Assembly (NCBI RefSeq): GCF_000346485.2
Contig: NZ_KQ976354.1
Span: forward strand, 9,568,341-9,632,340
Direction: 5' to 3'
Length of the DNA: 64,000 nt
DNA from: Scytonema hofmannii PCC 7110
GTDB taxonomy: Bacteria; Cyanobacteriota; Cyanobacteriia; Cyanobacteriales; Nostocaceae
Of the stretch, positions 1 through 64,000 are shown piece by piece. Under the pieces are notes generated by a model, which ran no database searches, was not told where the DNA came from, and saw only the letters and a list, made by a program, of their open reading frames with translations. A program made the position numbers and the translations under genes. Position 1 is the stretch's first letter. Every line of letters starts with the position of its first letter.

Positions 1-260
1 GAATTGGAGACAGCTTCTACAATAGTTTTTGTAGCAACGACGCGAAATCCTTCATCTTCCACGTCGAGTTGCACATCAAAATTGTCAAAATAATCATCAT
101 CAAACTGTTTGCGTTCTAAATTTTGAGCGCGACGATAACGTTCGTAACCTTTTAATAGTGCTTCCCTGATGGCTGATTGAACGGCAACACGAGGCAAATT
201 CCGCTCGCGACTTATATTTTCAATTAAATCTTTTAATCCAGGTAACGTAACCATTGACAT
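1..260 (-). CDS. nusA: Transcription termination/antitermination factor NusA (5' part, runs off left edge)
   Basis: Only the first 86 residues are in the window; the gene continues past the left edge. The N-terminal domain that contacts RNA polymerase is recognisable: it begins MSMVTLPGLKDLIE and has the motif VQSAIREALLKGYERYRRA seen in cyanobacterial NusA. NusA modulates pausing, intrinsic termination and antitermination. ATG at 260 is used; a second in-frame ATG lies two codons further in. It lies downstream of rimP in the same direction, separated by about 120 bp of heptanucleotide repeats, matching the common bacterial rimP-nusA order. The shared leader contains a terminator-like hairpin, so NusA could feed back on its own transcription (inference). 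Confidence 0.93.
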   Translation of the reverse strand, partial: MSMVTLPGLKDLIENISRERNLPRVAVQSAIREALLKGYERYRRAQNLERKQFDDDYFDNFDVQLDVEDEGFRVVATKTIVEAVSN

Positions 261-298
261 AAGCAAATCTCCTAATATTTTTCCATAAGTACATACAG

Positions 299-377
299 AA
301 TTTTGGATTTTGGATTTTGGATTTTGGATTCTTTTCCAAAACTCTAAATCTAAAATCTAAAATCTAAAATCTAAAAT
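299..377. repeat. Heptanucleotide short repeats (GGATTTT / CTAAAAT) between rimP and nusA
   Basis: Several tandem GGATTTT units are followed, after a short spacer, by tandem CTAAAAT units, the roughly complementary form. The two halves could pair into a long imperfect hairpin in the rimP-nusA transcript. The same family recurs at about 9409-9512, 35549-35592, 39017-39043 and 55591-55826. Confidence 0.85.
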
Positions 378-380
378 TTT

Positions 381-842
381 TCAGTGGCGTTCATCCAGTA
401 GCACCCTAACAATTAGGGTACGAGGAATTTCAAGTACGCGACCTTTTTGGTTGATGTAAACTGCTGTTTCATCCCGGCGAATCAACTGACCATTCCACTC
501 TTGCTGTCCCTCATGAGGTGAAGAAGTTCGGACAATGACAGGAAATCCTTTAAAAGAAATAAATTCCCGGTCAGTTTCAATTTCTCGTGAAATTCCAGGA
601 CTAGAAACTTCCAACACGTAGGCATCTGGAATGATTTCTGCCGCATCCAGAGTAGCTTCTAAAGCACGGCTCATCCGTTCGCAATCATCCAACCCTGTGT
701 TTTGGTTGGGATTGCGGATATCTACCCGTAAAACAGGTGGGCGTTGGTTGGTGTGAAACACGGCTCCAACAACTTCTAAACCAATTTGTTCTGCTACTGG
801 TGTTGCCAATTCTATAATTTGTGGGACTAAAGGGTGAGTCAT
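381..842 (-). CDS. rimP: Ribosome maturation factor RimP
   Basis: A 153-residue protein of normal RimP length, needed for assembly of the 30S subunit. The start [19 protein letters not shown] leads into the N-terminal domain ([19 protein letters not shown]), followed by the family signature [15 protein letters not shown] and the strand [19 protein letters not shown]. The reading frame is open upstream to 1010, but ATG at 842 is chosen because RimP homology begins there and the upstream stretch is occupied by two hairpins. It is cotranscribed with nusA. An intrinsic-terminator-like hairpin ends only about 14 nt before this ATG. Confidence 0.95.
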
Positions 843-856
843 GCGGCTATTCCAAC

Positions 857-881
857 AAAAAAAGTGGGTCATTGCCCACTT
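857..881 (-). terminator. Terminator-like hairpin in the rimP leader (candidate attenuator)
   Basis: On the minus strand, AAGTGGG (881-875), a six-base loop and CCCACTT (868-862) form a 7-bp stem, and the 3' arm runs into a U tract ending at 857. It lies inside the transcript about 14 nt upstream of the rimP ATG, so it would stop transcription into rimP-nusA unless bypassed. Confidence 0.75.
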
Positions 882-912
882 CCTGCGATAGGGATATCTT
901 CCAAGAAGTCTT

Positions 913-941
913 AGGGCGAACTTATAACTTAAGTTCGCCCT
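913..941 (-). promoter_or_regulatory. Upstream leader hairpin of the rimP-nusA operon
   Basis: An 11-bp perfect inverted repeat (AGGGCGAACTT at 913-923 against AAGTTCGCCCT at 931-941) with a seven-base loop. It lies about 30 nt before the terminator-like hairpin at 857-881. It is strong but has no U tract, so a regulatory or protective leader structure is more likely than a terminator. Confidence 0.55.
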
Positions 942-1169
942 TAACCTTAGTTTAGCGCATTTTTTTTGAGTCAAGACGCCAAAACCTATTTCAACCAATC
1001 TTATCTCCAAAAGCTAGGCTAAGTGACACTAACTTTCTGAGGTTGCATCGGTTTGACTGCTTGAGGCACATTTTTAAGCAGCAATTCTATGTGCCTTGAG
1101 GTTACCATTATACACTTTTCCAGTTCCTTTGTTTATCAGAAAACTGTAATAACAATTTATGTGAATAAA

Positions 1170-2621
1170 TTAACTTTTTTCCTTAGGTGATAACATGACA
1201 GAAGTTAGATCGCCAACTTGTTGAACGGCTGGTTTTGTTCTCAGTTGTCTGGTTTGCTGCAAAATTTGCATCATATCCTCTTCTGACATTTGCTGAACGT
1301 AATTGAGTTTGATTTCTTCTAGAAAATCGAGCACAAGGTTCTGAAGTTCTGAGAGGACTTGTTTGTCTTGCAATTCTGCTCCAAGAGCTTCGGTAAAACG
1401 CTGTACCAATTGACCAGAAAGTTTTGCCCCTACAGGATCTTCGGCTGCACTGACTACTGCACTGTAAAGGTTGGTCGCGATCTGAGTTGCTAACTGCTCG
1501 CTCAGTTGGAGCTGCATCTGTCCTACTCCAGGAAAGTTTTGCAAATCGCGATAAATAGGGGCTTGCTTGAGAGCACTATCTATGCTATGTCGTAAGATGG
1601 CGATCGCCTCTGGTTGGATTTTTGGTAAGACTTGGTAAATGATGGTTTGAACAAAAATGGTTCCAATGGCTTCAATTTCATTGATATTGTTAATATCTAT
1701 GTAGGGACGTAAAGTTTCATTTTGCTGTAACCACCTTTTGAGTTCTCCTCTGTGAATAGACCCTTGAATCTGGTTGATAACCCGCACAACCACAATCTCC
1801 GTAATTTCCTCGGCAAAATTGGCTACAATTCCTTGATGCATTTGCTGGCGTAGGGGTTGAAGATTTAGTACTTTGGCTTGGTCTAGACGAATGGGTACAG
1901 GTATAACTCTTAACCATCGCCAAAATGGGAATAGTAAGAATAAGTCATACCAGCGCCAAAGAACTGCATTGAACCAGCTAAAACCAGGCTGGCTGCGCTT
2001 GATATAATAGCTTCGTGCTAGCAATTCTACAGCAAATATCAATACGAATGGTAAGTCTATTAGCCAAAAATCATCGATAAATTCGCCCTGTTCTCCTATA
2101 CGACGGTAGTAATTGGTAGCAATTAAAGGTCTAATTGCCTGGTTGAAAAAATCTATTTCTTGAGTCCAATCGCGTTTTGATAAGTATGCTTGACTCCAAA
2201 AAATAGAAAAAGCGTTTTTTGATGATTCTACGTTAATGCGATCGCGCATCCGATTTTTGATTTTTTCTAATGTCCCACTCTTACCCACTCCAGTAAAGGG
2301 ATTGCTATCAACCATTTCATTACTCAGATTGCGAAGTTCAGCTAGTGTTGTTTCTACTTGTGGCGATCTCAATCCTGTTTGACTCACTTGTTCTATGAGA
2401 GCGTCTACTGTTTTCAAATACTGGACTGTTTCGCGATGGGGCTCAATACCTTTAACGCGATCGTATACCTGAGTCACTTGAGGAAGTTTTTGTATATACA
2501 AATTTCGCCAAGGAACATAACTTAAATCAAATAAGACTAGGAGTAAATTTGCTGAGGCAAAAAGTGCCATCAATCTCTCAAACCATAAATTACGTGGTGA
2601 TATAGGCTTTACGTTAGTCAT
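1170..2621 (-). CDS. Conserved cyanobacterial membrane protein, function unknown
   Basis: A 483-residue protein that I cannot assign to a characterised family. A hydrophobic segment lies near residues 17-35 (ERLMALFASANLLLVLFDLS). A soluble, mostly helical stretch follows to about 185. A second membrane region covers about 187-245 (FWLIDLPFVLIFAVELLARS, then YDLFLLFPFWRWLRVIPVPI). The remaining roughly 240 residues are predicted helical and rich in Gln, Glu and Leu. The middle segment loosely resembles the S1-S4-like region of ion-transport proteins (arginine-rich RWLRVIPVPIRLDQ), but no pore motif is visible. It stands alone between the rimP operon and a divergent secreted protein gene. ATG at 2621 gives MTNVKPISPRNLWFERL. 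Confidence 0.8.
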   Translation of the reverse strand: MTNVKPISPRNLWFERLMALFASANLLLVLFDLSYVPWRNLYIQKLPQVTQVYDRVKGIEPHRETVQYLKTVDALIEQVSQTGLRSPQVETTLAELRNLSNEMVDSNPFTGVGKSGTLEKIKNRMRDRINVESSKNAFSIFWSQAYLSKRDWTQEIDFFNQAIRPLIATNYYRRIGEQGEFIDDFWLIDLPFVLIFAVELLARSYYIKRSQPGFSWFNAVLWRWYDLFLLFPFWRWLRVIPVPIRLDQAKVLNLQPLRQQMHQGIVANFAEEITEIVVVRVINQIQGSIHRGELKRWLQQNETLRPYIDINNINEIEAIGTIFVQTIIYQVLPKIQPEAIAILRHSIDSALKQAPIYRDLQNFPGVGQMQLQLSEQLATQIATNLYSAVVSAAEDPVGAKLSGQLVQRFTEALGAELQDKQVLSELQNLVLDFLEEIKLNYVQQMSEEDMMQILQQTRQLRTKPAVQQVGDLTSVMLSPKEKS

Positions 2622-2690
2622 TTGTTTGGTAATTAAGTCGTCACAAATAACTTAACTCGTTAGAGTTGTCATTGGTCATTTGGGTTAGTC

Positions 2691-2723
2691 AGATCCCCGA
2701 CTTCTTAAAGAAGTCGGGGATCT
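2691..2723. repeat. Dispersed palindrome of the AGATCCCCGACTTCTT type
   Basis: A perfect 16-bp inverted repeat around one central base, with arms AGATCCCCGACTTCTT and AAGAAGTCGGGGATCT. The same hairpin forms the core of an element at 49637-49737 and, degenerate, at 37741-37805. It has no T tract and looks like a mobile palindrome, though it could also stop transcription. Confidence 0.8.
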
Positions 2724-2915
2724 TGCAGAGCTTGCTTAGCTTATACGACGTTAGATAGATGACAAAATAAGCAATTACTGTTTGCTTAGATTGTACCAAA
2801 TATAAATTAAACTAATCAAAAATCATAAATAATTAAGATACAAAGACGTTAAAGAAACCCAAATTCATTTATTAACGTCATAACCATGCTAATTGGATTA
2901 TGAGGAGTTTTGTCT

Positions 2916-3623
2916 ATGTGGTGTGTGTTTGGAAAATCCAGTGTTAGCGTTGCTACAGCGTGTCTGATAACAACTAGCATAGTCATAACAGGCACAGCTT
3001 TTGCTGCCCTAAGGTATACACCTCAACAATTCCGTTCTGTGTTAAGGGGTTTAGGCTATAACATTAAGGTATCAAATGCGCCTCTAACAGACGCGGATAC
3101 CAAAAAAGTCATCCTTGAATTTCAAAAAGGGTATAAATTAAAACCTGCTGATGGAGTAGCAGGAGAGAAAACTCAAGATCTTGCAGGGGCTACTATTGGA
3201 ATTTTGCAGGGAAACCTGAATTTGGTAGTTAAGCCAAATCCTCTCTTACCAAAAAATCAATATTATGGTCCAAGGACAGAAGCAGCAGTAAAGCTGTATC
3301 AAAAAAAAGTTGGTTTGCAAGAAACTGGAATCGCTGATTTAGCACTCAGGCAAAGACTTGACCAAGAGGCAAAGGACATCTTAAAGGGAGCAGCACCGAC
3401 ACCAACAGCCGAACCAACACCTACAACTGAACCGACACCAACACCTTCACCCACATCTAAACCAAAACCGACAAGAAAACCTACTTCCACTCCAACAACT
3501 TCACCCAAGCCAAAGCCTACTTCCACACCGGAGGCATCACCTACAGAAACACCAACACCAGAAGCTACAGAAACACCAACACCAACACCAACACCAACAC
3601 CGACTTCTACACCCACTCCATAA
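2916..3623 (+). CDS. Exported peptidoglycan-binding protein with Thr/Pro-rich tail
   Basis: A 235-residue exported protein. The N-terminus MWCVFGKSSVSVATAC leads into a hydrophobic signal segment ending near GTAFA. Two copies of a PG_binding_1-like fold follow: the first covers roughly residues 30-80 (YTPQQFRSVLRGLGY, VILEFQKGYKLKPADG), the second about 85-150 (NQYYGPRTEAAVKLYQKK, LQETGIADLALRQRL). The last 75 residues are low-complexity TPTPTP/SPKPKPT sequence, typical of a wall-spanning linker. ATG at 2916 is preferred over TTG at 2910 because GAGGAG at 2902-2907 gives it proper spacing. It probably binds cell wall; an enzymatic role is not visible. Confidence 0.85.
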   Translation: MWCVFGKSSVSVATACLITTSIVITGTAFAALRYTPQQFRSVLRGLGYNIKVSNAPLTDADTKKVILEFQKGYKLKPADGVAGEKTQDLAGATIGILQGNLNLVVKPNPLLPKNQYYGPRTEAAVKLYQKKVGLQETGIADLALRQRLDQEAKDILKGAAPTPTAEPTPTTEPTPTPSPTSKPKPTRKPTSTPTTSPKPKPTSTPEASPTETPTPEATETPTPTPTPTPTSTPTP

Positions 3624-3636
3624 GCTTAAAAATAGT

Positions 3637-3765
3637 TAAGGGATGTCCAAGAAATAAATTATTCCCGATTGTGGGACGGGCGTCCTCGCCCGTTCTATAT
3701 CTGGTGCAGGCGTCAATCCCGCACCACAAGAGAAAGTTGGATATTCTTTTATTTGGAAGTCCCTA
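3637..3765. mobile_element. MITE-like element, GGGACTTCCAA family, copy 1
   Basis: About 130 bp bounded by TA. The left end reads AGGGATGTCCAAGAAATAAA and the right end, on the other strand, GGGACTTCCAAATAAAA, forming imperfect terminal inverted repeats. The interior holds the palindrome GGACGGGCGTCCTCGCCCGT and the mark GCACCACAAGA. No coding capacity. TA flanks suggest mobilisation by an IS630/Tc1-type transposase. Related copies lie near 18371-18497 and, decayed, 31621-31715. Confidence 0.75.
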
Positions 3766-3776
3766 ACAGTTAACTT

Positions 3777-4676
3777 TTAAATTCTTTGACTTGGGCTGGG
3801 TTCCTCTAAAGGTCTACCTTTAGGAGTAGGAAGAATTGGGCGACCATTATCGTAAGGCATCGGGATGTACTGAACGCTTGGACGTCCGCCTTGGGATTGA
3901 GGATACAGATCCATGAGATCGTATATGACACGGGGCAGTCCAACTGTAATGGGCAGCCCCATTTGTGTTGCTTCCTCCGCAGTGATAGGATAGTCGTGGG
4001 TAACACGCCCGGTTGTCAGTGCGTCGATAATATTTTCGATGTTTTCTGGCTTGATTTTCTCTGTGGGAACTGAGTCTTTTAATAAAGTCCGTACAAAGCG
4101 CTGCACCTGCTCGATCGCTTTGCGAGACAGGTCAGCCATAATAAGAGTCTGGTCGTCAACTTCACCAATCGGTTTCTGTTCAACAACTTTAAGAATGCTA
4201 GCTGCTGGAAAGTTACCAAGTTGAGGATCCACTGGTCCGAGGACTGCATTGGCATCCATAACAATTTCATCAGCAGCTAGGGCAAGCATTGTACCACCAC
4301 TCATAGCATAGTGAGGAACAAAGACACTGACTTTTGCCGGATGGCGAATTAATGCTCTAGCAATTTGTTCGGTTGCTAAGACTAAGCCACCAGGAGTATG
4401 CAAAATTAAGTCAATAGGAACTTCTGGTGGGGTCAGGCGAATTGCCCGCAAAATTTGTTCCGAATCTTCAATGGTAATGTAACGCGATACGGGAATGCCT
4501 AAAAAGCTGATAGATTCTTGGCGATGAATGAGCAATATGACTCGGCTTTTTCGTTGCTGTTGAAATTCCTGAATGGTGCGGATGCGACGAAACTCTATCT
4601 GACGTTTCTGCCACAAGGGTTGCAGAGAAGAAAGAAGGAGAAAAATCCAGAATAAATCACCTATACCGAAGCCCAT
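3777..4676 (-). CDS. Membrane-anchored ClpP-fold serine protease (SDH/1510-N-like family)
   Basis: A 299-residue protein with one N-terminal hydrophobic segment (FGIGDLFWIFLLLSSLQPL) followed by a Clp-like crotonase fold. Visible family marks are DLILHTPGG at residues 89-97, the nucleophile motif AMSGGTM with Ser126, and DANAVLGPVDPQLG after it. By comparison with archaeal 1510-N proteases, which use a Ser-Lys dyad about 41 residues apart, Lys168 (EQKPIG) is a candidate partner; this is inference. The family is often annotated as serine dehydrogenase proteinase and probably cleaves membrane or exported proteins. Its stop lies about 12 bp from the right end of a MITE. Confidence 0.85.
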   Translation of the reverse strand: MGFGIGDLFWIFLLLSSLQPLWQKRQIEFRRIRTIQEFQQQRKSRVILLIHRQESISFLGIPVSRYITIEDSEQILRAIRLTPPEVPIDLILHTPGGLVLATEQIARALIRHPAKVSVFVPHYAMSGGTMLALAADEIVMDANAVLGPVDPQLGNFPAASILKVVEQKPIGEVDDQTLIMADLSRKAIEQVQRFVRTLLKDSVPTEKIKPENIENIIDALTTGRVTHDYPITAEEATQMGLPITVGLPRVIYDLMDLYPQSQGGRPSVQYIPMPYDNGRPILPTPKGRPLEEPSPSQRI

Positions 4677-4837
4677 AGGATTGATTGTAACAAACTAAGG
4701 GTAGTCGTCCTTATTGTGACAATTTTTAGAAATTTACTGGTCTATCTGGAGAGTTAGAAGGGCATTGGGCATTGGATATCATTCCTGCGTCCCATTTTCC
4801 CTATTCCCCATTCCCCATTCCCCATTCCCTCTTTTCA

Positions 4838-5077
4838 TCAAGGTATTTGAATTTCAGTGACAAAAGCTTCTAGTACGGGTAAATCCTCTAGTGAAAGTGT
4901 TTCATCCTCAATAACTTCAGTCCCAAATGTTTTGATATGGGAATGGACGGCAGATTTAACATCAGCTAGGGCTTCCTCGTAGGTATCACCTTGACCAACC
5001 ACAATCCCTTTGATGCCAAGGGGATAAGCAATATAACCATCAGAATGTTTTTCTACAATAATTTTTATGTGTTTCAT
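4838..5077 (-). CDS. HicB-like small protein (orphan antitoxin family)
   Basis: A 79-residue protein starting MKHIKIIVEKHSDGYIAYPL, with the HicB-like partial RNase H fold signature GIKGIVVGQGDTYEEALADV. In type II systems HicB neutralises the mRNA-cleaving HicA toxin. Here no HicA-like dsRBD-fold gene lies on either side, so it is an orphan. No C-terminal HTH or ribbon-helix-helix domain is evident, so it may not regulate transcription. The frame is open upstream to 5149, but that would overlap the kinase gene; the ATG at 5077, just after the kinase stop, is the sensible start. Possibly cotranscribed with the upstream kinase. Confidence 0.75.
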   Translation of the reverse strand: MKHIKIIVEKHSDGYIAYPLGIKGIVVGQGDTYEEALADVKSAVHSHIKTFGTEVIEDETLSLEDLPVLEAFVTEIQIP

Positions 5078-5114
5078 CTTTTTTAATAACAACTTGCTGT
5101 AAGTACAGAATACT

Positions 5115-6992
5115 TTAACCATGTCGCCAAATTTTAATAGTGTCGTCATCGCTGCCTGTGACGATTATTTTTCCGTTAGGGCTGAAAGCAATGGATCGGA
5201 CATAGCTGGTATGCCCTGTGAGAGTCATAACCTCAGCGCCTGTACTGACTTGCCAGATTTTGATAGTGCGATCCCAACTTCCACTGGCTAAAAATTGACC
5301 GTTGGGACTGAAAGCAACTGACCACACTGAGTCAGCGTGACCAGTTATGGTAACAATTTCTTGTTTTGTGTTAACATTCCAAAGTTTGATTGTATTATCA
5401 GCACTGCCACTTGCTAAAATTTGCCCATTGGGACTGAAGGCAACGGAGTTTACAAAGAAGGAATGACCTGTGAAGGTGTGCAGTTCTCTGCCTGTACTCA
5501 CTTGCCAAAGCTTGATCGAACAGTCAGCACTACCACTTGCTAGAAGCTGACCATCTTGGCTGAAGGCGATTGACCATACTGAATCAGTATGTCCTGTGAG
5601 ACTGCGGATTTCTACAGATGTGCTTGCCAGCCACAACTTAATTGTGCCGTCAGCTCCAGCACTGGCCAACATTCGCCCAAGCCCTGCTTGATACGAAGAA
5701 GAATCTGGCAAGAGGGGACTAAAGGTCACTGAATTGACCCAGTTGGAATGACCCGTGAATGTGCGAATTTCCTTGCCTGTATTTATTTGCCACAACTTTA
5801 TTGTTTCATCAGAACTTGCACTGGCAAGCAACTGCCCATCAGGACTAAAGGCAACTGCATTCACCATATTGGAATGACCCGAAAACCAACGACCAAAAGT
5901 ACGTATGAGTTTTCCATTGCTCAACTGCCACAATTTAACTGTGTGATCGTTACTTCCACTGGCGATCGCTTGACCATCAGGACTAATAGCGACGGCATGA
6001 ACCATGCTGGAGTGACCGACCATAGTACGTATGCACTGCCATTGTAAAGAGGTTTCTGAGGAAAGGGGAGCGCGAGTAGGAGCAAAGAACTGTCTGCTAG
6101 TACGAGATTGAGGTGTAAGGCTTTGAGAGTGGGAACTAGACGAAAGCAACTGTGTGGGGGCAAGTTCTTCGTCTCCAGAAAGTAGATCTAGCCATTGTTG
6201 CACGGATTGGGGGCGATGGTGGGGCTGTAAATTCATCCCCCGCAAAATTGCTTCATTGACCCTGTTACTGATATTAGGATTATACTGTTGTGGTGGCTCT
6301 AGAGGAATTTCCTGGCTTCTGTCAACCGCATTTCTCGGTAAAACTCCTGTTAATATATTATATAATGTAGCAGCGAGAGCATAAACGTCAATGTATTCTC
6401 CTCTTGGTGCTTCCAATTCATATTGTTCGGGAGGGGCAAAACCGGGAGTACGATATACTGTATGTCTCTGGACTGCATTCGGGATAAATTCTCTAGCAAT
6501 ACCAAAGTCAATCAGTACAGCCTCATTTTTGTTAGCACGAATCATAATATTGCGTGGCTTGATATCTCGATGTAGCAAGCCTTTATTATGAATAACTTTC
6601 AGCGCATCACCAACTTGCTGGATGTATAAGAGTGCTTCCGTTTCTGATAATATTCCCAGACGGCGAACTCGGTTGCCCAGATCTTCGCCCTCAATATACT
6701 CCATAACTATGCAAGGAAGATTATCTTCATCAAAAATATTTTCTATCTGCACGATATGAGGATGGCGACAGACAGCAAGCCGAACTGCTTCATCGCGAAA
6801 ATCTTGCTTCAATTTCACTTGGTGCGGCTTCCAAGCAGCCTTATTAAGAAGTTCTTCTCTAAGTGTTTTAATAACCCGCAGTTCTTTCTGCTCATTTCTG
6901 GCGAGGTAGGTCATACCAATTCCTCCCTCGCCTAGTTTACTTAAAATAATATACCGTCCCCCAAACAACTCTTGTCCTGCATTCCAGACCAT
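5115..6992 (-). CDS. Serine/threonine protein kinase with C-terminal WD40 repeats
   Basis: A 625-residue Hanks-type kinase fused to a beta-propeller. The kinase domain (about residues 12-275) has the Gly loop GEGGIGMTY at 21-29, VIK with Lys42, the catalytic loop HRDIKPRN at 141-148 and DFG at 162-164, so it should be active. A linker rich in Ser and Gln follows. Seven WD40 repeats run from about 325 to the end, each with the signature AFSPDGQ..ASGS..TIKLW; the third carries an insert. No membrane segment is present. The propeller probably presents substrates or partners. Cyanobacteria carry many such kinases, and no specific substrate can be inferred. The HicB-like gene follows 37 bp downstream. 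Confidence 0.93.
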   Translation of the reverse strand: MVWNAGQELFGGRYIILSKLGEGGIGMTYLARNEQKELRVIKTLREELLNKAAWKPHQVKLKQDFRDEAVRLAVCRHPHIVQIENIFDEDNLPCIVMEYIEGEDLGNRVRRLGILSETEALLYIQQVGDALKVIHNKGLLHRDIKPRNIMIRANKNEAVLIDFGIAREFIPNAVQRHTVYRTPGFAPPEQYELEAPRGEYIDVYALAATLYNILTGVLPRNAVDRSQEIPLEPPQQYNPNISNRVNEAILRGMNLQPHHRPQSVQQWLDLLSGDEELAPTQLLSSSSHSQSLTPQSRTSRQFFAPTRAPLSSETSLQWQCIRTMVGHSSMVHAVAISPDGQAIASGSNDHTVKLWQLSNGKLIRTFGRWFSGHSNMVNAVAFSPDGQLLASASSDETIKLWQINTGKEIRTFTGHSNWVNSVTFSPLLPDSSSYQAGLGRMLASAGADGTIKLWLASTSVEIRSLTGHTDSVWSIAFSQDGQLLASGSADCSIKLWQVSTGRELHTFTGHSFFVNSVAFSPNGQILASGSADNTIKLWNVNTKQEIVTITGHADSVWSVAFSPNGQFLASGSWDRTIKIWQVSTGAEVMTLTGHTSYVRSIAFSPNGKIIVTGSDDDTIKIWRHG

Positions 6993-7506
6993 TCGTAGTA
7001 ATCGCCAAATTCTGTATTTATTCTGGCACAGCTATAAGATTGAGATTTAGTAGGGCAACCAACTTCCTTCGCCGTCACGCTGATACAGTGAGGATTGAAG
7101 GAAAATTTTATTAGTAAACTATGCTTATATTATCCTTAGATAATCACCGATTAAAAACTAAGAAAATTTTAAGATTTGTTTAATAACTAAAATTGAAGAC
7201 CATGAGAATCATGTTGGATTTTGGAAATATACGTAGGTAGAGCTAAATCCCTCCGTATTCAGCACTATCATCGCATATTTTGGTATAAAATATTTGGGGT
7301 GATTGAAAAATTAAGGAATATTGCCCGTTCTTTCTTTCAAGAAAAAACTAAGTATAATTCGGAATGTTAGAAGATTATTTTGTAGCTATATATGTTTTTT
7401 TCAAGTGTGTTTATACAAAAATACAACCCACTCTACAAGAAGAAAGGCAAAGGGTAGAAAGTAGACGACAAAAGAGCCATACTTTTTATTTCACAAGTCT
7501 GTGTTT
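6993..7506. other. AT-rich intergenic region between divergent genes
   Basis: About 510 bp separating the WD40 kinase (minus) from the haem-sensor pair (plus). It must hold both promoters. I see no open frame of substance, no RNA gene, no clear long inverted repeat and no recognisable operator. Confidence 0.5.
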
Positions 7507-8415
7507 ATGCTTGAGCATCTAAATTTAAGACAAAAATTAACAATTTTGCTGTCAATTGTAGTTATAGTGGGTTTAAGCTTGGGTGGGTTGGCGTTGTCTG
7601 CAGTCCTCAGGCACAATGCAAAGCAAGAAATAACAGCAACAGCCTTGTTGATTATGGAAACCATGAGTTCTGTCCGTGACTATACCAATCAACAGGTAAA
7701 TCTGGAGTTAGCTGATAAATTAGCGGTTGATTTTGTACCCCAAAGTGTACCAGCTTACTCAGCCAGAGAAGTTTTTGAAGTTTTGCGAAAAAGAACAGAA
7801 TATAAAGACTTTTTTTATAAGGAAGCAACACTAAATCCAACAAACTTGCGAGATAAAGCTGACAGTTTTGAAACCCAAATTGTTGAGCGATTCCGAAAAA
7901 ACAAAAATTTCAAAGAATTGAATGGGTTTCGTGAACTACCAGGGGGAGATATTTTTTATATTGCTCGCCCGCTATTGGTCACCGAATCAACGTGTTTGGT
8001 GTGTCACAGCACTTTTAATGTTGCACCCAAAACTATGATTGACCGATATGGTTCAGTCAACGGATTCGGGTGGAAGTTGCATGAAATTGTAGGTGCTCAG
8101 ATTATATCAGTACCTGCAAGGAAAGTTATCCAAAAAACACAGCAATCCTCTTTCTGGATTCTTGGAATTGTTTCCACTATGTTTATTGCTATCATTATCT
8201 TGGTGAATATTTTCTTAAATCATCAAATTCTTCGCCCTCTCAAACACATAACTCGCGTTGCTGAGGAAGTAAGTACAGGGCATATGGATGTAGATTTTCG
8301 GGAGATATCTAATGATGAAATTGGGAAGTTAGCCAAAGCTTTTAACCGAATGAAATTGAGTTTAGAACTGGCAATGAGAAAACTCAAACAGTTTTATAGT
8401 TCAGAAGAAAATTAG
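7507..8415 (+). CDS. Membrane c-type haem sensor protein (DUF3365/Tll0287-like) with HAMP domain, copy 1
   Basis: A 302-residue protein with the layout TM, periplasmic domain, TM, HAMP. TM1 is about residues 10-36. The extracytoplasmic domain matches the Tll0287-like family, with conserved AYSAREVFEVLRKR, FFYKEATLNPTNLRDKADSF and the haem-attachment motif CLVCH (Cys163, Cys166, His167). TM2 covers about 210-238, followed by HAMP (NHQILRPLKHITRVAEEVST, DEIGKLAKAFNRM). The protein stops at the end of HAMP, with no kinase, cyclase or methyl-acceptor domain. ATG at 7507 is preferred over GTG at 7501 because the paralogue starts MLKNLKLKQKF in register. It probably senses redox state or a small ligand through haem and passes a signal to a partner (inference). 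Confidence 0.85.
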   Translation: MLEHLNLRQKLTILLSIVVIVGLSLGGLALSAVLRHNAKQEITATALLIMETMSSVRDYTNQQVNLELADKLAVDFVPQSVPAYSAREVFEVLRKRTEYKDFFYKEATLNPTNLRDKADSFETQIVERFRKNKNFKELNGFRELPGGDIFYIARPLLVTESTCLVCHSTFNVAPKTMIDRYGSVNGFGWKLHEIVGAQIISVPARKVIQKTQQSSFWILGIVSTMFIAIIILVNIFLNHQILRPLKHITRVAEEVSTGHMDVDFREISNDEIGKLAKAFNRMKLSLELAMRKLKQFYSSEEN

Positions 8416-8493
8416 AAAATAGGGACGAGAGACTACTTTTTATTCACCCTAACGTACATATTTCATAGCAATGACTTAAATTGAGTGATAATT

Positions 8494-9405
8494 ATGCTAA
8501 AAAATTTAAAACTAAAACAAAAATTTACAATTTTGTTACTTGTAATTCTTATAGTAGGTGTAACCTTTAGTGGAATTGCACTTTCTACAATATTAAATCA
8601 AAACGCTAGAGATGAAATTACCGCAAAAGCTTTATCTCTCATTGATACAATGTCTTCCGTGCGGGAGTATACAATTACTCAAATCACCCCAGAACTTACT
8701 GATGATTTAACAACTAAGTTTTTACCACAAACTGTCGCGGCATATTCAGCAAGAGAAGTTTTTGAAATTTTGCGAAAAAGGCCGGAATATCGTGACTTCT
8801 TTTATAAAGAAGCAACACTTAACCCAACGAACCTCCGAGATAAAGCCGACAGTTTTGAAACTCAAATTGTAGAAGGCTTTAGAAAAAATAAAAAATCAAA
8901 ACAGGTAAGCGGATTTCGCTCGCTTCCTGGTAGTGATGTTTTTTACATTGCTCGTCCGCTAGCCGTGACAAAGGAAAGTTGTCTTGTCTGCCATAGCGCC
9001 CCTGATGCTGCACCCAAAACCATGATTGAACGTTACGGCACTGCGGGTGGATTTAATTGGCATTTGAATGAAATTGTAGCCGCTCAAATAGTTTCATTGC
9101 CCGCAAGCAGAGTTATTGAAAAAGCCAATCAATCTCTTTTCATTATGATAGGGCTTGTGTCTACTTTGTTTGTGGCTGTTATCTTGCTAGTCAATTTCTT
9201 TTTAAATCGAGAAGTTGTTGTGCCTCTCAAGCGTATAACTCGCGTAGCTGAGGAAGTCAGTACTGGGCATATGGATGTTGATTTTGAGCAGTTGACAAAT
9301 GATGAAATTGGCAATCTTGCTAAAGCTTTCAAACGAATGAAGCTTAGTTTAGAGATGGCAATGAAAAGAATCAAACGTACTTATGGCAATACGGGGAGTG
9401 TGTAA
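8494..9405 (+). CDS. Membrane c-type haem sensor protein (DUF3365/Tll0287-like) with HAMP domain, copy 2
   Basis: A 303-residue tandem paralogue of the preceding gene, 78 bp downstream, with the same layout. It has an N-terminal TM (FTILLLVILIVGVTFSGIAL), the haem domain with FFYKEATLNPTNLRDKADSF and CLVCHS, a second TM (LFIMIGLVSTLFVAVILLVN) and a terminal HAMP (ITRVAEEVSTGHMDVDFEQL). The HAMP sequences of the two copies are almost identical, so the duplication is fairly recent or under shared constraint. It also lacks an output domain. ATG at 8494 is chosen over GTG at 8485. The two could form a heterodimeric receptor; that is inference. A heptamer repeat tract and a strong terminator hairpin follow. 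Confidence 0.85.
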   Translation: MLKNLKLKQKFTILLLVILIVGVTFSGIALSTILNQNARDEITAKALSLIDTMSSVREYTITQITPELTDDLTTKFLPQTVAAYSAREVFEILRKRPEYRDFFYKEATLNPTNLRDKADSFETQIVEGFRKNKKSKQVSGFRSLPGSDVFYIARPLAVTKESCLVCHSAPDAAPKTMIERYGTAGGFNWHLNEIVAAQIVSLPASRVIEKANQSLFIMIGLVSTLFVAVILLVNFFLNREVVVPLKRITRVAEEVSTGHMDVDFEQLTNDEIGNLAKAFKRMKLSLEMAMKRIKRTYGNTGSV

Positions 9406-9408
9406 TTT

Positions 9409-9512
9409 TGGATTTTGGATTTTGGATTTTGGATTTTGGATTTTAGATTTTAGATTTTAGATTTTAGATTTTGGATTTTGGATTTTGGATTTTGGATTTT
9501 AGATTTTGGATT
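9409..9512. repeat. Tandem heptanucleotide repeats GGATTTT / AGATTTT
   Basis: About fifteen consecutive 7-bp units, in blocks of GGATTTT, AGATTTT and GGATTTT again. Located directly after the stop of the second haem-sensor gene. This is the classic short tandem repeat type of filamentous cyanobacteria. No function is known. Confidence 0.9.
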
Positions 9513-9671
9513 GAAAAGCTTTGTGTTTGAACGGGTTCAAAGAAAAGCAAACAATATTTCCCTATGAAAAGAGTGGTTAATTATTTTACTAACTACTAAC
9601 TGCTCTTTCCAATTGGAAAAAAGAATGCAACGAATAGTTGAGCCAGTACTGCTCGGTTAAGAAAAAATGAG

Positions 9672-9703
9672 AAACCCGGTTTCTTCAAGAAACCGGGTTT
9701 TTT
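9672..9703. terminator. Bidirectional terminator hairpin between convergent genes
   Basis: A perfect palindrome with 14-base arms AAACCCGGTTTCTT (9672-9685) and AAGAAACCGGGTTT (9687-9700), followed by a T run. A-rich sequence on the other side supports use on both strands. It lies between the haem-sensor pair (plus) and a kinase gene (minus). The same AAACCCGG hairpin type recurs at 38071-38103 and, with wobble pairs, at 57578-57608. Confidence 0.85.
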
Positions 9704-9787
9704 GCCTCCTTTTTGAATACTGTCTCGGCGCTCTAGGCAAGGCTTTCTCAATTCTCAATCCAAAATCCAAAATCTAAAATCCAAAAT

Positions 9788-11116
9788 TTAAGAAAATAAA
9801 CGCTGTCTGAAGGCAAAAGCGTCTTGTGAGTCGAGAATTTCCTTTGCTAGAAGCTCAACAAATTGATATGGCGCGACGTTTGGATGTTCGGCTAGTGTCT
9901 CCTCCACTATAAGACTTGCCATCGGTCCAATGTGATAAGCCAGTTCTTGCTGACAGCGTTCTATAAACGCTGGGTTGAGTGAGGATTGCGCTTGAGATGA
10001 TGGAGCTTGAGGTTGGGATGTTGAGTATCGTGGTTGATAGGATTTGGATTGTGGTTGAACTTGTGGAAATTGCTGTGGAATTTCAAACGGTGGTTGACTC
10101 GGAAGTGAACTGAAATTGGCTTCTGGATGTTGGTTTTGGAAAGGTCGATTGGTTGCTGGCAAAAATTCATAATTCACCAAAGTGGGAGGCAAATTCTCAT
10201 TTTGTGCTTGTAGTTGTGGTGATGGTTGTGGGGATACTTGGGCTATTCCAAGATGCGCTAAGTCTGTGAGAACTTCTCTTGAGTTTTGATAGCGCTGTCT
10301 TGGGGTATCAGCTAGTAGTTTATTGAGAATTTGAGCAAATGTATGACTAACATGGGCAAATTGATCCCACCTCCACTCTAAAGAATACTGATCCATTAAA
10401 AAACAAGGATCTCTTCCTGTCAGCAGTACTATTGCAGTGACACCTAAAGCATAAAGATCGCTGCTAGGAGAACACAACCCCAAGCTAATTTGTTCGCGGG
10501 GAGCATATCCCACCTTACCTACAAGTGACATTTTGCCAACAAAAGTTATCTGGCTATTTCTAGTTACTTCGTTTAAGTCAGCTATCTGCTTTCCTACACC
10601 AAAATCTATCAGCACGGGTAACTCTTTTCCTTGAGGCAACATAATGTTGTCAGGGGAAATATCTCTATGGATAATATTGTGTGTGTGAATATATTCCAAA
10701 ATTGGTAACAGGTTCTTCAGCCACTGTACAACTTCACTTTCACCAAAAACTTGTCCCAGTTTTTGACGTTCTCGTAATAGTGCTGAGTACGTTTTACCAT
10801 CAACAAACTCTTGTACCAAAAACAGCCGACCATCTCCTTCAAAACAAGCTAAGAATCGAGGGATTTGAGGATGTTCTAATTGATGGAGAATTTTAGCTTC
10901 TCTTTTAAATAAATTGCGGCATTTTTCTAGCGCACTTTCTCCCGAACCTGTGGGAGCAAATTCTTTTAAAACGCACGGTTCATTAAAACGACGCGTATCA
11001 AATGCCAAATAGGTTCTTCCCAATCCGCCCTGTCCCAAAAGTTTTTGGATGATGTAGCGATTATCGATAAATGTTCCAGAGGGTATTTCTGGTTTAATAA
11101 CGGGGGATTGAGACAT
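9788..11116 (-). CDS. Serine/threonine protein kinase with variant catalytic loop
   Basis: A 442-residue cytoplasmic Hanks-type kinase. Gly loop GQGGLGRTY is at residues 28-36, Lys51 (VLKEF) is the ATP-anchoring lysine, the catalytic loop is HRDISPDN at 150-157 and DFG is at 171-173. The loop carries Ser where most Ser/Thr kinases have Lys (HRDxKPxN), so activity is probable but not certain. Kinase homology ends near 295. A Gln/Pro-rich low-complexity linker follows to about 380, then a compact C-terminal domain of about 60 residues (FIERCQQELAYHIGPMASLI) that also occurs in other bacterial signalling proteins. ATG at 11116 gives MSQSPVIKPEIPSG. Convergent with the haem-sensor genes. Confidence 0.9.
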   Translation of the reverse strand: MSQSPVIKPEIPSGTFIDNRYIIQKLLGQGGLGRTYLAFDTRRFNEPCVLKEFAPTGSGESALEKCRNLFKREAKILHQLEHPQIPRFLACFEGDGRLFLVQEFVDGKTYSALLRERQKLGQVFGESEVVQWLKNLLPILEYIHTHNIIHRDISPDNIMLPQGKELPVLIDFGVGKQIADLNEVTRNSQITFVGKMSLVGKVGYAPREQISLGLCSPSSDLYALGVTAIVLLTGRDPCFLMDQYSLEWRWDQFAHVSHTFAQILNKLLADTPRQRYQNSREVLTDLAHLGIAQVSPQPSPQLQAQNENLPPTLVNYEFLPATNRPFQNQHPEANFSSLPSQPPFEIPQQFPQVQPQSKSYQPRYSTSQPQAPSSQAQSSLNPAFIERCQQELAYHIGPMASLIVEETLAEHPNVAPYQFVELLAKEILDSQDAFAFRQRLFS

Positions 11117-11431
11117 AATACGCGCACTCCTACCTAACCTCAGTATTTTAAAGACAATTAGTTTTATTTTTTACATAAATGATTTTGACAAGTAAAACTT
11201 ATCTTCAACAGAAAATCCTAGTTTTAGGAGACAATTACATAGCAACAGACCTTAGTTTCTCGATGAATACACGTAATAAAATATACTTTTGAAGCAAGAA
11301 ACTACTCATTGAACTTGCGAACCTTATAGAGAACCTAAATAATTAATCAGTCGAATTCTTATAAAATACGCAAATCTAACAATCGAATTCTATCAAGCAG
11401 TATGGATTACTAGTTTTTATCGCAATATCTC
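11117..11431. other. Intergenic region without recognised feature
   Basis: About 315 bp, AT-rich, upstream of the variant-loop kinase and downstream of the binding-protein gene. It should contain the kinase promoter. No open frame, repeat or clear hairpin was noticed. Confidence 0.45.
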
Positions 11432-12319
11432 TTATTTAATTGCTTCGGGATTAATCAAGACAGTAGGTGTCTGTTTGACCTGCGCTTCTAGAGGTCTGAC
11501 TTTTTCCACCAATTTAATAAACTGATCGTAGCTGGGTATTTTAGCAGCAGGAACATAACCGGCGTCTGATATTATGTAACCGGGTGCTTGCTCCATTGCT
11601 TTTTGGATCTGCTGCTGTCGATTACGCTCTACTGTAGGTGCTAGGAGTACAACTGCAGGAGGAATCCATCGACTAGTGTGTAGAATCCTAAATTTAGTTC
11701 CACTAAATTGCTGCTTGTAAAGCTCAAAATCTTTCTCAGCTATTGCGCCAGCATCTACACTCCCTTCATTGAGCCATTCGAGTACTGTTTTAGGAGTGGG
11801 CGCAAAACGAATTTGAGCCAGAGTTAATCCATACAGATCGTAGAGAGGAATATAATAACCAGCCGCAGAACCTACCGATTCCAAAGCAATAGTTTTATTT
11901 GCTAGATCTGCTATTTTGATAATCGGTGTATCATCTCGCACTACCAGTAAAGAACGCTGTCTGCTGCTAATTCCCTCCATTGAAAATAAAGGAATGTAAA
12001 GCCCTTTGCCCATAGCAATTGCTGCTAAACCAGGAGGGGCAAATACAATCTCCCATCTTTGCCGTTGAATCTGCTCGAGAGCTTGCAATTCGTTATAGGC
12101 TGGTTCTAGTTCTACGATTGACTGAGTTTGCGCTGCAAGATAGTTTTTGAATTGCTCGTACTTTTCTAATGAAACTGTTTGTTCGCCATAACTGACTACT
12201 CCTACAGTGAGTCTTTCTGTAGTCAAGGGTTCCTTAGCAGGACGGCATCCTACTCCAACTAGAGAGACAACCACACTTAACTGGATGAGTAGAAAGCACC
12301 GCCAGGTAATAGTTTTCAT
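11432..12319 (-). CDS. Phosphate/phosphonate-type ABC transporter substrate-binding lipoprotein (PhnD-like)
   Basis: A 295-residue periplasmic binding protein. A signal sequence ends in the lipobox LVGVGC, so Cys25 would be lipidated. The mature part shows the PhnD/transferrin-like pattern: LTVGVVSYGEQTVSLEKYEQ at the start, then IVFAPPGLAAIAM, DLANKTIALESVGSAAGYYI, and ALEWLNEG-like VLEWLNEGSVDAGAIAEKDF. These match the oxyanion-binding family, but the ligand (phosphate, phosphite, phosphonate or another) cannot be told. No permease or ATPase gene is adjacent, so it either serves a transporter encoded elsewhere or works as a sensor. It starts two bases after the Uma2 gene ends, implying cotranscription. 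Confidence 0.85.
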   Translation of the reverse strand: MKTITWRCFLLIQLSVVVSLVGVGCRPAKEPLTTERLTVGVVSYGEQTVSLEKYEQFKNYLAAQTQSIVELEPAYNELQALEQIQRQRWEIVFAPPGLAAIAMGKGLYIPLFSMEGISSRQRSLLVVRDDTPIIKIADLANKTIALESVGSAAGYYIPLYDLYGLTLAQIRFAPTPKTVLEWLNEGSVDAGAIAEKDFELYKQQFSGTKFRILHTSRWIPPAVVLLAPTVERNRQQQIQKAMEQAPGYIISDAGYVPAAKIPSYDQFIKLVEKVRPLEAQVKQTPTVLINPEAIK

Positions 12320-12321
12320 AA

Positions 12322-13053
12322 TTAAACTTCTGGTTCTATCCCTGCTGCCCGTAACTGTGCTGCAAGTCGTTCGGCTCGTTGCCGTTCTTGTTCAGCTCGT
12401 TGCCGTTCTTGTTCGGCTAATTCAGAACCCCAAAGCAGCATTTGTCCTTGTTCATCCCACCAGCGTAACCAGTTACCTGTACGATTTCCACGGGTTCCTT
12501 GCCATATACCAAGATAAAGATTCATTTCTAGTATTTGGTAGCGGTTGTTTTCGTCGGGTTCTTGCAGTGCATACCGTCCTGCATCATCCAATCGATAAAC
12601 TTCTAGTCTGCCTGTCTCTGGTTCTAAAATGATGTAGTTCAATACTTTTAAAATACGCTCGTAGAAAAACCATTTCCCTGGTGGATAAGTTGGCTTAACG
12701 GAATACTCAGTACCATCCACATCTGAGATAAACTCCATGATAACGGCTGGTGTCTCTCCTTGCAATTGCGGTGTATAACTGCGCTTCACCTCTTCTCTTG
12801 CTACAGAAATACTGGGTATATACGCCCAATCGGGAGCTTTGAGGGCAACTTTATCATTTAGGGTGGCACAGATGCCGTAATTAGTAGGAGTTAAAGCATT
12901 TTCTGGCAATCTGCCATTAACTTCTAAACTTTCGGTTAAAGCTGCGGCAAGGGGCGGTTGGTTAATATTATCCACAGGTTCATCTGGTAGTAAATAATCA
13001 TCTGGTAATTTTTCCCAAGTAATTTTGTAGTCTTGGTTAGCGACGGCTATCAT
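12322..13053 (-). CDS. Uma2 family protein (PD-(D/E)XK nuclease fold)
   Basis: A 243-residue member of the Uma2 family, which is greatly expanded in cyanobacteria and has a restriction-endonuclease-like fold. Recognisable blocks are TPAVIMEFISDVDGTEYSVK (around residues 90-115), KPTYPPGKWFFYERIL and NYIILEPETGRLEVYRLD. The last 30 residues form a charged coiled coil with a repeated EQERQRA motif, a common Uma2 ending. The function of the family is unknown; nuclease activity is inferred from the fold only. It is followed at once by the PhnD-like gene. ATG at 13053 gives MIAVANQDYKITWEKLPDD. Confidence 0.85.
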   Translation of the reverse strand: MIAVANQDYKITWEKLPDDYLLPDEPVDNINQPPLAAALTESLEVNGRLPENALTPTNYGICATLNDKVALKAPDWAYIPSISVAREEVKRSYTPQLQGETPAVIMEFISDVDGTEYSVKPTYPPGKWFFYERILKVLNYIILEPETGRLEVYRLDDAGRYALQEPDENNRYQILEMNLYLGIWQGTRGNRTGNWLRWWDEQGQMLLWGSELAEQERQRAEQERQRAERLAAQLRAAGIEPEV

Positions 13054-13152
13054 AACAGGTTTTCCTCTATGTTTTTAGAGTTGTTGATGTTTGATTCTAA
13101 ATGGTTGGCTTTAGCCTCCCTACTCCCTACTCCCCACTCCCCACTCCCTAGT

Positions 13153-14703
13153 TTATTCATCATCATCTGGCGCTAAGTCAGCTTCTGTTAGCCCTTGTTG
13201 TGGAATTGCTGCAATAATCGCGTCTATAACTTTGGAAACTGGCAAAATCTCAAAGTCGTCAAAGTTAGGATATTTTTGCCCTTTAGGTACGATCGCCCGT
13301 TTAAATCCAAGTTTTGCTGCTTCTTTTAATCGCAATTCCATCTGCGATACGGAGCGCACTTGTCCCCCCAAGCCAACTTCTCCAATGAGTACGGTACGGG
13401 GGTCTACAATGCGATCGCGGAAACTAGCAACGATTGCTATAGCTATTCCCAAATCGACTGCTGGTTCTTCGACGCTCAACCCCCCTGCGGAAGCAACGTA
13501 AGAATCTAATTTCGACATGGGAATCCCTACTCGCTTTTCTAACACTGCTAGGATTTGTACCAAGCGGTTGTAATCTATACCTGTACCTGCACGACGGGGG
13601 GAGGGATAACTTGTAGGACTGACCAAAGCTTGCAACTCAACAACAATAGGACGTGTTCCTTCGCAAGCCACAACTAGGGCAGTACCGGGCGCGGGGTCAT
13701 CACGATTTCCTAAAAATAACTCTGAAGGATTGGGGACTTCTCGCAAACCTGTATCTACCATTTCAAATATACCGATTTCATGCGTTGCCCCAAAGCGATT
13801 TTTTACTGTTCTTAATAATCGATGGGATGCAAATCGGTCACCTTCAAAATACAAGACTGTATCTACTAAGTGTTCCAATACTTTTGGTCCGGCGATCGCA
13901 CCTTCTTTAGTCACGTGTCCCACAATTAACATTGTGATATCTTCGTGCTTTGCGACTTTCATCAAAGCTGCAGTACATTCCCGTACCTGAGCAACAGAAC
14001 CGGGCGCAGAAGTCAAAGCCGGAAAGAATACCGTTTGAATACTATCAATAACTGCCACATTTGGTCTGAGTGAGTCCATTTCCTTCAAAATCTCTTCCAA
14101 ATCAGTTTCTGGCAAGATATATAAATCCGCGCCTATAGTCTCAGCCGATTGTATTACCTCAGGAGTTATTTTTTGTACTGCTTCGCTATTTTCATTTTCG
14201 TTATCATTGTCATCGCTAACTAAACTAAGAGATTTTGAAACACCCAAACGAGCGGCTCTGAGTTTGACTTGCTGTCCTGACTCTTCTCCAGAAACGTAAA
14301 GAATGCGATATCTCTGCGCCAATTCGCTTGATACTTGCAGTAGCAGAGTAGATTTTCCAATTCCCGGATCGCCACCTATAAGTACCATTGAACCGGGGAC
14401 AACGCCTCCACCAAGGACTCTATCAAGTTCTTCATAGCCAGAAGCCCAACGAGTCACTTGGCGATCGCTAATTTGGTCAAATGTTAGAGAAGCCCGTGCT
14501 TTTGCTGGCTTAGCTGTAGGTTTTGTGTTTCCCGCCTGTTGATGCCATCCACTTACCCGCCGACTTGGTATATCTGTCGATGACTGAATAGCCATCTGCT
14601 CTTCTAAAGAGTTGTAGGTGCCACAAGCCGGACACTTACCAAACCATTGAGGAGACTCCGAGCCACATTCACTACAAACGTAATATGTCTTTTGCTTTGG
14701 CAT
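13153..14703 (-). CDS. radA: DNA repair protein RadA (Sms)
   Basis: A 516-residue full-length RadA, a RecA-like branch-migration ATPase used in recombinational repair. The N-terminal zinc finger uses Cys10, Cys13, Cys24 and Cys27. Walker A is GDPGIGKST at 111-119. The RadA-specific KNRFG motif is at 301-305, and the C-terminal Lon-protease-like domain contains LDSYVASAGGLSVEEPAVDL and LIGEVGLGGQVRSV. An acidic insert (SDDNDNENENSEAV, about 163-176) lies after Walker A and is longer than in most relatives. ATG at 14703. It is divergent from rpaB across a 160-bp region. Confidence 0.97.
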   Translation of the reverse strand: MPKQKTYYVCSECGSESPQWFGKCPACGTYNSLEEQMAIQSSTDIPSRRVSGWHQQAGNTKPTAKPAKARASLTFDQISDRQVTRWASGYEELDRVLGGGVVPGSMVLIGGDPGIGKSTLLLQVSSELAQRYRILYVSGEESGQQVKLRAARLGVSKSLSLVSDDNDNENENSEAVQKITPEVIQSAETIGADLYILPETDLEEILKEMDSLRPNVAVIDSIQTVFFPALTSAPGSVAQVRECTAALMKVAKHEDITMLIVGHVTKEGAIAGPKVLEHLVDTVLYFEGDRFASHRLLRTVKNRFGATHEIGIFEMVDTGLREVPNPSELFLGNRDDPAPGTALVVACEGTRPIVVELQALVSPTSYPSPRRAGTGIDYNRLVQILAVLEKRVGIPMSKLDSYVASAGGLSVEEPAVDLGIAIAIVASFRDRIVDPRTVLIGEVGLGGQVRSVSQMELRLKEAAKLGFKRAIVPKGQKYPNFDDFEILPVSKVIDAIIAAIPQQGLTEADLAPDDDE

Positions 14704-14866
14704 TTATTATAGCTTATCTTAATTTTTGCTTAAGTTTTTGAGCAAAGTGAAATTCAATAATGGTAGTAGATGCAGGTTTTTTCCATTCAAATTGTGAAAT
14801 GATATCTTAATACTATGGTACTAAAAATTAAGCATGAAAAATTTTAGTTAAGGAGAGTTGAGAAAC

Positions 14867-15595
14867 TTGGAAAGTCATAAAGAAAAAATTCTGGTAGTAG
14901 ATGACGAGGCCAGCATTCGTCGGATTTTGGAAACACGCCTTTCTATGATTGGCTATGATGTGGTTACAGCAGGTGATGGTGAAGAAGCGTTGGAAACGTT
15001 TCGCAAAGCAGATCCAGACCTAGTCGTCCTTGACGTGATGATGCCAAAGCTAGATGGCTATGGGGTATGCCAAGAATTACGCAAGGAATCTGATGTACCC
15101 ATTATTATGTTAACAGCCTTGGGAGATGTGGCTGATAGAATTACGGGTTTAGAGTTAGGTGCTGATGATTACGTAGTTAAGCCCTTTTCTCCCAAAGAGT
15201 TAGAAGCCCGCATTCGGTCAGTTCTAAGGCGAGTAGACAAAACTGGTGCTTCCGGTATTCCCAGTTCCGGTGTCATTCATGTTGGCAATATTAAAATCGA
15301 CACTAACAAGCGGCAAGTTTACAAAGGTGACGAACGCATTCGCTTAACAGGCATGGAGTTTAGCTTGCTAGAACTGCTAGTTAGTCGTTCAGGCGAAGCT
15401 TTTTCCCGTTCGGAAATTTTGCAGGAAGTGTGGGGATACACACCAGAACGCCATGTAGACACCCGTGTCGTTGACGTGCATATCTCCCGCCTGCGAGCAA
15501 AATTAGAAGACGACCCCAGTAACCCAGAATTAATACTGACAGCACGCGGCACTGGTTATTTGTTTCAACGGATAATTGAACCAGGAGAAGAGTGA
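14867..15595 (+). CDS. rpaB: OmpR-family response regulator RpaB
   Basis: A 242-residue two-component regulator. The receiver domain holds the acidic pair DD, phospho-acceptor Asp56 (VVLDVMMPKLDGYG), the switch Thr (IIMLTALGD) and Lys (DYVVKPFSP). The winged-helix DNA-binding domain contains GMEFSLLELLVSRSGEAFSR and ILTARGTGYLFQRI. In cyanobacteria RpaB is essential, is phosphorylated by Hik33 and controls high-light and photosystem genes through HLR1 sites. TTG at 14867 (MESHKEKILVVDD) fits the family and lies 11 nt after AGGAG at 14851-14855; TTG at 14858 is too close to it. The b6f haem-assembly gene follows in the same direction. Confidence 0.93.
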   Translation: MESHKEKILVVDDEASIRRILETRLSMIGYDVVTAGDGEEALETFRKADPDLVVLDVMMPKLDGYGVCQELRKESDVPIIMLTALGDVADRITGLELGADDYVVKPFSPKELEARIRSVLRRVDKTGASGIPSSGVIHVGNIKIDTNKRQVYKGDERIRLTGMEFSLLELLVSRSGEAFSRSEILQEVWGYTPERHVDTRVVDVHISRLRAKLEDDPSNPELILTARGTGYLFQRIIEPGEE

Positions 15596-15667
15596 ACAGT
15601 GACCAGTGACCAGTGACCAGTGACCAGTGACCAGTGACCACTAACAACTAACAACTAACAACTAGCC
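15595..15667. repeat. Tandem CAGTGAC heptamers followed by CAACTAA-type repeats
   Basis: Six or so tandem copies of CAGTGAC starting at the end of rpaB, then ACAACTA units. The same CAGTGAC family appears near 19823-19868, 40101-40131, 57546-57566, 58371-58404 and 60087-60122. Confidence 0.85.
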
Positions 15668-15671
15668 ATTA

Positions 15672-16298
15672 ATGACAAATGACTTTTTGCGGCGTCTGCC
15701 TATCGTAGTGGGTGGGTTAGGCGCTGTGCTTCTGTTGATTAATCGGTTACTGACACCAGACATAACTGATTCTCAAGCACGTGCGGATGTACTTGGTGTG
15801 ATATTAAGTGCTGTATTAATTTTGATCGGTTTACTATGGCAACAAGTGCAACCGCGACTTCCTGATGCTGTTCAACTTGTGGGTGAAGAAGGTTTTGTCC
15901 TAGCCCCAGATTTACCGGAAACTGTAAAAACAGAACTTGCCTGGGCATCGCATCTGTTGTTAACTAATACAGTGACGCGATCGCTCGTTGTTTATTATCA
16001 AGGTAAAGTTTTGTTACGCAGGGGAATTTTAGCTGAAAAATCAGAGGTAGTACCCAGAGCAATACTCAAGAGAGTGCTAGAAAAACAAAAGCCAGTGTAT
16101 TTGGTAGATTTAAAAGTTTACCCAGGACGAATTGAATTTGATTATTTACCAGAGAATACTCAAGGTGTCATTTGTCAACCGATTGGTAAAGAAGGCGTCT
16201 TCATCTTAGGTGCAAATGCTCCCCGAAGCTACACCAAACAAGATGAAATCTGGATTGCCGGAATAGCAGATAAATTAGCTGTTACGCTAAAGGGTTAG
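15672..16298 (+). CDS. Cofactor assembly of complex C subunit B (CCB2/CCB4-like)
   Basis: A 208-residue membrane protein with two N-terminal transmembrane segments (about residues 8-25 and 42-60) and a soluble domain of about 145 residues. The pattern RRLPIVVGGLGAVLLLINRL, SDxxVLGVILSA-like ARADVLGVILSAVLILIGLL, and the ending FILGANAPRSYTKQDEIWI matches the CCB2/CCB4 family. In plants these proteins attach haem ci covalently to cytochrome b6 of the b6f complex, and cyanobacteria have homologues. It would act at the thylakoid membrane. ATG at 15672 follows the heptamer repeats directly, so the ribosome-binding site lies within repeat sequence and looks weak. Confidence 0.85.
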   Translation: MTNDFLRRLPIVVGGLGAVLLLINRLLTPDITDSQARADVLGVILSAVLILIGLLWQQVQPRLPDAVQLVGEEGFVLAPDLPETVKTELAWASHLLLTNTVTRSLVVYYQGKVLLRRGILAEKSEVVPRAILKRVLEKQKPVYLVDLKVYPGRIEFDYLPENTQGVICQPIGKEGVFILGANAPRSYTKQDEIWIAGIADKLAVTLKG

Positions 16299-16378
16299 TG
16301 GTTAGTAGTTAGTAGTTAGTAGTGAATGGGAAAACAACTAACCACCAACCACTAACCACCAACCACTAACCACTAACT
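16296..16378. repeat. TTAGTGG / CCACTAA heptamer repeats
   Basis: Direct TTAGTAG/TTAGTGG units are followed by the complementary ACTAACC units, so the transcript could fold into a long imperfect hairpin between the two plus-strand genes. Similar tracts lie near 19163-19262, 24512-24590, 32951-33018 and 41620-41702. Confidence 0.8.
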
Positions 16379-16380
16379 TT

Positions 16381-16899
16381 ATGACAATTATTTACGTTTT
16401 AATCGTTGTTCTGATGCTTGTAGGTATTGCAGGTGCAGTTATTCCTGCCCTTCCAGGAGCAAGCTTAATTTTAATTGGAATTATTATTTGGGGCTTTGCC
16501 AGTGGTTCTTTTGCAGCTATAAAAATACCGCTTATTGTAACTGTTATAGTTTTACTTCTGAGTATAGGAATTGATTTTTTAGCAGGTTACATAGGAGCAC
16601 AACAAGCAGGTGCTAGTAAGTGGGGGCAAATTGGAGCAGTGGTAGGATTGCTGCTAGGCTTTTTCGGGTTATTACCCACTTTGCCTGTTGGCGGGCCATT
16701 ATTGGGGATGTTCTTGGGACCTCTTTTAGGGGCAATTATTGGTGAGTACCTTTACAGACGTGACTTGCTTGTTGCCATTAAAGCCGGGATTGGAATAGTG
16801 GTAGGTACAGTACTTGGAAATTTGATTCAAGGGTTGCTGGCAATAGGAGCCGTTGTGACTTTCCTTGTGACCACTTGGCCGCAGGTTTTTGGTTCTTAA
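16381..16899 (+). CDS. DUF456 domain-containing membrane protein
   Basis: A 172-residue, very hydrophobic, glycine-rich protein with about five transmembrane helices and almost no soluble part. The family signature is visible: VIPALPGASLILIGIIIWGF, then QAGASKWGQIGAVVGLLLGF and PLGAIIGEYL-like LGAIIGEYLYRRD. Such glycine-zipper membrane proteins are widespread in bacteria, with no established biochemical role. It is probably the last gene of the rpaB-haem-assembly transcription unit, because a strong intrinsic terminator begins 18 bp after its stop. Confidence 0.88.
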   Translation: MTIIYVLIVVLMLVGIAGAVIPALPGASLILIGIIIWGFASGSFAAIKIPLIVTVIVLLLSIGIDFLAGYIGAQQAGASKWGQIGAVVGLLLGFFGLLPTLPVGGPLLGMFLGPLLGAIIGEYLYRRDLLVAIKAGIGIVVGTVLGNLIQGLLAIGAVVTFLVTTWPQVFGS

Positions 16900-16916
16900 A
16901 AAATTACCAAATAAAC

Positions 16917-16939
16917 AAAACCCGCCAAGGCGGGTTTTT
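16917..16939 (+). terminator. Intrinsic terminator after the DUF456 gene
   Basis: AACCCGCC, a two-base loop AA and GGCGGGTT, followed by T residues to 16939. The A run before the 5' arm lets it work on the other strand as well, for the convergent PEP-CTERM gene. Confidence 0.93.
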
Positions 16940-17050
16940 ACTAACTTTCAAAGCACGGATTTTTAAAGAGTAACCTGTGAAAACAGGCTTTATATTATTT
17001 CATCAAGACTTTTGATTGATGAAATATTCGCGATTTGCACAAAACGTCAA

Positions 17051-17806
17051 TTAACCAATTTGAGAAGCTTTTTTACGACGCAAGCCCAACAAACCAGCTA
17101 CTGCCATTGCACCCAAGCCCAAAGTGGTTGTTGGTTCGGGTACTGCTTTTGTAGCTGCTAGTCCAGACAACCGAACACCGTCACCAGTGGTAAATTTGCT
17201 GCTATTGATACCGTAGTTTTTGCCAGGGTTACCCATTTGAATCACAAAGGATTTGACGTTCTTCAAAGTTAATGACTGGGTACCATCGTTAGGTCCGGCG
17301 TTAAGCAGAGTGCTAATGCTTTGTCCATTCACTTCTAGAATGCCACTGAAACCACTGTCTTCTACGTCAACAAAATCCAGTGACACTTCTTCATATGCCT
17401 TGTCAAAGTTGAACAAGAAACGACCAACTTCTAATTGACCAGTTTCAGGTAGTGAACCATCAGACTCGATAGCAACAGGACGGTACCAGTATTGAGTAGC
17501 ATCAGGATTGGTGCCAAGGTCTGTTGCCTTGAATTTAATTCCTAAACCCCAGCTATTTGCAGTGCCATTCTTGTCAACAAATAAACGGCTACCTCCAAAC
17601 TGACTGTTGTAATTTAAGCTTTCAACACTAAAGCCCATGGATGTTGTGTCAATACAAGTAGAAGAAACGCAACCTAAGTTGGTTGTGATTTCACCTTCTT
17701 GCTGAGGAATCAAAGAAATAGCATGAGCGGCTGGCATAGCAGCAGCTAAACCCATACTTAAACTTGTTCCTAAAATTGTTGCTGCTACTAAATTGAACTT
17801 TTGCAT
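17051..17806 (-). CDS. PEP-CTERM sorting domain protein (LEVG-containing type)
   Basis: A 251-residue secreted protein. The signal peptide (MQKFNLVAATILGTSLSMGL, cleaved near AHA-IS) is followed by a beta-rich domain containing QLEVGRFLFNFDKAYEEVSL and the strand VDVEDSGFSGILEVNGQSIS. The C-terminal sorting signal VPEPTTTLGLGAMAVAGLLG plus the basic tail LRRKKASQIG is a classic PEP-CTERM anchor, recognised and cleaved by an exosortase on the way to the surface. The single Cys pair (GCVSSTC) may form a disulphide. Function is unknown; members are extracellular-matrix or sheath candidates. Confidence 0.93.
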   Translation of the reverse strand: MQKFNLVAATILGTSLSMGLAAAMPAAHAISLIPQQEGEITTNLGCVSSTCIDTTSMGFSVESLNYNSQFGGSRLFVDKNGTANSWGLGIKFKATDLGTNPDATQYWYRPVAIESDGSLPETGQLEVGRFLFNFDKAYEEVSLDFVDVEDSGFSGILEVNGQSISTLLNAGPNDGTQSLTLKNVKSFVIQMGNPGKNYGINSSKFTTGDGVRLSGLAATKAVPEPTTTLGLGAMAVAGLLGLRRKKASQIG

Positions 17807-18370
17807 AACTTGCTCCCGATTAGATTAGCCCTATTAAATACGGGCAGCAGTTTTAATTTTTTGCCCGCTCTTTACATTCACTAATTTAGCCATCTTTTTT
17901 TCAATCGAGAAGTCTAAAAAGCAGAATTGATACAATCTTGATTTTGATATTTATGATTGTATTTTTGTCAGTAGAAATAACTAATACTTAAAAATGATTT
18001 GAGTTCTTTCATTCAAGTTTCAAGTTGATAGTATTACTGAATTTTGTTTTACATTACGTAAGTAATTCTCTACCAAGTGTCTTTACTTAAGCTTAAAAAC
18101 ATAATGGGGTTAAAGCCTTTACCAGCATAGGAGAGAACCGTTGAAGTCCAGCTATATTTTGCGATCGCGCTTCTCAACCTCTCAAGTTCTTTTTGTTTAC
18201 TCAACAATCAATTCCAAATTGCTGTAGTTTTCCGATAAACTACTGGAAGAATTTGTACTGAGTTTTGGGATTTTTAGATCAAAAATAAGTATAAAAAATA
18301 CTAAGTAATTTTGAGAAAATTTAGGACTGACGAACTGCGATCGACCATATTGCTCAGACAAGCTAGAACA
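17807..18370. other. Intergenic region upstream of the PEP-CTERM gene
   Basis: About 560 bp, AT-rich, expected to contain the PEP-CTERM promoter. Only short accidental frames are present; the 87-codon minus-strand frame across 18197-18460 runs into a MITE and is not credible. Confidence 0.45.
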
Positions 18371-18497
18371 GAAACCCTCCAAGCAATAAATTACCCATCT
18401 TGTGGGACGGGCGTCCTCGCCCGTTCTATATGAGTAGGGGTTGTGAGCACCGCACCACAAGAAATTTTGGGAAATTTTTTTATTTGGAAGTCCCTAA
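18371..18497. mobile_element. MITE-like element, GGGACTTCCAA family, copy 2
   Basis: Its interior is close to copy 1 (TTGTGGGACGGGCGTCCTCG and GCACCACAAGAAATTTTGGG), and the right end reads TTATTTGGAAGTCCCTA. The left end (CCTCCAAGCAATAAATTA) is degenerate. The right end abuts the NblB-like reading frame and supplies its TAG stop codon. Confidence 0.75.
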
Positions 18498-19159
18498 GAC
18501 TCGCTTAAAGACTTTTTCGCTTCTGTTGCAACTGCTTCTACTTCATCTTTTGCCAAAGTTTCCAATACAGGTTTGGCATCTGCACTACCTAAACGCCTGA
18601 GAGCTTGCGCTAGTCTATACCGAAGTTGCCAATCTGGATTTGTGACAAATGGAGCTAAAAGGGGAACTGCTTGTGGATCGCCTAGCTCTCCCAAAGAACC
18701 AATCGCAGCTGTAATAACTAGCTCATTATTGGAAGCGAGTGCTTCTTTGAGCAACTCAAAGGCTCTTGGATCTCCTAACTCTCCTAATGCAGCAATAATG
18801 CTCAACTGGACAATCCATTCTTTGCTTGTACGGTAAACCTGTTGTAAATCTTGAAAAGCTTCCTGTAGCTTAAGAGCGCCCAAACAATCTGCTGCGGCTG
18901 CTTGTACATCAGCTTCTGGATCGTTGAAAAGGCGATCGCGCAGCACGTTTAAGGTTAAATCTATATTTTCATTGCCTAAGGTATCCAATTGACTGACGGC
19001 TGAGTAACGCACGCGAGAATTGCTGTCATTTATAGCGCTTTGGATTAACTCATAGCCTATAGATGGTTCTAATTGACGAACGAGATTTACTGCACGCAAG
19101 CGATCGCCCAAATCTTGCGAGCTAAGCATTTGCTTAACAGATTCTGGAGTAGTACTCAT
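18494..19159 (-). CDS. nblB: HEAT-repeat protein, NblB-like (phycobilisome degradation)
   Basis: A 221-residue all-helical protein made of HEAT/PBS-lyase-like repeats, for example SRVRYSAVSQLDTLGNENID, EADVQAAAADCLGALK and ITAAIGSLGELGDPQAVPLL. Length and sequence resemble cyanobacterial NblB proteins, which are related to phycocyanobilin lyases and are needed for phycobilisome disassembly during nutrient stress. Other HEAT-repeat lyase relatives are possible, so the name is tentative. No phycobiliprotein genes are near. The stop TAG (18496-18494) lies at the junction with a MITE, so the original C-terminus may have been altered. Confidence 0.72.
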   Translation of the reverse strand: MSTTPESVKQMLSSQDLGDRLRAVNLVRQLEPSIGYELIQSAINDSNSRVRYSAVSQLDTLGNENIDLTLNVLRDRLFNDPEADVQAAAADCLGALKLQEAFQDLQQVYRTSKEWIVQLSIIAALGELGDPRAFELLKEALASNNELVITAAIGSLGELGDPQAVPLLAPFVTNPDWQLRYRLAQALRRLGSADAKPVLETLAKDEVEAVATEAKKSLSES

Positions 19160-19162
19160 TTT

Positions 19163-19262
19163 TTTGTTAGTGGTTAGTGGTTAATAGTTAGTGGTTAATG
19201 GTTAGTGGTTAGTGGTTAGGGGTAGAAACATTCAACAACTAACAACTAACAACTAACAACTA
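19163..19262. repeat. TTAGTGG / CAACTAA heptamer repeats
   Basis: Roughly seven TTAGTGG-type units then several ACTAACA units between the CBS-domain gene and the NblB-like gene. The last units overlap the 3' end of the CBS gene. Confidence 0.8.
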
Positions 19263-19727
19263 ACTGTCTTGACTTGCTGCCATTGCTCGGATAATATCAC
19301 CACGGGTAAGAATACCAATGACTTGACTCTCGCTGTCAAGTACTGGAAGACGGTGAATATTGCGATCGTGCATGAGCCTAGCTGCTTCTGTTACAGTTTT
19401 GTCAGGAAAAATTGTGATGGGGTTGTGACTCATCACTTCGCCAACTGTTTGCCCTAATGCTTTATGTAAGTCACGTTCATAAGTACCGGGATTCTGTAAA
19501 TAGATAACGCTGTCAAGAAACATTATGTAAGCCGGAGGTGTCACCCCTGTTTCTTGCCACATTAAATCTGTTTCCGAGATAATGCCTACCAATTTCCCGG
19601 TATTGTCTATAACGGGTAGTCCGCTGATTCGTCGCTCTGCCAAAATTTGAATGGCTTCCTTCAAAGGAGTTTCAGGTCGCACAACAACTGGGTTATGGCT
19701 CATGATATCGGCAACGGTTTTAGGCAT
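19260..19727 (-). CDS. Two-CBS-domain protein
   Basis: A 155-residue protein consisting of a CBS pair and little else. The first CBS covers about residues 1-60 (TVADIMSHNPVVVRPETPLK, RRISGLPVIDNTGKLVGIIS), the second about 90-150 (VGEVMSHNPITIFPDKTVTE, NIHRLPVLDSESQVIGILTR). CBS pairs bind adenine nucleotides and act as energy or redox sensors; in plants and cyanobacteria single-pair proteins of this size have been linked to thioredoxin regulation. No partner enzyme is fused or adjacent. It is preceded upstream by an SLH lipoprotein gene in the same direction with repeat sequence between. Confidence 0.93.
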   Translation of the reverse strand: MPKTVADIMSHNPVVVRPETPLKEAIQILAERRISGLPVIDNTGKLVGIISETDLMWQETGVTPPAYIMFLDSVIYLQNPGTYERDLHKALGQTVGEVMSHNPITIFPDKTVTEAARLMHDRNIHRLPVLDSESQVIGILTRGDIIRAMAASQDS

Positions 19728-19869
19728 TTGCTTGCTGTCACTTTCTATTTACTTCATTGCCATCATTGTATGTAATTGCCGTAGCAATAACCCTCTTCCT
19801 ATTCACACATTTTAACCAAAAACAGTGACCAGTAAACAGTGACCAGTAAACAGTGACCAGTGACCAGTG

Positions 19870-21294
19870 TCAATTGGGTGGACGCTTAACATTTAATGCT
19901 TCAGTAGCTGATATTCCCTCGCCTTGAGTCCCAACGTACCACAAAACTGCTGCTGCCTCAGCACGAGTGACTGGCTTTTTCGGCTGAAATAGTGTGGTGT
20001 ATCCAAATACACGTCGGATATTTGATTGTTCGCCATTCTGATGATCTGCCAGAATTGCTCGCAATGCTTTAGGGTCTATTTTCCCAGCATCCTGAAAACC
20101 CCAAGTTTGCTTGATTGCTTCTAAATTGGCATTTGGTAAGGCTTGGCGTATATCCAAAGGCACTTTCCACAAAATCAATTGTTCTCGTGTCAGAGGTGCG
20201 CCGGAACGAAACAATACTGCTGTAGAATCTCCTGATAAAAGGCTGGGAATTAATCCAGCTTCAGCTAATCCCTGAATCACTGGGAAATCTGGGTCGGTTT
20301 TTGGAACATCACTAAAAGCAGGTTGAGAACCAGAGGATGCTAAGCGAATCTGTTTGGCTGGATCGCTGGCATATATAGTATTGTTAGCAGTGACTAGCCA
20401 ACGAGCATATTCACGTCGAGCAATAATTTTATTGGGTTCAAATTGGTTTGTTGCAACACCTCGATCGCTCTTAGCAGCATTTGAGCTTACGGATAAGACG
20501 CCCAACTCAGCTAAATCTCGAATGTATCTTTGGAATTCTTGGGGTGCTTTGCTTAAATCGCTAAATTCTTGAGGATTAGAAATTGCTGTGGCGTTGGCGG
20601 TAATGTTGGTTGGTTCGGAAGTTGTATTTGGTTGCGTTATTGGTTCGTTCGATCGCACCGGACCGACAAACTGTGATTCACTAGGTTGTGGAACTTCCGT
20701 TGCAGTTGTTTCGGGGCTGGAGGTAGGAGTTGGGGTAGCTTGTGCTATTGCTGTAGAATTTGGTTGATAATCAATCACTATCTCAGTTGAGGTTTGTGGT
20801 TGATTGGGTGCGGCGTTAGTGACAGTTTTGGGCTGAATAGAAACTTTGAGTAACAAGCGATCGCGTCGCGCCTCAATGAAATTTCCCTGCTCGTTGGACT
20901 GTTGTACAATTTGCCAGTTGTTTGCTGGAAGTTGTTGGAGATAGTAGCTAGCAATGATATTACTGGGGTCAATGCTCACCCAGCGAGTTGATGATGCACC
21001 TAGTTTTTCATCACTAGGTGGTGTCACTTCTTGCAAATTGGCATTGGGATATAAAGGGATATCCTTGGGAAAATCAGCAGGTAAGTTAACTGTTGCTCGA
21101 TTGGTTTGCTGTTGTTGGTTTGTGCTTGCTTCTTGAGAAGCAAGACTAACTGGGTTACTGCTTAGCTTCGGATCTGCTGCCAAAGACCGCTCAATTTCTT
21201 TGGCAGTTGGACTATTGGCACAGGCTGTTAACGCAGCTAGTAGAACAGCCACACTTATCGCAACAACTGGACGTTTACTTTGCAACACGGACAA
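19870..21294 (-). CDS. SLH-domain lipoprotein
   Basis: A 474-residue exported protein. The N-terminus has a hydrophobic core ending in the lipobox LLAALTAC, making Cys25 a lipidation site. Residues about 70-190 form a small domain (LPADFPKDIPLYPNANLQEV, SYYLQQLPANNWQIVQQSNE) found in cyanobacterial surface proteins. A Ser/Thr/Pro-rich linker follows. From about 245 to 460 there are S-layer-homology-type repeats (SDLSKAPQEFQRYIRDLAEL, PAFSDVPKTDPDFPVIQGLA, KPVTRAEAAAVLWYVGTQGE). SLH domains bind secondary wall polymers or peptidoglycan. Start is uncertain: TTG at 21294, GTG at 21288 or TTG at 21285; no ATG fits. Confidence 0.88.
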   Translation of the reverse strand: MSVLQSKRPVVAISVAVLLAALTACANSPTAKEIERSLAADPKLSSNPVSLASQEASTNQQQQTNRATVNLPADFPKDIPLYPNANLQEVTPPSDEKLGASSTRWVSIDPSNIIASYYLQQLPANNWQIVQQSNEQGNFIEARRDRLLLKVSIQPKTVTNAAPNQPQTSTEIVIDYQPNSTAIAQATPTPTSSPETTATEVPQPSESQFVGPVRSNEPITQPNTTSEPTNITANATAISNPQEFSDLSKAPQEFQRYIRDLAELGVLSVSSNAAKSDRGVATNQFEPNKIIARREYARWLVTANNTIYASDPAKQIRLASSGSQPAFSDVPKTDPDFPVIQGLAEAGLIPSLLSGDSTAVLFRSGAPLTREQLILWKVPLDIRQALPNANLEAIKQTWGFQDAGKIDPKALRAILADHQNGEQSNIRRVFGYTTLFQPKKPVTRAEAAAVLWYVGTQGEGISATEALNVKRPPN

Positions 21295-21359
21295 CCATAA
21301 ATGAGCAGATCAATTTCTACAGTAGCGCAGAGTGGGACGATTTACGGTGATGTTGAGTC

Positions 21360-22541
21360 CTATACTTTTGGACAAAGTTTATCACAAATATCTAATAGTT
21401 TTTCAGCCGCACCCCTAGGAGAAAAATGCTCAGCAACATATTGACTGGACAGCAAACCTCGGTGAAGTGCTTCAACTGGATTCTCCAGACACTCTCTCAT
21501 ACAATTGGCTAATCCGTTTGCATCTTCATTGTCAAAAAACCAGTTGAAAGGTCCAGCTACTTCTGGCAGTCCTCCCATTTTTGAGACAATGGAGCTTGTT
21601 TGAACGCTAGAAGCTTCTAAGACCACATAAGGAGCTGGATCTTGCCAACGAGAAGGAGCGATCAGAGCCACAGCGCTCTGAACTTCTAAAAGGGCTTCTT
21701 GATTTGGCAATTTACCTAAAAAACTAACGCTCTTTAAAATTCCTAATTTGGATGCTAACTGTTTCAATTCCTGAGCTTGACCTCCGTCTCCAATGAGGGC
21801 AACTTGAAATTCTTTATTTTCATTTTGTAAAATTTGTACAGCCCTCAATAAAATATCAACTCCTTTATCTGCATCTAATCTACCAACAAATATAAATTTA
21901 TAAGGTTTAGATAAGTTTTCTAAAGTTTTACTAATCTTGTGAGGCTGAATTTTAATAGGATTATACAACGTAGAAACTGACCAAGGAAAAGCACAAGATT
22001 CACCTAAAAAATTACTGCAAGCTATATGAGAATTAGCTAATAATGTAGTAGTTAAACGAGTCAACAATTTGGCCCATTTTACAACAGTATATAACTTCCA
22101 TTTAAGAGGATAGTTTGCTTTCGGCAGTGTCCTTTTGAATTCTTCTCTCAACCGTTGTGTAAACTTCATCGGCTCATAATAGCTATGAATAGAGTGGTAA
22201 AAGGTATAATGATATTTAATAATTATCTTTTTTCCTAAAATTTTACAAAGAAGCGCAAAAAGTAAGTCATTGGAATTCATGTGAACTATATCGGCCCAAA
22301 ATACGTAGCTTAACCATTTTTGAAAATTATCTTGTCTTGTTGAAATGGTTTTAATTTTAATAGATTTTGCTTCTAACTCTGGTATGACTGAGTTAATGTA
22401 AGTTAAAACTCCGCTGATTTCATTGTTATAGTGGCGATGCTGGATCAAAAGCTTCAGATTCAAAAGTTGTTTTTCTTTTTCAACCTTGTCATCCACTAGA
22501 TAAGGGAGAAAAACAGCAACATGAAATGGATTTTTGGACAT
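21360..22541 (-). CDS. Glycosyltransferase family 4 protein
   Basis: A 393-residue GT-B fold transferase. The C-terminal half shows the GT4 nucleotide-sugar site: KFIFVGRLDADKGVDILLRA, VALIGDGGQ, VSFLGKLPNQEALL, then ALIAPSRWQDPAPYVVLEAS with the E-x7-E arrangement and the glycine-rich SKMGGLPEVAG. The N-terminal half is less conserved and recognises the acceptor. Substrates cannot be predicted; it is likely to build exopolysaccharide, lipopolysaccharide or glycolipid. ATG at 22541 is preferred over GTG at 22547. It is a single gene, not in a polysaccharide cluster. Base composition is more AT-rich than its neighbours, which may hint at transfer. Confidence 0.9.
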   Translation of the reverse strand: MSKNPFHVAVFLPYLVDDKVEKEKQLLNLKLLIQHRHYNNEISGVLTYINSVIPELEAKSIKIKTISTRQDNFQKWLSYVFWADIVHMNSNDLLFALLCKILGKKIIIKYHYTFYHSIHSYYEPMKFTQRLREEFKRTLPKANYPLKWKLYTVVKWAKLLTRLTTTLLANSHIACSNFLGESCAFPWSVSTLYNPIKIQPHKISKTLENLSKPYKFIFVGRLDADKGVDILLRAVQILQNENKEFQVALIGDGGQAQELKQLASKLGILKSVSFLGKLPNQEALLEVQSAVALIAPSRWQDPAPYVVLEASSVQTSSIVSKMGGLPEVAGPFNWFFDNEDANGLANCMRECLENPVEALHRGLLSSQYVAEHFSPRGAAEKLLDICDKLCPKV

Positions 22542-22689
22542 ACTCACTTCTTGGTCTTGCAGTATATATGTATAGTTCCCAAAAAACCAAACAAAGTAAC
22601 ATTGTCTCGTTTGCCATGAAAAATTGCTGGCTCCCTTAAAAACGATGGGGCCAAATATGCACCAGTACTGTAGTTTAATTCCACAGACT

Positions 22690-23190
22690 CACGAAGCAAT
22701 CAAAGTTGTAGGTGTTAGTTCCACGAAAGGGCAAGTGCCGAATGGCACGTTACAAGGAAGGCTAAAAAACTGATAGAACAAAGGTTTCCTCAAATTAACC
22801 CAAATTCTAACTCTCGCTGTCGTACTAAGTTCCTCTCTATAGTTGGCAGTTATCAGCAACTATCTTAGGTGGTAAACTGAGAGTAAACCCGCTCTTTGCT
22901 TCTAAAGATGAACAAGGGTAGAGTTCGCTAATAATTCCGTGCAACCGATTTGGGAATGTTATTGGCGAGCAAATATGTGCTGGGCAACATCTGAAAAAAT
23001 TAGTGTCAGTTCTTGTATCAATCAACCAGCAAGTACATATTCAGTATGCCTTTGAGTTTGGCGAAACAGGTTGATAAGAGCGAAATATTGCCCTCAAAGG
23101 AGAGGTAAGGGTGATTTTTAGGAGAAGATCTGGTCAAAAAACAATCAGAAGGCTAAAAAGAATGTATCTCATCTTAAAAACCAGTGTGGG
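22690..23190 (+). pseudogene. Possible decayed coding region, identity unknown
   Basis: Successive plus-strand pieces look protein-like but lie in different frames or are cut by stops: HEAIKVVGVSSTKGQVPNG near 22700, KKLIEQRFPQINPNSNSRC near 22770, LSATILGGKLRVNPLFASKD near 22850, and an uninterrupted run of about 50 codons near 22925-23077 containing CAGQHLKKLVSVLVSINQQ. The pattern suggests a gene broken by several frameshifts and at least one stop. I do not recognise the family. It could be chance. Confidence 0.25.
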
Positions 23191-23324
23191 ATAGGACTAT
23201 GAAGAATCTAAAATAGATATTAAATTAAAAAAAACAGAGGGACTATTCCAGCGACAACCGCCAGTCAATTTTACGAACACAATTACGCGTCGTCGGTTTG
23301 TTACCAGTGCTGAAACACGAATAC

Positions 23325-24512
23325 ATGCAACTTTACCAGAATCGGCCTATTTATTCTGAGGCTCCACTACAGCTGCTACTTTTTGTCGATGGACGCCCAA
23401 AGTCCAGACAGCAGGTACAGCGAATCCTTTCATACTTAGAAGAATTACAGGCTGACTGTAAGTTTGAACTACAGATCGTAGATGTAGGACAAAAGCCCTA
23501 CTTGGCGGAACACTTTAAACTGGTAGCAACGCCAGCTCTTATCAAAATCCATCCGGAACCAAGACAAATTTTGGCTGGTAGTAACATTACATCTCAATTG
23601 AAAACTTGGTGGCCTCGATGGCAAGCTGCTGTTGACGCGTATTTAGAGTTACAAAATACTTTACGCGAAAATACGGTTGACAATTGTCTGAATCAGGAGA
23701 AAAAATCTACAATCGGTTCGCTAGCTGTTTCAGAAGAACTTTTACACCTCTCGGATGAAATCTTTCGCTTAAAACAAGAAAAAGAAAAACTTCAAGAACA
23801 GTTACAGTTCAAAGACCGAGTCATTGCCATGTTAGCCCACGACCTTCGCAATCCCCTCACTGCGACTTCCATAGCTATAGATACCTTACAATCTAACTTC
23901 AACGTGGAACAAGGTACTTTTGACCGCATCACACCAAAGATGACGGTACACTTATTTAAACAAGCTCGCATCCAAACTAAGATAATAGACAGGATGATTA
24001 CTGACCTTCTACAGGTCAGTCGCGGCAGTGAAAAGGAATTTTATATCCAACCTCAGAAGATAGACTTGGGCAAACTTTGTTCAGAGGTACTAGAAGAGTT
24101 ACGCGATCGCTACACAGCAAAATCTCATACTCTGACAAAAGACATCCCGAAAGACTTACCCAACGTCTATGCCGATCCAGAACGCATACGGCAAGTGCTG
24201 ATGAATTTGTTGGACAATGCCATTAAATATACTCCTGAAGGCGGTACTATTGCCGTCTCCGGACTGCACCGTACAACTCAAAAAGTTCAATTTAGTGTTG
24301 GTGATACCGGTCCCGGTATTCCCGAAGAAAATCGAGAACGCATTTTTGAAAATCACTTCCGCTTAGAAAGAGATGAAACCATCGAAGGTTACGGAATTGG
24401 TTTGTGTTTGTGTCAGCGCGTTATCCGAGCACACTACGGTCAAATTTGGGTAGATGCTGCTCCTGAAGGTGGAGCATGGTTCCACTTTACATTACCAGTG
24501 TATCCAAATTAG
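23325..24512 (+). CDS. sasA: Circadian clock output histidine kinase SasA
   Basis: A 395-residue sensor kinase. The N-terminal thioredoxin-like KaiB-fold domain ([40 protein letters not shown]) docks on KaiC. A coiled linker ([17 protein letters not shown]) leads to the dimerisation box [20 protein letters not shown] with His172, followed by the ATPase boxes N ([14 protein letters not shown]), G1 ([20 protein letters not shown]) and G2 ([11 protein letters not shown]). SasA passes clock phase from KaiC to the response regulator RpaA. ATG at 23325 fits known SasA N-termini ([16 protein letters not shown]); the frame is open to TTG 23298. No kai gene is in the window. Confidence 0.95.
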
Positions 24513-24582
24513 TTAGTGGTTAGTAGTTAGTGGTTAGTGGAGAGCGACTAACAACCAACAACTAACAACTATCAACTAACAA

Positions 24583-25008
24583 CTAACCCTTCCTCAAAAC
24601 CTCAATAATTTGAAGATTGGCTTCGGGAAAAGTAAATGTTTCCAACTCACCTACACTCACCCAACGGACTTCATCACACTCAAGGGGTTGCGGAATACCT
24701 GAAAGATAGCGACATTCATGAACTGTAAGAGTCACTCGTAAGTGAGTGTAGGTGTGGTTAATTGTCACTAAATGTTTGCCAACCTCAATTTCAATCCCCA
24801 ATTCTTCTTGTATTTCGCGTTTGATGCACTCAGACACTGTCTCATTTGGCTCAACTTTACCTCCAGGAAATTCCCACAAACCCCCCATGACTCCCTCTAG
24901 ACGTCGGCGATCGATTAAAATTTGTCCTGAGTCATTTTTGATTATGGCAACACCGATGATTTTATGGGGTTTGGAACTGTCATCTAATTTCTGGACAAAA
25001 CTAACCAT
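24583..25008 (-). CDS. mutT: MutT-like NUDIX hydrolase (8-oxo-dGTP diphosphatase type)
   Basis: A 141-residue NUDIX protein. The Nudix box is complete, from GGLWEFPGGKVEPNE through TVSECIKREIQEELGIEI, matching Gx5Ex7REUxEExGU. IGVAIIKNDSGQILIDRRR before it and HTYTHLRVTLTVHECRYL after it are typical of MutT, which removes oxidised GTP/dGTP from the nucleotide pool. The C-terminal WVSVGELETFTFPEANLQII also fits MutT. The frame is open to 25065, but ATG at 25008 (MVSFVQKLDDSSKPHK) fits the family length. Its 3' end overlaps heptamer repeats. It is convergent with sasA. Confidence 0.88.
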   Translation of the reverse strand: MVSFVQKLDDSSKPHKIIGVAIIKNDSGQILIDRRRLEGVMGGLWEFPGGKVEPNETVSECIKREIQEELGIEIEVGKHLVTINHTYTHLRVTLTVHECRYLSGIPQPLECDEVRWVSVGELETFTFPEANLQIIEVLRKG

Positions 25009-25093
25009 TACTAGACTTTTTAAGTATGAGAAAACTTTAATCATAATATAGTAAAATCTAGTCATGTAGCATCAAGCCGAGGATAAACATGAC

Positions 25094-25217
25094 ATGAAAC
25101 TTGGGGACTACGCAAAAGCAATAGGTATTTCCGCAAGGGACAGCATGGAGATACTTGAAAGCTCTTAAGATTCCATACCCCACAAAGCAACTAGACACAG
25201 GGACTGCGAACGCTTGA
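25094..25217 (+). pseudogene. Decayed IS607-type TnpA (serine recombinase) N-terminus
   Basis: The first frame reads MKLGDYAKAIGISAR, the MerR-like helix-turn-helix start of IS607-family recombinases. After one frame change at the AGGGAC stretch the next frame continues TAWRYLKALKIPYPTKQLDT and GTANA, then a stop. Together they reproduce the TnpA N-terminus. The catalytic resolvase domain is absent. It lies directly upstream of tnpB, the normal IS607 gene order, so this was a two-gene element whose recombinase has been lost. Confidence 0.7.
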
Positions 25218-25414
25218 CGCTCACCCTATTCCGCCAGGGTTGACGGTCACGCATTGTCCAATCATTTTCCCTTGTGAATGTGGGATTCAGTTACCAAAGA
25301 CACCGTACATTCACCGGGGCAATGCCAGGAAGGAAAGTTTGATTTAATCAATAAATATACTGAAATATCTTAGAATAGTTCGAGGTCGAAGTTCCCCCTT
25401 TGTCAGTTGTGAAG

Positions 25415-26677
25415 ATGCAAAACGTAGAAAAGCACACAATTAAACACAATCACGAGTGGTTTCCTTATTGTGAGGAGATGACTAACGCATCTCGCCAACT
25501 TTACAATGCGGCTCAATTTACACAACGCCAAGGTTTCTTTTATGGCTGGGGTACGCAGTCTGGTGGCACGTTAGACGTCATGTTTAAATCAAATAGCAAT
25601 TACGGGGCAATGCCTGCAAAAGTTGCTCAACTGGTGTTAAAACAGAACGCTGATGCATGGTCGGCTTACTTCAAAGCAATGTCAGCTTACAAATTAGACC
25701 CAAACAAGTTTACTGGTTGCCCAAAACCGCCTAGTTATATTGACGAGAAAAACCTGGTCAAGTTTAATTACCAAGCTATTGGGAAAAAAGAGTTCAAGGG
25801 TGGCTATATTGTTCCTTCAATGTCTCCAATTAGGATACCAGTAAGACCAGGGTTAAAATTTTCAGACTTGTGTGAAGTGAGAATAGTACCATTAACTGGC
25901 TGTTTTGTGATAGAGGTGGTTTATGATGTTCCAGACAATCCAGAATTTTTCTGTAGTCTCAATCCAGAGTTAGCAGCCTCTATTGATCTAGGGTTAGATA
26001 ATCTAGCAACGATAGTTTTTAGTGACCCGACCATACAACCAATAGCGGTAAATGGTAAACCTTTAAAATCAGCTAACCAGTTTTACAATAAGCAGGTAGC
26101 TAAATTCCGAGGTTTTCTTGCCATAGGTCAACGGACATCTAGGCGAATTCAAAACATTGTTCGTAACCGCAATAACTTTGTCGAAAGCTATTTACACTCC
26201 TCAACGAAAATGATAGTTGATGAGATGGTAAAACAAGGAGTACGGCTAGTAGCTATAGGGAAAAATGAACAATGGAAAACATCTCTTAATATTGGCAAAA
26301 GAAATAACCAAGCTTTTAATAGCGTACCGCATGCTAAATTTATCGAGATGCTGACTTACAAGTTAGAAAAAGTTGGCATCACCGTTAAGGTTGGTGAAGA
26401 GAGCTACACGAGCAAGTCTTCACTGATTGATTGGGACATCATCCCAACATTTGACCCTAACAACAAGGTAAAACATAAATTCTCTGGCAAACGGGTACAA
26501 CGTGCGTGGTATGTTAGTAAAGATGGTTTGAGAATTCACGCTGATGTAAATGGCGCGTTTAACATAGCCAGAAAAGTAATCCCAAACTCTTTTAATTGTT
26601 TACAAGAGATTGTAGAGAGGGATAGGGGATGTCTGGTAGTACATCCTTTGGCGTTTAACACCTTTGTTCTATTGTGA
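25415..26677 (+). CDS. tnpB: TnpB family RNA-guided endonuclease (IS607/IS200-type), zinc-finger-less variant
   Basis: A 420-residue TnpB from ATG 25415 (MQNVEKHTIKHNHEWF); TTG at 25400 and GTG at 25409 are alternatives. The RuvC-like nuclease triad is present: Asp191 in SIDLGLDNLATIVF, Glu285 in AIGKNEQWK, Asp377 in LRIHADVNGAFNIARK. The segment GEESYTSKSSLIDWD is typical of TnpB, but the CxxC...CxxC zinc finger usually placed between it and the last Asp is missing. TnpB uses an omega RNA from the element's right end to cleave DNA and helps the transposon persist. The reading frame is intact although its tnpA is a relic, so it may be retained for another reason or be a recent remnant. Confidence 0.9.
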   Translation: MQNVEKHTIKHNHEWFPYCEEMTNASRQLYNAAQFTQRQGFFYGWGTQSGGTLDVMFKSNSNYGAMPAKVAQLVLKQNADAWSAYFKAMSAYKLDPNKFTGCPKPPSYIDEKNLVKFNYQAIGKKEFKGGYIVPSMSPIRIPVRPGLKFSDLCEVRIVPLTGCFVIEVVYDVPDNPEFFCSLNPELAASIDLGLDNLATIVFSDPTIQPIAVNGKPLKSANQFYNKQVAKFRGFLAIGQRTSRRIQNIVRNRNNFVESYLHSSTKMIVDEMVKQGVRLVAIGKNEQWKTSLNIGKRNNQAFNSVPHAKFIEMLTYKLEKVGITVKVGEESYTSKSSLIDWDIIPTFDPNNKVKHKFSGKRVQRAWYVSKDGLRIHADVNGAFNIARKVIPNSFNCLQEIVERDRGCLVVHPLAFNTFVLL

Positions 26678-26696
26678 AAATGATAAAAAAGGTGTT
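26657..26696 (+). ncRNA. Hairpin at the tnpB 3' end (possible omega RNA part or terminator)
   Basis: AACACCTTT (26657-26665) and AAAGGTGTT (26688-26696) form a perfect 9-bp stem with a 22-nt loop that contains the tnpB stop codon. TnpB guide RNAs overlap the 3' end of tnpB and run to the element's right end, so this position is suggestive. There is no long T tract, which argues against a plain terminator. The exact RNA ends cannot be set. Confidence 0.35.
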
Positions 26697-26810
26697 GCTT
26701 AAACTCAGGTGTAGTAGTCTGTCTATATTGGACTATGTAAACTGAAACTATATTGCTGTATAATGAATATACATTTAACGAGTCCGAGTTAGCAACATTA
26801 CCAATTTCTT

Positions 26811-28502
26811 CTAACTTGCCATGGCTTGTGATGGAGTATTGCGCCACAGCTGATACAGTCTTGTGGCTGGCATCGTAAGGTACAAAATATCCCCTCCACT
26901 CAAGCTTGTTTCTAATAAATCCCAACCGTGAATGGTTTGGGAGTTTGTTTCCAAATATAAAGGAACAAAATCGGCGGACATAGCCGCTTCTCTGACTCGC
27001 AAACCACAAAAAGGATGTGCGGGTGTAATCAAAGTTGCAAAAGCGACCCAAAGACTATCTCCTGTAATACCATTACCAAGTATTTTTCCACCGAGTGCAG
27101 CAGCAGCAAAGGCTGGGGCTGCTAGTTCCGCAGGACAGAGAACTGCTTCAAAGTCAAATACCTGTTGCGCCACACCTGCAAAGTCAGGATCTGCATAATG
27201 GACAATGACTGGCACTTTGGGTGCTAATCCTTTGGCTTTCAGAGCAATTTCCAGATTAGTCGCATCATTCCCTGTCATAGCCAACAATGCTGCAGCCGTT
27301 TCCATATTGCTGGTTTTTAGTGTTGCAGGAAAGCTAGCATCAGCATGGATAACGGGAATACCCCATCCACGAGCAGTGTTGACATATTTGTTGTTAGTAT
27401 CGCGCTCAATCACGACAACTTCATGCCCGCTATTATGCAGTTGTTGGACAATTTTTATACCGATACCCCCCAAGCCACAAATAATGTAGTGATTGCGGTG
27501 AGGAACTCGTGCTGCATCCCAAAATTGCTTGAAGCGCGTTCCTAAAATAAAATCGTTGAGCAACGCATACCAAATACCAAATACTGCGGCTCCGATTAAC
27601 ATCATCACAACAGTAAATAACTTAATACTGATAGGAGCTTGTCCTATTAATGCATCATTACCACCTGCACCAGTAATTATACCTACTGAAAAATACAGAG
27701 CATCAACGACAGATATTTTTAGCTCGGCGGACACGTAAGTGAGTGTGGCAACCAGAATAATAAATAATAGAACTAAAGCACCGACTAATACGGATTGAGC
27801 ATGTTGTTTAAAATGCCGGAGATTGGTGAGGACTTTTAGCAGTTTTGCAATGAGGGATTTACGGGCGGGACGTATGCACGGTTGGGTTCCGACGATGAGG
27901 CGATCGCCCACCTTCAACTCTTGCTGTGATGCCACCGCCGTGACTAAATCCACCTCACCTTCCACAGGCAGATAGTAAATGAGGAGTCGCGATCGCTCAT
28001 TCCACAAATCGCTCAACTTACAACCCCGCCAGGGGTGGTGTTCGTCAATCAATTCTTCATGGATGGGCCAAGTGTGTCCAAAAAGCTTGATTTGGCCGAT
28101 CGCTTTGTTACCCAAAGCCGCAAACGTGAAGACTGGTGCTGCCAAACCCGCAACACTCATACTCCAGTGATTTGGCACGGTGTGATCTAGCCGTTCGCCC
28201 AAACTTGTGTTAAAGAAGCGATTGATAATGCGAATGCGTGGATTTAACACCCGCGCTTGCATCATAATCGCCAAATTCAGTTCATCATCAGGTCCGGCAA
28301 TGACTACCGTGTGCGCTTGCTGAATTCCGGCGGCAATCAGAGTGCTAGCTGCAAGCAACTCACCAACAATCACATCTCCTGCTGTTTCGCTCGGAATATG
28401 TTGGTGATGAATGCCGACGACTAGCGCCCCCTGCTGTCTCAGCAAACGAAAGACCTTATATCCGGTTCGTCCTAAGCCACAGACAATAATTCGAGGTTTC
28501 AT
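26811..28502 (-). CDS. Potassium channel/TrkA-N (RCK) protein with duplicated NAD-binding domains
   Basis: A 563-residue membrane protein from ATG 28502 (MKPRIIVCGLGRTGYKVFRL); the frame is open to 28595. The order is RCK/TrkA-N domain with the Rossmann motif GLGRTG, two transmembrane helices (about residues 240-320) around a pore-like loop, and a second RCK domain with YIICGLGGIGIKIVQQL. The pore loop reads VGIITGAGG rather than the usual TVGYGD-type filter, so ion selectivity is uncertain. C-terminal TrkA-C-like sequence (AHPFCGLRVREAAMSADFVP) closes the protein. It should gate K+ or other cations in response to NAD(H) or nucleotides. The 3' end faces the TnpB element. Confidence 0.85.
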   Translation of the reverse strand: MKPRIIVCGLGRTGYKVFRLLRQQGALVVGIHHQHIPSETAGDVIVGELLAASTLIAAGIQQAHTVVIAGPDDELNLAIMMQARVLNPRIRIINRFFNTSLGERLDHTVPNHWSMSVAGLAAPVFTFAALGNKAIGQIKLFGHTWPIHEELIDEHHPWRGCKLSDLWNERSRLLIYYLPVEGEVDLVTAVASQQELKVGDRLIVGTQPCIRPARKSLIAKLLKVLTNLRHFKQHAQSVLVGALVLLFIILVATLTYVSAELKISVVDALYFSVGIITGAGGNDALIGQAPISIKLFTVVMMLIGAAVFGIWYALLNDFILGTRFKQFWDAARVPHRNHYIICGLGGIGIKIVQQLHNSGHEVVVIERDTNNKYVNTARGWGIPVIHADASFPATLKTSNMETAAALLAMTGNDATNLEIALKAKGLAPKVPVIVHYADPDFAGVAQQVFDFEAVLCPAELAAPAFAAAALGGKILGNGITGDSLWVAFATLITPAHPFCGLRVREAAMSADFVPLYLETNSQTIHGWDLLETSLSGGDILYLTMPATRLYQLWRNTPSQAMAS

Positions 28503-28680
28503 GAATGGGCAGCATGACTGACAGGAAAGCTGCATTTTTAATACTAATTTACATTCTTGCCGAATTCTCTCAGTTTGAACTGTAGTCAACAACACGATAA
28601 TCCTAGATTTTCAGGCACTTTTATCGGATTTAAAAAGTCAATTAAGTTTGTACTAGCATTCTTTTTAGAAATTACCGATT

Positions 28681-29181
28681 GTGAAAAACTTAGCTCAAAT
28701 AACAGCTTTTTTCGGAATTTTATGTACTTTCTTGGTAACAGAAATAATATCTGCCACAGCACAAACTCAACAACCACAAACAGAATCAAGACCGTTATCT
28801 GCGCCCAACGTCACAATGAAAGTACAGCGCATCTCTGGAACCTGTCCCCAATCAGTTGGATTGTGGTGGTTTTTGCTCCCCTTTGAAGGTGGTGCAGAAC
28901 ACACAGTAGTTGCAGATACAAAAGCATTTGCTGATTCAACTAAGTTAGTTTCATCTAATAACAAACAATTTGTTGAATTTGTATCACCTTTACGTATTAA
29001 TTATGCTTCTTGTATCGGTCAAACACAAAATCAAGAATTGACCTTCTACAACGTCCAATTTAAAAACAAACAAGCATATTTTCGGATTGATTTACGAAAA
29101 ATTAATGCACCTGCTCGTGAAATTACATACAAAGCTGTAGTCACATCTCGTCCTTTTGTACGTTGGGCTGTTGCTGATTAG
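28681..29181 (+). CDS. Secreted protein of unknown function
   Basis: A 166-residue protein with a clear signal peptide (MKNLAQITAFFGILCTFLVT, cleaved near ATA-Q). The mature part is beta-rich and contains two cysteines that could form a disulphide (SGTCPQSVGLWWFLLPFEGG and RINYASCIGQTQNQELTFYN). I do not recognise the family. GTG at 28681 is the first start in frame and precedes the signal sequence directly. It is divergent from the RCK channel gene. No membrane anchor or known motif follows the signal peptide. Confidence 0.75.
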   Translation: MKNLAQITAFFGILCTFLVTEIISATAQTQQPQTESRPLSAPNVTMKVQRISGTCPQSVGLWWFLLPFEGGAEHTVVADTKAFADSTKLVSSNNKQFVEFVSPLRINYASCIGQTQNQELTFYNVQFKNKQAYFRIDLRKINAPAREITYKAVVTSRPFVRWAVAD

Positions 29182-29500
29182 CACACTCTTCAAACACATT
29201 GCGATCGCTTGGAAACCAAGTCGTTACCCACGAAGAGTTGCAATAAATAGGGTGTGGCGTTTATCAACCACACCCAAACATTTCTCTTTATCTTTAGGTA
29301 AAACCCTTTTCCATGACGAGAGAGGGAATATAGCAGATCTAGCCGTTTTGTCTTCGTGATGGATATTTTGCTTTTCTCGAACCATATAGCCGAGAAACGG
29401 GGTGAGGTATTTCTGAGTACCAAGAAGAACTATTCAATACGTGCATGAAAAGAAGATGAACAATTAATGAGAAAATTTTTATTTAGGTGTCATCACCTTA
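29182..29500. other. Intergenic region without recognised feature
   Basis: About 320 bp between the secreted-protein gene and the HIRAN gene, which are convergent. One HIP1-like GCGATCGC site is present. No terminator-grade hairpin or credible gene was seen. Confidence 0.4.
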
Positions 29501-30265
29501 TCAATCAAAACTAAGGGCGGATAGGTTGTCAGTTATGATTGGCTGATAATTAAAACTAGAAAATGGGCGAAAATCATCATGCCATGAAGCCGTCATGTTA
29601 CATAACAAACGAAATTGAAGCGGTGTTGGAGCAGAATTAATGCGCTCAACCTGAACGTGTATAAGTTTTGGATTGTGTCGCAGCAATTCCAAAGCATCGC
29701 GTGCAATATAACGGGGGCAATAGCCCAAAATATAATGATCTTCTGTGTGTAGAGTTAATGCATTAGAATCATATGAATTCTGAGCCTCGTGAGCCAACCA
29801 CAACATATCTCTGGGTTTTAATCTACTGATACGTTCGATTGAGCAAGGTGGGAGATGCCGCAGTCCATGTATAAAGAAGTGAATATGATATAAGCCATTC
29901 TCATCAGGTTCAGGACAGGGGAAAACTTCATAATGATCCGTTACCTTTTGCCCTCCGCTACGAGATAGAATGGTAATTGGGTCGTCTGAGTGTTGAGGAA
30001 TATTTAACCACTGAACAAAATCCTTATATTCTGGACGAGAACGTCGCATTAATCGATTAGAGAACAAGGGAAACAGTTCTATAGATGTGTACACCTTATA
30101 AAAATCTGGGAATGAAAATATTGGTTGGAAGCCAGACTTAGACTGAGCTTCTAATACACCACTAGTATAAACAAATTGATACTTCTCCCCATCAAATGTT
30201 AACCGACCAATAGGGAACCAAGCGCGGCTATTTGGATCTTGCCAAGCTAAAAATAATGTTTTCAT
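29501..30265 (-). CDS. HIRAN-domain protein, partner of the HipA-like kinase
   Basis: A 254-residue protein. Residues 1-135 form an uncharacterised domain (LFLAWQDPNSRAWFPIGRLT, FPDFYKVYTSIELFPLFSNR). The C-terminal half is a HIRAN domain: RLKPRDMLWLAHEAQNSYDS, ALTLHTEDHYILGYCPRYIA, then VQVERINSAPTPLQFRLLC. HIRAN domains of Rad5/HLTF bind 3' DNA ends, and bacterial stand-alone versions are poorly understood. Its ATG overlaps the stop of the kinase gene (ATGA at 30265-30262), so the two are translationally coupled. The N-terminal part resembles the short N-terminal subdomain that precedes HipA kinase cores, suggesting a split HipA arrangement; this is inference. Confidence 0.8.
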   Translation of the reverse strand: MKTLFLAWQDPNSRAWFPIGRLTFDGEKYQFVYTSGVLEAQSKSGFQPIFSFPDFYKVYTSIELFPLFSNRLMRRSRPEYKDFVQWLNIPQHSDDPITILSRSGGQKVTDHYEVFPCPEPDENGLYHIHFFIHGLRHLPPCSIERISRLKPRDMLWLAHEAQNSYDSNALTLHTEDHYILGYCPRYIARDALELLRHNPKLIHVQVERINSAPTPLQFRLLCNMTASWHDDFRPFSSFNYQPIITDNLSALSFD

Positions 30266-31209
30266 GGTAGGGTTTTCCGCAACTTTAGCAGCCTGCTTTG
30301 ATTAATTTCCAATATTTTCAATGCAAACTCAATTGCTGTTTCTGAGATGATTACTGTAGGGATACGTTGAAAAAGTTTTAAAATATCATTATTCGACACC
30401 TTGTCAAGATGATTTAACCATACTCTAGCGGCATTCGGATAGCGTTGTAGCGCTTCACAAAATGCATCAAAAGTTTTAAGGGGTTTCTTGTCACTATCTT
30501 TAGCATACAAGGCAGACTTGCAGTTTGTGACATATGCTTGGACAGAAAAGCCAGTGTCTTTTGTAATCAGTCTTTGTTTTCGTTTTTCATCTGACTCGTT
30601 GCGACCAAGGCAAGAAGCATGGTCATAGGTTGGTGCTAGATAGGTCAAGCCATTTAAACTGACAAATGCCCAGTTTTCATGGTGGCGATCGCTATTCCCC
30701 ACCCAAGCATCTAGAAGTAAATAGCCAACAAATGTTTCCTCTGCATTACTGATTCCCTTTAGTGGTATCCAATTTATAGGCAAATTTACTGAGTTATGTT
30801 TAATGGCATTGAATACGTTGTTAATCGTGTGTTGAAACACACCGTATTTTTGGTTTATTGGATAATCCGGTAATAATCCAGAAAGGATTTCATTACCAGC
30901 GATTAGACTTGCCTGTTCCGGTAAAAAACTTGGTGTAATGACTCCGCGTTCACCATCGGATGTTGCCAGATGGTACTCAGCATGAGGTAGTTCTAGCATC
31001 TCGCATAATTCAGACGCTATCTTCTCTGCCCAGTCTTCACCTGTTGGAATTTTTTCTGTCCCATTATTTAGAGTGTTGTACCTAATTTTCTTATATAAAT
31101 ATAAACGTCCCTCCTCATTACGAAACCAGAACTTTTCTCTAGTTCCTATTTCCTCAGTATACTGAGAAACATCTGACGGGACTCTAATTATAAGAAACTT
31201 CTCTACCAT
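30262..31209 (-). CDS. HipA-like Ser/Thr kinase domain protein
   Basis: A 315-residue protein resembling the kinase core of HipA toxins. The candidate catalytic motif is LDAWVGNSDRHHENWAFVSL (HipA: NxDxHxxN) and the metal-binding motif is YLAPTYDHASCLGRN, equivalent to the DFG position. The N-terminal lobe has FWFRNEEGRLYLYKKIRYN and GEDWAEKIASELCEMLELPH. Canonical HipA phosphorylates glutamyl-tRNA synthetase and is held by the DNA-binding antitoxin HipB; no HipB-like HTH gene is adjacent. Instead it is coupled to a HIRAN protein. ATG at 31209 (MVEKFLIIRVP) is used; TTG at 31215 is possible. It is divergent from a small membrane-peptide gene 140 bp away. Confidence 0.8.
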   Translation of the reverse strand: MVEKFLIIRVPSDVSQYTEEIGTREKFWFRNEEGRLYLYKKIRYNTLNNGTEKIPTGEDWAEKIASELCEMLELPHAEYHLATSDGERGVITPSFLPEQASLIAGNEILSGLLPDYPINQKYGVFQHTINNVFNAIKHNSVNLPINWIPLKGISNAEETFVGYLLLDAWVGNSDRHHENWAFVSLNGLTYLAPTYDHASCLGRNESDEKRKQRLITKDTGFSVQAYVTNCKSALYAKDSDKKPLKTFDAFCEALQRYPNAARVWLNHLDKVSNNDILKLFQRIPTVIISETAIEFALKILEINQSRLLKLRKTLP

Positions 31210-31349
31210 TTGCAATTTAATAGGTGGTACATATCACTAACATTAATTGCTTCAGCTTTTGTGAGTTCGTTGTACCGATTGAATCTATTGTGACTATAGG
31301 AAGTATAGCAATATGATGAATTACAACAAATAAACAAGGAATTAAACAA

Positions 31350-31514
31350 ATGCGAAAACTGATTGAATTGATACTCAATGACCTTCCATTCGTACAAGAG
31401 CATCAATGGGTAATTGTCGCAGTGTTAGCTGTAATACTGTCTCCAATTCTCCTGATTAACCTGAAGTACTTTGTAGAAGACTACTTTCCGATAGAAAAAT
31501 CAGATAAGAACTAA
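31350..31514 (+). CDS. Small single-pass membrane protein (54 aa)
   Basis: ATG at 31350 is preceded by AAGGA at 31336-31340 at good spacing. The product begins MRKLIELILNDLPFVQEHQW, has one hydrophobic helix at about residues 21-38 (VIVAVLAVILSPILLINL) and a charged tail ending IEKSDKN. No family was recognised. It lies divergently next to the HipA-like/HIRAN pair and could be part of that locus, for example a membrane toxin or anchor, or be unrelated. Codon use and the ribosome-binding site support a real gene. Confidence 0.6.
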   Translation: MRKLIELILNDLPFVQEHQWVIVAVLAVILSPILLINLKYFVEDYFPIEKSDKN

Positions 31515-31620
31515 TTTTTTGTTCTTTGATTTTCACCGTCGTCAAAATACCAGAGTAATTTACCTCTATTGCGATTGTGTCTATTCAATTACTTGCACAA
31601 ACGATAGAGTGCAAACAGCA

Positions 31621-31715
31621 CAAAAAAGGGCGGGGACGCCTGTTCTACACTTGGGCAGGCTAGAAGCCCGCACCACAAAAAAATTTTGGAGATTTTTAAT
31701 TTGGAAGTTCCGAAG
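31621..31715. mobile_element. Decayed MITE, GGGACTTCCAA family, copy 3
   Basis: The internal palindrome (GGGCGGGGACGCCTGTTCTA), the mark CCCGCACCACAA and the right end TTAATTTGGAAGTTCC are recognisable. The left end and the TA flank are not. This fills most of the gap between the 54-aa gene and ltrA. Confidence 0.6.
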
Positions 31716-31772
31716 CCCAGGAACAGGAGAAGATACAAAGAGTTTCTTGATATCTTAATGCCTTTGCCCGAT

Positions 31773-32951
31773 CTAAATTTCTGGATCGACTAGCCGAGTT
31801 GTAGGACGGCTTTGCAATACATCTTGTACGACTTGTACAACACAAACTACAGTGACAAGTCCCATGACAGCTATAGGTAATAAGCCTTTGCTCAGAAATG
31901 CAATTGCTAGTAAAACAAATGCAGCCCCAACTCGGTACTTAGTACGAATTTTACAATAAAGGATGACACCAAGGCGGTGAAGAACAGCTAGAGATAAATA
32001 ACAAAGTGCTAGAGAACCACACAATAGCCAACGAATATTATCAGGTAGTCCAACCTCAGGATTGCTTAATAGTACTAGTTCTACTGCAACTCCAGTAGCA
32101 GCAATACCAATCACGAGAGGTAGATGAGTATACAGCCAAATATTGATAAGAACCGATCTTCCCTCTGTCTTAGTTCGTCGAATGGGTGTACCACCAAGGT
32201 TATCAAAATACACCCACCACAAGCTGAAAGCAGTACACAATCCTAAAACAGCAGTCATTGCTGTGGAAATTTGCCAATTCTTTTGAGAGACACCATTTAC
32301 CACGGCGATAATGGCTTCACCCAAAACAAGAATTGTAAATAGTCCGAAACGTTCTGGTAAGTGAGAGGGATGGGGTGGTAATTGAAGCTGCAATTTGCTT
32401 GCTGTTATGGGTGTCGCAAAGTCAATAATAAGTCCCACCCCCCAAAGTGCAAAACGCCAAGGAGATGGTAAAAATGCTGATACCAACCAGCAAAAAGCAG
32501 CTATGGCAAAACCTGAAGCAAAACGATTTGTGAGAGGACGTGCTGCGGGAATATGCTGTCCAGCACGAGTGTATTCAATTACAAGCACGATACGTCCAAG
32601 CGCATAGGCGATCGCAAAACCAGCAGAGGTTTTATCCAATCCGTGATGTATGTTGACAGCCATTGCTGCTGCTGTAGCCATATGCAAACCTACTAGCAGT
32701 CGCCTTCCAATGTCATCGCTATCAAAGCGATTTGCGTAGAAAGTAGTACCAATCCACGACCACCAAACTGGTATAAATAAAACAACAAACCCTATCAAGC
32801 CTGACAAAGAAATATGTTCGTGGAGATAATGGGCGAGTTGAGAAACTGCTACGACAAATACTAAATCGTAAAACAGCTCCAGCCATGTGGCGCGTCGTTC
32901 TTCTTCGCTCTCTTCACCTATACGTAAACGTGGCGGGTCTAAAAAATTCAT
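31773..32951 (-). CDS. Low-temperature requirement protein A (LtrA)-like membrane protein
   Basis: A 392-residue protein with about eleven predicted transmembrane helices. The family signature is at the start: RRATWLELFYDLVFVVAVSQ, then FIPVWWSWIGTTFYANRFDS and DDIGRRLLVGLHMATAAAMA. The C-terminal half contains RFGLFTILVLGEAIIAVVNG, also typical. LtrA was first linked to growth of Listeria at low temperature; its biochemical activity is not known, so the function here stays open. ATG at 32951. Heptamer repeats separate it from the polyferredoxin fusion gene upstream. Confidence 0.9.
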   Translation of the reverse strand: MNFLDPPRLRIGEESEEERRATWLELFYDLVFVVAVSQLAHYLHEHISLSGLIGFVVLFIPVWWSWIGTTFYANRFDSDDIGRRLLVGLHMATAAAMAVNIHHGLDKTSAGFAIAYALGRIVLVIEYTRAGQHIPAARPLTNRFASGFAIAAFCWLVSAFLPSPWRFALWGVGLIIDFATPITASKLQLQLPPHPSHLPERFGLFTILVLGEAIIAVVNGVSQKNWQISTAMTAVLGLCTAFSLWWVYFDNLGGTPIRRTKTEGRSVLINIWLYTHLPLVIGIAATGVAVELVLLSNPEVGLPDNIRWLLCGSLALCYLSLAVLHRLGVILYCKIRTKYRVGAAFVLLAIAFLSKGLLPIAVMGLVTVVCVVQVVQDVLQSRPTTRLVDPEI

Positions 32952-33018
32952 ATTGTTAGTGGTTGGTGGTTAGTGGTTAGTAGTTAGCGGTTAACAACTA
33001 ACAACTAACCACTAACAA

Positions 33019-35544
33019 CTATCTATCAACAATAATCGCCCATAAACTTGCAGCTAGTCCAATCGCTGCTAAATGTTGCCAAAATAGCGATCGCATGGGT
33101 TGACGGGCAATTTTTTGTGTGAGTATTATAGTTAAAATTACTGAAAAAATCAAAGTACTGCCCTGTAGAAAAGCAATCACTGCTGGATGTGCAACTAATA
33201 TAGGTAGCTGTTCCCCATTGAGACCAAAAGTTGCAAAAGTGACGGGTAAAATACGTCCTCCTTCTGCTAAACCCAAGCGCAGGTAATGGGCTAAGTTACC
33301 ACCAAGCACGAGTGGTAGATAACCGTATGCTAGTTCGATAAATGGTCTTGGCTTGAGTTGAGAACCAACACGAGACAAACCATATGCTGCAAAGGGAATA
33401 ACAATGGGAATCACTAAAGCAAACAGTGATAAACCTAAGTGGGGTAGAAACTGTGTGAGGTCGAAATGTAACCCCAACCAAGATTTCAACTCCGGTAAAC
33501 GGTGGAGATATATACCTCCTAATAGTAAAAATAACAATGCGACTTCATAAGAACGGGGTATATGAGTTGTCCACAGTTCCATTCCGGGAGGACGTAAATT
33601 CAATTCAACGGAACGATGGGGACAAGCCTTCAGACAAGTCATGCACAATACGCAATCTCTGTTATCTTCTAACTGTGCTGGGTGAGAGTACAAGGGACAC
33701 CCCCCACTTTCCATACCTTCGCCTTTTTGTTGTCCGCCTTTATAGCACTGATATGTCGTACACGTTGCGGAACAAATTCCTTGTTGTGCTCGCAATTCTG
33801 TCATGGAAAGTTTGGCAAACAAACCATTCATTCCACCAATAGGGCAAAGATATCGACACCAAAAACGCCTTTCAAAAAGAATTGAGAAAATCACTGCGCC
33901 TGCAGTGATTAATAACAGCAAACAACCAGAAAGATAAGCCGTATTTTCCAATTTCCAAAGTTCTTCCCATAAAAAAATTAAAGTAAATAATCCGAAGATA
34001 AACCATCCTCCCCATTTTTCTGCTTGCTCTCTGGGCCAGCGTTTTAGTTGTCGGGGAAACAGCCATAAGGAAAGTTTCTGGGTGACTTCTCCATAAATCA
34101 TGAAGGGACAAACAGCGCACCAAATACGACCTAAAAAGGGAAATGCTAGCAGGAAAAATGGCCACCACCAAGCCCAGAATAAATTTAGGGCAAAATTGCG
34201 ATCGCGTGTTTGCGGACCAACAAAAAGCACGGCAACGGTAAAAGCAAAGGCAATCAAAGTAAAACCATAATTAATGCGATCGGGCCACCAAGGACTGCGG
34301 AGAAATTTTCGCAAATTGGGATAGGCATTTAAAAGATTGACTCGAAATTCTTTTTTCTTTGTTTGAGCCGACCAGAAAATTTCTTCTGTTAGTGCTTTTG
34401 CCTCTCCTGCTTGCACGATCGCCCGTTCCACAAGGTTTTGCAGTTCCTTAAGATTTCCGGGAAAATCATAGGATTGCAAGCGTCGTAAGGCTTCTGGTGT
34501 CACTTTTGGCTTTGAAATTCCTCTTGCACTGGTGTAAAGACTGATGTAATATTCTACCTGCGCTTTGATATCAGTTTTCCGTACACGTAGCGGTGGAACT
34601 TTAATAACTTGACCTACAGCACGCTCAATAGTTGGCTGAATTTTTTCGGCAACAATCAAAATACGAGCACGGGTAGCACGAGGTTCAGCAGGTGGTTCTC
34701 CCGAACGAGTGACGGGGCTATACTGGGATGTTTGTAATAAATTAGCTAATACTGGTAATAACTCGGTCGGAGTTTCTTGGATGTTGTTGAGAACTAAGGT
34801 ACCTTCTCCGAGCCATTCCAACAATCCTGGTTTGCCTCCATAACGACCAAATAAATCAGCACCACTCGTTTGCAGAATTCCACAGTTAACTTTAATAATA
34901 GGTTCTCGCCGATATGAGGAACCAAAATGAATGAGGGCGGCTATATTGTCCTTTTCTAAACCCGGTTCACCAAAAATCAAGACCGATTTGCGATCGCCCG
35001 CCGCTTGTCTAATTTCTTCCCGCAACCGGACTGCATAACGACTTGTCCCCACAATTCCACGCTGTGCTTTAGTGACTAAATAAGGTCGTAAGGCAACAGA
35101 ACGTTCTTGTTCGTAGTTAAGGGCAGATGTGAGATGAGCCACTTCTTGAGCCATTTGGCGAGAAACAGCCTGAGCAATTTCTGGATATTGAGTCACTATT
35201 TCCCGAAATTTAGCAGCAGGTAGAATCCACAAGTGGCATTCTGTGATTGTTATAATTGTGCGCTGAGTCAATTCATCTAACAGCAGTTCTTGTAGGTTAA
35301 TCACTGCTCCAGGGAGAAAACCAACAGCTAATGATGGGTTCGTTTTATTAGTACTATCGCTTTCCAACTGACCTTGTTGCAAAATATACAGGGCTTCTGG
35401 AGGGGACTCTTCAGTCATCAAACGATAATTTGCTGGAAAAACTTTTTCTTCTATAACTTCGGATAATGCATTCAAGGACTCAGGAGAAAGAATTCCCAAA
35501 GCCGTGCGTTCTTGTAGCCATATTAATATTTCTGTAGATGCCAT
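33019..35544 (-). CDS. cNMP-binding/AAA+ (sigma-54-activator-like)/membrane polyferredoxin fusion protein
   Basis: An 841-residue fusion. Residues 1-140 form a Crp-type cyclic-nucleotide-binding fold. Residues 165-385 are a sigma-54-activator-like AAA+ domain with Walker A GEPGLEKD (192-199) but a Walker B changed to VLNNIQ (251-256) and no GAFTGA loop, so ATP hydrolysis is doubtful and sigma-54 contact should not occur. Residues 425-841 are a NapH/NosR-like membrane polyferredoxin with several TM helices, paired cysteines WCAVCP (476, 479) and CRYLC (563, 567), further Cys at 591, 595, 600 and 616, and a 4Fe-4S motif CVLCMTCLKACP (631-641). It is probably a membrane redox sensor or electron-transfer protein with a regulatory head. 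ATG at 35544. Confidence 0.88.
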   Translation of the reverse strand: MASTEILIWLQERTALGILSPESLNALSEVIEEKVFPANYRLMTEESPPEALYILQQGQLESDSTNKTNPSLAVGFLPGAVINLQELLLDELTQRTIITITECHLWILPAAKFREIVTQYPEIAQAVSRQMAQEVAHLTSALNYEQERSVALRPYLVTKAQRGIVGTSRYAVRLREEIRQAAGDRKSVLIFGEPGLEKDNIAALIHFGSSYRREPIIKVNCGILQTSGADLFGRYGGKPGLLEWLGEGTLVLNNIQETPTELLPVLANLLQTSQYSPVTRSGEPPAEPRATRARILIVAEKIQPTIERAVGQVIKVPPLRVRKTDIKAQVEYYISLYTSARGISKPKVTPEALRRLQSYDFPGNLKELQNLVERAIVQAGEAKALTEEIFWSAQTKKKEFRVNLLNAYPNLRKFLRSPWWPDRINYGFTLIAFAFTVAVLFVGPQTRDRNFALNLFWAWWWPFFLLAFPFLGRIWCAVCPFMIYGEVTQKLSLWLFPRQLKRWPREQAEKWGGWFIFGLFTLIFLWEELWKLENTAYLSGCLLLLITAGAVIFSILFERRFWCRYLCPIGGMNGLFAKLSMTELRAQQGICSATCTTYQCYKGGQQKGEGMESGGCPLYSHPAQLEDNRDCVLCMTCLKACPHRSVELNLRPPGMELWTTHIPRSYEVALLFLLLGGIYLHRLPELKSWLGLHFDLTQFLPHLGLSLFALVIPIVIPFAAYGLSRVGSQLKPRPFIELAYGYLPLVLGGNLAHYLRLGLAEGGRILPVTFATFGLNGEQLPILVAHPAVIAFLQGSTLIFSVILTIILTQKIARQPMRSLFWQHLAAIGLAASLWAIIVDR

Positions 35545-35548
35545 AATA

Positions 35549-35592
35549 CCATTTTGGATTTTAGATTTTGGATTTTAGATTTTAGATTTTGC
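35549..35592. repeat. GGATTTT / AGATTTT heptamer repeats
   Basis: Six units upstream of the polyferredoxin fusion gene, so the repeat would lie in its leader or promoter. Confidence 0.8.
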
Positions 35593-35632
35593 GGAAAGAA
35601 CAAAGCATCCTCAACACCAAAAAATCCAGAAA

Positions 35633-35950
35633 TCATATCGTACCGCACACACCTGTTTCGTTGATCCGGAAAGTATACAACTTGGCACCAGGGTATTTCT
35701 CATGAGCTACTTTAGCGCTCTCCAATTCGTCTTGAAAGATAAAATATTCGCCACTATCCGGCTCAATCGTCATGTACCAGTTATAGTGCGTTTGCATGAA
35801 TTCTGGCTTAACGCGGTCAAAGATGACTTGAGATTGCTTGCGGAATTCTAAGCATTCTGCTCTCCCTTGGGCTTTTTGTTCTTCTGTCCATTGAATTTCG
35901 GGGAAAATTCTTCCCCGGCGAGCAGTGCGATCGCGTTTTGTTTCAGTCAT
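35633..35950 (-). CDS. Small conserved hypothetical protein
   Basis: A 105-residue soluble protein starting MTETKRDRTARRGRIFPEIQ. Features are a charged N-terminus, a helical part with AECLEFRKQSQVIFDRVKPE, and a beta part WYMTIEPDSGEYFIFQDELE followed by HEKYPGAKLYTFRINETG. The layout resembles short cyanobacterial proteins often found as accessory genes, but I do not recognise a family. The frame is open to 36025; ATG at 35950 is chosen because the upstream codons are encoded by a GGGCGAGCGTCCTCGC-type dispersed repeat. Confidence 0.7.
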   Translation of the reverse strand: MTETKRDRTARRGRIFPEIQWTEEQKAQGRAECLEFRKQSQVIFDRVKPEFMQTHYNWYMTIEPDSGEYFIFQDELESAKVAHEKYPGAKLYTFRINETGVCGTI

Positions 35951-36173
35951 GGTTCTCACTTTGAGTACATAAAGCTGTTGCACTTTTAGTTTGCACAGTA
36001 GGGCGAGCGTCCTCGCACCCCACAAGAGCTAAGTTTACTAAAGCTGTGCAAGTTAAAGAATTGTTAGCTTATCTATATTTATAAATCAAAAGAGCAGGCA
36101 AGATGCCTACTCCAAATTAATGAAAGCTAACTTTTCAAAAAGCTACATCCTCAAGAGAGAGAGATGTAGGTAG

Positions 36174-37562
36174 TTAACCTCTTGTGGTACGGGCATCTTG
36201 CCCGTTGCTGCCACCTATTTCTAATTGCCCGTTGCTGCTACCTATTTCTAATTGCCCGTTGCTGCTACCTATTTCTAATTGCCCGTTGCTGCCACCTATT
36301 TCTAATTTAGGTAAAACTGACTCAGTCGTTGCTTTTGACAAAACCTTTGAATGACTAAAAAATCTGAAATACGTTGATACAAAAAATTCCTTCACCGGAA
36401 ATAGTAGATATGTCAAAGGATTGATTGCCACAATAATATTGCGAGCATCGCGTTTGGCTGATGCTACAATTTGTCGTGCCACCCAATCACCGGACATAAC
36501 TCCAATGGGATTAAGGTTGCTTTTGAAAGGTCCTAAAATTAATTTACGTATTACACAAGGAGCATCCAAACGACGTAATGTGACTAAATCTCCCAAAGCA
36601 CGTTTGGAAAGTTCGTACAAAGGGCTAATCGCGGGGCTGACCTCTGCTTCAGAAGTATTTATCCACACTTCTTTGAGAGCTACGTGTTCGTGAGTCCGAA
36701 CGGTGGTTAAAAAGAGTTCCAGCAGTCGCCAACTAGAAAAGGTATTGATCTCGTAAGATTTAAAAATTGCCTCTGGTGTTCTTTCACCTTTAACGTTAAT
36801 ACCGTGGTTGAGGACTAAAATATCTATCTGTTTTAGATGTTCAAGCAGTTCTCCCTCTTTCCCGACTTCCCAAGAAATTGTCTTCACTGTCAGTGGTTTG
36901 TCATTCACTGTCAGAGTTACGGGTTCTGATTTTGAACTCAGGGCTACCACCTTCGCACCTGCTAAATGCAAATGTAAAAGCAGCGATCGCCCTAGCGTTC
37001 CCGATGCTCCGGTAACGGCAATTTTTTTACCCTTTAGTGCCAGTGCTGTACCCATGAGCTTATCTATAAGAGTAAAAGTACTGCAATAGTAAGCGCGATC
37101 GCTATCGAAGTGATGCCGCCAGTGATAGGGTCGATTTACGAACCAGTTTCCCGGAGGAGTGATAAAAGGACCGGGCAGGTGAGTGACATCGGTTGCTTCC
37201 CGCGCCCATTCGCTGCCAATGCCACGTGCTATACAGCTAGCTAAAAACGTCAAAGTGTAAAGCGTTCCTACTAGGGCTGCCAACTGGTACTGTGGCGTCC
37301 ACTGAGAACATCCCCACCAAACTACTAGCGAAAACAGCAACATCACAAGGCATTCAGGCAAATCGTGATGCCATTGTGCCTGACGGTAGATTTCAGCATT
37401 CACAACGTTCAAATCTCGATGAAAGACACGATGATGCCACACGTGTTGCCGATATAGTGGTTGCCAGTGATGGGCTAAGACGTGATACAAATCTCGTACT
37501 AGTTCTGCCCATAAGATAGAGCCTAGTCCCCAAGCCGCGATCGCTATCCAAAAGGACACCAT
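36174..37562 (-). CDS. Bifunctional sterol desaturase-like / short-chain dehydrogenase protein
   Basis: A 462-residue fusion. The N-terminal half (about 1-170) is a membrane di-iron hydroxylase of the sterol desaturase superfamily, with histidine clusters DLYHVLAHHWQPLYRQHVWH, HHRVFH and PYHWRHHFDSDRAYY. The C-terminal half is an SDR with the nucleotide motif KKIAVTGASGTLGRSL, NHGIN, and a YxxxK site (PLYELSKRALGD). It probably hydroxylates or desaturates and then oxidises or reduces a lipid or carotenoid-like substrate; the substrate is unknown. The last 45 residues come from four 27-bp repeats plus part of a dispersed palindrome and are probably not part of the original protein. Confidence 0.88.
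   Translation of the reverse strand: MVSFWIAIAAWGLGSILWAELVRDLYHVLAHHWQPLYRQHVWHHRVFHRDLNVVNAEIYRQAQWHHDLPECLVMLLFSLVVWWGCSQWTPQYQLAALVGTLYTLTFLASCIARGIGSEWAREATDVTHLPGPFITPPGNWFVNRPYHWRHHFDSDRAYYCSTFTLIDKLMGTALALKGKKIAVTGASGTLGRSLLLHLHLAGAKVVALSSKSEPVTLTVNDKPLTVKTISWEVGKEGELLEHLKQIDILVLNHGINVKGERTPEAIFKSYEINTFSSWRLLELFLTTVRTHEHVALKEVWINTSEAEVSPAISPLYELSKRALGDLVTLRRLDAPCVIRKLILGPFKSNLNPIGVMSGDWVARQIVASAKRDARNIIVAINPLTYLLFPVKEFFVSTYFRFFSHSKVLSKATTESVLPKLEIGGSNGQLEIGSSNGQLEIGSSNGQLEIGGSNGQDARTTRG
36200..36307. repeat. Four tandem 27-bp repeats inside a coding end
   Basis: Four units of 27 bp start at 36200, 36227, 36254 and 36281, differing only at one position (GCTGCC or GCTGCT). Since 27 is a multiple of three, they add nine-residue units (LEIGGSNGQ or LEIGSSNGQ) to the C-terminus of the desaturase/SDR protein without breaking the frame. 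Confidence 0.95.
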
Positions 37563-37740
37563 AACCTACTTTACTTACACTCCAAAATTATTGTGTTGCA
37601 ATTGCGTTGGTATTGCACGTAAACAGCCCAACTTTTGTGGCTTAGAGTGACTAGAACGACACAGTACAAATCCCTTAGTAATATATACCGAGAAAAACTC
37701 ACTTGGCAAAGAGTTTACCCAGAATTGCTCTGCCCAGACA

Positions 37741-37805
37741 TATAGCAATCCTAAATTATTCGTGAAAAGTTAGATCCCCGACAACTTTTACGAAGTCAGG
37801 GATCT
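37741..37805. mobile_element. Partial small element of the ATAGCAATCCTAAAT family
   Basis: The left end TATAGCAATCCTAAATTATT and the core hairpin (AGATCCCCGACAACTTT against CGAAGTCAGGGATCT) match the complete element at 49637-49737. The right terminal repeat is missing, so this copy is truncated. The stretch 37563-37740 holds nothing else that I recognise besides the upstream region of the desaturase/SDR gene. Confidence 0.65.
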
Positions 37806-37947
37806 GGATGCTGTCATCAAGGCAATTTTACGACTAAAATCCATATTTATATCTATTTGTCAATAGTTTTGGACTTTTGGTGCTACACTTTTCTTAACAA
37901 CAGGCAACAAGAAGACTTTTATTTTCATTTTTGATTTTTCAGAACAG

Positions 37948-38040
37948 ATGCAATTATCAGATATTCCTAACCTTTTTGTACCTCTCGTACTTTTAAGTTT
38001 AATCATGATTGCTGCAGTATTTTTCAGTCGTAGCAATTGA
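37948..38040 (+). CDS. Possible very small membrane protein (30 aa)
   Basis: ATG at 37948 opens a frame for MQLSDIPNLFVPLVLLSLIM plus IAAVFFSRSN: a short polar start and one hydrophobic helix. The size and layout resemble the tiny subunits of photosystems and the b6f complex, but it matches none that I know. The ribosome-binding site is weak. A strong hairpin terminator follows 30 bp later, which gives some support. Confidence 0.35.
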   Translation: MQLSDIPNLFVPLVLLSLIMIAAVFFSRSN

Positions 38041-38070
38041 TGCATTGAAATCTGAAGAGATAATAGATAA

Positions 38071-38103
38071 AGAAACCCGGTATCTAGGAGATACCGGGTT
38101 TCT
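38071..38103. terminator. AAACCCGG-type hairpin, probable terminator
   Basis: AGAAACCCGGTATCT (38071-38085) pairs perfectly with AGATACCGGGTTTCT (38089-38103), loop AGG. The short T run is interrupted. It is the same hairpin family as 9672-9703 and 57578-57608. Confidence 0.65.
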
Positions 38104-38300
38104 ATGACTCAGTAGGTAAGGCTAAAGCCCACCAAAAGCATCATACGGTGGCATAGCCCCCTAGTCCCTAACTGGTCACTGCTCACTGGTCACGGCTCAC
38201 TGTTAATGAGTACTAATGACTAATCACAAATGATTAATGTCTAATTACTCCTAATGGGGGTTAAAATAAATCCCGATTGTCTCCAAAATATGAAGGTTTC

Positions 38301-38858
38301 ATGATTTCCAGTAACGACTTTCGACCTGGCGTGTCTATAGTGTTAGATGGGTCTGTATGGCGAGTGGTAGAATTTCTCCATGTTAAGCCCGGTAAGGGTT
38401 CCGCGTTTGTACGGACAAAACTGAAAAATGCCCAGAATGGCAACGTGGTAGAAAAAACGTTCCGGGCTGGAGAAACAGTTCCGCAAGCCAATTTGGAAAA
38501 AAGTACAATGCAGCATACCTATAAAGAAGGTGAAGAATACGTCTTTATGGATATGGAATCTTATGAAGAAGGCAGATTGAGTGCTGCACAAATTGGCGAG
38601 CGTGTAAAATACCTCAAGGAAGGTATGGAAGTCAACGTAGTTCGTTGGGATGACCAAGTCTTAGAGGTAGAACTGCCCAACTCAGTAGTGTTGGAAGTTG
38701 TCCAAACAGACCCAGGTGTAAAGGGCGATACTGCAACGGGTGGTTCAAAACCTGCCACTGTGGAAACAGGAGCAATGATTATGGTTCCACTCTTTATTTC
38801 TCAAGGAGAACGCATCCGGATCGACACCCGTAACGATACTTACTTAGGCAGGGAGTAA
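38301..38858 (+). CDS. efp: Elongation factor P
   Basis: A 185-residue EF-P of normal length with three beta-barrel domains. It relieves ribosome stalling at polyproline stretches. The modification loop reads [10 protein letters not shown] with Lys32 at the tip, so the lysine rather than the arginine variety. Domain II/III marks are [40 protein letters not shown] and the C-terminal [20 protein letters not shown] at 38301 ([15 protein letters not shown]) is chosen by homology; the frame is open to 38277. accB follows about 230 bp downstream, a pairing common in bacteria. Confidence 0.97.
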
Positions 38859-39092
38859 CCTACCTTTCACTTCACTCGTCAGCAAATCCCGAGTTTGATA
38901 CGTTACAGGGATTTGTGTCCCTGCCTCGAAAGATGACTGACTTTACAGAAGATACCAAATTGGAATAAGTAATATTTTTTGGGACTGTTGAAACCGCCTA
39001 ACTCAAAGGCACAACAATCCAAAATCCAAAATCTAAAATCCAAAGTTGGTATGAGTCTCTCTACCACCTAATTGCATGAGGTAAGAAAAGCT

Positions 39093-39635
39093 GTGCCATT
39101 AGACTTTAACGAAATCCGCCAACTACTGACGACCATTGCACAAACAGATATTGCAGAAGTGACTCTCAAAAGTGACGATTTTGAATTAACGGTTCGCAAA
39201 GCTGTTAGTGTTAGCAACCAGGTAATGTCAGTAGGTCAAGCGGGACAAGGTGCGGTGTCTTCGGGATTGCCACCCATTCCACCGCCTCCGCCATTGGTGG
39301 TGCCGACGGTGACGGAACTGACTCCTATTGACATGACGACTGCTACAAAAGGGATTCCGTCGCCAGTCGCTTCTTCCCCTGTTATTGACTTAAAACTGGT
39401 TGAAATCCCCTCCCCAATGGTGGGAACGTTTTACCGCGCCCCCGGTCCCAGTGAAGCGCCATTTGTGGAAGTGGGCGATCGCGTTAAGCGAGGTCAAACA
39501 GTTTGTATCATAGAAGCCATGAAACTCATGAACGAAATAGAAGCAGAAGTTTCAGGGCAAGTGGTAGAAATTCTTCTACAAAACAGTGAACCAGTGGAAT
39601 ACGGTCAACCTTTGATGCGAATTAAACCAGATTAA
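39093..39635 (+). CDS. accB: Biotin carboxyl carrier protein of acetyl-CoA carboxylase
   Basis: A 180-residue AccB. The N-terminus ([20 protein letters not shown]) is followed by a Pro/Ala-rich linker with PPIPPPPP, then the biotinyl domain with [20 protein letters not shown]; Lys144 in EAMKLM receives biotin. It carries carboxyl groups between biotin carboxylase and carboxyltransferase in the first step of fatty-acid synthesis. GTG at 39093 is preferred: GAGG at 39078-39081 lies 11 nt before it, and cyanobacterial AccB usually begins [15 protein letters not shown] at 39072 is also in frame. Confidence 0.96.
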
Positions 39636-39759
39636 GTATTAATCTATATATCAAGTCAATAAACCGCAGCTAAGCCCTTCAGGGTCTAGCAAGCGTTTCC
39701 TGGCTAAATTTAATGGTCATTGTTAAAATTTCCAGCTGCGTCCTTACGGATCTACCCTG

Positions 39760-40104
39760 ATGAAACAAGCGTTGCCTGTACCACCGGAAGTTGTGCAACA
39801 AGTGGCTGAATACTTCAGCCTCTTGAGTGAACCCATGCGTCTGCGGCTGTTGCATTTACTGCGGGATGAAGAAAAATGCGTGCAAGAATTGGTAGAGGCA
39901 ACACAAACTTCTCAAGCTAATGTGTCAAAACACCTGAAAGTTATGTGGCAAGCAGGAATACTCAGCCGCCGTAGCGCAGGAACTTGTGCTTATTACCGGG
40001 TAGAAGATGAAATGATTTTTGAATTGTGCAACCGAGTTTGCGATCGTCTCGCCACTCGGTTGGAACAGCAAGCCCGTAACTTTCGGGTGTTAAATAATCA
40101 GTGA
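39760..40104 (+). CDS. ArsR/SmtB-family transcriptional regulator
   Basis: A 114-residue winged-helix repressor. The core reads LLSEPMRLRLLHLLRDEEKC, VQELVEATQTSQANVSKHLK, then WQAGILSRRSAGTCAYYRVE, the standard ArsR helix-turn-helix and wing. The Cys after the first helix (EEKC) may sit in a metal or redox site, but the ELCVCDL-type alpha-3N motif of SmtB/CadC is not present. No transporter or metal gene is adjacent, so the inducer is unknown. The final codons (Gln then TGA) are contributed by CAGTGAC repeats that follow at once. Confidence 0.9.
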   Translation: MKQALPVPPEVVQQVAEYFSLLSEPMRLRLLHLLRDEEKCVQELVEATQTSQANVSKHLKVMWQAGILSRRSAGTCAYYRVEDEMIFELCNRVCDRLATRLEQQARNFRVLNNQ

Positions 40105-40135
40105 CCAGTGACCAGTGACCAGTGACCAGTTACTG

Positions 40136-40738
40136 CTAAAGTTCAAAATTTTGTTTGTAACTTTCACGGGTGAGAGGTTGTTCTAACTCCAAACCTTCGC
40201 CGCCTAAAACGTCCAACTGTTTGCCGTTGACCTCAATGTATACTTTGGCATTGGGATTTAAAGAGGTGGCGGTGTAAACAACTTGTCCCACACGACCCAT
40301 CATGGAGGAACTACCACCTCCTGTCGTAAAATCTTCTGATAAGTTGACGTGGACGCCGTCATCTCCTACTTTCACTCCCAGCAACTTGGTTTCTGTTGGG
40401 ATAGTTGTGGAATCAGTTCCTTCCGTTGGTCCAGCTAATAGCTTTGAAAAAGCTGCTTCTATAACTTGGTCGGGTTCTCCTTGGGGTAGTGTAACTGCTT
40501 GCGGAACTAATGAAAGCTTTGTGCCATTGTCTTGCAACCAATAGACTTCAACCTTTTGTTCGTTAGTGATTTGCGTGTTGCTGTTAGGTTGTTGAGTGAC
40601 ACCCGGATTGGGCTTTGATATTACTCCTTTTTCTGGGTTTAACGCGTAGTAAGCTATAGCACCACTGACAGCAATAACCGCTACTGAAATAGCTGCAATG
40701 ATACCTGAAGAAATACGATTACCTTGTTGTTCTTTCAT
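40136..40738 (-). CDS. GerMN domain-containing exported protein
   Basis: A 200-residue protein with an N-terminal signal anchor (RISSGIIAAISVAVIAVSGA) and one GerMN domain (about residues 60-185): EVYWLQDNGTKLSLVPQAVT, AFSKLLAGPTEGTDSTTIPT, VNLSEDFTTGGGSSSMMGRV and ATSLNPNAKVYIEVNGKQLD. The domain is named after the Bacillus spore germination protein GerM and occurs widely in non-sporing bacteria, probably at the cell wall. It is followed upstream by a DUF2993 gene in the same direction. ATG at 40738. Confidence 0.9.
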   Translation of the reverse strand: MKEQQGNRISSGIIAAISVAVIAVSGAIAYYALNPEKGVISKPNPGVTQQPNSNTQITNEQKVEVYWLQDNGTKLSLVPQAVTLPQGEPDQVIEAAFSKLLAGPTEGTDSTTIPTETKLLGVKVGDDGVHVNLSEDFTTGGGSSSMMGRVGQVVYTATSLNPNAKVYIEVNGKQLDVLGGEGLELEQPLTRESYKQNFEL

Positions 40739-40810
40739 ATTGAATTCCTTGCTTTAAGCTGAAATAGAAAAAAGTCTTACTTTAAGAAGAAGCCTGGTAA
40801 AAGACGTTAC

Positions 40811-41617
40811 CTAAGAGCCTGGAGTTTCCAAAAACTTGGAGGACGGTTCTATTCGTATGAATGCTGCGATTTCTAATTCTTGTTGTTTCATATTTAATTT
40901 TAGAATTCGTACTTGTAGACCGTCACCTTCTAAGTTTCCCAAATCCAATCGTTTGTTGATATTATTCACAATTTGATTTAAAAATTGTGGTGGAGCGGCT
41001 TCTCCATTGGCAGTGACCTCTGGCTCGACGAGTTGAATATTTTTACCACCAATAATATTTAGCCCTGATTCTGCCTTAATTAACAAAGGTTTATTTTGGC
41101 TTTCATTCTGTAATTCTACTTGGAATCTCAGTCTATTGTTTGTTAAAAATTTTACACTTGGATCGACAAATTTATATACAGAGTTATATTCTGTATTTGA
41201 TGAATCGTCCACGCTAATTTTCATTTTTTCCAACTGAGCTAAGAATTTGGGTGACTGTAAAAGCTTGTTGATATCCTCCTGGGTTAAAACAACGCGCAGA
41301 CCCGCCTGTAAAGGTCGTTGAAATAACGGTTTTCTTCTAAGAGTACGCGGGTCTAATTCAATGGCGTCGGTTTCCAATTCTAAAGCGGCAATTTGAAGAT
41401 TTTGCTGCTTGAGTTGCAAAGAACGACCCGCAACCCTCACTCGTTGGACTTTTCCTTGTAGCAACTGATGAGAGGGCGCATTATCAACTCGTACCTGTAA
41501 CTGCTTCACATTAGCGAATTGAGAGCGTATGGCATTTTCAGCAGTTCGGTCAATCACCAATCCTACAGGAGCAATCAATCCTAGCAAGCCGGATAGGACT
41601 ATTGTGAGGAGTTCCAT
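40811..41617 (-). CDS. DUF2993 domain-containing protein
   Basis: A 268-residue protein with an N-terminal hydrophobic segment (MELLTIVLSGLLGLIAPVGL) and an extended lipid-binding-like fold. Family marks are DRTAENAIRSQFANVKQLQV near the start, VRVAGRSLQLKQQNLQIAAL, ELDPRTLRRK and the repeated VLTQEDINKLLQSPKF. The domain is common in cyanobacteria and actinobacteria and is related to LmeA-like periplasmic phospholipid-binding proteins. Its exact role here is unknown. It shares direction with the GerMN gene downstream and proS upstream. Confidence 0.88.
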   Translation of the reverse strand: MELLTIVLSGLLGLIAPVGLVIDRTAENAIRSQFANVKQLQVRVDNAPSHQLLQGKVQRVRVAGRSLQLKQQNLQIAALELETDAIELDPRTLRRKPLFQRPLQAGLRVVLTQEDINKLLQSPKFLAQLEKMKISVDDSSNTEYNSVYKFVDPSVKFLTNNRLRFQVELQNESQNKPLLIKAESGLNIIGGKNIQLVEPEVTANGEAAPPQFLNQIVNNINKRLDLGNLEGDGLQVRILKLNMKQQELEIAAFIRIEPSSKFLETPGS

Positions 41618-41702
41618 ACTTGTTAGTTGTTGGTTGTTAGTTGTTGGTGGAGAATGACTACTAACTATTCACAATGACAGGCGAGACGCCTGTCCTACGC
41701 CA

Positions 41703-43502
41703 CTAACCATTAACAACTAACCACTCCTTTATAGTAGATACAACTTCAGCAATATCAATTTCCTGAGAGTTGCGGCTTTTCCTTTCAACGACTTCAACTT
41801 TACCATTGGCGATCGCTCGTCCGGTGACGATTCTATAAGGGATTCCAATTAAATCGGCATCTTTGAATTTTACTCCCGGTCGCTCGTCGCGATCGTCAAG
41901 TAGGGTGTCAATTCCGGCTTGGTTCAGTTCTGCATAAAGTTTTTCCGCGATTTCCACTTGTTGGGCATCTTTAACGTTAGGAATCGTAACAATTGCCTGA
42001 TAAGGTGCGATCGCAGCAGGCCAAATAATCCCATCTTTGTCATAGGATTGCTCTACAGCAGATTGCGCTAACCGCGATACACCTACACCGTAACAACCCA
42101 TGATTAGAGGTTTTTCTTCTCCTTGTTCGTTGGTATACGTTGCGCCCATTGCTTGGGAATACTTAGTACCTAATTGAAAAATATGTCCTACCTCAATTCC
42201 ACGAGCGCTCATCAAAAGTTGATCGGGATTGTGAACGGCTCGATCCCCAGGTTTTGACTTACGCAGATCTACTGTAATTTCGGGTAATTTATACTGCTCA
42301 TGCCAATTTGCACCAACGACGTGATAGCCAGATTCATTTGCACCCGTGGCAAAATTCTTCAAATCAACGGCTGTTTTATCAACAAAGCGTACAAAATTAG
42401 GAACGACATCTTTGGCGGAGTGAATGTGACTGTCGGCAATATCTGGTGCAATATAGCCCAAAGGTAAAGGTTTTAGCAGTTTTGATTGATCTTCCGCATC
42501 TGGTACTAACAACTTAATAGCAGCTTTGGCACCAAACTGAGGAGCAAGTTTGGTCAGTTCGTTTTGCAACTTGACATCATTAACCTCTTGGTCGCCTCGG
42601 ATACTAACTAGCACTAACGCTGTCATCCCATTATCAAAAATTGTTTGATAAAGAACATTTTTTACGACTTGGGTGGGGGAACATTTGAGAAATTTACACA
42701 TTTTCTCAATAGTCTCTGTTCCAGGAGTTGCCCGCTTTTCATAGCTAGTAAACGGTGACGGTTCTGCATCAGGTGGGAGAGAAACCGCTTTTTCTACGTT
42801 AGCAGCGTATTGTCCATCTTCTGTGTACAAGACTTCATCTTCGCCTGCTTCGGCTAGCACCATAAATTCCTGGGAACCAGAACCGCCAATTGCACCGGAA
42901 TCAGCTTGTACGGCACGAAAAGCTAGACCGCATCTTCGTAGGATATTATGGTAGGCGGTATCCATATCCTGATATGTTTTTTTCAAACTTTCTTCATCTG
43001 GGTGGAAGGAATAAGCATCCTTCATGATAAATTCTCGTCCGCGCATCAAGCCAAAGCGAGGACGAATTTCATCGCGGAATTTTGTCTGAATTTGGTAAAA
43101 AATCTGTGGAAGCTGACGGTAGGAACGAATCATATCGCGTGCGATCGTCGTAATCACTTCCTCATGAGTCGGTCCCAAAGCTTGTTCTTGCTCGCGACGA
43201 TCCTTGAGGAAGAACATAATGCCTTCCCCTCTGGTGTAAGTGTCCCATCGTCCCGACTCTTTCCATAACTCAGATGGTTGTAACTGAGGTAAGAGACATT
43301 CTTGTCCTCCCACTTTGTTGATTTCTTCCCGGACAATTTGGGAGACTCTTTGCAAGACTCGCCACATAAATGGAAGGTAAGCATATACACCGCTACCGAT
43401 GCGACGAATGTAGCCGGCGCGGACTAAGAGTTTATGGCTGGGAATCTCAGCATCTGCTGGATCGTCCCTAAGTGTGAGGAATAGCATTTGTGACAGTCGC
43501 AT
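41703..43502 (-). CDS. proS: Prolyl-tRNA synthetase (bacterial type, with editing insertion)
   Basis: A 599-residue class II synthetase. Motif 1 lies around [20 protein letters not shown], motif 2 around [20 protein letters not shown], and motif 3 around [14 protein letters not shown]. The inserted YbaK-like editing domain (about 230-390, with [12 protein letters not shown] and [15 protein letters not shown]) removes mischarged alanine. The C-terminal anticodon-binding domain ends the protein. ATG at 43502 ([15 protein letters not shown]) is chosen because AAAGGGGA lies just upstream; the frame is open eight codons further. The 3' end overlaps ACTAACC-type repeats. Confidence 0.97.
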
Positions 43503-43646
43503 CGTTTGTCCCCTTTCCAGATTCAATAATCCTTTAATCAGTTAAGTTAGTCTATTAGCTTGCTATAAATTACCAAAAGGTATAAGCAAGCTTACTTTAA
43601 TCAACCTTTTTAAAATGTCCGCTCACAACTTCAGGAGAAAAGCACC

Positions 43647-45029
43647 TTGCCCGATATTAGTTATCAAGCCCAACCACCCTTGGAATTTATTCCCCCGGCG
43701 TTAGATCCTTTATTTTTACGCGTTGTCCAGTTGGTATTACCCAAATGGATACGCTGGCAAACAGCAATTAACCATATTGAAGCAGACAACGTAGAGGTTT
43801 TGGTAGATTTATACCGCCAGTTCCAAGAAGGTAAAATCCGCTTTATGCTGGCATTTCGCCATCCAAAGACGGACGATCCCTTTGCTTTGGGCTATTTGCT
43901 TTATCACATTCTGCCAAAGGTAGCACGACATGGGGGTACAGTGCTACAGCATCCCATTCACGCTCATTTTATCTATGACCGTGGAATTCCTCTTTGGGCT
44001 GGTTCCCACGTTGGCTGGATTGTATCTCATTTGGGTGGAACTCCTATTCAACGAGGGAAAGCAGATTGGACGGGATTGCGATCAGCACGTGACTTATTTG
44101 TCAACGGTCAGTTTCCCATGGCGGCTGCACCCGAAGGAGCTACCAATGGTCTTTCAGAAATTGTCAATCCTCTAGAACCGGGTATTGCCCAAATGGGTTT
44201 TTGGTGTGCTGAGGATTTACAGAAAGACAAGCGGGATGAACAGGTGTTTATTGTACCAGTCGGTATTCGCTACAATTATGTTGCCGCTCCTTGGGATTCT
44301 ATTGCCAATCTTTTAACTGAATTAGAAACGATTATTGGTGTAGCCTCATCGCCTTCCCCTGCGACCTTCGACTGTCTCTACCCTCGCCTGATAAGCGTGA
44401 GCGAACGTTTATTATCTTTGATGGAAGAATTTTACAAGCGGTTCTACCATAGAAAGTTGCCAGTTCCCGAGTCCGGACTAGATGTCAATGAGCTTTTTGC
44501 CGCTCGTCTTCAAGCTGTGTTAGATGTGGTTTTACAAGTTGCTGAAGGTTATTTTGACTTGCAAGCTAAAGGAAATTTTAGCGATCGCTGTCGGCGGGTA
44601 GAGCAAGCGGGATGGAATTATATTTTTAGAGAGGAATTTAAGGATATAAAAGCACTGTCTCCTGTAGAAAAGGCGTTAGGCGATCGTATAGCAGAAGAAG
44701 CGAATTTGCGAATGTGGCACATGAGACTGGTGGAAAATTTAGTTGCAGTCACGGGCAAATACGTGCGAGAAAAACCCACAGCAGAACGATTTGCCGAGAC
44801 AACTTTACTTCTGTGGAATGTCGTCAATCGGATTACAGGTGGAAACCCTGTCCGAACTCCCAATCTTGGCAAGCAAAATGTGAAAATAATCATTGGTGAG
44901 CCGTTGTCTGTTTCCAAGCGTTACCCTGCTTACAAAGCAAGTCGCCAAGGTGCAAGACAAGCAGTTGCCGATCTCACAAAAGATTTACAACAGAGGTTGG
45001 AAGGGCTGGTTTTGAAGGATAATACATAA
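43647..45029 (+). CDS. PlsC-type 1-acyl-sn-glycerol-3-phosphate acyltransferase family protein
   Basis: A 460-residue protein with an N-terminal acyltransferase domain. The LPLAT blocks are recognisable though variant: the HxxxxD-like part is VLQHPIHAHFIYDRGIP, then GGTPIQRGKADWTGLRSARD and the PEGATNGLSEIVNPLEPGIA block. The C-terminal 200 residues are helical and unassigned. It probably acylates a glycerolipid precursor. Start is TTG at 43647, supported by AGGAGA at 43633-43638 and by divergence from proS. The length, well above the usual 250 residues of PlsC, is typical of a cyanobacterial subgroup. Confidence 0.82.
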   Translation: MPDISYQAQPPLEFIPPALDPLFLRVVQLVLPKWIRWQTAINHIEADNVEVLVDLYRQFQEGKIRFMLAFRHPKTDDPFALGYLLYHILPKVARHGGTVLQHPIHAHFIYDRGIPLWAGSHVGWIVSHLGGTPIQRGKADWTGLRSARDLFVNGQFPMAAAPEGATNGLSEIVNPLEPGIAQMGFWCAEDLQKDKRDEQVFIVPVGIRYNYVAAPWDSIANLLTELETIIGVASSPSPATFDCLYPRLISVSERLLSLMEEFYKRFYHRKLPVPESGLDVNELFAARLQAVLDVVLQVAEGYFDLQAKGNFSDRCRRVEQAGWNYIFREEFKDIKALSPVEKALGDRIAEEANLRMWHMRLVENLVAVTGKYVREKPTAERFAETTLLLWNVVNRITGGNPVRTPNLGKQNVKIIIGEPLSVSKRYPAYKASRQGARQAVADLTKDLQQRLEGLVLKDNT

Positions 45030-45050
45030 CAACAATATTGAGCAAAACTA

Positions 45051-45130
45051 TCTACTTAGAATTAGTTAAATAGGTAAGCATTTCTTCAATTTCATCAATA
45101 TCCGTTAATGACAATCCCTCATAAATTTGA
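45051..45130 (-). pseudogene. Remnant of a VapB-type antitoxin C-terminus
   Basis: The minus strand reads QIYEGLSLTDIDEIEEMLTY then LTNSK and a stop, with no start. It matches QVYEGLSATDIDEIEE of the intact antitoxin at 45756-45992. The preceding sequence is a dispersed GGGCTTTAGCC-type repeat. The rest of 45030-45348 contains a CCGCAGATGAACGCGGACAG-type repeat at about 45212 and no gene. Confidence 0.8.
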
Positions 45131-45348
45131 GTAGGTAGGGCTAAAGCCCACCACCCACTCCCACAAAGAAGGTGCAAGATGTCAAGTGAGGTACTCTAAG
45201 AAATAATTAACCGCAGATGAACGCGGACAGACGCAGATAAATTTGTACCTCAGGAAACTAGGAAACGCAATAACTCCTGGCTCAACTGTTGAGGATTTTA
45301 TAGTCATATTTATTTTGGCAAGTATAATCCGTAAGTAGAGACATTTAG

Positions 45349-45759
45349 TTAAGCTAACCAGTTATATACAGTCAAGCCAGAAATTTGACAAAAATGGGAT
45401 TGATTGTTAGTAACAATCGCCATGCTATTAACCATTGCTGAAGCAGCAATCAAAATATCCGCATCCCCGATAGGAGCTCCTTTTCTCCTTAGTTCTGCAT
45501 AGATATCAGCTGCTTGAACAACTATCTCATCAGTTAAAGGGAGAATAATGTTGTTGGTGCAAAACTGTTCAAATGCTTCGAGTTGCTTATTAGCCGTTTT
45601 AGCTTTCAGTCCTCGTAGAATTTCATAGCGAGTAATAATCGAGAAAGTAAACCTGCTATGTTGCGCCAAATATGATTGTGCTTTAGCAAGGACAAGAGGA
45701 TTTTGGCGCAGAATGACTGACAGCGTATCAGTATCTAAAAGAACTGGATCTTGGCTCAT
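45349..45759 (-). CDS. vapC: VapC-type PIN-domain toxin
   Basis: A 136-residue PIN nuclease. Acidic active-site residues are visible in LLDTDTLSVIL, YEILRGLKAK and GDADILIAASA, with NN at the end (TNNQSHF). VapC toxins cleave tRNA or rRNA and are held inactive by a cognate antitoxin. Its ATG overlaps the stop of the upstream antitoxin gene (ATGA at 45759-45756), the usual coupled arrangement. Both genes look intact, so this is probably a working pair. Confidence 0.92.
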   Translation of the reverse strand: MSQDPVLLDTDTLSVILRQNPLVLAKAQSYLAQHSRFTFSIITRYEILRGLKAKTANKQLEAFEQFCTNNIILPLTDEIVVQAADIYAELRRKGAPIGDADILIAASAMVNSMAIVTNNQSHFCQISGLTVYNWLA

Positions 45760-45992
45760 GCTTCAGTTCTATCAGAGAAAAAATTGTCTCGATTCAAGGC
45801 GATTTCTTCAATTTCGTCAATATCCGTTGCTGACAATCCCTCATAAACTTGAGCAGCGAGTTGTAGCATATCTTGAGGACTAAGAGGAGTAGTAGGTTCA
45901 ACTATCAGTTGGACAAATTGCCCTTCAATCAATTCAGGTTCTTCTAAAGGGCGAAACACACCATTTTCATAAATAGCTTTTAAGGTTTGCAT
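45756..45992 (-). CDS. vapB: Antitoxin of the VapBC pair (DUF104-like)
   Basis: A 78-residue protein. MQTLKAIYENGVFRPLEEPE and LIEGQFVQLIVEP form the AF2212/DUF104-like beta-hairpin fold. The C-terminal part QVYEGLSATDIDEIEEIALN followed by RDNFFSD is the toxin-binding tail. Remnants of that tail appear at 45051-45130 and at the end of the truncated helicase just upstream. No HTH is visible, so autoregulation by this protein is uncertain. Four-base overlap with vapC. Confidence 0.88.
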   Translation of the reverse strand: MQTLKAIYENGVFRPLEEPELIEGQFVQLIVEPTTPLSPQDMLQLAAQVYEGLSATDIDEIEEIALNRDNFFSDRTEA

Positions 45993-46014
45993 TTGATAAC
46001 CTAGTCTTTATTTA

Positions 46015-47199
46015 CTAAACATTGTATTCGCTCTCCGTGAAAAACGGTTTGCGGTTAAGAGCTAGTTCTGAGACCTCAATCATTGTTAACCGAGGAGTAT
46101 TGAGTTCTATTTGCCATTGAGTCAGAACCGCTTTCGGAGCAAGAATGAGAATCCGCTTGGCAATTCCTGCTAACCAAGCTTGACGAATGAGCAAGCCGGC
46201 TTGAATGGTTTTTCCTAAGCCAACTTCGTCTGCTATGAGGAGTTTGGGAGGCCAATTTTGATAAAGACGCTGAAAAGCGCTAATTTGATGAGGATAGGGT
46301 ATTATTGCACAGGTGGCTTCGCCTACGCGATCGCCTCTACCTGGAATTGCTGCTCCATATTGAATCATGCTCCAAATTTGTTTGAATTGTTCTTGCAAGT
46401 CTGGGGGCTGATTATTGGTTTCAGTTGTAGTATCAATAGATCCAATCTCTACAGTATTTAGGGTACTCGCTTCTAGCTCTGGACTTGTTTCCAAGCGTTT
46501 CGGTTTTTGATCGTTAGGTGGTAAATACCTCAAGAGTTGTTCTCGTACTGCAGTGGGAACATCCATTACCAGAAAGCGTTTGGCTTGATTAGTCCATAAT
46601 TTAGCAAATCCACGCTCTTCATCATCTACATAGGTTTTTGTCCCGCCCCAGTCAGTGAAAACGTGAAAGCTTTCCCAATTGCTTGTCCAACCTTTGGCTG
46701 TTTCATTAACACTGCCATTAAAGGCTAGTCGGTTTCCCGCTTTGTCTTCGATCGCTCCTGCTTTTTCATGAAAAATACCTTGTATGGGAAGTGGTTGGCG
46801 ATCTAGACTACAGGGTAAGGCAAGTTTGACTTCTAAATAACCACGAGCAATCATCCAGGATAAGAGTTCTAGTGCGTCTGCTTCTTCATCATTTTCTGCA
46901 ACTAGAGGAGAATTAGACAGGGAACGATCTATGACTTCTCTGAGTTTTTCACCTCGTGCGATGGAGTCTACTTCTTTTTCTTGAAGAGTACAGCCAATGA
47001 TTAACCGCATCACTCCATGATTGCGGATTAAACCTTCAATTCCCAATGCGGCGAGGGTGAGGATGCGAGCGGAAAAAAATCCTGTAGAGCGATCGTATCT
47101 GACTGCACAATTCAAAGCAGGTTCGTAAAACTCTTTAATTAAGCTCAAAGTGTCAGAGTCATATTTAGTTTGCCAAGTGTAGTCTGTAAGTAAACTCAT
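46015..47199 (-). CDS. Truncated PLD/SNF2-type helicase (N-terminal part only)
   Basis: A 394-residue protein that begins with a phospholipase-D-like nuclease domain (SLIKEFYEPALNCAVRYDRS, TGFFSARILTLAALGIEGLI; RLAFNGSVNETAKGWTSNWE) and reaches the start of an SNF2/DEAD helicase: PYPHQISAFQRLYQNWPPKL, DEVGLGKTIQAGLLIRQAWL (Walker A), ILILAPKAVLTQWQIEL (motif Ia). It ends soon after, before the DEAH box and the second RecA lobe, so it cannot be an active helicase. Its last 18 residues (SELALNRKPFFTESEYNV) resemble a VapB antitoxin tail, suggesting a recombination join. Intact relatives exceed 900 residues. It ends 22 bp before vapB. Confidence 0.8.
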   Translation of the reverse strand: MSLLTDYTWQTKYDSDTLSLIKEFYEPALNCAVRYDRSTGFFSARILTLAALGIEGLIRNHGVMRLIIGCTLQEKEVDSIARGEKLREVIDRSLSNSPLVAENDEEADALELLSWMIARGYLEVKLALPCSLDRQPLPIQGIFHEKAGAIEDKAGNRLAFNGSVNETAKGWTSNWESFHVFTDWGGTKTYVDDEERGFAKLWTNQAKRFLVMDVPTAVREQLLRYLPPNDQKPKRLETSPELEASTLNTVEIGSIDTTTETNNQPPDLQEQFKQIWSMIQYGAAIPGRGDRVGEATCAIIPYPHQISAFQRLYQNWPPKLLIADEVGLGKTIQAGLLIRQAWLAGIAKRILILAPKAVLTQWQIELNTPRLTMIEVSELALNRKPFFTESEYNV

Positions 47200-47360
47200 A
47201 GATTTTTATGCATTAGAATGTAAGCGTGCATTTAACTACAGTTTCATCCCATACAAAATATAATTTTTCATCCGATTTCTTGGATACAAGTAGTAATAAA
47301 TAAAGCTGTAAATAATTTTGTTTTCCTCTGGTTTAGGCATAATTAGGATAAAAATACGAT

Positions 47361-49427
47361 TTATTTTTGAATAGTGCGGTAAGTTTGATGAGGAGCGTTC
47401 GGTTTTTCAGGATTTGTATATTCAAGCAATCCTTCATCAATTAAAGGCTTTAAATACTGGTCTAATAAATATTTTCTATTTCGTTTTAATAAAGATTCTA
47501 ATTCACTAGATGCGCGACTTTTTAGTTCGCACAACTCAAGGATTAAACTTTTGATTTCCTCTGGTTCGTTTCGTTTACCTATTTTCGTTAATCGCTCTTC
47601 CAATGAATCTTTTTTATTGGGAGTAAATAATTCAAGAGTCAGTTGTTCAGGTGTAAGTGTACTACTATCCAGGTTAGAATTTTCCAACTGTCCAGATAAG
47701 CTTTCTCTAGCAGGTGTACTACTATCCAGGTTAGAGTTTTCCAACTGTCCAGATAAGCTTTCTCTAGCAGGTGTACTACTATCCAGGTTAGAGTTTTCCA
47801 ACTGTCCAGATAAGCTTTCTCTAGCAGGTGTACTACTATCCAGGTTAGGGTTTTCCAACTGTCTAGATAAGCTTTTCCTATCAGGTGTACTACTGTCTAA
47901 ATTAGATTTATCTACCTCTGATTCATCCTTTGATTGAAACTCAGGGCTAAGAATGTAGCAAGTAGCCGATCCTTTGCCTTGTTGTAGTAGTAGTCCGGCA
48001 TCCCGTAAGCGTCTCAGGTGTTGACTAGCTGTAAGAGTATCAACATCATTAGTGAAACGGTAAATAAAATTATTAATAATCTTCACTTGGCTCAATAGAA
48101 CCAATGCTTTGACTTCATCATTACTTAATGCGTAATTTTTAAATTGTTTCAGCCATTCAATATCATCTCCATCAAGGAGATGATGAGTAAAAAGGGTAAC
48201 GTGAAAATAATCTCTATCGCGATTGGAAACAAACAAAGGTAGGGTCAAGTTAGCTTCTAGCATTTTCTCTAACATCACCCGACCTCCAGATCCTTTTGTT
48301 TCTGCAATGTTTACTTCATGGAGAACTGCTGCAATTTTTTCGTTACGAGTTTTAGAACCAGGTTGATCGAATTCATCTGTAGGTTTAAGAGAATAACCAG
48401 GATTACGAATTTCTAGACGGTCAGAAAAGCGAATAATCTGGACAGGACTCCATTCTCGATAGTTACGATGCATTAAGGCATTAACGATCGCCTCTCGGAT
48501 CACTTTACGGGGAATCAGGGGGGTTTCTCGGCGGTGAATGTCATTTTCTGCAAGATTAAAGGCTTTGGGGAGATCGTTAAGGACAAGGGTGATTAATTTG
48601 GGAATAGCTAATAGTAGGGGTTCGCGGATTTCGATACTTTGATAACGCTTATCCAGATCTGAAACCCACTCTTTACCTTCTACAAGGATGTAGTCGATAC
48701 GGTGCATGGGGAAGTAGCGTCGCAAGGCGATCGCATTTCCAAATAAGATTAATCCGGCTATAGTGGGGCAATATTCTCCTTTTTGAGTGGGATGTTTGGT
48801 GAGCACATTTAGGGCAAAAAGTAGCTTCCGATCCTCATAACCGAGTTCACTAGCGTTAGAGTTTACGGCTTGTCTTTCTCTGCGATAAGCGGCGATCGCT
48901 TCTGGATCTAAATCATCGAAGGTAGCGTCTGGGATTGGTGTAGTGTCATAGGTTTGATAACTGCGTTCTTGATAGAACCGTTCTATGTCTTTTTCAGTAC
49001 AGCGTTGGTCAGTAGAGGAAATGCGTCTGTATGCACCTTTAGGAAGCCCTTGATTTTTTATATAAATAGGTTTTTCTGAAGGTTGGGCTTCGGGGATAAA
49101 AGCAACAATTATGGTTTTACCGTCTTTGATAGCGAGCTCTATATAAGGACGAATGGGAATGTTAAAAACTTCGCTACATTGGCTAGATAAGTCTGTTTGA
49201 ATTTTGTCAGGGTTAATGATTCCTTCGATTTCATACTCATTGTTGTTACTGTCTTGTGGAGATTTAATCCCAAGGAGCAAGTATCCGCCACCTAAACCAG
49301 GTTCATTGGCAAATGCGCTAATGGTTTCCCAGCAACTTTTACCTACTTCTGATGCTTTCTTGGCTTCGATTTCTGTACTTTCGTCTTGGATAGTGAGGAA
49401 TTCCCAAAGTTCATCGAAGGTTAGCAT
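47361..49427 (-). CDS. AlbA_2-domain protein with tandem-repeat linker
   Basis: A 688-residue protein. The N-terminal AlbA_2 domain is clear (ESTEIEAKKASEVGKSCWET, FANEPGLGGGYLLLGI), and residues about 300-420 form the HATPase-like C-terminal part of such proteins (REAIVNALMHRNYREWSPVQ, RLEIRNPGYS, GSGGRVMLEKML). A winged-helix-like segment (LRRLRDAGLLLQQGKGSATC) follows. Then come four 19-residue repeats (NLDSSTPARESLSGQLENS type) and a C-terminal segment. AlbA_2 proteins are often annotated as transcriptional regulators or Schlafen-like nucleases, and some sit in defence islands. Start ATG 49427 has AAGGAGAT upstream. Confidence 0.85.
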   Translation of the reverse strand: MLTFDELWEFLTIQDESTEIEAKKASEVGKSCWETISAFANEPGLGGGYLLLGIKSPQDSNNNEYEIEGIINPDKIQTDLSSQCSEVFNIPIRPYIELAIKDGKTIIVAFIPEAQPSEKPIYIKNQGLPKGAYRRISSTDQRCTEKDIERFYQERSYQTYDTTPIPDATFDDLDPEAIAAYRRERQAVNSNASELGYEDRKLLFALNVLTKHPTQKGEYCPTIAGLILFGNAIALRRYFPMHRIDYILVEGKEWVSDLDKRYQSIEIREPLLLAIPKLITLVLNDLPKAFNLAENDIHRRETPLIPRKVIREAIVNALMHRNYREWSPVQIIRFSDRLEIRNPGYSLKPTDEFDQPGSKTRNEKIAAVLHEVNIAETKGSGGRVMLEKMLEANLTLPLFVSNRDRDYFHVTLFTHHLLDGDDIEWLKQFKNYALSNDEVKALVLLSQVKIINNFIYRFTNDVDTLTASQHLRRLRDAGLLLQQGKGSATCYILSPEFQSKDESEVDKSNLDSSTPDRKSLSRQLENPNLDSSTPARESLSGQLENSNLDSSTPARESLSGQLENSNLDSSTPARESLSGQLENSNLDSSTLTPEQLTLELFTPNKKDSLEERLTKIGKRNEPEEIKSLILELCELKSRASSELESLLKRNRKYLLDQYLKPLIDEGLLEYTNPEKPNAPHQTYRTIQK
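47657..47884. repeat. Four tandem 57-bp repeats inside the AlbA_2 gene
   Basis: Units begin at 47657, 47714, 47771 and 47828, with a fifth partial one at 47885. They are nearly identical in the middle and diverge at the 47828 unit. Each adds 19 residues in frame. The lack of drift between the central copies points to recent expansion. Confidence 0.95.
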
Positions 49428-49589
49428 TATTCTCGATCTCCTTCCTGTAGTTCAAGATTGAGGGTGGAAAGATTAAGCTCATAAACTCCACAAGGTTTAA
49501 AGTTCGCTTTTTTCTGTCCCACTTTAACATTCACTGACTACTTTGACCAGACTCCAATAACTTCGGTTCTTTTTCTTGCAACATTTGGA

Positions 49590-49637
49590 TTTCTTTTTTT
49601 CCTAATTCGGCATAGATATCAGGCGATTGAACAACTA
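49590..49637 (-). pseudogene. Remnant of a VapC-like PIN domain
   Basis: The minus strand reads IVVQSPDIYAELGKKEIQM, which matches IVVQAADIYAELRRKG of the intact VapC at 45349-45759. It starts right at the end of a small mobile element, so only a short scar is left. The rest of 49428-49859 holds that element and AT-rich sequence without a gene. Confidence 0.7.
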
Positions 49638-49737
49638 TAGCAATCCTAAATCATTTGCAAACAGTTAGATCCCCGACTTCTCAAAGAAGTCGGGGATCTG
49701 AACACTCGAATTTACACAAATCAGATAGGATTGCTAT
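49637..49737. mobile_element. Complete small element with ATAGCAATCCTA terminal repeats
   Basis: The terminal inverted repeats are ATAGCAATCCTAAATCATTTG (49637-49657) and, reversed, ATAGCAATCCTATCTGATTTG (49717-49737). Between them lies the core hairpin AGATCCCCGACTTCT / AGAAGTCGGGGATCT. About 100 bp, flanked by TA-like bases, non-coding: a MITE. Its relatives are at 37741-37805 (left half) and the core alone at 2691-2723. Confidence 0.8.
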
Positions 49738-49859
49738 ATTTTATTCGTTAAATAAAAATGTTCTTAGTGCAAATCTCTTCAAATATATTGAAAATAACTC
49801 ATGCATAAGAAAATTTTGCTAAGAGTTTCCGTCTTTTTGATTCTTCATAATTCAATTTC

Positions 49860-50855
49860 CTACGCTATTTGAATATTGAGCCACAATTCTAATTGTTTGG
49901 GTCGTGCAACTTTTTCGCTAAAAGCTAAGCGACGCAAGCTTTCTAAGACATCAAAATCTTTAGCAGCTTCTGCTACCTCTCCTTCTTCTCCTGCAAAGCC
50001 CGTGTAGGTAATGGAAACAGGTAACACTTCCACACCTTGGGCTTTATGAGTAAACATGAGAGTGAGAATTCCATCTTCTTTAAGAACGCGGCGACATTCT
50101 GCAAAAATACTTGCCATGCGTTCTTGATAGTCTTTGGTAGCTAATGCTTTTGCGCCTTTTTCTCCTTGAAATTTAGCAGGGTTAGCTACCGCTTCGTTTT
50201 CTTTATCTGTCAGTTGACGAGTGAAGAATTCAGGGTAAACATAACCTGCTGTACGTTTAAGCCAAACATAGAAGAAGTCGCTTAATTCCGCATACATTAC
50301 GTTGTCATAGTAGGGAGGATCGAAGACAACAGCATCTACGCTGCTATCTTCTAAATGAACGAGATTATCTCCAGAGTCGTTAGTAATGGTAATATTGGGA
50401 CAGGTAAACGAAGTTGTTAGCTTTAGATCGAGTTGCTTGCTTTTGCTGCTAGCTTTTTTGATGTCAATGTCTGGACGACTTAACTCGATAAGTTCTTCAA
50501 TACATTTTCCAGTTTGTGCGATCGCCCAATCATAACCTAGTCCAGTAATTAAGGGTGCCATTTCAGCATAAGACCAACAAAAAGCAAAATCATGACGATT
50601 AAAAGTATTTGCCACAACTTCTCTTGTTGGCATCCATACAGACATTCGAGAGTTATAATTCAGCAGTTTATCTAAAGCAAAACTTAAATAAATAAATGCT
50701 GCTTTAGTTGTTTCATCTAACGTTCCTTGTAGTTCTTCTTTTTCTAATAATTCTCGGAATACTTCTACACTTGTCCCATGACAAAGAAGTTGACGAGGAT
50801 TAAATAAATCTCTCCAATATCGAACACCGTAATTTCTTGAACGATCAGCAAACAT
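49860..50855 (-). CDS. C-terminal part of a DUF1156-type DNA methyltransferase (broken gene)
   Basis: A 331-codon open frame carrying the catalytic DPPY motif (VVFDPPYYDNVMYAELSDFF) and RDLFNPRQLLCHGTSVEVFR, both typical of large adenine-specific DUF1156 methyltransferases associated with predicted phage-defence clusters. The SAM-binding motif I, which lies far N-terminal in intact proteins, is absent. Directly upstream the same frame continues through an in-frame TAG (50888-50886), so this is the downstream part of a gene interrupted by a nonsense mutation. ATG at 50855 is internal. It is probably inactive. Confidence 0.75.
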   Translation of the reverse strand: MFADRSRNYGVRYWRDLFNPRQLLCHGTSVEVFRELLEKEELQGTLDETTKAAFIYLSFALDKLLNYNSRMSVWMPTREVVANTFNRHDFAFCWSYAEMAPLITGLGYDWAIAQTGKCIEELIELSRPDIDIKKASSKSKQLDLKLTTSFTCPNITITNDSGDNLVHLEDSSVDAVVFDPPYYDNVMYAELSDFFYVWLKRTAGYVYPEFFTRQLTDKENEAVANPAKFQGEKGAKALATKDYQERMASIFAECRRVLKEDGILTLMFTHKAQGVEVLPVSITYTGFAGEEGEVAEAAKDFDVLESLRRLAFSEKVARPKQLELWLNIQIA

Positions 50856-51331
50856 AGGAAGATATTCCTCGGTAGGAACAAAATTCTAAGCTTCCCATTC
50901 AATTAATTTTTCTACTAGCTTTTCCTTAATTGCTACTAAATTATCATCAGTATGTGGAGGTACGCGGTATCCCCTCTCCCATTTTTCTCTAATTTTACCT
51001 GTTTTAGTTTGTGTTTCTATTCTTTCTTTATATACGATAGCGAATAATTGATCGCCCATTTCTCCTGCTTGTGCTTGAGATCTTATCTCATCACCTGAAA
51101 CAACTCGATTACAATCAGGATAGGGACACTGAGCATCACCTTTGCTAACTGTACCTGCTGATTGGTCTTTGCTTTTACTAACGATTTCAAATTCACAAAT
51201 GCGTTTATTTAAATCTGGCTTTAAGCGTACTCCTGTGCCATCAGGTGCTAGTTTCCAGTTAGGAGAAAGAGGGATAATGCCTTCGCAATAAGGACAACGT
51301 ATAGTACGGGCATAAATGTAATTGGTTGCGA
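50856..51331 (-). pseudogene. Middle part of the broken DUF1156-type methyltransferase
   Basis: In the same frame as the downstream part. It reads from about [20 protein letters not shown] through [20 protein letters not shown] to [12 protein letters not shown], then TAG, then NFVPTEEYLPMFADRS, which joins the downstream frame. The paired Cys motifs are the zinc-ribbon insert known from this family. The N-terminal 400 or so residues, with the DUF1156 domain and motif I, are missing. Confidence 0.8.
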
Positions 51332-51502
51332 TTCATATTCAGCCGTCAGTTTGACTTGTTTATCTGCACCTGAGACAGTGTTAATTGCGCCAAGCAGTTT
51401 AAACCCATCACCACTATCAAAAACCCTTAAACTGAGCAAGCTAATTTTCTTAACTTGTGCGCCTCGTGCATCTTCCCAGATTTTGGTTAAAGCTTCCCGC
51501 AA
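51248..51502 (-). pseudogene. Foreign gene tail joined to the broken methyltransferase
   Basis: This frame reads REALTKIWEDARGAQVKKIS, LLSLRVFDSGDGFKLLGAIN and [16 protein letters not shown] before it runs out of register with the methyltransferase frame. It does not look like part of a DUF1156 protein. It may be the tail of the ATPase gene that normally neighbours such methyltransferases, brought next to it by a deletion; this is a guess. Beyond it, 51503-52004 holds no gene that I recognise. Confidence 0.5.
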
Positions 51503-52004
51503 TGGTGCTAGAATTACCCGTTCAGAGGACAGTCAGCTACTCGTTTCATCCATAAAACTGGCAAAGGTAATACGCCAACTTGAGGGACACAATGCACGTT
51601 TAAACACCTTAGCCTTCGACCTCGTGGTATTCCACAAACTAAAAAACAGGTTGCGGTCAAGTGCGATGTCAACTATAATATAGGGACCTATCAAAACCTT
51701 CACAGGTTACGTTTTTCCTTTAAGTACCCCCACTTGGCTGTTCTGCATCAAAGTCTGGTGATGTTAGGTGGAGTATTTTCGAGCAAGTCCTTCAAAGCTT
51801 GGACTTTCAGATTTTGTAGATGATATTGCTTCTCCCAATTACACCAATGATGCTTAGCTCAAGGCTGAACAGATTGGTTATGTTAAAAGTGAGCAAAAGA
51901 GCGTTGTATAAAACTACTAAGTTAAATGTATCATATTCTAAATAACGTTCCGATACAAATGAACTATATTTAAAATATCCAATATGTTTATCTTAGAAAA
52001 ATCA

Positions 52005-52910
52005 ATGGTAGCAAAACCTTTTCTAAAATGGGCGGGAGGGAAAGGTCAACTCCTCGATCAGATGAATAGTTTTTTTCCCAATGAATTAGCAGAGGGTTCA
52101 ATAAAAAAATACGTAGAGCCATTTGTTGGAGGTGGAGCAGTTTTCTTGCATCTGGTTCAAAACTATCCAATTCAAGAAGTTTTTATTTTTGATATTAATA
52201 TTGAATTAGTCATAGCATACAAAACCATTCAATGCAGTGTAGAGGAACTAATTTCACTTTTATTAGATATACAAAATAAGTATTTATCTCTTGATGATAA
52301 GGAAAGAAAAACATACTTTTATCAAGTGAGGGCAGAATTTAATTGGCGACGCAAAGAAATAGATTCAACCAAATATAATTCAGAATGGATTGAGAGAACT
52401 GCACAAATCATTTTTCTAAACCGTACTTGTTTCAATGGACTTTTTAGAGTGAATTCAAACGGAAGTTTTAATGTTCCAGTAGGTAGATATAAAAACCCTA
52501 ATATATGCGATCATACAAATTTAAAAGCTGTTTCTGAAGCTCTTAAAAAGACTCAAATTCATTATGGAGACTTTAGTAAGTGTGAAGAATCTGTAGATAG
52601 TAATACATTTGTTTATTTCGATCCACCTTATAGACCAATTAGTAAAACGTCTAACTTTACTTCATATTCACAAAATATATTTGATGATTCTGAACAATTG
52701 CGACTGCGAGACTTTTTCAAATCTCTTGATGCAAAGAGAGCTAAATTACTTTTAAGTAACTCCGATCCAAAAAATGAAGATGTTAACGATAATTTTTTTG
52801 ATAATTCCTATGCAGGTTATCGTATTGAAAGAGTCATGGCTGTACGCAATATAAATTGTGATGCTTCAAAGCGGAAACTAATTAAGGAAATTTTAATTAT
52901 GAATTACTAA
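52005..52910 (+). CDS. Dam-family DNA adenine methyltransferase (D12 class)
   Basis: A 301-residue N6-adenine methyltransferase. SAM motif I is FLKWAGGKGQLLDQM with EPFVGGGAVFLHL, and the catalytic motif is FVYFDPPYRPISKTSNFTSY. These are the alpha-class D12 features of the Dam/DpnII group, which usually methylate GATC, though specificity cannot be read from the sequence. No restriction enzyme gene is adjacent, so it is an orphan. It is markedly AT-rich and lacks HIP1 sites inside, unlike the neighbouring housekeeping genes, suggesting acquisition by transfer. ATG at 52005 (MVAKPFLKWAGGKG) fits the family; ATG at 51984 is in frame. Confidence 0.9.
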   Translation: MVAKPFLKWAGGKGQLLDQMNSFFPNELAEGSIKKYVEPFVGGGAVFLHLVQNYPIQEVFIFDINIELVIAYKTIQCSVEELISLLLDIQNKYLSLDDKERKTYFYQVRAEFNWRRKEIDSTKYNSEWIERTAQIIFLNRTCFNGLFRVNSNGSFNVPVGRYKNPNICDHTNLKAVSEALKKTQIHYGDFSKCEESVDSNTFVYFDPPYRPISKTSNFTSYSQNIFDDSEQLRLRDFFKSLDAKRAKLLLSNSDPKNEDVNDNFFDNSYAGYRIERVMAVRNINCDASKRKLIKEILIMNY

Positions 52911-52926
52911 AAGCCTATATTTGACT

Positions 52927-53727
52927 CTAAACTCTAGTAAGTACTGCTCGCATTCCCCAAAAAATCAAATTCTGTTCCACATAGAACCGTGCTGCAATCT
53001 CAGGAAACTGGGATTGCAAATAGTTTATTAACAAGGTGCGATCGCCTCCAGTCATTGCAATCTTCCCCTCAGGGTAATCCCGCCTCCACGCCTCAACAAA
53101 ATCTTTGATTCCAGCAACTAGAGTATAGATAACTCCACTTTGTATTGCTTCTTCAGTCTTTAAAGCAAACCGTTGTGGAAGTTGCTCTTGTCGTTCAACC
53201 ATTGGTAATTGTCCAGTTTTTTGAGCAAGCGTCTTAAACTGTAGACCTAACCCTGGAAGAATTGCGCCGCCAACTAAACGTTTGTTAGCGTCTGCACCTG
53301 TAAAAGTTAGTGCTGTTCCCGCATCAATAACTAACATGGGAAAACCCCAATTCTGCCCAGCACCCAACAAAGCTAGGGAGCGATCGATTCCTAGTGTAGG
53401 ATAAAGACCTTGTAAGGGGATTTGGTCTAAGGTGATAACGCGAACATTTGGGTAAGATTGCCAGAGTTCTGTTTGACTAGGAACCACAGAAGCTAGAAGT
53501 AGGGAGTAGGGAGTAGGGAGTAGGGAGTGGGGGAGGAGGGGAGTGAGGGAGGGGGGGAAATGGGTTATGAAGTCCTCTAATGTTTTACAGTTAGATAATT
53601 GATGTATAACTTTTGGTGGCAAATGGTCTGTGTCCCAAGCAGAAATGTCTGATTTGCCTGTAAACCACGCCCAATGCAGTCGAGAATTCCCTATCATCAA
53701 TGCCAGCCATAAAGTACTGTTTGCCAT
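52927..53727 (-). CDS. coaX: Type III pantothenate kinase
   Basis: A 266-residue CoaX, which phosphorylates pantothenate in coenzyme A synthesis and is insensitive to CoA feedback. Marks of the ASKHA fold are [17 protein letters not shown] (phosphate-1 loop), [34 protein letters not shown] and [16 protein letters not shown]. The segment [20 protein letters not shown] (about residues 59-78) is encoded by a CCCACTCCCTA-type short repeat, the same one that surrounds many genes here, and appears to be an in-frame insertion into the family sequence. ATG at 53727 is used; the longer frame to 53760 begins in repeat sequence. Confidence 0.9.
53497..53552. repeat. AGTAGGG / GAGTGGG short repeats inside coaX
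   Basis: Repeated AGTAGGG and related G-rich units, on the coding strand CCCTACT/CCCACTCC. The same units lie between genes at about 4795-4832, 13118-13150 and 53735-53757. The tract is read in frame in coaX. Confidence 0.88.
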
Positions 53728-53866
53728 TCTTCCTACTCCCCACTCCCCACTCCCTCTCATAAACTTTTTTTAACCAAATAATATAAATTTTCATAAAACG
53801 TTACAAAAAACTCGTGGCACAATAGAAGCAGAGTAATAAATACTCATTCGCTTAGGAGGGGATATT

Positions 53867-55591
53867 ATGGTAGCACTCACCGAAAAAACTAACAAAAGGC
53901 TGACCATGCAGATAGTCGATATTGCTTCCGACACAACGGCAATTCGATCTCTGGATTGGGACCGAGACCGCTTTGATATTGAGTTCGGTCTGCAAAATGG
54001 AACTACCTACAACTCATTCCTCATACGCGGTGAGCACACAGCATTGGTGGATACATCTCACGAAAAGTTTCGCCAACTGTTTTTAGATACCCTAAAAGGT
54101 TTGGTTAATCCAGCCGATATCAGTTATTTAATTATCAGCCATACCGAGCCAGACCACAGTGGTTTAGTTAAAGATGTGTTACAACTTGCTCCAGAGATTA
54201 CTGTTGTTGGCTCGAAAGTCGCTATTCAATTTCTGGAAAATTTAGTGCATCAGCCTTTCAAGCGCCAAATTGTGAAAAATGGCGATCGCTTGGATTTAGG
54301 CAACGGACACGAATTAGAATTTGTGATTGCACCCAATTTACACTGGCCTGACACCATCTTTACCTTTGACCACAAAACCCAAACTCTCTTCACCTGTGAC
54401 GCTTTTGGGTTGCACTACTGCTCGGACAGTACCTATGACGAAGATTTAAAAGCGATTGAAGCTGATTTTGAATATTACTATGAATGTCTGATGGCTCCTA
54501 ATGCCCGCTCGGTCTTATCTGCGCTCAAGCGCATGGCTGAACTGGAAAAGATTAGCTTAGTTGCCACAGGCCACGGTCCCCTATTATATCACAATGTTGA
54601 AGAATTAACCGGACGCTACCGCAATTGGAGCCAAACACAAACTAAAGCAGAAACAACAGTCGGGGTCTTTTATACCTCAGATTACGGGTATAGCTATCGT
54701 CTAGCTCAAGCAATAGCTTTGGGTATCACAAAAACGGGCGTTGCTGTTGAACTGATAGACTTACGTGCCGTTAGTGACTTGGTAGAATTGCGAGAGCTTG
54801 TCAGTCGCTGTGGTGGAATTGTCGTTGGAATGTCTCCAGCTTCAGATGCAACTCAGATTCAAGGTGCTCTCAGTACCATCTTAGGTTCTGTGAACGAGAA
54901 ACAAGCAGTCGGAATCTTTGAGTCAGGCGGAGGAGATGACGAACCAATTGACCCATTACTAAGTAAATTCCGGAATTTAGGTTTAACAACAGCGTTCCCA
55001 GCGATTCGGATTAAACAAACGCCCACAGAAAACACCTACAAGCTTTGTGAAGAAGCAGGAACAGACTTAGGACAGTGGGTGACACGCGATCGCAGCATCA
55101 AGCAGATGAAATCTTTAGGTGCTGACCTCGACAAAGCCTTAGGTAGAATCAGTGGCGGGCTGTACATTATCACTGCGAAAAAGGGCGATGTATCCAGTGC
55201 CATGTTAGCGTCTTGGGTCAGCCAAGCCAGTTTCAAACCCATAGGCATAACAATAGCGGTTGCCAAAGACAGGGCAATTGAATCGCTGATGCAAGTGGGC
55301 GATAAGTTTGTACTTAACGTCTTAGAAGAAGACAACTACCAACGCCTGATGAAGCACTTCCTCAAACGATTTGCTCCAGGTGCTGACCGCTTTGAAGGAG
55401 TCAAAACCCAATCAGCAGAAAATGGAGCACCCATCCTTACAGAAGCTTTGGCATATATGGAGTGCGAAGTGGTCAGTAGAATGGACGGTGGCGATCACTG
55501 GATTGTATACAGCACGGTTTACGCAGGACGGGTGAGCAAGACAGAAGCCCTCACCGCCGTTCACCATCGTAAGGTTGGAAATCATTATTAG
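53867..55591 (+). CDS. flv3B: Flavodiiron protein Flv3 type (probably heterocyst form Flv3B)
   Basis: A 574-residue class C flavodiiron protein with three domains: a metallo-beta-lactamase-like di-iron domain (about 30-250), flavodoxin (about 268-410) and a C-terminal flavin reductase domain (about 430-574). The first metal motif is canonical, HTEPDH at residues 92-97, as in Flv3 and Flv2. Flv1/Flv3 reduce O2 to water with NAD(P)H and protect photosystem I; in heterocystous species a second pair, Flv1B/Flv3B, serves heterocysts. The gene order flv3-flv1 with direct adjacency is as I recall for that second pair, hence the B suffix (inference). Strong AGGAGGGG ribosome-binding site upstream of ATG 53867. 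Confidence 0.9.
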   Translation: MVALTEKTNKRLTMQIVDIASDTTAIRSLDWDRDRFDIEFGLQNGTTYNSFLIRGEHTALVDTSHEKFRQLFLDTLKGLVNPADISYLIISHTEPDHSGLVKDVLQLAPEITVVGSKVAIQFLENLVHQPFKRQIVKNGDRLDLGNGHELEFVIAPNLHWPDTIFTFDHKTQTLFTCDAFGLHYCSDSTYDEDLKAIEADFEYYYECLMAPNARSVLSALKRMAELEKISLVATGHGPLLYHNVEELTGRYRNWSQTQTKAETTVGVFYTSDYGYSYRLAQAIALGITKTGVAVELIDLRAVSDLVELRELVSRCGGIVVGMSPASDATQIQGALSTILGSVNEKQAVGIFESGGGDDEPIDPLLSKFRNLGLTTAFPAIRIKQTPTENTYKLCEEAGTDLGQWVTRDRSIKQMKSLGADLDKALGRISGGLYIITAKKGDVSSAMLASWVSQASFKPIGITIAVAKDRAIESLMQVGDKFVLNVLEEDNYQRLMKHFLKRFAPGADRFEGVKTQSAENGAPILTEALAYMECEVVSRMDGGDHWIVYSTVYAGRVSKTEALTAVHHRKVGNHY

Positions 55592-55826
55592 ATTTTGGAT
55601 TTTGGATTTTGGATTTTAGATTGAGGGATTTGAGATTTTAGATTGGGGATTTGAGATTTTTGATCGATCAAAAATCTCAAATCCTAAAAACCTAACACTA
55701 GAAATAATCTAAAATCTAAGACCTGGAAAATCTAGCCTTAGAAATAATCCGAAATCCGAAAACCAAAATCAGAATTAAAAATCCCAAATTCCTTAATCCA
55801 AAATCCAAAATCTAAAATCCAAAATC
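55591..55826. repeat. GGATTTT / CTAAAAT repeats between flv3B and flv1B
   Basis: Direct GGATTTT units just after flv3B, degenerate units in the middle, and CCAAAATCTAAAATCC-type units before flv1B, with opposite orientation. The whole 236-bp gap is repeat-derived and could form a long imperfect stem in a joint transcript. Confidence 0.85.
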
Positions 55827-55829
55827 GCT

Positions 55830-57542
55830 ATGTCTTCCACAAAACCCCGTGACGTTCAAGTCCTCCCCATTGCCACAGATACAACTGTATTCCGTTCTCG
55901 CAGTTGGACTCGCCTAAGATTTGAAATTGAATATGCTCTTGCTAAAGGTACAACAGCTAATTCCTATTTAATCAAAGGAGATAAAACTGCTCTCATCGAT
56001 CCTCCAGGAGAAACATTTACAGAAATTTATCTGGATGCACTGCAGAAGCGGTTTAATTTACAAGAGATTGATTATGTGATTTTGGGTCATGTTAATCCCA
56101 ACCGTGCAGCAACTTTAAAAGCAATGCTTGAAATTGCACCTCAAATTACCTTTGTTTGTTCTAACCCAGGAGCAATCAATTTGCGCGGTGCTTTGGAAAA
56201 CCCAGATTTACCAGTTCTTGTGATGCGAGGGGAAGACACTCTTGACTTAGGGAAAGAGCATCTTTTACAATTCATTCCTACTCCTAACCCTCACTATCCA
56301 GATCAACTCTGTACTTACGATCCACAAACAGAAATTCTCTACACAGATAAGTTATTTGGAGTGCATATTTGTGGTGACCAAGTCTTTGACGAAGGTTGGG
56401 AGATATTTCAAGAAGATCGACGCTATTACTATGATTGCTTAATGGCTCCTCATGCTCGTCAGGTTGAGACAGCCTTGGAAAAACTTTCTGAGTTTCCGGT
56501 GAGAGTGTATGCAACCGGACACGGTCCTTTGGTACGCTATGGTTTGCTCGATCTGACAAAAGCTTACCGCCAGTGGAGTCAACAGCAAACATCTCAAGAT
56601 ACTTCTGTTGCATTGATTTATGCTTCCGCTTACGGGAATACGGCAACTCTAGCCCAAGCGATCGCTCGTGGTATTACCAAAGCTGGCGTTGCGGTAGAAT
56701 CAATAAATTGCGAAGTTGCCGAACCGGAGGAAATCCGGACAGCCTTAGAAAAAGCAGCTGGCTTTATCATTGGTTCTCCAACTCTCGGCGGTCACGCACC
56801 AACACCAATTCAAACCGCGTTGGGGATTGTTCTCTCAACTGCAACTAACAACAAACTCACTGGTGTATTTGGTTCTTTTGGTTGGAGTGGGGAAGCAGTT
56901 GATTTCCTAGAAGATAAGCTGAAGGACGCAGGCTATCGTTTTGGTTTTGAAACCATCCGAGTTAAGTTCAAACCAAATGATACCACCCTACAAATGTGTG
57001 AAGAAGCAGGAACCGACTTTGCCCAAGCACTTAAGAAAGCCAAAAAAGTGCGTTCCCAAAGTGTACCAGCTACAACAACAGAACAAGCTGTTGGTAGAAT
57101 TGTTGGTTCGCTGTGTGTATTGACAGCAAAACAAGACGATATCTCCAGTGCCATGTTAGCTTCTTGGGTATCTCAAGCAAGCTTTAATCCTCCTGCTTTG
57201 ACCGTTGCGGTGGCTAAAGACCGTGCTGTGGAATCACTAACATACTCTGGCAACAAATTTGTTCTTAATGTTTTAAAAGAAGGCAATCACTTGGGTTTGA
57301 TGAAGCACTTTCTAAAACCCTTTGGTCCTGGACAAAACCGATTTGTTGATGTTGCAACAGCAGAAGCTGAAAATGGTTGTCCAATCCTGACTGATGCGCT
57401 TGCATATATGGAGTGTACTGTAACAAACCGTATGGAATGCGGCGATCATTGGCTGATTTATGCAACTGTCAAAGATGGTAAGTTGCTAGATAATGAGGGT
57501 GTGACTGCAGTACATCATCGCAAGTCAGGTAGTCATTATTAA
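55830..57542 (+). CDS. flv1B: Flavodiiron protein Flv1 type (probably heterocyst form Flv1B)
   Basis: A 570-residue class C flavodiiron protein with the same three domains as its neighbour. The di-iron motif is non-canonical: GHVNPNR at residues 86-92 in place of HxExDH, the hallmark of Flv1/Flv4-type subunits whose metal site is altered. Flv1 works with Flv3 as a heteromer, so the two genes form a functional pair. The flavodoxin domain has ASAYGNTATLAQAIARGI, and the reductase domain ISSAMLASWVSQASFNPPAL. An imperfect terminator hairpin follows the stop. ATG at 55830 gives MSSTKPRDVQVLP. Confidence 0.9.
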   Translation: MSSTKPRDVQVLPIATDTTVFRSRSWTRLRFEIEYALAKGTTANSYLIKGDKTALIDPPGETFTEIYLDALQKRFNLQEIDYVILGHVNPNRAATLKAMLEIAPQITFVCSNPGAINLRGALENPDLPVLVMRGEDTLDLGKEHLLQFIPTPNPHYPDQLCTYDPQTEILYTDKLFGVHICGDQVFDEGWEIFQEDRRYYYDCLMAPHARQVETALEKLSEFPVRVYATGHGPLVRYGLLDLTKAYRQWSQQQTSQDTSVALIYASAYGNTATLAQAIARGITKAGVAVESINCEVAEPEEIRTALEKAAGFIIGSPTLGGHAPTPIQTALGIVLSTATNNKLTGVFGSFGWSGEAVDFLEDKLKDAGYRFGFETIRVKFKPNDTTLQMCEEAGTDFAQALKKAKKVRSQSVPATTTEQAVGRIVGSLCVLTAKQDDISSAMLASWVSQASFNPPALTVAVAKDRAVESLTYSGNKFVLNVLKEGNHLGLMKHFLKPFGPGQNRFVDVATAEAENGCPILTDALAYMECTVTNRMECGDHWLIYATVKDGKLLDNEGVTAVHHRKSGSHY

Positions 57543-57577
57543 CACTTGACCAGTGACCAGTGACCAAGTTGTTCTAG

Positions 57578-57608
57578 AACCTGGCTTCTTTGAGAAGTCG
57601 GGTTTTTT
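57578..57608 (+). terminator. Terminator hairpin after flv1B
   Basis: AACCTGGCTTCT (57578-57589) pairs with AGAAGTCGGGTT (57593-57604), with two G-U wobbles and a TTG loop, followed by a T run to 57608. It belongs to the same family as the hairpins at 9672-9703 and 38071-38103. Confidence 0.75.
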
Positions 57609-57659
57609 GCAGTGGACTGGCAAACCTTAATTTAGGACGGGCGGGGACGCCCGTACCAC

Positions 57660-57790
57660 AAGATACAAGATCCATCAAGATACAAGATCCATCAAGATAC
57701 AAGATCCATCAAGATACAAGATCCATCAAGATACAAGATCCATCAAGATACAAAATCCATCAAGATACAAGATCCATCAAGATACAAGAT
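57660..57790. repeat. Tandem 17-bp repeats (seven full copies and a partial one)
   Basis: The unit AAGATACAAGATCCATC is repeated at 17-bp steps from 57660; the sixth copy has one substitution (AAAATCC). Placed between the flavodiiron operon and the next gene. It follows a GGACGGGCGGGGACGCCCGT palindrome with the ACCACAAG mark. No coding role. Confidence 0.95.
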
Positions 57791-57792
57791 TT

Positions 57793-58227
57793 TTATTTAC
57801 TAATAACTGATAACTGTTCGGGTTGGGACAAATACATCTCTGAGTTCTGGGCGTTGCAGTAAGCTAGCTTGCTACCAAAGAGATATCCTGTACTTATAAG
57901 TAAAGATAAAAACGCAAAAGTCACAGGAGTCATCAAGCGATCGCTTTCCACTTTCCATTGAGGCTGAATTCCCAGAAATTCATGTACACTTTTAATAGCT
58001 AACAGCAAAGAATTTTTATTAATTCTGTTCCATGTCATTAAATCTCCATTTTTATTGGAGTTGAGATAAGCACACAAATAACCGGGCATTGACTCATCTT
58101 TCTTGATCACAAATGAATACCCATTAGTCAGTTTGGCAACTAACGTCCTTTTTCCTTGTTGTTGAAGTGTACTAGGCTTCATATTATTTTCTTCAAGTAT
58201 CCCGATCGCTTCTTTCTCTGATAGCAT
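57793..58227 (-). CDS. Hypothetical protein with C-terminal membrane segment
   Basis: A 144-residue protein. The first 95 residues are soluble (MLSEKEAIGILEENNMKPST, VAKLTNGYSFVIKKDESMPG, NRINKNSLLLAIKSVHEFLG). One hydrophobic helix covers about 100-122 (TPVTFAFLSLLISTGYLFGS). I do not recognise a family. GAGGTG lies a few bases before ATG 58227, supporting the start. The last codons lie in repeat-like sequence (CAGTTATCAGTTATTAGT), so the C-terminus may be altered. Single gene, minus strand, between the 17-bp repeat and a 180-bp gap. Confidence 0.65.
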   Translation of the reverse strand: MLSEKEAIGILEENNMKPSTLQQQGKRTLVAKLTNGYSFVIKKDESMPGYLCAYLNSNKNGDLMTWNRINKNSLLLAIKSVHEFLGIQPQWKVESDRLMTPVTFAFLSLLISTGYLFGSKLAYCNAQNSEMYLSQPEQLSVISK

Positions 58228-58405
58228 TTTGCACCTCTATACTATTTTGATGGAAGCTTGACAAAATATTTTTTTCAAAATTTAAACTTCTTTATTTAAA
58301 CATTATTTGTGACCAGCAACACATCTTCCTCTTGAAAGAGAAAATTCTTTCAATAGAAAAGATTCACTGGTCATTGGTCACTGGTCACTGGTCACTGGTC
58401 ACTGA

Positions 58406-59899
58406 TTAAAAATATTCTACGCGTGCATCTAGACCTTGCGATCGCAAATAGTCAGACTGTTTTTCTGCTTCCGAACGACTGTTATATTGTCCGGCATTAA
58501 CATAAGTACCCAGTCGCGAGTCTGCTTGAAAAGCAGAGGGTACATATTGACGGACTCTACTTAAAGTGTCGTAACTGCGAATTGGTACAATGACCACATA
58601 GCGATTTTCACGTCCGGGAGTCCATTCAGGGGAATTGCCCCCATTGCCAGAAAGATCGGGATAACCACCAGAACTACCAGGGTAACCTCCTGGATTATTC
58701 AATCCCAACGCTTGCCAAGTTTGATAATCGACAAATCCATTCGCTTCGAGTCCGCGATTTCTTTGAAATTGACTTACAGCATTCCTAGTTGCCGGACCAT
58801 AATAGTTGGTGATTCTACCTTGAAACAATCCTAAATCCTGCAAACGCCGTTGTACTATTTCGACACGCTGACTCCTCTCACCCAAACAAATATCACCTTG
58901 ATTAACTGAACAATTAGAATTTGCAGAATTTGTCCCTCCTGCCAAAGCATCTGATATTCTGGCTAAGGTTTGTGAGTCAGCAACACCACTGCGTGTCAGT
59001 CCATAATTTTGTTGGAAACGTTCTACAGCTTCCTGAGTTGCAGGACCATAATTTCCCGTGGGATTTGGACGAAAATAACCCAATTGCTGCAAGTCTTCTT
59101 GCAATTTTCTAACTTCTTGACCTGAATCACCCAGTTTTAAATAGGAACCACTAGTGTTATCTTGGTAACCGGGTTGGTTTGATGGATAATAACCGGGTTG
59201 ATTTGGTGGGTAATCGGGTTGGTTTGATGGATAATAACCGGGTTGATTTGGTGGGTAATCGGGTTGGTTTAAACTGACACGAATAGCTTCTTTTGTTCTC
59301 GTACCAACAATACCATCAGATCTGATGCCATTGGATTGTTGGAATTGAGAGACGGCTCGCTCTGTTTCTGAGCCAAAATAACCTGTTATATCACCGTTGA
59401 AATGTCCCAACCGTTGCAAATCTTGTTGCAATCTTCTGACGGATGCACCTCTGCTACCCCGTCGCAAACCCTCACCGACACGACCACCAGAAATTCGGTT
59501 TTGACACTGCGATCGCAAAAGTTGTTGCGTTTGGTTACCTACCACCCCGACAGTAGGAAGCCTATTGTCTCGTTGAAAACTTTTGACAGCTTCCCGTGTT
59601 TTGGAAGCAAATTTACCTGTTACCTTACCGTTAAAATACCCTAATTGTTTTAAACATCTTTGAATGCTAGCAACTTCAGGTCCATCACTTCCTACTTTCT
59701 GAGCGGCTAGAGTTTGTTCTGCCACACCGAGAACAAACAAGGTTAAGGCTACAGCCAAAAAAGGGCTTGTAGCACTGCTAGATAGTTTCATCCAATTTAA
59801 ATGTGTAAAAAAATTCTCACTCAATTTAACAGGCGCATATGGATTGCTAGATAACAGTCTGTTCGCCGATCCGGGATAAAAATATCTAATAATTGTCAT
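58406..59899 (-). CDS. Multi-domain peptidoglycan-binding protein with SPOR-like C-terminus
   Basis: A 497-residue exported protein. A hydrophobic segment at about residues 45-66 (FLAVALTLFVLGVAEQTLAA) acts as signal or anchor. Four PG_binding_1 domains follow: about 70-130, 145-210, 255-315 and 335-400, each with a signature like LKQLGYFNGKVTGKF or QDLGLFQGRITNYYGPATRN. Between the second and third is a Pro/Tyr/Gln linker built of a 13-residue-type repeat (QPGYYPSNQPDYPPN). The C-terminal 75 residues (YVVIVPIRSYDTLSRVRQYV, YVNAGQYNSRSEAEKQSDYL) look like a SPOR domain, which binds denuded glycan at division sites. The first 40 residues may be non-coding; Met37 is an alternative start. Confidence 0.87.
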   Translation of the reverse strand: MTIIRYFYPGSANRLLSSNPYAPVKLSENFFTHLNWMKLSSSATSPFLAVALTLFVLGVAEQTLAAQKVGSDGPEVASIQRCLKQLGYFNGKVTGKFASKTREAVKSFQRDNRLPTVGVVGNQTQQLLRSQCQNRISGGRVGEGLRRGSRGASVRRLQQDLQRLGHFNGDITGYFGSETERAVSQFQQSNGIRSDGIVGTRTKEAIRVSLNQPDYPPNQPGYYPSNQPDYPPNQPGYYPSNQPGYQDNTSGSYLKLGDSGQEVRKLQEDLQQLGYFRPNPTGNYGPATQEAVERFQQNYGLTRSGVADSQTLARISDALAGGTNSANSNCSVNQGDICLGERSQRVEIVQRRLQDLGLFQGRITNYYGPATRNAVSQFQRNRGLEANGFVDYQTWQALGLNNPGGYPGSSGGYPDLSGNGGNSPEWTPGRENRYVVIVPIRSYDTLSRVRQYVPSAFQADSRLGTYVNAGQYNSRSEAEKQSDYLRSQGLDARVEYF

Positions 59900-60086
59900 A
59901 GTTGTTTGCTCGGTGTGGTTTACAAACCTGGTAACGAGTTTTGGTAACGAGTTTTTAATGATTGGGATGGAACTAAACGTTATTTAATTGTTGGTGTTTC
60001 ATAATACCACGCTTTGTAACACCTTGACAGTGCATATTTAATGCAACATTTCAGACATACAATCTTTTCCAAAATTTCATTTGTCA

Positions 60087-60122
60087 CTGGTCACTGGTCA
60101 CTGGTCACTGGTCACTGGTCAT
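60087..60122. repeat. CAGTGAC heptamer repeats overlapping the end of the YebC gene
   Basis: Five or so units of GTCACTG. The last one supplies the final codons and stop of the YebC-family gene on the minus strand. Confidence 0.85.
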
Positions 60123-60863
60123 CATCAATTCTTCTGACATATCAAAGTTAGTAGTAACATTTTGCACGTCATCCAAACCCTCCAAAGAATCGATTAACTT
60201 TAAAAGCGATCGCGCTTGATCTAAATCTGTGACTTCTACGTTATTACCGGGAATCCAGCGTAATTCAACATCGCTCACCTGAAAACCTTTTTCTTTAAGG
60301 GTTTGGCTGAGGCTTTCCAAAATTGGCACTTCGGTAAATACCTCAGCCGTTTTATCCTCAGTCATCTCATAAGTATCAGCACCGCCCTCTAAGGATGCTT
60401 CTAAAAGCTGTTCTTCATCCACAACTCCATGCACCGTACAAACGCCTTTCTGGGCAAACATCCAACTGACACAGCCTGTTTCACCCAGGTTTCCACCATT
60501 TTTACTAAAGGCGGTACGCAAGTCAGCCGCAGTTCGGTTTCGATTGTCTGTCAGTGCTTCGATGAGAACAGCAACTCCAAGAGGACCGTATCCTTCATAG
60601 CGAATTGATTCTAAACTAGAATTATCGCCTGCAAACGTACCAGCACCTTTAGCGATCGCCCTTTCGATATTATCATTGGGAATTCCTGCAGCCTTTGCCT
60701 TTTCAATAGCAGTACGTAATTGAAAATTGCCAACAGGATCGGGTACTCCACTTCTGGCCGCGACAATAATTGCACGTGACAGTTGAGTAAAAGTCTTGCC
60801 TTTTTTTGCATCTACCACTGCCTTTTGGCGTTTAATATTTGCCCATTTACTATGTCCTGCCAT
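60105..60863 (-). CDS. YebC/PmpR family (TACO1-like) protein
   Basis: A 252-residue protein of the YebC/PmpR/TACO1 family, annotated as DNA-binding transcriptional regulator and, in recent work, also linked to translation of polyproline stretches. The start [20 protein letters not shown] is diagnostic, followed by [28 protein letters not shown] and [20 protein letters not shown]. The C-terminal end is normal up to about residue 245; the last few residues (TSDQ) come from the heptamer repeat. Standalone gene. ATG at 60863. Confidence 0.95.
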
Positions 60864-61040
60864 ACGCGGAAATTATCAATACAAGCTTTTTAAAATTAGG
60901 ATATAACCTGATTTTATCCTTTGCCTAGTTCTGTTTCCGAAAAAGAAGCGTGCTATTGCACATCAACTGCGTCAAAATAAAGACAGAAATGTCCGCGATA
61001 AACGGCTACACATCTTCCTTGTACTAACAACCCAATTCTC

Positions 61041-61946
61041 ATGACCTCCTCTGCTTCCACCTCAGAATTTATATCAACAAAAACCTGGATTTGGCAAGGG
61101 TTTCCCATTTGTTATCAAACCCAGGGAACCTCCGGACCTGCTGTTGTTTTAGTACATGGCTTTGGCGCTTCATGGTGGCACTGGCGAAAAAATATACCTT
61201 CACTGGCAGAAAATTGCCGTGTGTTTGCGATTGATTTAATTGGTTTTGGTGGTTCGGCAAAACCAAAACCGGGAGAAAAAATTTTCTATACTTTTGAAAC
61301 GTGGGGACAGCAAATTGCGGACTTTTGCTGTGAAGTTGTGGGCGAACCAGCATTTTTAGTTGCTAACTCTGTTGGTTGTATTGTAGTGATGCAAACAGCA
61401 GTGGATAATCCAGAACTTGTCTTGGGAGTTGCCTTGCTCAATTGTTCTCTGCGACTGCTACACGATCGCAAACGGGTAACTTTACCCTGGCATCGTCGCT
61501 ATGGAGCACCTCTACTCCAACAGGTACTCTCCATTAAACCAATAGGAGACTTCTTTTTCAACCAAATTGCCAAACCAAAAACAGTACGGCAGATTCTCCT
61601 CAAAGCCTATGCTAATTCTGAGGCAGTCACAGAAGAATTAGTAGATATTCTGATGGAACCCGCACAAGATCCTGGTGCTGTTGCTGTGTTCCTTGCCTTT
61701 ACCGCATATTCTACCGGACCTCTACCCGAAGACCTATTACCTCAACTTCCATGCCCTGCAATTATTTTATGGGGAGCAGCCGACCCCTGGGAACCAATTG
61801 AATTAGGTAGAGAATTGGCTAATTATCCACAAGTACAAAAGTTTATTCCCTTAGAAGGCGTTGGGCATTGTCCGCAAGATGAAGCTCCTGAAGTTATCAA
61901 TCCAATTTTACAAGATTGGATTTGGGAGTTAGGACTGAAAAAGTAA
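61041..61946 (+). CDS. Alpha/beta hydrolase
   Basis: A 301-residue alpha/beta-hydrolase-fold protein. The oxyanion motif is VLVHGFGASWWHWRKNI, the nucleophile elbow is VANSVGCIVVMQ with Ser in place of the more usual GxSxG (NxVG here), the acid is in LWGAADPWEPIE and the His in LEGVGHCPQDEAPEV. Similar enzymes in plants and cyanobacteria act on chlorophyll precursors or lipids, so a pheophytinase- or esterase-like role is possible but not shown. ATG at 61041. It is convergent with the LCP gene, with a small inverted repeat in between. Confidence 0.87.
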   Translation: MTSSASTSEFISTKTWIWQGFPICYQTQGTSGPAVVLVHGFGASWWHWRKNIPSLAENCRVFAIDLIGFGGSAKPKPGEKIFYTFETWGQQIADFCCEVVGEPAFLVANSVGCIVVMQTAVDNPELVLGVALLNCSLRLLHDRKRVTLPWHRRYGAPLLQQVLSIKPIGDFFFNQIAKPKTVRQILLKAYANSEAVTEELVDILMEPAQDPGAVAVFLAFTAYSTGPLPEDLLPQLPCPAIILWGAADPWEPIELGRELANYPQVQKFIPLEGVGHCPQDEAPEVINPILQDWIWELGLKK

Positions 61947-62022
61947 CCGCAGATGCACGCAGACGAACGCAGATAGTTATCCATCAATTATCCGCGTCTG
62001 TCCGCGTGCGTCTGCGGTTCAA
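61946..62022. repeat. CCGCAGATGCACGCAGACG palindrome between convergent genes
   Basis: The sequence CCGCAGATGCACGCAGACG is met in reverse as CGTCTGTCCGCGTGCGTCTG before 62022, forming a long imperfect hairpin. A related unit lies at about 45212-45240. It could act as a bidirectional terminator. Confidence 0.7.
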
Positions 62023-62034
62023 AATTTCCTGTAA

Positions 62035-63465
62035 TTATGGTGCAACAGGGTTTTCCAACGTGCGGATTTTTTCTACCCAATCTTTCCCCACTTGGATACT
62101 GATATCAGAACCGAGGTTACCCGTACTTTCTACACGCACTTCCCCAAATCCTAAAGAATTGCGAATCGATTCAGCACTGTTACCATCACCTTGTTGAGCA
62201 ACAATGTGAGTCACTTCCAATGGTTCGCCCCAACTTTTAGCGATGTAAACGTTATTGTAACCAGCTTTTTGCAGCGCCTTAATTAAAGGTCGGAGATTGG
62301 TATTCTGGCTACCTGTACTGTCTTGAACAGCAACACGCAGTGAACCAGGCTCGCTAGAAAGAGGTATCAACTCCGATTTCACTTCAAAATGCTGAGCCAT
62401 CATAGTATCGATACGCTGTTTATCTGGTACCCAGTAGCTGGCTTCAAACTCTCCTGGTTGACTAAACCGACCGGGTAGCATCATCATTTGCATATTGGAG
62501 CGGTTTGTTCTGACTCCATAACCGACTAGCGCTAATAACTCCTCAACTGTTAAGTTAGTATCAATATTGTCTTTAACTACGTTAAGAATTTTAGGTAATT
62601 GAGTGACAGTAGCTGGGTTAAGTGATTGATCCATTAAGGCTCGCATCACCATTTGCTGCCTTTGAATGCGACCAATATCTCCATTTTCATCATGACGAAA
62701 ACGTAAAAGTTGTAACGCTTGGTCGCCATTAAGATGCTGTTTTCCAGCTTTTAAATTGATAAATAAGTGTTGAGATTCATCCTTATACTTCATATCCTTG
62801 GGAACGTAAACCGTGACTCCACCCAAGGCATCAATTAATTTGGCTACTCCCAAAACATTAATCCGAATATAGCGATCAATTCCTACTCCATCCAACACGT
62901 TACTAACAGTTTTGGCAGTTAAGGCTGGTCCACCAAGAACATTTGTGGCATTCATTTTCCTAGCATTATGCCCTTCTATTTTTGCACGGGTATCTCTAGG
63001 AATGGAAAGCATAACTAATTTTTTCTTCTCTGGATCGAATCTGATCAAGAGCATGACATCAGCTAGTCCATCAAAAGAATTGACTTGGGGATGATAACCT
63101 AGCTTAAGGCTTTCACTCGGTGGGTTCTGAACATCCTGTGGGAGTACGCTCATCCCCATAACTAATATGTTGACAGGACGGGTTAATTCGGAAAACCGCA
63201 GCCCATTCCCTGAGATGCGATCGCCATCAAACACTGCTGCTTCATCTGGGCTGAGGTTTGTTTGCATTAAAGGTGTACTTGTTAAAGAAACCGCTAACAG
63301 CGCTCCTGCTGTTGCTGACACCATTGCAATCCCACTCATCCCAACCCAAAACCACAACCAGCGTCCCAAACTATGGTTTTGAATATTTTTATCACTTGAG
63401 TCGGGGCGGGATGCTGAGTGGTTTCCTTGCGCCGAAGTTCTTTGAATGGTCACTGACTTCCTCAC
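62035..63465 (-). CDS. LytR-CpsA-Psr (LCP) family protein
   Basis: A 476-residue membrane-anchored protein. One transmembrane helix is at about residues 37-58 (FWVGMSGIAMVSATAGALLA). The LCP catalytic domain (about 90-310) shows VNILVMGMSVLPQDVQNPPS, DGLADVMLLIRFDPEKKKLV, LSIPRDTRAKIEG and GDQALQLLRFRHDENGDIGR with the Arg/Asp residues that hold the polyprenyl pyrophosphate substrate. A C-terminal LytR_C domain covers about 370-470. LCP enzymes attach polymers from lipid carriers to peptidoglycan; in cyanobacteria the acceptor could be exopolysaccharide or capsule. Start is GTG at 63465. Confidence 0.92.
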   Translation of the reverse strand: MRKSVTIQRTSAQGNHSASRPDSSDKNIQNHSLGRWLWFWVGMSGIAMVSATAGALLAVSLTSTPLMQTNLSPDEAAVFDGDRISGNGLRFSELTRPVNILVMGMSVLPQDVQNPPSESLKLGYHPQVNSFDGLADVMLLIRFDPEKKKLVMLSIPRDTRAKIEGHNARKMNATNVLGGPALTAKTVSNVLDGVGIDRYIRINVLGVAKLIDALGGVTVYVPKDMKYKDESQHLFINLKAGKQHLNGDQALQLLRFRHDENGDIGRIQRQQMVMRALMDQSLNPATVTQLPKILNVVKDNIDTNLTVEELLALVGYGVRTNRSNMQMMMLPGRFSQPGEFEASYWVPDKQRIDTMMAQHFEVKSELIPLSSEPGSLRVAVQDSTGSQNTNLRPLIKALQKAGYNNVYIAKSWGEPLEVTHIVAQQGDGNSAESIRNSLGFGEVRVESTGNLGSDISIQVGKDWVEKIRTLENPVAP

Positions 63466-63752
63466 ACTTACTGATAAAAAGTGAAAAATATGCTGTCTAA
63501 CTATAAAAACAGCTAAATCGACTTATAATAGCTAACTCTTTTTGATTATTAGCGGTAAATTTACCACTAGAGTGTTAACCAAAACACTTATTGCAGTAAT
63601 TCTCCTACTTTTTAGTAAATCCGGAGATGTTTTATTGAAGTATGGCAATAGAAAACTTGATTTGCCTAGAGCTGATTTGAAGAAAATGCCAAAGAAGAAG
63701 AAAATTACGTGAAAACACCGAAAATCATTTTTCATGAAGGTTCTTAAGACAA

Positions 63753-64000
63753 TTATTTTCCCAACCATCGTTCGGCAAATTCACTAAATCCAGATAGACG
63801 GTAAGACTTGCCTTTAACTATACGAACAATCAACAAAGTGCTAACTAAAAAGTATCCAGAGGTAAGAAAGCTATTAAGAATAAGTAGACGCAGTGTTAAA
63901 AAATCTGAACTTTCCGCGACCGTTGCTAACAAGAGGTATCCCAAAAGCCAGGTAAAAGCCAAAGTTATTGACAGACGACTGACCGCAAGTTGTTCCCGAG
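63753..64000 (-). CDS. Membrane protein, partial (continues past right edge)
   Basis: The 3' end of a gene whose frame is open to the right edge. The visible 81 or so residues contain two hydrophobic helices (LSITLAFTWLLGYLLLATVA and FLTSGYFLVSTLLIVRIVKG) separated by a short loop, and end SRLSGF-like as RLSGFSEFAERWLGK. TTG at 63962 is in frame but the homologous-looking sequence extends upstream (REQLAVSRLSITL), so the true start is outside the window. Family not recognised. The stretch 63466-63752, between it and the LCP gene, shows no gene. Confidence 0.7.
   Translation of the reverse strand, partial: REQLAVSRLSITLAFTWLLGYLLLATVAESSDFLTLRLLILNSFLTSGYFLVSTLLIVRIVKGKSYRLSGFSEFAERWLGK

Follow-up and report, generated by a model that had tools for sequence, protein, structure and literature searches.

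The stretch analysed here, hereafter the window, comprises 64,000 nucleotides of the Scytonema hofmannii PCC 7110 genome. Its list of open reading frames holds an uninterrupted frame on the reverse strand, beginning with ATG, that encodes a protein of 841 amino acids (Table 1). Along this single chain, the Pfam families cNMP_binding (PF00027), Sigma54_activat (PF00158), AAA_lid_14 and, in two stretches, Fer4_5 (1.4e-8) score above their curated cut-offs, and a Pfam scan of the same protein returned no helix-turn-helix (HTH) family up to E 1. The initial annotation had proposed that a cNMP-binding domain, an AAA+ domain and a membrane polyferredoxin are joined in one chain, and the reading frame, Pfam, the predicted fold and the TIGR02163 profile all bear this out. 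An artefact of assembly or annotation that joined separate genes, for which we found no point in favour, can be set aside with near certainty, given that 80 loci of other assemblies span nearly the whole query. The heptamer array in front of the start codon takes the position of a promoter-like stretch that is conserved in many of the Nostocales relatives whose upstream sequences were compared. NtcA sites occurred in 4 of 69 upstream regions, against a mean of 4.98 after single-base shuffling, and CRP, Fur and LexA patterns in 0 of the 69.

Table 1. Features of the fusion gene and its upstream region (positions in the window; residues are those of the 841-residue protein)
Feature	Position	Strand	Evidence
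Fusion protein: CNB (cNMP-binding) fold, pseudo-AAA+, membrane polyferredoxin	33019..35544	-	ORF list, Pfam, 80 loci that span almost all of the query
cNMP_binding fold, residues 34-120, with degenerate phosphate-binding residues	35185..35445	-	Pfam E 2.2e-10, fold Z 17.9, column counts
Sigma54_activat-type AAA+ core, residues 164-284	34693..35055	-	Pfam E 1.5e-12, fold match 1ny5_B
Degenerate P-loop GEPGLEKD, residues 192-199	34948..34971	-	column counts in 81 sequences
Site without GAFTGA loop, about residues 236-239	34828..34839	-	alignment with the NtrC-type regulator of this genome
N253-N254 in place of the Walker B D-E	34783..34788	-	column counts
AAA_lid_14, residues 320-388	34381..34587	-	Pfam E 1.4e-13
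NapH-like membrane part, residues 470-580, CxxCP (C476, C479) and CxxxCP (C563, C567)	33805..34137	-	Fer4_5 twice, TIGR02163, invariant Cys
Two four-cysteine sets, putative [4Fe-4S] type, residues 588-645	33610..33783	-	8 invariant Cys; weak Fer4 below cut-off
C-terminal transmembrane extension past the NapH match, residues 661-841	33022..33564	-	hydropathy, helices of the membrane-only model
Heptamer repeat array immediately 5' of the start codon	35551..35591	-	tandem-repeat search, upstream sequences

A contig search led to 139 confirmed relatives, and the best 80 of these share 71-84% identity with the query across nearly its whole length; several of the 80 kept loci come from records titled complete or nearly complete genomes. 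Together with the window, these 80 orthologs make up the 81 sequences used for column counts below. In a sample of the window's class, 291 of 388 genomes match the fusion at E<=1e-3 and 261 of 388 at E<=1e-100 (the latter a hand count of rows), with 127 genomes lacking a strong match. Of 386 genomes sampled across the phylum, 104 gave a match at E<=1e-40, every one of them from the window's class, the class make-up of the 282 negatives being uncounted. By these searches, then, positives are confined to the cyanobacterial class within the samples examined. A few of the listed fusion copies contain an in-frame stop.

In a quick likelihood tree of 73 rows, a single branch separates the distant plasmid-type members (clade II) from all other rows, another does the same for the f16 family, and the remaining members, the window included, are called clade I; 18 of the 70 inner branches of this tree are weak, and the branch to the Deinococcus outgroup is very long. 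The 72 diverse members counted below are 57 of clade I, 7 of clade II and 8 of f16, with six duplicate and five fragment rows left out and one short member, L156, retained among the f16 rows. Ten clade II loci entered the neighbourhood comparison: seven are the genes in the tree, and L195, L196 and L197 are placed by 38-44% identity and a length of about 900 residues only.

The membrane part carries the strongest conservation in the protein. TIGR02163 (NapH/MauN) matches residues 470-648 with E 3.4e-12, scoring 46.4 bits against a cut-off of 213.05, and none of the twelve presumed cluster cysteines varies among the 72 diverse members, whether of clade I, clade II or f16. Eight of them form the sets C591, C595, C600, C616 and C631, C634, C637, C641, at which weak Fer4 matches fall below the Pfam cut-off and where both putative clusters would be of the [4Fe-4S] type. 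The AlphaFold model of the whole protein is of use chiefly over the first 395 residues, which hold the CNB fold and the AAA+ domain, and is poor for the membrane part; when that part is modelled alone, the Fe-S stretch stays under a pLDDT of 50, and about five extra helices follow the NapH match. No solved relative of the membrane part was found by sequence, or by fold at E<=0.001 with this poor model as the query. The predicted helices and hydropathy, taken together with a membrane model that is poor, would place the CxxCP and CxxxCP motifs and both four-cysteine sets on the cytosolic side, where the N-terminal module lies as well. A bis-histidine heme in the C-terminal helices was also considered; this reading was dropped because only H681 is near-universal (55 of 57, 7 of 7 and 7 of 8 members in clade I, clade II and f16) and the other histidines vary.

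Among known systems, the closest in kind are the NapH/NosR/MauN polyferredoxins, with which the fusion has in common its Fer4_5 pairs, CxxCP-type motifs and two downstream four-cysteine sets. It differs from NapH in a score far below the cut-off, in the added helices, and in the presumably cytosolic CNB/AAA+ module. NosR carries an FMN_bind domain, which Pfam did not find in the fusion up to E 1. Deinococcus ficus has a 4Fe-4S binding protein (WP_027463891.1) whose membrane Fe-S part is 32.8% identical to residues 403-815, and neither its own chain nor the preceding gene gives a CNB or AAA+ match.

The AAA+ module retains the shape of a sigma-54 activator while having lost its working parts. 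Its predicted fold (residues 159-393) aligns to the activator 1ny5_B over 227 residues with Z 18.8 and rmsd 3.2 (VIA-align), and the fold and lid are those of the bacterial enhancer-binding proteins PspF, NtrC and NtrX; unlike these, the fusion is joined to a membrane protein and has no GAFTGA, Walker B acids, box VI or HTH. The FREDLxYR box supplies the arginine fingers of sigma-54 activators. When the fusion is aligned with the NtrC-type regulator of the same genome, both the GAFTGA loop and this arginine-finger box (FREDLFYRFN in the regulator) are missing, the P-loop SGTGKE has become PGLEKD, and the DE of Walker B has become NN. The initial annotation had quoted a Walker B of VLNNIQ and an absent GAFTGA, and both are as described; its conclusion that this domain cannot act as a classical activator also stands, being strengthened by the loss of the box-VI arginine fingers and the lack of an HTH.

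These losses are not peculiar to the window. NN occupies the Walker B position in 81 of 81 sequences, and GAFTGA is absent from the compared stretch of all members whose alignments cover that region. Among the 72 diverse members the Walker B glutamate is found in none, and the aspartate persists in 5 of 7 clade II and 7 of 8 f16 members and in 0 of 57 of clade I, where the pair reads NN in 55, SN in one and NK in one. In the P-loop, K198 and D199 are each present in 81 of 81 sequences, with position 197 being E in 72, G in 8 and D in 1; across the diverse set the lysine is retained throughout (72 of 72), 42 of the 57 clade I members have E, D, S or N instead of the P-loop glycine, and in clade II GxxxxGKT is preserved exactly or nearly so. 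The module itself is retained in all full-length members aligned, including the f16 group, and the translation of L159, examined in full, contains two tandem AAA+ modules; L160 and L161 agree with it in length and offset. The pattern looks like a graded decay of catalysis with retention of the fold. With neither Walker B acid left in clade I, hydrolysis there is improbable on sequence grounds and nucleotide binding is at most putative. The invariant P-loop lysine and the clade II GxxxxGKT mean that nucleotide binding, and in clade II perhaps weak hydrolysis, could nevertheless persist. On these residues, the nucleotide-dependent switch for electron flow proposed in the initial annotation is neither favoured nor contradicted. 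With its working parts lost, the AAA+ domain at the front of the protein is therefore probably a regulatory or docking part and not a gene switch.

The first domain had been described initially as a Crp-type sensor, and here the fold is sound and the sensor doubtful. Residues 1-141 are predicted to adopt a fold that matches a cNMP domain over 130 residues with Z 17.9 and rmsd 2.2 (VIA-align). Within the binding cassette, whose important positions (Gly-Glu and Arg) we take to correspond to those of CRP, the glycine is found in 0 of 81 sequences, with K, Q, R or E there in 81 of 81; the glutamate is kept in 78 of 81, and the arginine in 16 of 81, the window being among the 16. The fusion thus has the CNB fold in common with CRP/FNR and differs in lacking the HTH and in the cassette glycine and arginine being unconserved. 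Judged by these residues, the fold is a poor sensor candidate. Members that lack it, yet keep the AAA+ domain and the membrane part, occur in f16, f37, G010 and G065, and in G245 the clade II member is one. A search at E<=1 for a separate cNMP gene beside such members found none in 15 loci, a number of which are short, from 13 genomes; in a control locus that has a CNB the search scored positive.

Selection on the parts was compared in 92 non-independent gene pairs drawn from 28 genes at 85-97% identity. The transmembrane/Fe-S part is the most conserved, with a median dN/dS of 0.044 and a mean identity of 81% within clade I. The AAA+ lid (0.072) and core (0.086) come next, and the C-terminal helices (0.111) and cNMP fold (0.199) follow. 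On these ratios, the AAA+ core is kept by purifying selection in spite of its lost catalytic residues.

Neighbouring genes give a different picture in the two main clades. No conserved neighbour was found in clade I, in which the commonest cluster occurs at 25 of 103 loci, many of them with short flanks; clusters present in at least 8 loci occur in 2 at most of the 23 distant loci, to which the window belongs, and no shared set of genes adjoins the f16 members (6 loci). The clade II gene, on the other hand, is followed by cysK at 6 of 10 loci, with one open reading frame between the two in L194, and psbA lies within about 8 kb of it at 3 of the 10. Within about 8 kb of the two clade II plasmid copies lie petC, psbA and rhodanese-type genes, joined in one case by DsrE. 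A DUF302 gene and the gene of a pyridine-nucleotide oxidoreductase are neighbours in L191 and L192; the oxidoreductase of L191, the one compared with Pfam and NCBIfam, has weak sulfide-quinone-reductase kinship (97 against a cut-off of 525 bits). These neighbours suggest for clade II a role tied to sulfur or low oxygen, which need not extend to clade I. The regulator gene on the Aulosira plasmid is of the MerR type.

The fusion is real, conserved and a new combination of known parts. We consider the best reading of it, and on balance a probable one, to be a membrane polyferredoxin of the NapH/NosR type with a non-hydrolysing N-terminal module that serves in regulation, docking or oligomerisation. 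A unit in the cytoplasmic membrane would pass electrons by way of its cysteine-bound centres; the cytosolic module in front of it, made up of an AAA+ domain that would not hydrolyse ATP, accompanied in most of the members examined by a degenerate cyclic-nucleotide fold, would tune the redox unit or report on it; and activation of transcription with sigma-54 would play no part. The architecture, the twelve invariant cysteines, the lost activator and ATPase residues, the purifying selection on the AAA+ domain and the confinement of positives to one class can all be read from the sequences, while we infer the cytosolic side of the Fe-S centres, the transfer of electrons and its regulation by the module. 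The proximity of clade II to cysK and psbA is what points to a redox or sulfur setting. No description or function of this fusion was found in the literature searched, in spite of its strong matches across most of the class sample and its invariant cysteines. In the portion available, PMC1858693 lists cNMP and Fer4 only as extra domains of cyanobacterial transcription factors. If the module does gate electron flow, it would represent a new control of photosynthetic or respiratory redox balance, as well as a clear example of an activator ATPase taken over for a non-enzymatic task outside transcription. Perhaps the activator ATPase has gone further and become a permanent allosteric gate, which binds a nucleotide or messenger but does not hydrolyse it, and so sets electron flow between cytosolic ferredoxin-type donors and the membrane; clade II, whose P-loop is intact and which has cysK, psbA, petC and DsrE nearby, would then serve under sulfide or low oxygen, and clade I in everyday photosynthesis. 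This bolder version is speculative, and we hold it to be rather unlikely.

Next in likelihood after the preferred reading, though rather unlikely, is the idea that information flows the other way, with the Fe-S membrane part sensing the redox state of photosynthesis or respiration and the AAA+/CNB part acting as an output that captures or releases a partner protein. The invariance of the redox part and the faster evolution of the N-terminus would fit this arrangement, and a further hint may come from Synechocystis 6803. A clade II member in Aulosira laxa bears the name 'nitrogen assimilation regulatory protein', and, in the passages available, PMC3516471 and PMC4182526 give the same product name to slr1529 ('ntrX'), which by that shared name only is a candidate relative of the fusion. 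The pertinent part of PMC5318462 handles slr1529 as a regulator of transcription and counts its mutant among the six whose metabolism had changed most at 72 h; an excerpt of PMC4182526 has its transcript going down under high copper (ratio 0.29). However, an output of this kind sits uneasily with the lack of any Pfam DNA-binding domain, the lack of a conserved partner gene and the lineages that have no CNB fold. If the module gates electron flow, the product name on the clade II member would mislead users of cyanobacterial genomes.

A third idea, which we judge improbable, is that the AAA+ pocket is a sensor of a second messenger or nucleotide, as in VpsR or FleQ, and gates the redox part. VpsR, TyrR, DhaR, HupR and YplP are DNA-binding regulators. 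These relatives of the enhancer-binding proteins outside sigma-54 control, as described in the relevant part of PMC3162934, have an activator-type AAA+ domain with GAFTGA changed or missing, and VpsR is among those without it; the fusion differs from all five in being tied to a redox membrane protein and in having no Pfam DNA-binding domain. VpsR (7v2b) is the best match by sequence among solved structures (E 3.1e-19; fold Z 16.7), and in the portion consulted PMC5552954 reports that it binds c-di-GMP and acts independently of RpoN. The universal P-loop lysine is in keeping with a pocket that still binds something. However, PspF and NtrX follow closely behind VpsR and other activators score higher by fold, so the match may reflect general kinship.

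That the AAA+ domain is a functionless vestige seems very unlikely. The lost catalytic residues and the replaced P-loop glycine of most clade I members are what a vestige would display, but the low dN/dS values of core and lid, the retention of the domain in full-length members and its duplication in L159 all argue that it is still of use.

Practically untenable is a working sigma-54 activator, in favour of which stands the presence of sigma-54 and a canonical activator on the same contig. The genome of the window encodes a sigma-54 protein of 459 amino acids that has both its core-binding and its DNA-binding domain (PF04552 E 1.1e-29, PF04963 E 3.8e-35, AID slightly below the cut-off), and its gene directly follows those of a kinase and of a regulator with an intact GAFTGA. 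The premise of the initial annotation that cyanobacteria lack sigma-54 is therefore false for this genome; it is in line with older print, PMC3162934, which in its pertinent part finds sigma-54 in none of 29 cyanobacteria. An excerpt of PMC12316311 gives two exceptions, Gloeocapsa PCC 7428 and Leptolyngbya O-77, and by the above matches the window genome is another. In the class sample, 6 of 388 genomes match sigma-54, 3 of them above the cut-off and one of these over 38 positions only, so that sigma-54 is rare where the fusion is common (3 of 388 as opposed to 261 of 388). In a sample of the family, 24 of 217 genomes match the sigma-54 protein, several as fragments, and the fusion is present in every one of the 24, split over two contig pieces in G515 and with one in-frame TAG in G407. 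The initial annotation had held that relatives combining an intact activator loop with a sigma-54 gene would speak against it; the fusion has NN and no GAFTGA in 24 of these 24 genomes, so that this counter-case did not arise. Sigma-54 thus co-occurs with a fusion that, as far as its residues tell, is dead as an activator regardless, with GAFTGA, the Walker B acids, the arginine-finger box and the HTH all missing. A miniature sigma-54 regulon was also found.

The kinase, the GAFTGA regulator, rpoN and a divergent gene of 319 amino acids form a self-contained sigma-54 module of the Nostocaceae. The divergent gene gave no Pfam match. The arrangement resembles that of zraP-zraSR. Across the 24 family genomes with rpoN or its remnants, exactly one canonical (GAFTGA-bearing, NtrC-type) activator domain is present in 20 and none in 4, and by coordinates this single activator adjoins rpoN in 18 of the 20. 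Copies of rpoN are split or fragmentary in G334 (locus L091), G498, G509 and G515, and in G334, G498 and G515 the activator is missing too; the broken copies are consistent with repeated loss by decay of the module in this family. Apart from two rpoN genes named in PMC12316311, no description of the module was found in the papers that our literature search listed.

Of the 18 loci searched with a loose pattern, 17 have a -24/-12-like site on the 5' side of the divergent gene; the exception is L278, where neither the site nor the gene was found. A second such site, facing the kinase gene, occurs in 7 of the 18, and the same loose pattern also matched 5 other places within these loci. A strict pattern gave 9 matches in the whole genome of the window, versus 0 for the reversed control; of these matches, only the module's own site is intergenic, and the remaining 8 fall within predicted ORFs.

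Coordinates of the features discussed
Feature	Position	Remark
Sigma-54 module	L090 7635-12820 = G000:C1:3093634-3098819	Kinase, GAFTGA regulator and rpoN consecutive, plus divergent gene
Conserved promoter-like stretch	About 20-60 bases before fusion-gene start codon	L010-L089
Heptamer repeat arrays	32955-33021 and 35551-35591	One on each side of fusion gene
Gene second upstream of fusion gene	36174-37562	(-)
27-base repeat, about 4 copies	36198-36307	At end of gene 36174-37562 (-)

Around the fusion gene itself, a promoter-like stretch, GGGATAATTCC followed by TATACAGCAG, is conserved on the 5' side in many of the Nostocales relatives retained for comparison, and GGGATAAT was found in 37 of 69 upstream regions. 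The GGGATAATTCC/TATACAGCAG stretch is absent before the window's fusion gene, its place being occupied by heptamer repeats. The second gene upstream joins a short-chain-dehydrogenase domain and a weak, below-cut-off fatty-acid-hydroxylase match in one chain.

Three fusion members, L159 (G025), L160 (G054) and L161 (G040), carry a tandem pair of AAA+ modules, an arrangement read at full length in L159; their first module keeps the Walker B Asp and has a more standard P-loop. Three loci of the distant, plasmid-type clade II (L193, L196 and L197) share a gene of sequence cluster cl59, whose product, judged by eye, we take to be a candidate aldehyde-deformylating oxygenase.
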